Part shown: one piece after another, positions 1-23,779 of the stretch | How positions within the stretch are numbered: position 1 is the stretch's first letter | How the letters are laid out: every line of letters starts with the position of its first letter | Virus record (IMG/VR): IMGVR_UViG_3300009169_000100 | Location: 1-23,779 of that record | DNA: 23,779 nucleotides | Direction: 5' to 3' (one strand) | Source: a virus | Program-made: the position numbers and the translations under genes | The notes under the pieces: generated by a model | Database searches by the model: none | Told to the model about the DNA's origin: nothing | What the model saw: the letters and a program-made list of their open reading frames with translations, nothing else

Positions 1-79
1 CATTGATGAATAATGTTTGTTTTTTCTTGGTTGTCTCTTTCTTAGCACCATCGAGAAAGTGGTCTGTGAAGATCCCCAT
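1..79 (-). CDS. Possible start of a gene running off the left edge (partial)
   Basis: On the minus strand a reading frame one base off from the upstream MopE-like gene stays open to the window edge. It has in-frame ATGs at 79, 91 and further upstream. From the ATG at 79 it reads MGIFTDHFLDGAKKET and then a lysine-rich stretch. The upstream gene's last residues and its stop (42-44) lie inside this frame, so the two would overlap by about 40 bases. That is in line with the overlapping gene starts elsewhere in the window. There is no convincing Shine-Dalgarno for the ATG at 79; AGAG lies upstream of an earlier in-frame ATG. Only about 26 codons are visible, so this could be chance. Function unknown. 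Confidence 0.3.
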   Translation of the reverse strand, partial: MGIFTDHFLDGAKKETTKKKQTLFIN

Positions 80-596
80 CCGGCTGCCCATCACAGTCTT
101 TATCGAGACCATCACAAATCTCTGGGACGCAGGCAATCCTTGAGCAGCGACCTCGAACACACCCAAGACCGCTCATCTCTGCTGATGGGCCCGGTGTACA
201 GTTACCGTCAAACTCGCATATTCTACCGGTTGGGTCTGTGGGCCAACAAACACCAAACCTACATTCCTCTGTAGAGCTGCACGCTCTTTCATTGCCGCAG
301 AAACACTCACCGGAAAAACATGTATCTGTTTCGGGAGTTGGGCAGCGGTTATCACAAGCTCCACAGTGATTCACGTCATTCAGAACCCCGAACTCTATCC
401 TACATGGAGTTGTGGCAGGAGTATCCACAGCTACATCCCTAGCCAGGAATCCAGCAATTGTTGCATCTGGTAGGGAATACCCAGGAGAGATTCTACAACC
501 ACCCGTGACAAGACTTACAAGGAATATAGGCAGCACGGCACAGAGTGAGATACGTGGAAATAAGCTCATCAGAAAAGCATAGAACATAACTATCAC
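42..596 (-). CDS. Small exported cysteine-rich protein with MopE-type motif
   Basis: An ORF of 184 codons with a GTG start that overlaps the stop of the GIY-YIG gene; in-frame ATGs at codons 4 and 10 are alternative starts. The N-terminus is a hydrophobic signal peptide (about residues 4-33) ending in LVTGGC, a possible but atypical lipobox, so the mature protein may be a lipoprotein from Cys34. The rest holds about 18 cysteines: a NHCGACDNRC unit near residues 77-85, further CxxGxCxC-like units, and CDGLDKDCDG at 161-170. The last motif is the signature of MopE-like putative metal-binding repeats, abundant in surface proteins of Myxococcota and relatives. It ends soon after, where host proteins usually continue, so it may be a truncated capture. 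A cell-envelope role in the infected host is inference. No clear Shine-Dalgarno. Confidence 0.7.
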   Translation of the reverse strand: MIVMFYAFLMSLFPRISLCAVLPIFLVSLVTGGCRISPGYSLPDATIAGFLARDVAVDTPATTPCRIEFGVLNDVNHCGACDNRCPTPETDTCFSGECFCGNERACSSTEECRFGVCWPTDPTGRICEFDGNCTPGPSAEMSGLGCVRGRCSRIACVPEICDGLDKDCDGQPDGDLHRPLSRWC

Positions 597-1282
597 GTAG
601 TGCAGTCAGAACTGCGGTCATTCTCTTTTGCCGTAAGCATCCATCCACCAGAGCTTTTGGTTTTCTTCTGTATCATCAAGTGAAGAGCCTTGTAGGACAG
701 CCCTCTATCAATAGCGAATTGCCTTAGGGAGGACTTTATCAAGACTACCTCTCTGGTGTCCTTGTGGGTCAAGGCAATGTTGCAGCTATAATTCTTCCAC
801 AGACCATTCTTGCAGTTTTGACGGGCCCTCTCCTTGGACTCTAGATTGTTTTTGGCCTCACGAATCTTCTGGGCACGTTTCTCAATGACTTCCACAGAAG
901 GAGACTTGCAGCGTTTATCGGTTAGAGGATTTGCTGGCTCATTATTTTTCTTACCTGCTCTTGTATCTGTAACATCTTTCCTGATGTTGAGGCATAGACC
1001 GGACGCAACAGCTTCCGTGATAAGCATCTGTTCACGTAGAAGCCTAGCTGCCTTGTCCTGGATGACCTCCAGAGCCTCTATCTCAAACGCCTGTTCTCCA
1101 TATTTGTTGAATTCGTTTTGAAGATATGTGTTTACATGTCTGTTTGCTAGTAAATTGTTGACATGGGCTCGAAACCTGTGTTTGAATTCTGACGTGCTCC
1201 CAATATAGACTTTCCCGTTTGCAGTGTTTGTTATTCTGTAGATGCCGCCTAGGCGAGCGTGTTCGTGATAGATGTATTTCAT
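593..1282 (-). CDS. GIY-YIG endonuclease (homing-type)
   Basis: A 229-aa protein. The N-terminal GIY-YIG nuclease domain covers about residues 11-90, with GIY at 13-15, VYIG at 25-28, a basic FKHRFRAH segment and a Glu near 84 in the expected position. A linker with a short NUMOD3-like basic region follows. The C-terminal part (about 168-217) contains SLRQFAIDRGLSYKAL and ends GGWML, resembling the NUMOD/IENR helix-turn-helix DNA-binding repeats of group I intron and free-standing phage homing endonucleases. It lies directly downstream of the capsid gene and its terminator, where mobile seg- or mob-like genes often sit in T4-type phages. The ATG at 1282 has no Shine-Dalgarno and falls just after the terminator tail, so expression probably depends on read-through and is low. 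A free-standing homing role is inferred. Confidence 0.88.
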   Translation of the reverse strand: MKYIYHEHARLGGIYRITNTANGKVYIGSTSEFKHRFRAHVNNLLANRHVNTYLQNEFNKYGEQAFEIEALEVIQDKAARLLREQMLITEAVASGLCLNIRKDVTDTRAGKKNNEPANPLTDKRCKSPSVEVIEKRAQKIREAKNNLESKERARQNCKNGLWKNYSCNIALTHKDTREVVLIKSSLRQFAIDRGLSYKALHLMIQKKTKSSGGWMLTAKENDRSSDCTT

Positions 1283-1297
1283 GGTTAAAGTAGAAGA

Positions 1298-1321
1298 GGG
1301 AAGCAGGTTTCCCTGCTTCCC
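1298..1321 (-). terminator. Rho-independent terminator after the capsid gene
   Basis: A perfect 10-bp GC-rich stem (GGGAAGCAGG with CCTGCTTCCC). On the minus strand the loop is GAAA, a stable GNRA tetraloop, and the stem is followed by a pyrimidine-rich TCTTCTACTTT tail. It lies 40 bases past the capsid stop and should end the head-module transcript. A second, weaker hairpin (CTCAAC/GTTGAG, 1333-1347) lies between it and the stop codon. Confidence 0.8.
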
Positions 1322-1360
1322 TCAGATTCTAACTCAACCTAGTTGAGGTGTATAACGGAA

Positions 1361-3265
1361 TTATATGAGGTTCATGTCGAGCACGGTTACGGTTGCGTAG
1401 AAGTCATTTCTGACCATTCTCTTACCGTAGCGGGTCATCACGCCCTTACGAGGAGTGAAGTCCTCCTGTGCATAGATCACAGGGGTCAAGATGAGAGGAA
1501 CGTATGGTGCGTAGATGTAACCTGACTCTAGGAAGGTGTTACCCTTTAGACCAAGGAGAATCTTGTTGCTTGGGAAGTATGGATCCTTGTACACCGTATA
1601 ACGGTTATTTAGGGTTCCGACTGCCTCTGCACCGATGGTCATCGAATCTCTTACCTGACCGTCGCTGTCGAGTCTGTAAGCAGGCTTGTACGAGACAAGG
1701 TGCTCAAGAATCGTGCATACGTCTGGGCTGGTTACCACGAAGTTAGCAGAGCCACGAAGGGTCTTCTTGTAAATCGTGTTAGCAGCATCCGAGATGGTCT
1801 CGATGAGGGTCTGGTACCACTCCTGGACGTTCACAAAGGCCATAGGGCCTGGTGCGAGAGTCGAGGACTGTAGTGCCTCTGCGCCGGATACCTTGTTCAC
1901 GATCTTGCCTGGGGCACGAGACCAGAAGAGGTTTGCAGCACCGGCCTGGGTAAGCAGGTCGTTGAGGATTTCACGGTCGATGTCGAGCGTGATCATCTCA
2001 GAGAGGATATTTGTAAGCTCTACTTCGATATCAATCGAGTAGAAGGCGGTAAGGTCCTGAGCCATTTCTGGTGACCAGCGAGCACGAAGCTTACGGGTTA
2101 CAGCAGTTACGGAGGTGGACTCGATGCGGATGTCGATCTCTGGGATCTTTGGGGACGCATCAACTGCGAAGTTCGACTCGAAGCTTGGGATGGTCAGGGT
2201 TGCACCATCGGTGTTAACGCTAAGCGAGTCAGCGATAACTGCCGAGCCAGAGATAGCCGCCGTGATGGGCTGAGGAGTTGCGGCGGTGTTGCTGACACGC
2301 AGAACGAACAGAACGTGCGAGCCGTTCAGAGGGTCTGGCGTGAAGATACCGGTTGTCGAACTCCAGTTGCCACGACGATTCAGCTTACGAAGGTTGAGGA
2401 CGTTCGTACCATTCTGGTACTGCTCACCCCACGAAGTTGCTCCGCCACCTAGGGTACCGAAGCCGGTGATTGCGATCTGCTCCAGGGAGTTGAAATCTGC
2501 ACCGCCGATGGTCGTAGAGATGGTAGAGGTTGGAAGGAACATGAAGCATACGTCTAGGACGCCATCAGTGAGGTCGTTCTCGATCTTGCAATCATATCCG
2601 ACATAACGAGCGTTGAAGCCAGTGAAGTCAGCAGCGGTTGTCATGGTTGCGGTTGAACCAGCGGTCCACACCGAGCCACTTGCCCAGTAACCAATGTCCA
2701 GAAGCGACGAGGAAAGAAGGGTTGTTGCCTTGTGAACCTTCGAGAAGCCGGTGCCGACTAGGTCGTACTGGCCGCCGGTTGCAAGAGAGCCAGAGCGAAT
2801 ACCAGAACCACGGGGGTTATTGTAAATCGACTGACCATCAGAGTACACCGAGGAAACAGCGGCGCTGTCCAGGGTGACGCCTGCTGCACCACCAACGTTG
2901 CTACCATACGAATAATCGAGATAGAACAGAAGGCCGGTTGGGAGGCTCATTGGCTGAACGGATACAACCTCATTCGCAATAAGGCCTGCGAAGACCCTTC
3001 TTACGATTGGGAATGCAACGTTCGTGAAACCAACTACCTGCCCCGAGGACTGTAGAGTTCCAGCGCCAAGAGACAGAGTGTTCTGCTCCTTTAGAAGCTC
3101 TGCTGCCTGGTTCTCAAGCAAGCGAGCCATATTCTCTCGTGAGGTGCCCTTGATACCCTCAAGAAGACCGGTTGCGGCCCACTTCTTGAGTAGACGAGGG
3201 GCTTCCGAACCGAGACTTCTGCGGTGGATACCCTCTGCGAGCTGTGACAGTGTAAATGATTTCAT
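1361..3265 (-). CDS. gp23: Major capsid protein, T4 gp23-like
   Basis: A 634-aa protein from the ATG at 3265, which is preceded by AGGAG at 5-nt spacing; a GTG two codons upstream overlaps that site and is less likely. The segment around residues 78-120 (GFTNVAFPIVRRVF, then VQPMSLPTGLLFYL) matches the gp23 region that reads VRR..., VQPM and PTG in T4-like capsids. A later stretch (YSIDIEVELTNILSEMI, then DIDREILNDL) matches the gp23 core helix region. The N-terminal 60 residues are charged and helical with (L)-x-E sites at about Glu36, Glu51 and Glu60. These are candidate cleavage points for the prohead protease; T4 gp23 is cut after Glu65. At 634 aa it is about 110 residues longer than T4 gp23. 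It is the last gene of the head module. Confidence 0.95.
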   Translation of the reverse strand: MKSFTLSQLAEGIHRRSLGSEAPRLLKKWAATGLLEGIKGTSRENMARLLENQAAELLKEQNTLSLGAGTLQSSGQVVGFTNVAFPIVRRVFAGLIANEVVSVQPMSLPTGLLFYLDYSYGSNVGGAAGVTLDSAAVSSVYSDGQSIYNNPRGSGIRSGSLATGGQYDLVGTGFSKVHKATTLLSSSLLDIGYWASGSVWTAGSTATMTTAADFTGFNARYVGYDCKIENDLTDGVLDVCFMFLPTSTISTTIGGADFNSLEQIAITGFGTLGGGATSWGEQYQNGTNVLNLRKLNRRGNWSSTTGIFTPDPLNGSHVLFVLRVSNTAATPQPITAAISGSAVIADSLSVNTDGATLTIPSFESNFAVDASPKIPEIDIRIESTSVTAVTRKLRARWSPEMAQDLTAFYSIDIEVELTNILSEMITLDIDREILNDLLTQAGAANLFWSRAPGKIVNKVSGAEALQSSTLAPGPMAFVNVQEWYQTLIETISDAANTIYKKTLRGSANFVVTSPDVCTILEHLVSYKPAYRLDSDGQVRDSMTIGAEAVGTLNNRYTVYKDPYFPSNKILLGLKGNTFLESGYIYAPYVPLILTPVIYAQEDFTPRKGVMTRYGKRMVRNDFYATVTVLDMNLI

Positions 3266-3322
3266 GTTCACTCCTAAATTCCTGTGTTTAACTATTTGGC
3301 TATTTTCAACAATTCCAAAGAA

Positions 3323-5695
3323 TCAGTCTTCACTACGATTGATTCTTGCGAGCTTCTGCCATCTCTCAAATGTTCCCACTATTGGATCTGCTCCGTCTGG
3401 GGAACCATTTGCCTGTGATGTTCTTGCGCTCTCCTGAAGCTTCGCACTGCCAGCGGTCGTTGGCTTTGATGCCGAACCAGCCACGGAAGTTGAAGAACGG
3501 CCTGCCGACTCTTCAAGCTTTCTCTTAATCTTGCCGTAAATGTCCTTGGCTTCAGCTACGTTCGTTGCCTTGTCGAGATGCTCGACAATCTGCTGCTTTA
3601 CCTTGCGGCTAAGACCTTCCTGTTGAAGGAACTTATTGAGGTAAAGAAGCTTGGACAGGAACAAGTTAGTTTCAGCCATTTCTTTCTTAAGCTCTTTGAC
3701 TTCAGAAACACGAGACTCAGCAAGTCTCTTGTATGCCACTGCTGCCTTACGATTCTCTAGAAGGCTCTTCTTCATGCGACGGTTAAGCTTGCGGGCTGTG
3801 CCGAGCTTGGACTCAAACAGAGACATCTCGTCCATTCCCTCTTCGTCAGCAAGAACCATGTCCTCTTCCTCAGAGCCCATCGAGCTGCCATGAGAAGGTA
3901 CGCCGCCCTCTTCTTCCTCATCACCGAGGTCAAGAGACATTTCGTCTTCCTCACCACCAACGTCAAGGTCGCCTTCGTCTTCGAGGCCAGCATCAAGAGA
4001 CATCTCGTCTCCCTCTTCTTCGCCCTCAAGACCCATTTCGTCTCCACCGAGCTCGAAGTCAACGTCAAGGTCAGCAACATCAAGTTGGTCCTCAATGTCG
4101 TCAGGAAGCTCTACGTTCAGAACTAGATCCTCTTCCATGCCTGCGCCGCCCATCATGCTGTTCTCTTTCACGGTTTCCTTTTCTAGAACTGCCTTGGAAG
4201 ACTTGGACTTGCCCTCTGGCTTGCCCTTCTCCCAACCAGCAGTCTTCTTCGCTGCCTTCTTTTCAGCATTCTCCTTGCGGATAGCTGCAACGGCCTCACG
4301 AAGTTCCTTCTCGTCGATCTCGAAGAACATATCAGGAGCCGCAACTGGCTTCTCGGAGGAATCTCCAAAGCCTGCATGACTCTTGGTCTCTTCTACCTCT
4401 TCAGATACAACCTCAGGCTCGCCCTCTTCCCATGGCTTCTTCTGAGACTTTGCGCCACTTGCATTAGGCAGGGCGGGCGAGTTTACGGAGCCAGCAGCAG
4501 CTCTGACATGTCTACCCTGCTTGCCGCCGGGCATAATGTCTTGATTTGCGTGCTCTTCCTTGAAGAGGTCTTCAACTTCTGGCGAAACACCAGACTGCTC
4601 TTCTGCTTGTGCGGTTGCGCTTGCATGAGTAGGCAGACCAGTCTTACCGGTAGATGCACTATCCTTCGCAAGAGATTCTTGATCGTCGCTCTCGAAGAGC
4701 TGTGCTGCGTATTCTTTAAGGCTTTTCTTCATAGGATCTTCCTTCTCATCCATATCTGTGGTATAACTATTGCTCAATCCGGCTTCTTTCAATTTGAGGA
4801 ACAAAAATTCCAGTCTCTTTTCGTTTAATCTTGCCTGACTTTGTGTAACTCTTCCACTTTCGAGAAGAGAGTCAAGCGACTCCAGGAGACTAAAAAGCCT
4901 ATTTTTCAGTGATTCTTGTGTGATGTCAGACAGTCTTGGCTTGTAGTAAGCCCTGTCTACTTTTTCAGCAGCCTCAGTTAGGGCTACCTTGAATTTTTCG
5001 TAAGATGCTCTCTCGGCTAGAGGTGCTGCTGGAGGTGGTGGTGGATTCTGAGTCTCATCCTCTTCCTCACCTGCAACTGGAGCTGCTCCAACCATGTCTG
5101 GCGACGCTGGTGGGGGAGGTGCTGTTGCGGGCTCGGTTGGTTCAGTTCCCACTGTCCCGGACAGGGCTGGGTCCTCAGCAGGAGCTACTGGAGCTGCATC
5201 TGCTGGTGGAGCGGGAATCTCTCCGCCCGGAGGCATTGTTGAGGTATCGACTGGAGACACTGTGTCCCCGGAGCCCTCTCCAGAAAAGAGTTGTTCAAAA
5301 TCAATCGTAATCTTGCCGTCTGCATCTGGCATTGGAACGTTCATAACATCAGACCCCATAACGGAAATAGGTGCTGGTGTGGTTGATACATCTCCACCTT
5401 CAACAGCCGAATCTGTTGGCATGGCTGAATTATCTACAACCGCAGAAGGTGAACCGTCATCCATGGTTGCTGGCATTGCAGAATCGGCCGTTACACCAAC
5501 CGGGTCAGCTACGCCACCAGCAGACAAGTCATCATCCTCTTCAAAAAAGAAGGACGTAGCACTTGCGGCTTCCTTGGCAATCATCTTCTTGATGTATGGA
5601 GATACCTTCTCCATGATGGACTTACGAGCATCTTCCTCAGCAAGTTCACGGAGTTTCTTTGCGTCCATAATCGCTTCTTTATAGAGATCACTCAT
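3323..5695 (-). CDS. gp22: Prohead core scaffolding protein, gp22-like, very large
   Basis: A 790-aa protein from the ATG at 5695 (AAGGT about 6 nt upstream; a GTG at 5710 is also in frame but overlaps the previous stop). It sits between the protease-side genes and the capsid gene, the position of gene 22 in T4. The C-terminal part has a long helical region and the pattern LLYLNKFLQQEGLS, then QQIVEHLDKAT and DIYGKIKRKL. I recognise this as the signature at the end of T4-like scaffold proteins, followed by a terminal RWQKLARI. The N-terminal 230 residues are Ala/Pro/acid-rich and look disordered. The middle is lysine-rich and then extremely acidic. T4 gp22 is only 269 aa, so this is an expanded version. 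Expected role: the transient inner core of the prohead, degraded by the protease. Confidence 0.8.
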   Translation of the reverse strand: MSDLYKEAIMDAKKLRELAEEDARKSIMEKVSPYIKKMIAKEAASATSFFFEEDDDLSAGGVADPVGVTADSAMPATMDDGSPSAVVDNSAMPTDSAVEGGDVSTTPAPISVMGSDVMNVPMPDADGKITIDFEQLFSGEGSGDTVSPVDTSTMPPGGEIPAPPADAAPVAPAEDPALSGTVGTEPTEPATAPPPPASPDMVGAAPVAGEEEDETQNPPPPPAAPLAERASYEKFKVALTEAAEKVDRAYYKPRLSDITQESLKNRLFSLLESLDSLLESGRVTQSQARLNEKRLEFLFLKLKEAGLSNSYTTDMDEKEDPMKKSLKEYAAQLFESDDQESLAKDSASTGKTGLPTHASATAQAEEQSGVSPEVEDLFKEEHANQDIMPGGKQGRHVRAAAGSVNSPALPNASGAKSQKKPWEEGEPEVVSEEVEETKSHAGFGDSSEKPVAAPDMFFEIDEKELREAVAAIRKENAEKKAAKKTAGWEKGKPEGKSKSSKAVLEKETVKENSMMGGAGMEEDLVLNVELPDDIEDQLDVADLDVDFELGGDEMGLEGEEEGDEMSLDAGLEDEGDLDVGGEEDEMSLDLGDEEEEGGVPSHGSSMGSEEEDMVLADEEGMDEMSLFESKLGTARKLNRRMKKSLLENRKAAVAYKRLAESRVSEVKELKKEMAETNLFLSKLLYLNKFLQQEGLSRKVKQQIVEHLDKATNVAEAKDIYGKIKRKLEESAGRSSTSVAGSASKPTTAGSAKLQESARTSQANGSPDGADPIVGTFERWQKLARINRSED
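3820..4040 (-). repeat. Acidic DEMSL repeats in the scaffold gene
   Basis: Within the scaffold gene the minus strand encodes four spaced copies of a DEM(S/G)L motif embedded in Glu/Asp/Gly-rich sequence. On the plus strand they appear as AGACATCTCGTC-like units near 3821, 3935, 3999 and 4031. The copies are imperfect, with spacing of about 30-115 bases. They look like internal duplication that lengthened an acidic core segment. Confidence 0.6.
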
Positions 5696-5706
5696 TGTAT
5701 TACCTT

Positions 5707-6186
5707 TCACTCACCTAGCGGTGTGGACTTGCCCTTCTGAAGGCTTCCAATTGTCTGACGAGAAATAACTGCTGATGTATCGTGTGGGGATGCTAGGCCG
5801 TCACCGGAGAATGCTCCACCTGAACCTCTAGCTCGCTCGGTAGCTTCCACGCCTGCCGCTGGAATATCTGCTGGGTTCTGGCCTACTGCCGGAACTGCAA
5901 TGTTTGGTCCGTAGGGCGAGCCAGGAAGGCCTCCGCCACCAACTTCAACATCAGCAAGGTTGGGAGCTGCCTTGTAGTCGATGTCAACGGTACCAAACGT
6001 GTGGCCACCGTCGTTAACCTCTCCAGACAAAATCTCATCCATGTACTTGGCTGTTACGACTTCATCCGTAAGCTCGCCGCTGTATACAGGAGAACCTGGG
6101 TAAATTGCCTGCAAATTTGCAGTGTCAGAACTCCCGTTGCCTCTAACTCTTACTGGTGGTTGCACCATAATCTGTTTGCGTGCCAT
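5707..6186 (-). CDS. Unrecognised protein between protease and scaffold genes
   Basis: A 159-aa protein starting at the ATG at 6186, preceded by AGGTAATAC, a ribosome-binding context nearly identical to that of the scaffold gene. It is rich in Gly, Pro, Ala and Val, with little predicted regular structure. Landmarks are a basic N-terminus (MARKQIMVQPPVRVRG), a central DEVVTAKYMDEIL helix and a glycine-rich second half. The stop overlaps the region upstream of the scaffold start. Its place among head-assembly genes suggests a prohead core or internal component, analogous in position to T4 gp67/gp68. I see no sequence similarity that proves this. Confidence 0.75.
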   Translation of the reverse strand: MARKQIMVQPPVRVRGNGSSDTANLQAIYPGSPVYSGELTDEVVTAKYMDEILSGEVNDGGHTFGTVDIDYKAAPNLADVEVGGGGLPGSPYGPNIAVPAVGQNPADIPAAGVEATERARGSGGAFSGDGLASPHDTSAVISRQTIGSLQKGKSTPLGE

Positions 6187-6236
6187 GTATTACCTGTGCT
6201 CCGTTTTCAGTAAATAGAGTGAAGAGTGGAAAACCT

Positions 6237-6797
6237 TCACTTACGACCAGTATTACCAAAGGCAACAGCGGCCCAACGAGACATGTCGCCAGCAACGGCA
6301 AGAGACTGAAGCTCTTGCTCATTTACTTTCTCTACCTGTCCCTGCATACCTGCCGCTGCCAAGTTCCCATAACCACGTCTGTCGGTATCGTTTGCCATCA
6401 TCTGAGGCAGGGTGTTAACTGCCGTATCTGCAAAGATGGACGCATAGCTCTCAGCCAGTTGAGAATCTCCCTTGGCCATCATCCTTGCCGTAGATTCAAC
6501 AAGGTTTTGCAGTCCTGGATTCTGAATTTGTGAAGTTGGACCTGACTCATACCCAGCAGGCATCATCGCATCCAGTTCATCCTCGGCTCCTGCCATTCTC
6601 CTGGCCGCTAGACGAGCACGTTCAGCAACCATCGGGTCTCTACCAGCAGTGCTTCCCAAACGAGAGGTTGGCTGTTGAGCTGTCTTTGGTTTTGTGGTTT
6701 TCGATTCAGTAATGGTCTGCCCGAAAGCTCCTTCTTTAATGAGCTCTCTCATGCACTCCTTGATCATCGCCTTGAATTCGCTTTTCGTTAGCTTCAT
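6237..6797 (-). CDS. Unrecognised head-module protein
   Basis: A 186-aa protein whose ATG overlaps the TGA of the protease gene (ATGA), implying translational coupling. The first 25 residues (MKLTKSEFKAMIKECMREL...) form a strongly charged amphipathic helix with several (I/M)-x-E sites (Glu14, Glu18, Glu22), of the type cut by T4-like prohead proteases. A low-complexity Thr/Lys/Pro linker follows, then a helical Ala/Met-rich part (about 75-150) with NLVESTARMMAKGDSQLAE. It has no Cys-rich motif, membrane segment or recognised domain. A role in the prohead core or as a packaged internal protein is inferred from position and from the processing-like N-terminus. Confidence 0.75.
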   Translation of the reverse strand: MKLTKSEFKAMIKECMRELIKEGAFGQTITESKTTKPKTAQQPTSRLGSTAGRDPMVAERARLAARRMAGAEDELDAMMPAGYESGPTSQIQNPGLQNLVESTARMMAKGDSQLAESYASIFADTAVNTLPQMMANDTDRRGYGNLAAAGMQGQVEKVNEQELQSLAVAGDMSRWAAVAFGNTGRK

Positions 6798-7405
6798 AGT
6801 CTGCCTTTTTTGATCCCCAGAATTTCATTTGCAACACGATCAATTCGATCGGACTTGGAGAATATTCTGTTGAGAATCCTAGGATCCACTTCCTTGGCCT
6901 CTCTCATCATAAAGGCACCAGGAGTTGAGGGCTCTGATACCAGGTCCCAACAAATTAGGTGAAGGTCATCTTCTACAACATCAGCCTCGCCCGAAGAACG
7001 TACAGAGCCAAGTGCCCTGGAGGAGATACCAATCTTCACATTGGACTCGATGAGAGCCCTAGCAATGTTGCCCATTGGGGTCGGAAGGATCTCTATCTTT
7101 CCATACACCACGAGACCCTCGGTCCAGATATCTGTTATGAGGTGCGATACGTTTTTTAGATTGACAACGGGGTCATCAGCGTGGTCGAGCTCTCCCGTAG
7201 CACGTCGTTCCTGCACAATTTTCTTGTAGTTGTCCACCTGACTAAACAGGATGGCCTTTGGGTAAATTCTGCCGTTCTGGTTGAGAGTGTCCGCCCTCTG
7301 AAGAACGCCTTTGACAAAGAGCTTGCCAAGACGACCATCACCAGGAATTGCTTCTTCCTTGATGACTTCGTACTCAAACTCCTTGAATTCTTTTAGTAGC
7401 TTCAT
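6794..7405 (-). CDS. gp21: Prohead core protease, T4 gp21-like
   Basis: A 203-aa protein resembling T4 gp21 and the related phage prohead serine proteases. Visible motifs in order: NQNGRIYPKAIL (42-53), conserved near the N-terminus of these proteases; GELDHADDP (71-79) with the presumed catalytic His75; GISSRALGS (126-134) with the catalytic Ser in the SS pair at 128-129; and WDLVSEPS (153-160) with a conserved Asp. Expected role: after prohead assembly it cuts scaffold and capsid N-termini at (L/I)-x-E sites and then itself. The ATG overlaps the TGA of the upstream 291-aa gene, and its own TGA overlaps the next ATG, so three genes are coupled. The length is close to that of T4 gp21 (212 aa). 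Confidence 0.93.
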   Translation of the reverse strand: MKLLKEFKEFEYEVIKEEAIPGDGRLGKLFVKGVLQRADTLNQNGRIYPKAILFSQVDNYKKIVQERRATGELDHADDPVVNLKNVSHLITDIWTEGLVVYGKIEILPTPMGNIARALIESNVKIGISSRALGSVRSSGEADVVEDDLHLICWDLVSEPSTPGAFMMREAKEVDPRILNRIFSKSDRIDRVANEILGIKKGRL

Positions 7406-8277
7406 TCGCTCTCCATTTCCTCTCTCAGCTTAGAAATTGTCATGTAGAAAGAGATGGCATCCTCTGTTAGTTTGGTAACATCCCCATACTCACCACCATC
7501 AGACATAAGAGCCTTGATTTCAGCAAGCTTATTCCTGAGCGGTCTGTCGAGAGAGCTTTCGTTAAGAGTCCTGCTTGACATCACCTTAAGAGTCTTTTCC
7601 TGTATCTGCGAAAGAAGGGAGACAAGTTCAGTTCGGGCTGCGGAGTCCTTGCCAGAGAAAGCAAAGAGACGAACAATCTCTTTCTGCTCTGGGTTTAGGG
7701 TGTCAGAATACTTCCTGTTGAATTTTTCGGTCATTATCTTAACGACCAAACTGTCAATGTCCTCAGCAGAGACATTGGCCATTTCTTCGGTAATCAACAC
7801 CTTGTCCTGAAGCATGTGCTCAAGAATGCTCTCCTCGAGAACGGCTAGGTCAGCGAATCCGCCCTTGAACCCAGTTCCTCGCCAAGCATTCATCAAAAGC
7901 TGTACAGATGCGATTGTCCTGTAGTTGGACACGGAACGCTTAAAGAAGTCGGAATCCTTGAGAGATACGTTGATTTCGTTTATCAGGGCAGACTTTTCTC
8001 TATCCAGCTTTTCCTGAGACTGCTTCTGTACCTCGCTCTTTACTCTTTCGAGAAGAGAGTGGGCGATCTGTTTGTTCTTCAGGGCTGTGTCATGCAGAGC
8101 ATTGAAGAGGACAAACTCCTTGTAGGTTTCTGTCTTTGGAGAAATGTACTTCTGCCAAATTCTATTGGCTTTTTCGATATCTCCGTGACGGCCATCAATG
8201 AAAGCAGTAGCGATATAGCGAGAGAAGAACTCACTAATCAGACCGATGTTGCGCTTTTTGTTGTGCTTGAATTCCAT
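7402..8277 (-). CDS. Conserved head-module protein of T4-like phages, function unknown
   Basis: A 291-aa, mostly helical, charged protein. I chose the ATG at 8277; a TTG two codons upstream is the other option. The N-terminal segment NIGLISEFFSRYIATAFID, then IWQKYISPKTETYKEF and LFNALHD, matches a family I recall between portal and protease genes in cyanophages and other distant T4 relatives. Later sequence has NYRTIASVQLLMNAW and a long C-terminal helical part. There is no catalytic motif. By position it corresponds to the T4 gp67/gp68 prohead-core region, but the size and sequence differ and the role is not established here. It is coupled to the protease gene by an ATGA overlap. Confidence 0.8.
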   Translation of the reverse strand: MEFKHNKKRNIGLISEFFSRYIATAFIDGRHGDIEKANRIWQKYISPKTETYKEFVLFNALHDTALKNKQIAHSLLERVKSEVQKQSQEKLDREKSALINEINVSLKDSDFFKRSVSNYRTIASVQLLMNAWRGTGFKGGFADLAVLEESILEHMLQDKVLITEEMANVSAEDIDSLVVKIMTEKFNRKYSDTLNPEQKEIVRLFAFSGKDSAARTELVSLLSQIQEKTLKVMSSRTLNESSLDRPLRNKLAEIKALMSDGGEYGDVTKLTEDAISFYMTISKLREEMESE

Positions 8278-8295
8278 CCCCAATTACCCATTCTT

Positions 8296-8320
8296 TACAG
8301 GTCAATTCTACAGGTTAATT
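8296..8320. repeat. Tandem direct repeat in the portal/291-aa gene gap
   Basis: Two copies of TACAGGT(C/T)AATT at 8296-8307 and 8309-8320, differing at one position, with a 13-bp period. They sit in the 74-base gap between the portal stop and the start of the next head gene. Tandem short sites in a gap like this could bind a regulator or affect translation of the 291-aa gene, but nothing else supports a function. Confidence 0.45.
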
Positions 8321-8351
8321 AGACACATGGAATAACAAAGTCGATTAGAAA

Positions 8352-10469
8352 TCAATCTAACGTCGTTAGATCAACCTCACGACGCACAGATTCCTCTTCT
8401 TCTTCGTCGTTTTCATCTTCCTTGGATACAGCTTCAGCCAAAACACGAGCCTCATCCTCTTGCTCAAAGTCTTCGTTCTCGTCATCAGCCAACTCAAAGT
8501 CTATGGTTGGCTGCTGGGCTGGGGCCTTGGAGATTTGTTCGTAAAGGAGTTTGCTTTCATGCTCCTTTATGAAACCGTCGATGCGTTTAAATAGAGCCTT
8601 CATCTCTCTCGGAATTACTGGAGCTGGCTTCAGGTCGAGCTCAATCTCCTCAGAGAAAGACTTACGCAGGTTGAGCGTTTCAACATCATTGATATCTGTA
8701 AGGGACCTAGACTTAGCGGAGAGCATTGTCTTGAAATCAGGTAGAGCAAGGTTAGAACGTCCCCCGAACCCAACTCTTCTGTTTTTGTTGTGCATGGCTT
8801 GATTCAAGAAAGGTGTTGCCGAAATTGGCAGTCCTGTAGAATTGTCTGGACTAGTAAACATGTCACTAGACATTGACTGCTGAGAAGATGTCTTCCCGGC
8901 AGAGGCAGGAGCCCCAGTTGCAGCTACGGGACGTACGGGAAGCCCACCGTCCATTGGTGGATTCTTACTGACGCCTGCTCCCGGAAGCGAATAGTTGGAG
9001 GGATGGAATGGATCGACTGTTGCGTTTGGAAGAGGTAGATTCTCCTGTACAGCAACGGCCTCAATTTCAACTTCTCTAATCTTGTCCCTTCGACGACCAG
9101 CCTCGATCTTGATGATTTCATCCTCGGTAAGCTCAAGAACCTTTCTCTGAATCCAGTCCTCGTCAACGAGCTTCGTCTCCTTGGCAGTTCCAGCAATCTC
9201 AAACTTCATGGAGATTGCTTCCAACTTCTGCTGCATTGCAACAGTTGATGGGTTGGAGAGCTTCAGTTCAAAGTTAATCAGGTCCTCGCCATCAAAACCC
9301 TTGGTGTACAAGTGAATCATGGCTAGCTTGTTCAGCTCTGCAATCACAACCCTCTGCAAGACAGATATGGTTCTAGAGAATCGCACGTCCTGCTGGGCTA
9401 GAGAAGCCTTGGCAGAGAGGTTTTCGTCAAAGTTCAGGTATGGCTTAGGAACCTGAATGGCAGCGAAGAGCTTCTGCTGAAGATACTTCACGTCATCGAC
9501 AGCAGTTGCATTCTGACCGCCTGCAAGTGTGTCAATCTTTGTTCCGGTCTGTCCACCACGCACAGGAAGGAAATAGTCCTCATCAATCGAGATTGGGTTG
9601 TATCTCTGGTCAACACGACCATTTGTTCTGTCAACGACATCCCTGGAACGGAGAGTTTGCTTAACACCTTCCATGTATGAGCCAACGTCATTTGGGGCGA
9701 TGTTACCAACGTCAATGTAGAAGACTCTACGTTCTGGAGAGCGAACAACTCGATAGACCAACATGCTGTCTTCCATCATCAGGAGCTGACGCCATACACG
9801 ACGGGCAGGCTCAAGTACGGAGGTTCCATATGGCAGGAATAGATCGTTACCCAGAATTCGCATGTGGGTGATCTGCCAGTTTTCAAGATAGCGATTTCCT
9901 CTTGTTAGCCACTTGAATCTAACGGCGTAGAGATCGTCCTGGTCGAAGCCCTCCTCACGCTCAAGTTCATTCACGGCAATCGGCTGAACGTTGATGATTC
10001 CAATATCAGGAACGATTTCGTTATAGAGGAAGAAGTCGCCATACTTCACAAGATTCCTTACCCATGGACGTAGATTGAAGTCGATGTTAAGGATATCATA
10101 GAAGAGCTCCTCAAGGGCTTTCTTCACTTCAGGATTCTTTGAATAGAGGTGGAGAGCCTTACCCTTTTCGTCACCAGCAACAGTTTCGTCGGCAAAAATG
10201 TTCAGTGCGGCTGCAATCTCGGGGGTATATTCCATCTCAGCAAATTCGGAATATCTGGCCATTCTATCTAAGATGCCATATGCACCAAGGACAGAAAACG
10301 GAGAACTCTCTCTTCCAAAAGGAAATGGGGCCCTATAGCCGTAGTTACCACGAATTAACTCGTTGTCATAGTAGGAGCGATAGTCATATCCCTTCACTCG
10401 TCTCTGAATGGAGGGACCAGACCTGAACAACCGAGTCAGTCTGTTAAAGAACGTTTCATTTTTTGCCAA
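8352..10469 (-). CDS. gp20: Portal vertex protein, T4 gp20-like
   Basis: A 705-aa protein. The gp20 hallmark SPERRVFYIDVGN lies at about 244-256. Also typical are the N-terminal YTPEIAAALNIFADE region, PWVRNLVKYGDFFLYNE (135-151) and, after the hallmark, DEDYFLPVRGG and PKPYLNFDENLSAKASLAQQ. Twelve subunits should form the ring at the DNA-entry vertex that nucleates the prohead, docks the terminase and later binds the neck. The start is TTG at 10469 with GAGG about 9 nt upstream; there is no ATG in this frame for a long way, so TTG looks genuine. The C-terminal 170 residues are Pro- and acid-rich, ending in a run of Asp/Glu, an extension over T4 gp20 (524 aa). It is the first gene of the leftward head operon. 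Confidence 0.96.
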   Translation of the reverse strand: MAKNETFFNRLTRLFRSGPSIQRRVKGYDYRSYYDNELIRGNYGYRAPFPFGRESSPFSVLGAYGILDRMARYSEFAEMEYTPEIAAALNIFADETVAGDEKGKALHLYSKNPEVKKALEELFYDILNIDFNLRPWVRNLVKYGDFFLYNEIVPDIGIINVQPIAVNELEREEGFDQDDLYAVRFKWLTRGNRYLENWQITHMRILGNDLFLPYGTSVLEPARRVWRQLLMMEDSMLVYRVVRSPERRVFYIDVGNIAPNDVGSYMEGVKQTLRSRDVVDRTNGRVDQRYNPISIDEDYFLPVRGGQTGTKIDTLAGGQNATAVDDVKYLQQKLFAAIQVPKPYLNFDENLSAKASLAQQDVRFSRTISVLQRVVIAELNKLAMIHLYTKGFDGEDLINFELKLSNPSTVAMQQKLEAISMKFEIAGTAKETKLVDEDWIQRKVLELTEDEIIKIEAGRRRDKIREVEIEAVAVQENLPLPNATVDPFHPSNYSLPGAGVSKNPPMDGGLPVRPVAATGAPASAGKTSSQQSMSSDMFTSPDNSTGLPISATPFLNQAMHNKNRRVGFGGRSNLALPDFKTMLSAKSRSLTDINDVETLNLRKSFSEEIELDLKPAPVIPREMKALFKRIDGFIKEHESKLLYEQISKAPAQQPTIDFELADDENEDFEQEDEARVLAEAVSKEDENDEEEEESVRREVDLTTLD

Positions 10470-10494
10470 AGGGAAATACCTCTTAGTGGCAGTA

Positions 10495-10524
10495 ATTATT
10501 GTCTGAAAAGTCTGGAGTGTCCAA
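10495..10524 (-). promoter_or_regulatory. Possible promoter for the leftward head operon
   Basis: On the minus strand, in the 55-base gap between the divergent portal and 444-aa genes, AATAAT (10495-10500; five of six bases match the -10 consensus) follows TTGGAC (10519-10524; poor -35 match) at 18-bp spacing. No T4-type late box (TATAAATA) is present. Divergent transcription requires promoters near here, but this exact site is a weak guess. Confidence 0.25.
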
Positions 10525-11859
10525 ATGAAACGATTTTCTCTGAGAGAAAGTATGTCAGAAATGTTCGATGACGGCGGAACGCATTCATCAGAACCAACAA
10601 AACCAACCGCAAATCAGTCAGGAATAGAGGCTACCCCAGTGGCTAGCCAGGAAGAAATTTCTGAGCTGCCGGATTCGGCAGTGATTGGTGCCCTAAAGCA
10701 GGATACTGAAAAGATGGAACAGGGCGTTACTGACGAAGAAACTTTTGGAGATTCCGGTCCAGAACTTGAAGAGGCGGCGGCGGGAGCTGTGGCAGCACCA
10801 AAGGTGACCTCCAAATCACTGATTGAGGAGCTTGTTGCCAAGTCAAACAAGGCCCTTAGAACATCTGGTACCAAGAAGGGCGCATGGAGAGTCCAGCCCA
10901 CGGACAGCAATAACCCACCGAGTCCTGATGCTGTTCTTCGATTCATAAAGTCAGCAAAGCTGGTAGTGGTACAGGTGGTCACACCTGGCAAACAGGGCAG
11001 TGCATCAACCAAGTTCAATACCTACATCGTCACCCGAAGAGGGGTTCAGGTCAAGGCATCCTTTGTTTATGGCCAGGGTAGGAATGAAGGTCAGAAGTTT
11101 GAAGAGACCGCCCTAAACTCAATCAAGAAGGCATCGACCGGAAAGCTTGATAACTTTTCTAGAGAGCTGTTTGGAGCCCTAGGCGTCAATCCGCTGGGGA
11201 TCGCAACGGTAAACATAGCAAGCTCAAAAAGAGTCAAGAGACCAATAAGCAATACCCTTGAGAATGTTGGTCCCATGATCTCGGATATTGACATCCACCT
11301 GAAGGATGGCAGCGTTCTGTACGTCTCCCTTAAGAACGAGTCTGGTGTTACCTTTGCAAACTCTGGATATAAGGGTGCTTTCGTAACCGCAAAGAAAGGC
11401 ACGAAGGTTTCCGTTGTTGCAAACCCTCATCGCCTAGATGACTTTGTCGTTAGTGCGCTTGGGGTGAACAAGATGCTACTCGCCGCTGGAATCACGGACT
11501 ACGCCAACAAGACACCAACAAAAAAGCCACAAATCAACGTTTCCATGCCATTTGATGCTGCAAAAATCAAGCAGTACCTAGCTTCTGCCTATGGTTATGG
11601 TTACTGGTACGTTAGGCAGCGTTCCGGTTCCAAGGTGGACGTTGTTGATCTAACAACCGCCAAGAAGATGCTAGCCAAGCTTGGCGAAATAACAGGGGTC
11701 ATTGCAACATATCCATTCTGGACTGCTGATAGGGCTACCAAGCAGATGACGGTAAAGATTGCAACCACAACCGGAAACTACATTGTGGAAATTAGAAACT
11801 CCCAGTCTGGTGTTGAGCCAACTGAAATCAAGGTGAAAATTGGTGGGGCCAAGAAGTAG
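10525..11859 (+). CDS. Unrecognised 444-aa protein, possibly PD-(D/E)XK-like, with processing-type N-terminus
   Basis: Starts at an ATG with GGAG 7 nt upstream. It begins MKRFSLRESMSEMF, in which LRE (Glu8) fits the (L/I)-x-E prohead-protease site and resembles T4 capsid-targeting peptides. Residues 15-95 are acidic and low-complexity. The folded part contains GQKFEETALNSIKKA (189-203), then MISDIDIHLKDGSVLYVSLK (251-270) followed by NESGVTFANSGYKGAF. The order Glu193/194, Asp254, then a strand ending S-x-K (Lys270) resembles a PD-(D/E)XK nuclease core with Ser in place of the usual acid. Similar 'YVSLK' blocks occur in phage hypothetical proteins. It stands alone on the plus strand between two minus-strand genes. 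Whether it is an active nuclease is unknown; a packaged DNA-binding or DNA-cutting protein is the working idea. Confidence 0.8.
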   Translation: MKRFSLRESMSEMFDDGGTHSSEPTKPTANQSGIEATPVASQEEISELPDSAVIGALKQDTEKMEQGVTDEETFGDSGPELEEAAAGAVAAPKVTSKSLIEELVAKSNKALRTSGTKKGAWRVQPTDSNNPPSPDAVLRFIKSAKLVVVQVVTPGKQGSASTKFNTYIVTRRGVQVKASFVYGQGRNEGQKFEETALNSIKKASTGKLDNFSRELFGALGVNPLGIATVNIASSKRVKRPISNTLENVGPMISDIDIHLKDGSVLYVSLKNESGVTFANSGYKGAFVTAKKGTKVSVVANPHRLDDFVVSALGVNKMLLAAGITDYANKTPTKKPQINVSMPFDAAKIKQYLASAYGYGYWYVRQRSGSKVDVVDLTTAKKMLAKLGEITGVIATYPFWTADRATKQMTVKIATTTGNYIVEIRNSQSGVEPTEIKVKIGGAKK

Positions 11860-11863
11860 TAGC

Positions 11864-12442
11864 CTACTGGTCAGACTTAGAAGTCTTTCCACCGAGTAGC
11901 TGAAAAATCTTTGGTCCGTATAGTTGAACTGGTAGCGGAAGGCCTTTTGTAAAAGCCTTTACATTGCCAGTTCCCAAATGCTGTCTCATCTTGGTGCCAG
12001 AAATGTTTACGCCACCTGTGGCGGCAGCTCTAGCAATGGGCTTGATAACGATTTGATGATTAGCAACCAAGCGTGGCATATACTTCTTCTGCACGGTCTC
12101 GGGGTAGTTACTGACTCCGTCCTCAGGGTCGGTGTAGATCATGTATGTGTTTTCGTTGGTTTTATCAGTGTTGGCTTCAATAAGGACATCTAGAATGCCC
12201 CTTACAGGAGACGGAACGTACAGAACTTTGACATTTTTTGGTAGTGCCTTGTAAAGGAAGGTGAGCCATACCTGCTTCATCTGTTCCCAGGTAATCTCTA
12301 CCTCACCGGGTCGTGCCCTGTCTCTAATAGAAACAAATAGGAGTACGGAGTCGCACTCCCTGGCTGCCTTCTCTACCAAGGAGTAGTGACCTGCCGTGAA
12401 GGGCTTGAAGCCTCCACCTATTAACCCGATAACCTGTCTCAT
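11864..12442 (-). CDS. Nucleotidyltransferase of the cytidylyltransferase-like (HIGH) fold
   Basis: A 192-aa protein from the ATG at 12442, which has AGGAG six nt upstream. The longer reading frame, starting near 12556, would overlap the divergent gene and lacks such a site. The N-terminal GGGFKPFTAGH (9-19) is the HxGH-type nucleotide-binding loop, with Thr in place of the first His as is common in phage members. NISGTKMR (146-153) is the second signature (ISSTxxR type). These enzymes transfer a nucleotide to NMN, FMN, pantetheine phosphate, glycerol phosphate or similar acceptors. Phage homologues include NadM-type NMN adenylyltransferases, so NAD metabolism is plausible, but the acceptor cannot be read from these motifs. 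Its stop is 4 bases from that of the convergent 444-aa gene. Confidence 0.85.
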   Translation of the reverse strand: MRQVIGLIGGGFKPFTAGHYSLVEKAARECDSVLLFVSIRDRARPGEVEITWEQMKQVWLTFLYKALPKNVKVLYVPSPVRGILDVLIEANTDKTNENTYMIYTDPEDGVSNYPETVQKKYMPRLVANHQIVIKPIARAAATGGVNISGTKMRQHLGTGNVKAFTKGLPLPVQLYGPKIFQLLGGKTSKSDQ

Positions 12443-12475
12443 GTCTCTCTCCTGCTCTAATTGGTAATGTTCCAC

Positions 12476-12481
12476 TATAAT
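12476..12481 (+). promoter_or_regulatory. Possible -10 element in a divergent gap
   Basis: A perfect TATAAT lies 21 bases before the plus-strand start at 12503, in the 60-base gap between two divergent genes. The reverse strand of the same segment reads TATAGT, so it could also serve the nucleotidyltransferase gene. No good -35 is visible on either strand, so support is modest. Confidence 0.35.
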
Positions 12482-12502
12482 TAGGATAACACTGAAAGAA
12501 GT

Positions 12503-12955
12503 ATGGACAGAGACATTAGAAACGTTATTGACTATGTGCTCCTCTATGCTGGGCATAGCACCGACTGGCTAAGTGTTAAGAAGGAAATTCTGTGGATACT
12601 TCCACCTCGGAAGCGTTCCAACTTCTCCCGCCGTCACTACAGTACCAAGAAACACACCATCAACAAATTCGAGCTTGAGGTTATGGCGTACTGGAAAAAG
12701 AAGACCGGTCTAGACCTAAGTATTCAAGAAGACAAGCTGCACGACACAACCTGGGTTCGCAATGAACATGGTTGGGGCCTCCAGAGGTTCAACGAAGAAA
12801 GAAAGAAAGCCCGTGAAACAAAAGAACAACAAGAACGAGATGAACAGAAGGCTTTTGGAGATTCTTGTCCGAGAGACTGTTATGGAGACCGCCCGCACGT
12901 CAAACGCAGGAAGAAAAAGTCCAGGAGACGCAAGTCTTCAAAAAGAACAAACTGA
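12503..12955 (+). CDS. Unrecognised small basic protein
   Basis: A 150-aa protein. The first part (MDRDIRNVIDYVLLYAGHSTDWL) is helical; the middle contains PPRKRSNFSRRHYSTKKH and WKKKTGLDL. The tail from about residue 95 is extremely rich in Lys, Arg, Glu and Gln, ending in an Arg/Lys run (KRRKKKSRRRKSSKR). A GAAAGAAG sequence lies just before the ATG as a weak ribosome site. The last 116 bases overlap the start of the next gene in another frame, so the basic tail could partly be a by-product of that overlap. The charge suggests nucleic-acid or scaffold contact. No family recognised. Confidence 0.6.
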   Translation: MDRDIRNVIDYVLLYAGHSTDWLSVKKEILWILPPRKRSNFSRRHYSTKKHTINKFELEVMAYWKKKTGLDLSIQEDKLHDTTWVRNEHGWGLQRFNEERKKARETKEQQERDEQKAFGDSCPRDCYGDRPHVKRRKKKSRRRKSSKRTN

Positions 12956-13952
12956 CTACTCTCAGGACATGCTCTACAAGGCATTCATAGAGCCATTTAC
13001 TGACATTTGGAAAACTGCCCAGCATGGTGCTGAAAAGGTGATGGCTACTGCTGGTGGTGAGCTTGGTATTCTTGCAAAGCAACTTGCCTTTCTCCTGGTT
13101 CCTTTCATAAAGCCAGAGGCAGGTTCTCTCTCAGCCATGGCCGCCCAGGATCGTCAGAAGATGGCTGGCCGACTTTCTCATATCGACGATAAGTTCAAGG
13201 ATGTACTTGATAGGAACTGGCAGGCATTCAACAACCCAGATGTCTGGGGTACCCTTTTCCTTTTGCATCCACAGTTGGCCATAGGTCAGAAAATTGCCTC
13301 CAAGGCACCGGAGGTTGCCCTCGAACTTCTGTCTGTCCTGACCGGTGGCTCGGAGGCCGTTGAGAGTATCCTAAAATCATATAGGAATATGAGAACGGGT
13401 GGGGGTAGGGTAGCCTACGCCCAGCACCAGACCGATTATAGTCAATCCTCTGGGGGCTACGGTGACTATGGCGGGGATTATGGGGCATTTCAAGAACAGG
13501 TAGCTGCTCCCGCAGCTCCAGCCCAACAGCAACAGCAACAAAAGCCTCCCACCGACCCAAATACTTGGGCTCGCCAACAAATTGCTGTTCTTCTAAAGGA
13601 CCCGAACATCAAAAAGCAGATTTCCTCTTCCAAGGTTGGAAGGGCAATGCAGGGTGAGGCTATCGGCTATATTCTCCAGGCTGCAAAGAAGGACCTTGGT
13701 TTTGATTTTTCGCAACTGAAGGCCAAGGCTGGAAGCAACTTTCCAAAGATTCTATCTGAGCTGGAGAAGAAGCTCGGGAAAGAGGCAGTTTCAAAGATAG
13801 AGACCGACCAGAATCTTCAGAAGAAAGTTGTCGCCGATATCAAGGGGATGCTCAAGCCCGCCTACATCAAACAGCTACAGAGTCTTGTTCATATCAATCC
13901 AGCCGCTAGCGGAATGGTCAACAAGGCAATTCAACAGATACAAGCCCTGTAA
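12840..13952 (+). CDS. Unrecognised 370-aa protein, candidate packaged virion protein
   Basis: I place the start at the ATG at 12840 (MNRRLLEILVRETVMETA) rather than at an ATG 26 codons earlier. This short charged helix looks like a natural N-terminus and contains LLE (Glu7), an (L/I)-x-E protease-type site. The first half is helical and partly hydrophobic (GELGILAKQLAFLLVPFIKPE, then FKDVLDRNWQAFNNPDVWGTL and ALELLSVLTGG). A Tyr/Gly/Gln-rich linker follows (GGYGDYGGDYG, poly-Gln), then a helical C-terminal domain. The peptide QTDYSQ occurs twice, near residues 38 and 197. The start overlaps the previous gene by 116 bases and has only a weak ribosome site. Function unknown; packaging in the head is inferred only from the N-terminal peptide. 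Confidence 0.75.
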   Translation: MNRRLLEILVRETVMETARTSNAGRKSPGDASLQKEQTDYSQDMLYKAFIEPFTDIWKTAQHGAEKVMATAGGELGILAKQLAFLLVPFIKPEAGSLSAMAAQDRQKMAGRLSHIDDKFKDVLDRNWQAFNNPDVWGTLFLLHPQLAIGQKIASKAPEVALELLSVLTGGSEAVESILKSYRNMRTGGGRVAYAQHQTDYSQSSGGYGDYGGDYGAFQEQVAAPAAPAQQQQQQKPPTDPNTWARQQIAVLLKDPNIKKQISSSKVGRAMQGEAIGYILQAAKKDLGFDFSQLKAKAGSNFPKILSELEKKLGKEAVSKIETDQNLQKKVVADIKGMLKPAYIKQLQSLVHINPAASGMVNKAIQQIQAL

Positions 13953-14044
13953 AAACACACAATCCATTTTTGTTTCCTATTCTATCCTCTAGAACAACCA
14001 ACCAGGGCTGTTTCCCTGTGTACTATGGTTTAGAGGTATTAGCA

Positions 14045-14314
14045 ATGACTATGGATGGAGCAGAAAGACAGCCAGACGAGATTGGTGAGCTTACCAAGGT
14101 CGTAAATGAGTTCATTGACCGCTTTAAGAGCGTCGAGCAGGAGATCGACCTTCTCAAGGAAGACCAGAAGTCCCTTGTTGAAGAGTTTAGTGATCGTCTA
14201 GATATGAAGACGCTTCAGGCTGCGATGCGTATTGTCAAGATCAAAAAGAAGGTTGGCTTCAAGGACACCTTTGACACGTTTGTTGAGATCCTTGAAGGGA
14301 AAGAGAATCTCTGA
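14045..14314 (+). CDS. Small coiled-coil protein, faintly GapR/DUF2312-like
   Basis: An 89-aa protein from the ATG at 14045, chosen over an earlier ATG because AGAGG lies 8 nt upstream. It is almost entirely helical with heptad-like spacing (LTKVVNEFIDRFKSVEQEI). It then reads LDMKTLQAAMRIVKIKKKVG, which resembles the D.K.LR..IRIRKK region of GapR (DUF2312), a nucleoid protein that binds overtwisted DNA and also occurs in phages. The resemblance is by pattern only and the length is right, so this is a suggestion. It is followed one base later by the next gene of the same operon. A small hairpin (14003-14018) lies in the 92-base gap before it. Confidence 0.7.
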   Translation: MTMDGAERQPDEIGELTKVVNEFIDRFKSVEQEIDLLKEDQKSLVEEFSDRLDMKTLQAAMRIVKIKKKVGFKDTFDTFVEILEGKENL

Positions 14315-14315
14315 G

Positions 14316-14768
14316 ATGTCACCAACGAACAAGAATGAGAAGTATGAGATCCCGATGATCCTCTATGAGGAGCCATCATCGCATGGTGATAAAGGAATTC
14401 CCTTTCCGTATATCGAAGTACAAAAGGACAAGAACATGCCTCCTGTTCTTTTCATCTTTGAGTACAAGCACACCGGAGAAATCGAGCCCGATGAGAACGG
14501 CAAGGATGCGGCAATCATTGACCAGATTCCTCACAAGTTTATCGACATGGAATTCCTCAAGGAGAAGCTGCCGCCAGAAATCAATGACATGATTCGTGTG
14601 GCTGTTGGAATGAAACCCTTGCAAATTGCTCAGGTTGAGGGACAGAAGATTCTGGACAGAGTCTTCGCAAAGGCTGATTCTTTCAAGGGCTCGGCCATGA
14701 AAGAAAAAGAGCAGAAGATTAAAGGGCTTGAAGAAGCCAAGAAGAAGAAAGAAGAAAAACTATCATGA
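14316..14768 (+). CDS. Unrecognised 150-aa protein
   Basis: Starts at the ATG at 14316, just after the previous stop; the earlier ATG at 14232 lies inside the preceding gene. The N-terminal half is mixed, with PPVLFIFEYKHTGE and the acidic PDENGKDAAIIDQIPHKFID. A helical stretch (LPPEINDMIRVAVGMKPL) follows, then a charged Lys/Glu-rich helical tail ending KKKKEEKLS. No catalytic motif, cysteine cluster or membrane segment is present. Its stop overlaps the next start (ATGA). It lies in a run of four small plus-strand genes immediately ahead of the chaperonin gene. Confidence 0.75.
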   Translation: MSPTNKNEKYEIPMILYEEPSSHGDKGIPFPYIEVQKDKNMPPVLFIFEYKHTGEIEPDENGKDAAIIDQIPHKFIDMEFLKEKLPPEINDMIRVAVGMKPLQIAQVEGQKILDRVFAKADSFKGSAMKEKEQKIKGLEEAKKKKEEKLS

Positions 14769-14959
14769 AGCTACACCCGCACGTAATTGAGAAGCTGATA
14801 TACCTCTTTGAGAACTATGGCGGGCATGTGAATAACGCCAAACTAAAGGCGCATCTTGCAGCCCTAGACCTAACTCCCTATGAGAAGAAAACCGGAAACC
14901 AAGAAGTCATTCTCGTTGCTACTGATGAGATGATGAAGATGCTCGGAAAGCAGTCATGA
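14765..14959 (+). CDS. Unrecognised 64-aa protein
   Basis: A short helical protein joined at both ends to its neighbours by ATGA overlaps, which supports its being a real translated gene. It begins MKLHPHVIEKLIYLFENYGG and has a basic middle (NNAKLKAHLAAL) and a strand-like EVILVATDE near the end. No family recognised. Confidence 0.7.
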   Translation: MKLHPHVIEKLIYLFENYGGHVNNAKLKAHLAALDLTPYEKKTGNQEVILVATDEMMKMLGKQS

Positions 14960-15591
14960 CCGATACCTCCAACAGAACACTGTCAATTGGGGAAGTCATC
15001 TATGTCTTGTCAAACAAGACGCAGAAGGTTGTTCCTGCAATTGTCGTGGAAGAGGTTCTTGTCAAGAAACTTGACGGAAACCAGATTTCCTGGAAAGTGT
15101 CTGTTGGACCCCCCGGCAAGGAAAGAATCATTGACTCTAACCGTCTGGATGGAGTCATCTATCCAACGCTTGAAGAGATCAGAAACGAACTGCACAAGAG
15201 ACTTTCTGTATTCCTTGACGAAATGATTTCCGAGGCCGAAAAGAGAGTTGAGCATTGGTACGGGAAGCAAACGGCCCAGCATCGAGCCTCGCAAGGACTC
15301 TCTGAGGATCCAAACGACAAGATCGACCCAGAAAACCTAATTTCTGATATCGAGACGCCGCTACAACCAAGGGCGTCACGAGCACCAATGGCTCACAGAG
15401 ATCCATCCAGCAGCGTAAGAGAGGAACTTCGTCGAAGGGCGGAGATAATGGCTGATCCAAATCATCCAATTTCCATAGCTTCTCGTGCGGCACAGGATGA
15501 GCGTCCTCCTGGAGGAGGAGAAATGATCGTAGACTCCGAGGAAGTCATTATGCCAGATGGCAAAAGAGTGAGATTTAACGTAAAGGGCTGA
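14956..15591 (+). CDS. Unrecognised 211-aa protein upstream of the chaperonin gene
   Basis: The N-terminal 80 residues look like a small beta domain (IGEVIYVLSNKTQKVVPAIV, then ISWKVSVGPPGKERIID). A long charged helix follows (LEEIRNELHKRLSVFLDEMI...EHWYG), then a Pro/Ser/Arg-rich, probably disordered segment, and a short closing strand VIMPDGKRVRF. The ATG overlaps the previous stop. It ends 27 bases before groEL, so co-expression with the chaperonin is likely. Being a chaperonin substrate or partner is possible, but nothing in the sequence shows it. Confidence 0.75.
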   Translation: MTDTSNRTLSIGEVIYVLSNKTQKVVPAIVVEEVLVKKLDGNQISWKVSVGPPGKERIIDSNRLDGVIYPTLEEIRNELHKRLSVFLDEMISEAEKRVEHWYGKQTAQHRASQGLSEDPNDKIDPENLISDIETPLQPRASRAPMAHRDPSSSVREELRRRAEIMADPNHPISIASRAAQDERPPGGGEMIVDSEEVIMPDGKRVRFNVKG

Positions 15592-15618
15592 GGCTCAACT
15601 TTAGAAAGAGTTCATTAG

Positions 15619-17385
15619 ATGTCTACCAAGAATGTGCCTGGGGATGCACCAACTCAGCGTGTTGTTTTCTTTCCGAAAACACATGAAGAGCTTTTGAAGG
15701 GTGCGACCATCCTAGCGAATGCAGTTGCGAGTACCATGGGTCCCAGCGGGCACTCCGTTATCATTGACATGGAAGTAGGACCTCCTCAGATCACTAAGGA
15801 TGGTGTTACAGTTGCTCGGTCAATAAAGCTGAAGGATCGCCTTCAGTCAATGGGGGCAGAGCTCCTCAAGGAGGTTGCCTCCAAGACAAATGACGTAGCT
15901 GGGGATGGCACGACGACGGGGACGGTACTCGGACATGCTCTCTTAGCGGAGGGCGTCAAGATGATCTCCACAAATCGTTCGTCAATTGCCCTAAAGAAGG
16001 GAATGGAAATTGCAACCGCTCAGGTTGTTTCCTACCTCAAGAACAACTGTATCCCTCTTTCGTCCAGAGATGACATTGTTAACGTTGGGACCATATCTGC
16101 AAATGGTGATCGTTCCATTGGCGAACTGCTTGCAACTGCAATTGAGAAAGTTGGCAAGGATGGAATCATCACCATTGAACCGGCTAAGAGTGTGCAGACG
16201 ACCCTTGACATTGTTGAGGGTATGCAGGTTGATGGTGGGTATGTAAGCCCGTTCTTTGTAACCAACTCCGAGAAGGCTGTGTGTGAGCTTGATAATCCCT
16301 ACGTCCTTCTAACGCCTAACAAAATCTCTTCGATTCAAGACATTATTTCCATACTTGAGGGTGTTGCTAAGAACTCCAAGAGTCTTTTGATAATTGCAGA
16401 TGACGTGGAGGGCGATGCTCTTCACACCCTGATTGTGAATAAGACCAAGGGCGTAATCAAGGTTTGTGCGGTTAAGGCTCCATCCTATGGCGAGCACCGT
16501 GCGGACAGCCTATCGGATATTCAGACGCTCACTGGTGGGACGGTGTTCGGTGCCACAACGGATATTGCATTAAAGAATGCAACGGTTGAGCATCTAGGAC
16601 TGGCTAAGAAGGTCATTGTCGGTCGTGGAGCTACCACGATTATCGGTGTACCAGACCCAGAGAGAAAGAAGGCAGTTGGCGACCGAATAGCCTCTCTTAG
16701 GGCGCTTCTCGAAGATGGTTCGCAGGATGCTCTTCATGTTGACAAGACACGAAAGAGGCTTGCAAAGCTATCTGGCGGAATTGCCGTGATCAAGGTTGGT
16801 GGTGCTACTGAGGTGGAAATTCTTGAGAAGAAGGACCGTGTTGAAGACGCCGTAAATGCTACCATTGCCGCAACGCAGGAAGGAATCGTTCCTGGGGGTG
16901 GTGTTGCCCTGTTCTATGCTGCTCAATCCATCAAGGAGCAGTTGAAGTCTGGTGAGTATGGTATGCTGTATGAGCAAGATGTTGTTGCGGGTATAGAAAT
17001 GATCGCCAATGTCTGCGAAGCTCCGTTCAGAACTATAGTTGGAAATACTGGGGTTTCACCTGACGTTGTCGCCGAGAGACTCGTGCAGAACCACAAAGAT
17101 CATAAGGTCTTCTACATTGATGTAGGCAACGTCCAGCCAGAAGAGATGGCCTTGTATATTGAACAGGTCAAGAAAGAAATGGCCGCAAAGAAAGTCGTTT
17201 CTGATCCAAAGCAGGTACAGTTTCGTTTTGGCTACAATGCAGCTACTGGCAAATACCATGACCTTGTCACGGAGGGAATTATCGACCCCGTTAAGGTTAC
17301 ACGCTGTGCCCTGGAGCACGCCGTAAGCGTTATTGGCCTTGTCCTAACCTGCAACTCTGTCGTTGTTAATGAGGACGAAGAATGA
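15619..17385 (+). CDS. groL: Phage GroEL-family chaperonin with a portal-like insertion
   Basis: A 588-aa group I chaperonin. Visible signatures: TMGPSGHSVIID (39-50), VAGDGTTTGTVL (93-104; ATP phosphate loop), KVGGATEVEILEKK then RVEDA with the catalytic Asp410 (E. coli Asp398), PGGGVAL (425-431), and FGYNAATGKY (537-546; adenine pocket). The apical domain is present (VDGGYVSPFF, 204-213). Compared with E. coli GroEL (548 aa) it has about 45 extra residues (491-536) right before FGYNAAT, and it lacks the Gly-Gly-Met tail, ending NEDEE. The insertion resembles this phage's portal protein. It probably folds phage proteins such as the capsid protein, as GroEL with gp31 does for T4 gp23. No GroES gene is visible here, so it may use the host's or act alone. 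A start at the ATG at 15619, with AGAAAGAG upstream, fits. The next gene overlaps its stop. Confidence 0.97.
   Translation: MSTKNVPGDAPTQRVVFFPKTHEELLKGATILANAVASTMGPSGHSVIIDMEVGPPQITKDGVTVARSIKLKDRLQSMGAELLKEVASKTNDVAGDGTTTGTVLGHALLAEGVKMISTNRSSIALKKGMEIATAQVVSYLKNNCIPLSSRDDIVNVGTISANGDRSIGELLATAIEKVGKDGIITIEPAKSVQTTLDIVEGMQVDGGYVSPFFVTNSEKAVCELDNPYVLLTPNKISSIQDIISILEGVAKNSKSLLIIADDVEGDALHTLIVNKTKGVIKVCAVKAPSYGEHRADSLSDIQTLTGGTVFGATTDIALKNATVEHLGLAKKVIVGRGATTIIGVPDPERKKAVGDRIASLRALLEDGSQDALHVDKTRKRLAKLSGGIAVIKVGGATEVEILEKKDRVEDAVNATIAATQEGIVPGGGVALFYAAQSIKEQLKSGEYGMLYEQDVVAGIEMIANVCEAPFRTIVGNTGVSPDVVAERLVQNHKDHKVFYIDVGNVQPEEMALYIEQVKKEMAAKKVVSDPKQVQFRFGYNAATGKYHDLVTEGIIDPVKVTRCALEHAVSVIGLVLTCNSVVVNEDEE
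17089..17226 (+). other. Portal-like insertion in groEL
   Basis: Codons for residues about 491-536 of the chaperonin, absent from ordinary GroEL. VFYIDVGN (497-504; bases 17107-17130) is identical to portal residues 249-256. The next 23 residues align without gaps, with further matches at Pro507, Tyr513, Glu515, Val517-Lys518 and Val526-Val527, giving 15 of 31 identical. In codons, GTCTTCTACATTGA is shared exactly with the portal gene, and nearly all following differences in the motif are at third positions. The segment joins standard GroEL sequence on both sides (PDVVAERL before, FGYNAATGKY after). Confidence 0.85.
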
Positions 17386-17570
17386 GACCCGAACTTCTGC
17401 TTAAGAAGAAGCAACTCCGACTCCTAGAAGACGCCTGGCTGGTTAAACTAGCCATGCACCCCCGCTGCTGCACGTCAGCGACCGGCCTCTGTGTGGCCTG
17501 CCAAGACACCGTGCTTGACCTAAGGTATCTCCATCAGGAGATTCAAAAGATGAAAAGAGGCTCCAGATGA
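17382..17570 (+). CDS. Unrecognised 62-aa protein with a cysteine cluster
   Basis: The ATG overlaps the groEL stop, and the gene's own stop overlaps the next ATG, which supports translation. The N-terminus is basic and helical (LLLKKKQLRLLEDAWL). HPRCCTSATGLCVACQ (26-41) holds four cysteines and a histidine in a CC-x6-C-x2-C arrangement that could bind a zinc ion. The end is basic again. A small zinc-binding or nucleic-acid-binding protein is plausible, but no family is recognised. Confidence 0.65.
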   Translation: MRPELLLKKKQLRLLEDAWLVKLAMHPRCCTSATGLCVACQDTVLDLRYLHQEIQKMKRGSR

Positions 17571-17917
17571 AAGGCGATCGTGTACAAATCATTTCCAGCT
17601 TGATGTATGAAACCAAGGACGAGATACTCCACGTCTATGCTCCAATGCTAAATCCAGACGGAACTCCACAGATGACTTTTGAAGGTCATATTGTGGTAAA
17701 GTCTAATGGAGGCGTAAAGAGCGGAACAACCGGAGTCATCATGGGAGACCCAGTCAAGGTCAACCGTCTACAACTCCATCACATGCAGAATCAAAGTGCA
17801 ACCATCGGAGGAAATGACTTTGCCTTTGTTGTTCCGGTATTCCTAGACACTTACCAGCAGACCGGTTGGTTTCCAACCGATCATGTGCGTGTCGTCGGCG
17901 GCACCCGTCTTAGCTGA
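17567..17917 (+). CDS. Small beta-rich protein, SH3/KOW-like by pattern
   Basis: A 116-aa protein, last gene of the plus-strand operon that contains groEL, starting by an ATGA overlap. It opens MKGDRVQII, has alternating strand-like segments with glycine turns (SGTTGVIMGDPVKV), and ends TGWFPTDHVRVVGG. That arrangement resembles small SH3- or KOW-type barrels. Its position two genes after groEL invites comparison with a co-chaperonin such as T4 gp31, but I see no GroES mobile loop or the usual GroES core motifs. I treat that as unlikely. Its last 8 bases overlap the convergent dps gene. Confidence 0.7.
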   Translation: MKGDRVQIISSLMYETKDEILHVYAPMLNPDGTPQMTFEGHIVVKSNGGVKSGTTGVIMGDPVKVNRLQLHHMQNQSATIGGNDFAFVVPVFLDTYQQTGWFPTDHVRVVGGTRLS

Positions 17918-18422
17918 TTACTTCGCCAGCCATCCTCTGCTTCAGAAGATAAACAAAGCCTTCATGAGCATCGAGAATCCCTCCGAGAAGGTTCTCGATG
18001 CCTCTGGTCATAAGACCCTTGGACTCTAGAAGCTTCATGAGTTTTTCACCGGCTGTTATGAAGGATTTCTCGGCGAGAAGGCTACGTCGAACAAGATGAG
18101 TTGCAGAAGAGCCCTGCGCCATGCCCACGCCATCTTCTATGGCTATCAGAAACCTGGGCATGTTCGCCAGGGAGTGCTTTGAGTTGACCAATCTGGTGGA
18201 GCCAAGTCCAGCCACCTTTTCACCTACCAAATCAATCTCTCCTGCTGCTCCCTCGTATAGACGTTGAAAAAGCAAGTGATCAGAGAAGGCTGTAGGACCC
18301 GAAGCCTGCCAGTGGTGCTGGTGGTGCAAGAATTCCAAGGCCCGAAGAAGGTCAAGGAAAACTGCAAGTTCTGCAAACTGCTCGTCACCATAGGTTACAA
18401 ATAAGTCATCTATCTTTAGCAT
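17910..18422 (-). CDS. dps: Dps-family ferritin-like DNA-protection protein
   Basis: A 170-aa protein of Dps length. HHQHHWQASGPTAFSDH (33-49), LYEGAAGEIDLVGEKVAGLG (55-74) and a C-terminal helix with NLLGGILDAHEGFVYLLK match the Dps family. The four inter-subunit ferroxidase ligands are present with exactly the E. coli spacing: His37, His49 (+12), Asp64 (+15), Glu68 (+4), corresponding to E. coli His51, His63, Asp78 and Glu82. It should form a twelve-subunit shell that oxidises and stores iron using peroxide and may bind DNA. There is no long lysine-rich tail, so DNA binding is uncertain. It is a single minus-strand gene between two plus-strand blocks. AGGT lies unusually close to the ATG, so the start is somewhat uncertain. 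Confidence 0.85.
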   Translation of the reverse strand: MLKIDDLFVTYGDEQFAELAVFLDLLRALEFLHHQHHWQASGPTAFSDHLLFQRLYEGAAGEIDLVGEKVAGLGSTRLVNSKHSLANMPRFLIAIEDGVGMAQGSSATHLVRRSLLAEKSFITAGEKLMKLLESKGLMTRGIENLLGGILDAHEGFVYLLKQRMAGEVIS

Positions 18423-18482
18423 ACCTATAACTATTCAGACTGTCCACTAAGACAGGTACCTATCGAACCATATTTATTCACC
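18423..18482. promoter_or_regulatory. Divergent intergenic region between dps and the ART-like gene
   Basis: These 60 bases must hold the signals for two divergent genes. The AT-rich CATATTTATT lies 4-13 bases before the ATG at 18483, and TATAACTAT lies next to the dps start. On the minus strand the first reads AATAAATATG, loosely like a T4 late box. No Shine-Dalgarno precedes 18483. I cannot assign exact promoter elements. Confidence 0.3.
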
Positions 18483-19493
18483 ATGAGTGATCTCAAGACT
18501 TTAATTGGTTTGTTGCTCGAACAAGCAGCCAACAATCAATCCGTTCATTGGTACAATGTAAGCGTGCCACTACTAAAAACCCTGGATAAGAGTCCGTCTG
18601 CCAAAGCTGAAAGCTTCACCGTGTTTCTAACGAGCGATTCATTGAAAGTGGATTCGAGATGGAGACCGGAATTGAATCCTTATGAAACAGTCTACGTTAG
18701 TCTGTCGGATGAACAGATGCAAAGAATTTTGGCAGATACTCCTGGGAAATCAGTTCAGCGTCTCCCTTCAAAACCAGTAGATGTAAATGCACTTACTCCT
18801 AAAATGGATCTAAAATCCTTGGAGGTTGACCAGATAAAGCCAGGTCTGTCTAAGAAGGCTTTCTGGGAAAAGCCATCTGGGATAACGCCATTTGACTTTC
18901 TACAGCAGCGGGTCCAGCAGTGGACTAAAATTCTTGACGACAATAAACAGAGTCGCACGTCAAAGTTCCAGTCTCTACCAAAGGGTACCCTGTTTCATGC
19001 AACCGCTCAAAAATTAAAGGTCGGCGACATTATCAAACCATACTGGACAGAAGATAAATTGCAGGCTCGAGGCGCTGGAGGCATGGGATTTGATTATGGC
19101 TCTGCTGCTGAAGATATTCTAGAGAAAGGGCGGCCCAAGGACAAGCCCTCTAGACTTGGGTCAGTGTTTGCGTTTGAGACAGCCCAGGAAGCTTCCGAGT
19201 GGGGCTCGGGCAGGACGATTGTGGCCATAGCCCCCATGAGCAACAAGATCCACCGATGCGATATGAGAACGTTGGAGGCCATAGTGAGTACCTGGAGGGA
19301 TACAGCGGAAGCAGTGGGGCTAATTGATGAAAACGACCCAGACGCCAAAGAGGCTGAAGCAGCAATACAGCAGGATTCTGACGAGCGTGTCAAGCAGTTT
19401 GTCAGAAATTACTGGGCCGGGAAAGAAAATGGACCTAGACCTAGGTGGGAAATCCTCATAGGAGGTAATGCCAAGGTCATAATGGTTGAGTGA
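18483..19493 (+). CDS. Possible Arr-like ADP-ribosyltransferase with packaging-type N-terminus
   Basis: A 336-aa protein. The first 15 residues (MSDLKTLIGLLLEQA) form a short helix with LLE (Glu13), an (L/I)-x-E prohead-protease-type site. Residues 20-160 are unrecognised. The C-terminal part (about 165-336) resembles rifampin ADP-ribosyltransferases (Arr) and related ARTs: GTLFHATAQKLKVGDIIKP (168-186) fits the Arr FYHGT...L.VGD..P block with the NAD-binding His; RLGSVFAFETAQEASEWG (224-241) fits V(Y/F).T.....A..W; RTIVAIAP (244-251) fits the following RIY.VEP strand. It ends RWEILIGGNAKVI. T4 packages the ART Alt in its head and injects it, so this may be an analogous effector. The ART call rests on pattern only. 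No Shine-Dalgarno is visible. Confidence 0.7.
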   Translation: MSDLKTLIGLLLEQAANNQSVHWYNVSVPLLKTLDKSPSAKAESFTVFLTSDSLKVDSRWRPELNPYETVYVSLSDEQMQRILADTPGKSVQRLPSKPVDVNALTPKMDLKSLEVDQIKPGLSKKAFWEKPSGITPFDFLQQRVQQWTKILDDNKQSRTSKFQSLPKGTLFHATAQKLKVGDIIKPYWTEDKLQARGAGGMGFDYGSAAEDILEKGRPKDKPSRLGSVFAFETAQEASEWGSGRTIVAIAPMSNKIHRCDMRTLEAIVSTWRDTAEAVGLIDENDPDAKEAEAAIQQDSDERVKQFVRNYWAGKENGPRPRWEILIGGNAKVIMVE

Positions 19494-19535
19494 GCCTAAT
19501 TAGATTAGCAGTCAGATAACAGGGAGCCCAGTACA

Positions 19536-19979
19536 ATGACTTTTCAGTATCCACGTTCAGGTCCAAACAATGTTGCCGAGTATCAAGCCAGCGGTCTGCC
19601 CTGGGTCTCGTCCAGCACCAACGTTTCAGTAACGCCATGGAAGGTGTCATTCCCTTATGTGACGAGCAAGCTGTCATTTTTGGTCACCGGCTCCGGTGCC
19701 GTGAGAGTGGGGTTTTCTCAGAATGGAGTAGAGGGAACCAACTATCTGCTTCTTTCTGGCGGAACGGGATGGTCAACCTTTGAGCTTCGCTGCAAGGAAA
19801 TCTTTGTTAGAGCGGACTCGGGAGCCCAGAACGTTTCCATTGCTGCTGGTCTGACCATGATAGATGAAAAGGTCTTTCCGGTCCTGACTGGCTCAGCCAT
19901 CTACAATACTGGGTCAACAACATTTCACCTGGGTTATGGCGTGTCTGGCTCCCCTGGCTCCGGGACTGGCCTAGGCTGA
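19536..19979 (+). CDS. Beta-rich protein, virion or decoration candidate
   Basis: A 147-aa protein with GGGAG nine nt before the ATG. It is rich in Ser, Thr, Gly and Val with alternating strand pattern (SSSTNVSVTPWKVSFPYV, then KLSFLVTGSGAVRVGFSQNG and EIFVRADSGAQNVSIAAGL). This looks like a beta-sandwich of the kind common in phage decoration, baseplate or tail accessory proteins. The C-terminal 30 residues are Gly/Ser-rich and probably flexible. It follows the ART-like gene by 42 bases and faces a convergent gene whose stop is one base away. Exact virion location unknown. Confidence 0.7.
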   Translation: MTFQYPRSGPNNVAEYQASGLPWVSSSTNVSVTPWKVSFPYVTSKLSFLVTGSGAVRVGFSQNGVEGTNYLLLSGGTGWSTFELRCKEIFVRADSGAQNVSIAAGLTMIDEKVFPVLTGSAIYNTGSTTFHLGYGVSGSPGSGTGLG

Positions 19980-19980
19980 T

Positions 19981-20463
19981 TTACTTCCCCTTGTTCTTGT
20001 CGAACGTGTGGGAAAGGCTCTTACATACTCGGTAACTCTCTTCTAGGTGTCGTCTAAGAGCCTTGTTTCTTAGATGAGCCTGGTTGAGGGTTGTTGCTAT
20101 CAGCAGTGTCTCAGACCATGAGCTGTACAGCTCCACCAACTGAGCTACCGGTAGAGTCTGGTCCTCAATTAGCTTGAAGTCCTCTACTATGTGAGGGCAG
20201 ATGTAGTAGACGTTATCTGGCTCTGCCATCTCACCCTGCTTCGTGTCAGGAATGACCACCTTTTCCACTTTCTTCTCTTTTGTCTCGCTCTCAGTGGTAG
20301 GAGGTTGGGTGGCGGGAATTCTCTTTGCTCCAATAATCTCATCAACACCACGCAGCGTCTTCGCTATCTCCTGTACCTTAGCAAGGATTTCCTTCATTTC
20401 TTTTGGAGAGTATTCCATTGCGTTAAGGCCCTGCTGTTCTCTTGGTGGTGTAGAGGTGGTCAT
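19981..20463 (-). CDS. Unrecognised 160-aa protein
   Basis: Helical N-terminus (YSPKEMKEILAKVQEIAKTL), a charged Pro/Thr/Lys linker (about 50-80), then a helical C-terminal part with YYICPHIVEDFKLIEDQTL and a basic end (RNKALRRHLEESYRV). No motif recognised. No Shine-Dalgarno precedes the ATG at 20463. An internal ATG at 20418 (MEYSPKEMKE) has AGGG about ten bases upstream and may be the real start. The strong terminator upstream separates it from the IF-1 operon, so it probably has its own promoter. Confidence 0.65.
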   Translation of the reverse strand: MTTSTPPREQQGLNAMEYSPKEMKEILAKVQEIAKTLRGVDEIIGAKRIPATQPPTTESETKEKKVEKVVIPDTKQGEMAEPDNVYYICPHIVEDFKLIEDQTLPVAQLVELYSSWSETLLIATTLNQAHLRNKALRRHLEESYRVCKSLSHTFDKNKGK

Positions 20464-20488
20464 CGTGTAAGTATTGGATTTACAAATG

Positions 20489-20525
20489 AAAAAGGCTATG
20501 GCCGCAGAATGGCCATAGCCTTTTT
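20489..20525. terminator. Strong, symmetric Rho-independent terminator
   Basis: A perfect 15-bp stem (AAAAAGGCTATGGCC with GGCCATAGCCTTTTT) and a 7-base loop, with a T run on either strand. It lies just past the stop of the 70-aa gene and should end the leftward IF-1/RNA-ligase operon. By symmetry it can also stop rightward transcription coming from the ART-like gene side. Confidence 0.9.
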
Positions 20526-20545
20526 ATTGTCTTCTGTAGAAGCAG

Positions 20546-20758
20546 TTAGCGATCTTCCCCTCCAAAACCTAGGTCAATGATGAACACACCACGATCAGGT
20601 TCGGTAGAGGTTACGACATCGCCCAAGGAAGGAGTTGGCTGCCTAGGGGGCATGGGCAGTTCCAGTTGCAGTGGCTCGAGACTCTCTGCTGGCTTAGACT
20701 CTCTATTCTTTAGCCACTCCCAGAATTCGCCAACAGTCTTTGACGCTAATTTGTGCAT
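20546..20758 (-). CDS. Unrecognised 70-aa protein
   Basis: Start set at the ATG at 20758 (MHKLASKTVGEFWEWL), which has GGGGG six bases upstream. The longer frame up to 20914 would lie within the RNA-ligase gene. A helical N-terminus is followed by a Pro-rich middle (LELPMPPRQPTPSLGD) and a short VFIIDLGFGGEDR end. It is the last gene before the operon terminator. Function unknown. Confidence 0.6.
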   Translation of the reverse strand: MHKLASKTVGEFWEWLKNRESKPAESLEPLQLELPMPPRQPTPSLGDVVTSTEPDRGVFIIDLGFGGEDR

Positions 20759-20784
20759 ATGTTTCCCCCATATCCATAAGTAGC

Positions 20785-21408
20785 TCAGAGGATCTTCAAA
20801 AGATATGCGGCCCCTTTGCTTCCGTGCATCTCGGTTACGTCCTGAATCCACTTCCTGCTCTTGATTTTGTACATCACCGGTAGCCCCCAACGACCTGCCG
20901 CCGGGAGCTTGCATACAACGCCCTCACGGGTCATTCCTGGCATCGTTCCGTCCTGGACGGACGCCACCATCTCTTTGGTCACAGGGCCCGTATGGAGCAA
21001 CGTCGGGGCAGGAATCACGCCCACAAACAACTCAACAAAGTCCTTGGGAGGCAGATAGCCTTTCTTGTACACATCAACATCCAGAATGGAACAAGTAAGA
21101 GCTTCTCCCGCAACGTGCTGTCCCGCAAATGACCCTGGGCCATGAAGCTCAAAGAAGCATGTGCAGCTTTGAATGCCAGCCTTCTTGGCTATTTCCTTGA
21201 AGGGCTCGTTGTAGGAGCGAATCTGCTCAACTGCCGAGCCCAGCCAGTGATTCTCGTCAATCAACTGCTTCCTGGAGCCGAACTTTGCAAAACCGCTCTT
21301 AATGTTCCACTCGGCCCTAATGTTCGATCCATCAAGCTTATCGAACACAAAGACATCGCCGGGTAAACTGGACTGTGTCAGGACAGGAATTGACGGATAC
21401 TGTTTCAT
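20785..21408 (-). CDS. Small RNA ligase (nucleotidyl-lysine ligase family)
   Basis: A 207-aa protein with AGGGG six bases before the ATG. The nucleotidyltransferase motifs occur in order: motif I FDKLDGSNIRAEW, with Lys24 as the expected site of AMP attachment; motif III FFELHGPG (85-92); motif IV REGVVCK (161-167); and motif V YKIKSRKW (180-187). This fits the covalent nucleotidyltransferase superfamily, Rnl2/RNA-ligase-like, reduced to little more than the catalytic domain (T4 Rnl2 is 334 aa). It likely seals nicks or breaks in RNA, for instance host-cut tRNA; a DNA ligase or capping-type role is less likely. It sits in the operon with IF-1 and an RNA methyltransferase, which supports an RNA role. 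Confidence 0.88.
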   Translation of the reverse strand: MKQYPSIPVLTQSSLPGDVFVFDKLDGSNIRAEWNIKSGFAKFGSRKQLIDENHWLGSAVEQIRSYNEPFKEIAKKAGIQSCTCFFELHGPGSFAGQHVAGEALTCSILDVDVYKKGYLPPKDFVELFVGVIPAPTLLHTGPVTKEMVASVQDGTMPGMTREGVVCKLPAAGRWGLPVMYKIKSRKWIQDVTEMHGSKGAAYLLKIL

Positions 21409-21430
21409 TGTGAACCCCTGGATTCAGGCC

Positions 21431-21682
21431 TCAGAAGGTCATGTCGTCGGACACGCCGTTAGGAGCCCAAACATCGGCCACAACCCACCCGCTGTCATCG
21501 TGAAGGAACTCGGAAATAAGGGCGGCGTTTCTGTACGTTCCGTGAGTCATCAAATCCTTTTGGGAAAGCGACTCCTTGTGCTTGGCTAGATCCACTTCGT
21601 ATTCCTCAGAAGTGTTGTAATAGCAGGTCCAGATCACATTTCCCTTGCCGGGGAAAGACAGTTGTAGGCGATAGCGTTGCAT
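21431..21682 (-). CDS. Unrecognised 83-aa protein
   Basis: Begins MQRYRLQLSFPGKGNVIWTC, then an acidic/basic middle (EEYEVDLAKHKESL), and ends HDDSGWVVADVWAPNGV. The strand-like ends with a central helix suggest a small mixed fold. There is a purine-rich AGAAAAGAA but no clear ribosome site before the ATG. It lies in the IF-1 operon, 22 bases upstream of the RNA ligase start. No family recognised. Confidence 0.6.
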   Translation of the reverse strand: MQRYRLQLSFPGKGNVIWTCYYNTSEEYEVDLAKHKESLSQKDLMTHGTYRNAALISEFLHDDSGWVVADVWAPNGVSDDMTF

Positions 21683-21693
21683 TTCTTTTCTTT

Positions 21694-21849
21694 CTATGGA
21701 GCAGAGGTTAGCTTCTCGATAATGACTTGTTGGTAGAGCTTTTCCAGGCCTATCAACTCAAACTTCCAAATGATCGTATTGTCCTGGATACCATCCCAAG
21801 GGTTCTTGGTTGACTCCACACAGACAATGAAGGAACGCTTACCCTTCAT
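21694..21849 (-). CDS. Unrecognised 51-aa protein coupled to the methyltransferase gene
   Basis: Start set at the ATG at 21849, which overlaps the TAA of the methyltransferase gene (TAATG); the longer frame upstream would overlap that gene by 90 bases. The protein reads MKGKRSFIVCVESTKNPWDG, then IIWKFELIGLEKLYQQVIIE, a pattern of strand, loop and helix. Too short for a family call. Confidence 0.55.
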   Translation of the reverse strand: MKGKRSFIVCVESTKNPWDGIQDNTIIWKFELIGLEKLYQQVIIEKLTSAP

Positions 21850-22403
21850 TACAGCGAAGTAGCGTCGCCTGTGTTTTCTTCCTGACCGGAAGAGGAAGGT
21901 CGATACTTGCTTACAAAATCGTACAAAGAAATTCCACATGCGATGCTCACATTGTGATCATTGTGAAGCCCAAACATTGGAATGGAAACAACTGAGTTAG
22001 CTCGGGCAATGACTTCGTCAGGTACGCCCGTCTTTTCGCTACCAAAGAAGGCAATCGGATTATCCGGCCACTTAAAGTGGCGAAGATCCTGCGTATTTAG
22101 GTTTGAACGCCGCTCAAAGGCCACAAGGTTACGTCCGGCTGTCTGGCTCTGGAACTCAGCCAGCGAAAGCTTCGTGATGCTCTCAAACTTCCTGGTTCCC
22201 ATGTCTGCCTTCCTGTAGTATTGCGGAATGTCAATGGCGTAAATGTTACGCACCAGGAAGTTGTGACTCACTCGGACAATGGAGCCAAAGTTGAAGTAGT
22301 TGTCAAGGCTCCAGACAGCTACATCAATGGGGTGGCGAACTTCCTCAAGTGCAGCCTTAACGTCCGAGATATCAACATCAGAAATATCAGGGCCAATAGA
22401 CAT
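21849..22403 (-). CDS. SpoU-type (SPOUT) RNA 2'-O-methyltransferase
   Basis: A 184-aa protein with the three SpoU/TrmH motifs. Motif 1 is DNYFNFGSIVRVSHNF (34-49) with the Asn and Arg expected in catalysis. Motif 2 is AFFGSEKTGVPDEVI (118-132), with Glu123 in the FGxExxG turn. Motif 3 is VSIPMFGLHNDHNVSIACG (139-157), where the usual SLNVS reads DHNVS. These form the trefoil knot that binds S-adenosylmethionine and methylates ribose 2'-OH groups of tRNA or rRNA. No extra RNA-binding domain is present. It lies in the IF-1/RNA-ligase operon, two genes downstream of IF-1's neighbour. The target RNA cannot be told from the sequence. There is no clear ribosome site; it is probably coupled to the gene before it. 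Confidence 0.9.
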   Translation of the reverse strand: MSIGPDISDVDISDVKAALEEVRHPIDVAVWSLDNYFNFGSIVRVSHNFLVRNIYAIDIPQYYRKADMGTRKFESITKLSLAEFQSQTAGRNLVAFERRSNLNTQDLRHFKWPDNPIAFFGSEKTGVPDEVIARANSVVSIPMFGLHNDHNVSIACGISLYDFVSKYRPSSSGQEENTGDATSL

Positions 22404-22405
22404 TG

Positions 22406-22648
22406 TCAGTGCTCAGTCGGTTGAGGAGCTAGGGTGTGCGACTCACACTGACAACTTGGGCCGTGTTCACCCATAGAAAATTCATAGATACCATCCGGGG
22501 CGCAAAAATGAGCACACTCCTGTAGAGGGGTTGTCAGGACGTAGTCGCAGGCCTTGTCAAATGCAACTCCAACAGAAATTACGATGCAGAACTGCACGAA
22601 CCAGTCACGGAGCCACAGGCCAAGGATCTCTTTTGCGAAGTCTGTCAT
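22406..22648 (-). CDS. Small single-membrane-span protein
   Basis: An 80-aa protein with AGGG about nine bases before the ATG. Residues about 13-33 (LRDWFVQFCIVISVGVAFDK) form a likely transmembrane helix. The C-terminal 45 residues hold five cysteines (ECAHFCAPDG and SCQCESH), suggesting a metal-binding or disulfide-bonded domain. Function unknown. It sits between the 92-aa gene and the methyltransferase gene in the same operon. Confidence 0.65.
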   Translation of the reverse strand: MTDFAKEILGLWLRDWFVQFCIVISVGVAFDKACDYVLTTPLQECAHFCAPDGIYEFSMGEHGPSCQCESHTLAPQPTEH

Positions 22649-22654
22649 TTACAT

Positions 22655-22933
22655 CTACCCTTTCTGCTTTAGGAGCAGGTGTTCTATCTCTGTTGATTCC
22701 CAGTATCCTGGGGCCTCGAGGCGCTCAACAAATTCTGAGAAGGAAACGTTCAGCGTGTAGCGGAACACAGCAGAACGGGATTCATAGTCGAACTTGAAGT
22801 CTTGAATCAAAGCTCCTGCCCGCTCAAGCTCAGACTGTGCAAGCACCCTGGCTTCAAATGAGTCGCATTCGTAAAGACGAATGCGACGTATCTCATTCGG
22901 TGGGTGTTCCCTGGTTGACACTATTCCCCGCAT
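22655..22933 (-). CDS. Unrecognised 92-aa protein
   Basis: With the ATG at 22933 the start overlaps the end of infA by 41 bases. An in-frame GTG at 22921 has GGGG at suitable spacing and may be the true start. The body reads IRRIRLYECDSFEARVLAQS, then a helix and strands (FDYESRSAVFRYTLNVSF). Mixed alpha/beta pattern, no motif recognised. Second gene of the IF-1 operon. Confidence 0.6.
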   Translation of the reverse strand: MRGIVSTREHPPNEIRRIRLYECDSFEARVLAQSELERAGALIQDFKFDYESRSAVFRYTLNVSFSEFVERLEAPGYWESTEIEHLLLKQKG

Positions 22934-23165
22934 CCTTCACGACCCGGAGGCGCAGCGTGATTCGGCCGTTATTCATGTCATAGGGACTTACCTCAACACG
23001 GACTCGGTCCCCAATGTCGAGATTGATCTTGTGCATACGCATCTTGCCACTCAGCTTGGCCTTTACGATATGGTCTTTTGGACCATCAATCTTCACACGA
23101 AAGATATCGTGTGCGTGATCCGTAATCACTCCCTCAAACTCCATTCGGTCTCGGCTGTCGTTCAT
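22893..23165 (-). CDS. infA: Translation initiation factor IF-1 homologue
   Basis: A 90-aa protein clearly of the IF-1 family. MEFEGVITDHAHDIFRVKI, then AKLSGKMRMHKI, IGDRVRVEVSPYDMNNGRIT and RLR follow bacterial IF-1 strand by strand. E. coli IF-1 (72 aa) has MQGTVLE..., ISGKMRKNYI, GDKVTVELTPYDLSKGRI at the same places. There are extra residues at both ends (7 before, about 17 after). IF-1 binds the ribosomal A site of the 30S subunit during initiation. A phage copy could favour phage mRNAs, many of which here lack strong Shine-Dalgarno sites. It is the first gene of the leftward operon, behind a recognisable promoter. AGAG precedes the ATG. Confidence 0.93.
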   Translation of the reverse strand: MNDSRDRMEFEGVITDHAHDIFRVKIDGPKDHIVKAKLSGKMRMHKINLDIGDRVRVEVSPYDMNNGRITLRLRVVKDAGNSVNQGTPTE

Positions 23166-23194
23166 GTTCTCTTTCTAGCGTGCGTTGGTTAGTT

Positions 23195-23216
23195 GCTCAA
23201 CTTTCCTAGCTTGAGC
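23195..23216 (-). promoter_or_regulatory. Hairpin in the 5' leader of infA
   Basis: GCTCAA and TTGAGC form a 6-bp stem with a 10-base loop, lying between the proposed promoter and the infA start. It could influence leader stability or translation of IF-1. The stem is short, so chance is possible. Confidence 0.35.
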
Positions 23217-23224
23217 TTGTGTTA

Positions 23225-23253
23225 ATTATGACAGACTGGAAGCGTCTTTTAAA
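23225..23253 (-). promoter_or_regulatory. Sigma70-like extended -10 promoter of the IF-1 operon
   Basis: On the minus strand, TTTAAA (23248-23253) and CATAAT (23225-23230) are separated by 17 bp, and TG precedes the -10 hexamer by one base (TGTCATAAT), making an extended -10. It lies in the 94-base gap between the right-edge gene and infA, about 60 bases before the infA ATG. It suggests use of a host-type RNA polymerase. Confidence 0.6.
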
Positions 23254-23259
23254 GGCCTT

Positions 23260-23779
23260 TTACTGGCTCTTTTTCTTGGAAGGCAGGCAATGCTTCTTTA
23301 GCCACATGCGGGCAGCCTGATGAAGATCGTTGTCCTCGGTGTAGGAATCAAAAGTAGCAGCAGAGGCCCTACCGTCCTTAACGGTGGTCTCCATCATTTC
23401 GAGCTTTGACCTAAGCCTTGAGATTGCAGCGAGAAGCACCACCGTGTCTGCCGTCTTAACCGCTGCCTGCTGAGCGGCACGCTCCTCCAACCTCTTCTGG
23501 AAAAGGTCAGGATTTTCTGCCTTCCAAGCGTCAATAGCTTCCTGCCGACGACGGTTTTCGTCGTCCCAGAGCGCAAAGAGCTTTTCGTTAATCCTTGTCA
23601 TTGCCTGCGAGAGCGGTCCAGGCCAGCCACTTTGGAGTACCAGCCAGTCACTACCGATCAGCATAAGAGTATGCTTGCCGGTCGGCGAGTATTTTAGCTG
23701 AGAAATCTCTCTCAGCACATGATGTAGCCGTCCGCCCTCTGCACGCAGCTTCTCAAGGTTGGTACACAACGATACCGGA
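23260..23779 (-). CDS. Unrecognised protein, 5' end outside the window
   Basis: At least 169 residues. The frame is open to the right edge, with only a TTG near 23769 and no ribosome site, so the true start probably lies beyond the window. An early segment reads KHTLMLIGSDWLVLQSGW. The middle is a long charged helix (ENRRRQEAIDAWKAENPDLF, then KRLEERAAQQAAVKT). The end is basic (MWLKKHCLPSKKKSQ). Probably coiled-coil; no family recognised. Confidence 0.65.
   Translation of the reverse strand, partial: PVSLCTNLEKLRAEGGRLHHVLREISQLKYSPTGKHTLMLIGSDWLVLQSGWPGPLSQAMTRINEKLFALWDDENRRRQEAIDAWKAENPDLFQKRLEERAAQQAAVKTADTVVLLAAISRLRSKLEMMETTVKDGRASAATFDSYTEDNDLHQAARMWLKKHCLPSKKKSQ

Follow-up and report, generated by a model that had tools for sequence, protein, structure and literature searches.

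Why does a phage-encoded GroEL carry in its equatorial domain a segment that reads like part of a portal protein, and what would such a segment be doing there? The question is raised by a virus contig, itself a fragment, deposited as IMG/VR record IMGVR_UViG_3300009169_000100, whose full stretch of 23,779 bases (positions 1-23,779) is called here the window. The two genes concerned, and the parts of them that resemble each other, are the following:

15619-17385, plus strand: groEL, 588 aa, a group I phage chaperonin with matches to PF00118, phrog_5725 (chaperonin groEL) and solved GroELs, the latter with E values down to 6e-147 (phmmer).
17089-17223, plus strand: the equatorial-domain insert, GroEL residues 491-535, about 45 residues between VVAERLVQ and FGYNAATG, where the alignment to solved GroELs breaks.
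17098-17199, plus strand: the portal-like core of the insert, GroEL 494-527, as delimited by BLASTP to the phage's own portal, the clip HMM and Portal_T4.
8352-10469, minus strand: T4-like portal protein, 705 aa with a TTG start (PF07230, 258.9 bits; phrog_213, E 5e-72).
9633-9734, minus strand: portal residues 246-279, the clip tip and following part, matched by the GroEL insert (BLASTP and T4 gp20 clip alignment).

The window GroEL scores over the Pfam PF00118 (Cpn60_TCP1) cut-off (207.9 bits against 34.3, residues 32-584) and has the nucleotide-site motifs AGDGTTTG at 94-101, VPGGG at 424-428 and FGYNAATG at 537-544, and it resembles the group I GroEL/Cpn60 family (PF00118, phrog_5725) in its full-length match on both sides of the insert and in its conserved GDGTTT and GYNAATG. 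It differs from that family in its 45-residue portal-like insert, and also in that no Cpn10 gene occurs in the 23.8-kb window record, which is a fragment; Cpn10 (GroES-like) genes were found in 3 of 12 related records, including L458 (G006) and L459 (G070), several of these contigs being fragments as well. The alignment to solved GroELs has a single break, between query residues 490 and 536, which correspond to the nearly adjacent residues 472 and 476 of 8wuc; the insert lies after helix Q and before the conserved GYNAATG segment.

The likeness to the portal had been noticed by eye in an initial annotation, whose coordinates and residues are correct; VFYIDVGN is at GroEL 497-504 and portal 249-256. 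In a single BLASTP comparison GroEL and the own portal share 15 of 34 residues (E 7e-7), and over 5,000 shuffles of the insert the highest score was 51, against 88 for the real sequence (Gumbel p 1.5e-8). Given that this pair of proteins was chosen by eye, unbiased tests weigh more. Searched alone by tblastn against 50,697 phage records, the insert matches almost nothing but T4-like portals, and the Pfam profile Portal_T4 (PF07230) matches GroEL 490-528 with E 0.0013, below its gathering cut-off and over profile positions 201-239 of 433 only, so that the whole portal domain set of wing, stem, clip and crown is not present. A portal-clip HMM made from 42 portal segments of other phages and run over 12,825 ORFs gave the window insert 34.7 bits (domain E 1.2e-8 for residues 487-537; protein E 1e-9), with the best of 15,154 reversed decoys at 9.7 bits; its best non-portal matches were the window GroEL (1.2e-8), the GroEL of a second contig, G009 (1.1e-8), and one small protein, called X below. 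In the opposite direction, an HMM of these two GroEL inserts retrieved 112 portals, the best at 4.8e-12. The proposal that the segment is portal-derived or a portal mimic is thus upheld by shuffles, blind searches and HMMs, a chance match being ruled out by shuffles, decoys and blind searches, and we consider portal ancestry or mimicry of the insert almost certain from these comparisons.

The matched part of the portal is, in T4, the part that meets the packaging motor. In the section of Sun et al. 2015 (PMC4493910) that deals with the clip, this domain of gp20 comprises residues 279-358, and its tip, with N291, M292, R295 and K296, faces the large terminase gp17; the same section describes that packaging is abolished by the double mutations N291A-M292A and R295A-K296A, and that a gp20 peptide of residues 288-311 binds gp17 and inhibits packaging. 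We verified the gp20 numbering on the T4 genome, and the alignment places the equivalent of that peptide as follows:

17119-17190, plus strand: T4-peptide-equivalent stretch, GroEL 501-524, aligned without gaps to T4 gp20 288-311.

The insert resembles the T4 gp20 clip (PF07230, PDB 3ja7) in that strand, tip loop and following helix align ungapped, the T4 strand being VWYVDTGN (284-291). Of the T4 tip residues, N291 is kept as GroEL N504 and as N256 of the own portal, and M292 is replaced by V505 and I257, respectively. The insert differs from gp20 in being a clip fragment only, without wing, stem or crown, and in missing the basic tip pair of T4: R295/K296 correspond to E508/E509 in GroEL and to N260/D261 in the own portal, and since the pair is kept in neither of them, the docking chemistry may differ in this lineage. 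In an AF2 model of the window GroEL a helix is predicted with moderate confidence at 507-523 and the strand is not formed, the insert as a whole having low confidence (pLDDT 53-77 per ten-residue block).

Our preferred explanation, to which we give as a whole a probability of roughly 0.45, is that a portal clip tip copied long ago acts as an outward docking tag on the chaperonin, most likely for the large terminase TerL. The clip tip (strand VFYIDVGN, docking loop and following helix) would have entered a GroEL loop of variable length in an ancestor shared by the window phage, G009 and a sister clade of seven members; the insert would then face the outside of the chaperonin, presenting a portal surface to cytoplasmic partners, and the tag would recruit a clip-binding protein, which the chaperonin would fold, hold or deliver. 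Such a partner would most likely be TerL (gp17-like), less likely a neck protein or a head-initiation factor, with the portal as a further alternative, and a docking site borne by the chaperonin may serve to fold or hold TerL or to keep it off immature heads. We infer that the insert folds as a clip tip, faces outwards and binds a partner, and that this partner is TerL. Judged from the sequences, a docking role with any partner at all seems somewhat more probable than its absence, and TerL as that partner is a tentative suggestion by analogy, TerL being the likeliest candidate because the T4 data name gp17 for exactly the peptide 288-311; no TerL gene was identified in the 23,779-base window. 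Among the functions proposed initially, namely tethering to the portal, binding a partner shared with it and tuning of the ATPase, the shared partner is the one favoured, because the insert corresponds to the tip of the clip, to which the large terminase of T4 docks, and portal tethering and ATPase tuning are by the same analogy less favoured.

Of the competing explanations, the one that survives best, unlikely as we consider it, is that a captured portal segment landed once in an insertion-tolerant loop, never had a binding role and is now drifting, and the history of the insert bears on it from both sides. Only two GroELs with a strong portal-like insert were found in IMG/VR, those of the window and of G009, whose insert, VFYIDVGNVAPEDLISYIESVKSKM, is the closer match to the portal of the two; an uninterrupted run of 11 residues, VFYIDVGNVAP, is common to the G009 GroEL and the portal of that phage. 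G009 comes from another metagenome and its GroEL is 77% identical to that of the window, so the insert is not an assembly chimera, and an assembly artefact is ruled out. Seven sister GroELs have the loop as KVFYIDTENADVEDLVSAVRHFK or variants of it, barely portal-like, without VGN and the tip proline and with no more than 4.8 bits against the clip HMM; L064, the nearest GroEL lineage outside this clade, has no insert. A GroEL tree computed without the insert columns joins the window with G009 (100/97), then the seven sisters (99/97 for the nine), and then L064. At seven positions the window and G009 share a portal residue that differs in the sister clade, and at none is it the reverse, so that the simplest course would be a single gain of the insert with later decay in the sister clade; the reverse order, a neutral insert later converging on the portal, would need all the changes on one short branch.

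The initial annotation had linked the insert to the phage's own portal in particular, and this part did not hold: among 66 distinct portal segments the own portal ranks about 38th, several portals of other phages outscore it, and the insert does not track the resident portal. At the DNA level the insert and the own portal are 61% identical over 105 bases and several common residues use different codons, by which recent gene conversion from the resident portal is disfavoured. Considering this lack of tracking together with the differing codons, the transfer would be old and not in step with the resident portal, and an old capture of a portal clip tip is very probable as far as the alignments can tell; the insert may also have been replaced via recombination with a portal. 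In bacterial genomes a first scan gave no relative and the best matches of a second scan were partial or of 30-37% identity, and a DNA pattern for HKVFYID retrieved the known members and unrelated proteins with no new member.

An insert without a binding role would fit well with the loss of portal likeness in the sister clade, which shows that chaperonins of this kind can do without that likeness, and this apparent decay would be the main argument against an essential role. It would also fit with the rate of change, the insert evolving at about twice the rate of the rest of GroEL, with the flexible loop that replaces helix Q in the phage EL chaperonin (PMC7185714), and with the unrelated insertions of other lengths found in the same loop of related GroELs (L059/L060, L065-L067, L057/L063). 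A different insert in another branch, exemplified by LKKKKKMDIGGNNIIEWENPLLPS in the GroEL C-terminal parts L065:10001-10375 and L066:10001-10378, marks this loop of these phage chaperonins as a hot spot for insertions. Against mere drift, VFYIDVGNV is unchanged between the window and G009 GroELs despite saturated synonymous sites (pS 0.93, pN 0.29), amino-acid-changing sites of the insert being far slower than silent ones, and the stretch retained is precisely the terminase-binding element. Elsewhere in these chaperonins, the G009 GroEL (L049:7613-10411, 933 aa) has an intein-like in-frame insertion of about 350 aa in a nucleotide motif, AGDG^...THN^TTTATV, and the L059 GroEL (L059:7640-10390, 917 aa) exceeds its close relative L060 by about 335 aa.

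A further point against an insert without a binding role, and in favour of a docking tag, is that the clip shape also persists on its own in the groEL gene block, as the protein X. The gene order in relatives is [350-400 aa]-[B, about 90 aa]-[slot X]-[E, about 140 aa]-[about 64 aa]-[about 200 aa]-groEL, and in the window the corresponding features are:

14045-14314, plus strand: gene B, 89 aa, no assigned function, in conserved order (phrog_14706, E 1.4e-5).
14312-14316, no strand: the empty slot X, with neighbours B and E abutting.
14316-14768, plus strand: gene E, of the EKYEIPxILYEEP family, with which 80 related loci were found.
14956-15591, plus strand: the gene directly 5' of groEL, of the IGxxIYVLSNK family, in conserved order, without a Pfam or PHROG match.

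X is a clip-like protein of 85-126 aa, four genes (about 1.5 kb) upstream of groEL in five related lineages, first caught by the clip HMM; it is present in L356, L357/L358, L359/L360, L363 and L364, and its coding positions are L064:7051-7356, L065:7143-7469, L068:7015-7392, L063:3079-3345 and L057:7042-7296. In G009 (L347) the slot holds a diverged clip-like protein, so that this phage has both an X-slot protein and the GroEL insert; in L365/L366 it holds a 76-aa ORF with no clip likeness detected, and it is empty in the window, the sister clade, L354/L355, L361 and L362. Neither Pfam nor PHROG has a family for the X proteins, and singly they match the portals of the phage records weakly or not at all. 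An HMM of the five X proteins, with no portal included, retrieved 110 portals, the best at 3.1e-12 (positions 8-69, including the second strand EDYFIPVRG; hhalign probability 98.5%), and after the portals the GroEL inserts of G009 (3e-4) and the window (1.1e-3) and then the G009 slot protein (0.012). The model of the L057 X protein (pLDDT 78) is predicted as strand-helix-strand-strand, which is compatible with the T4 clip and its three strands and single helix, and a Foldseek search with it gave nothing at E < 0.001, the best TM being about 0.35. From its occurrence in five related lineages, the non-portal use of the clip shape is, by sequence, recurrent. An origin of the insert from X instead of the portal is less likely, the insert HMM matching portals at 5e-12 and X at 2.5e-4, and a match of X to a GroEL-like protein of Pantoea phage Survivor (E 0.9) was taken as chance. 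Outside the groEL block, in G008, whose slot X is empty, a 64-aa ORF (L440:745-939) has the clip-tip motif NIFYIDVSNLSPKETEMFMNGVQSTL.

Folding of the T4 capsid protein needs GroEL together with gp31. In the next alternative, the insert would act on the portal itself, either pairing with its subunits for folding or dodecamer assembly or capping the clip until the head is ready. This we consider improbable. It agrees with the head proteins encoded in the window beside the portal, which are:

6794-7405, minus strand: head maturation protease, part of the T4-like head module.
1361-3271, minus strand: major head protein, part of the T4-like head module.

It also agrees with the need of T4 portal assembly for a phage chaperone, gp40 (PMC9958956); however, there is no sign that the insert and its own portal co-evolve, and the T4 data give gp17 as the partner of the tip. 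Still more improbable is an insert that alters chaperonin mechanics, at the ring-ring contact or the nucleotide pocket, its portal likeness having no functional meaning: the insert does sit between helix Q and GYNAATG, where phage chaperonins vary, but this would leave the portal-tip sequence unexplained, and the sisters with an altered insert and L064 with none are still 70-74% identical to the window GroEL. Chance convergence of a strand-loop-helix is the least credible of all, since even if HKVFYID alone recurs in unrelated proteins and the sister form KVFYIDTEN matches portals marginally, the clip HMM score far exceeds that of any decoy, the tally of common portal residues is seven to none, and the run of identical residues in G009 is 11 long.

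Phage chaperonins with altered equatorial loops are already known from phage EL (PMC7185714), whose gp146 is like the window GroEL in being phage-encoded and altered around helix Q in the equatorial domain, and unlike it in being a distant homologue whose loop 479-503 has no reported portal likeness (PMC7185714). The initial annotation knew of no description of a chaperonin with portal sequence, and our literature search, mostly without subscription papers, likewise found neither a portal-bearing chaperonin nor a detached portal clip. If the docking-tag explanation is true, a folding chaperone would bear the address label of the DNA-packaging portal, so that one molecule links folding to assembly of the motor. 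This would offer a way into the question of how immature heads are shielded from terminase, the sequence of a phage chaperonin would itself point to its clients, and there would be a family of free-standing portal-clip proteins that could be assayed for inhibition of packaging, for which a well-developed in vitro system exists. A wider and rather doubtful extension is that this lineage uses detached clip copies, X and the GroEL insert, as decoys or couriers, keeping the motor or some other partner of the clip bound until there are proheads ready for it; with the same doubt, this would amount to a checkpoint on packaging, the docking site of the portal being displayed by the chaperonin itself.

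Among minor observations on the head genes, the window has a GIY-YIG endonuclease gene (PF01541) at 593-1282 on the minus strand, adjoining the major head protein gene. In relatives, portal ORFs of 1005-1515 aa (starts at L012:8606, L013:8373, L014:1924 and L017:9986) contain one or two intein-like insertions each, at the sites EMEY^TPEI, PYGT^SLLEP and NFDENL^SAK. In G069 (L441), a GIY-YIG-like ORF (4165-4986) and the next portal ORF (4973-8200) both begin with MARNESFFQRL, as though the former had entered the start of the portal gene and one end had been duplicated.
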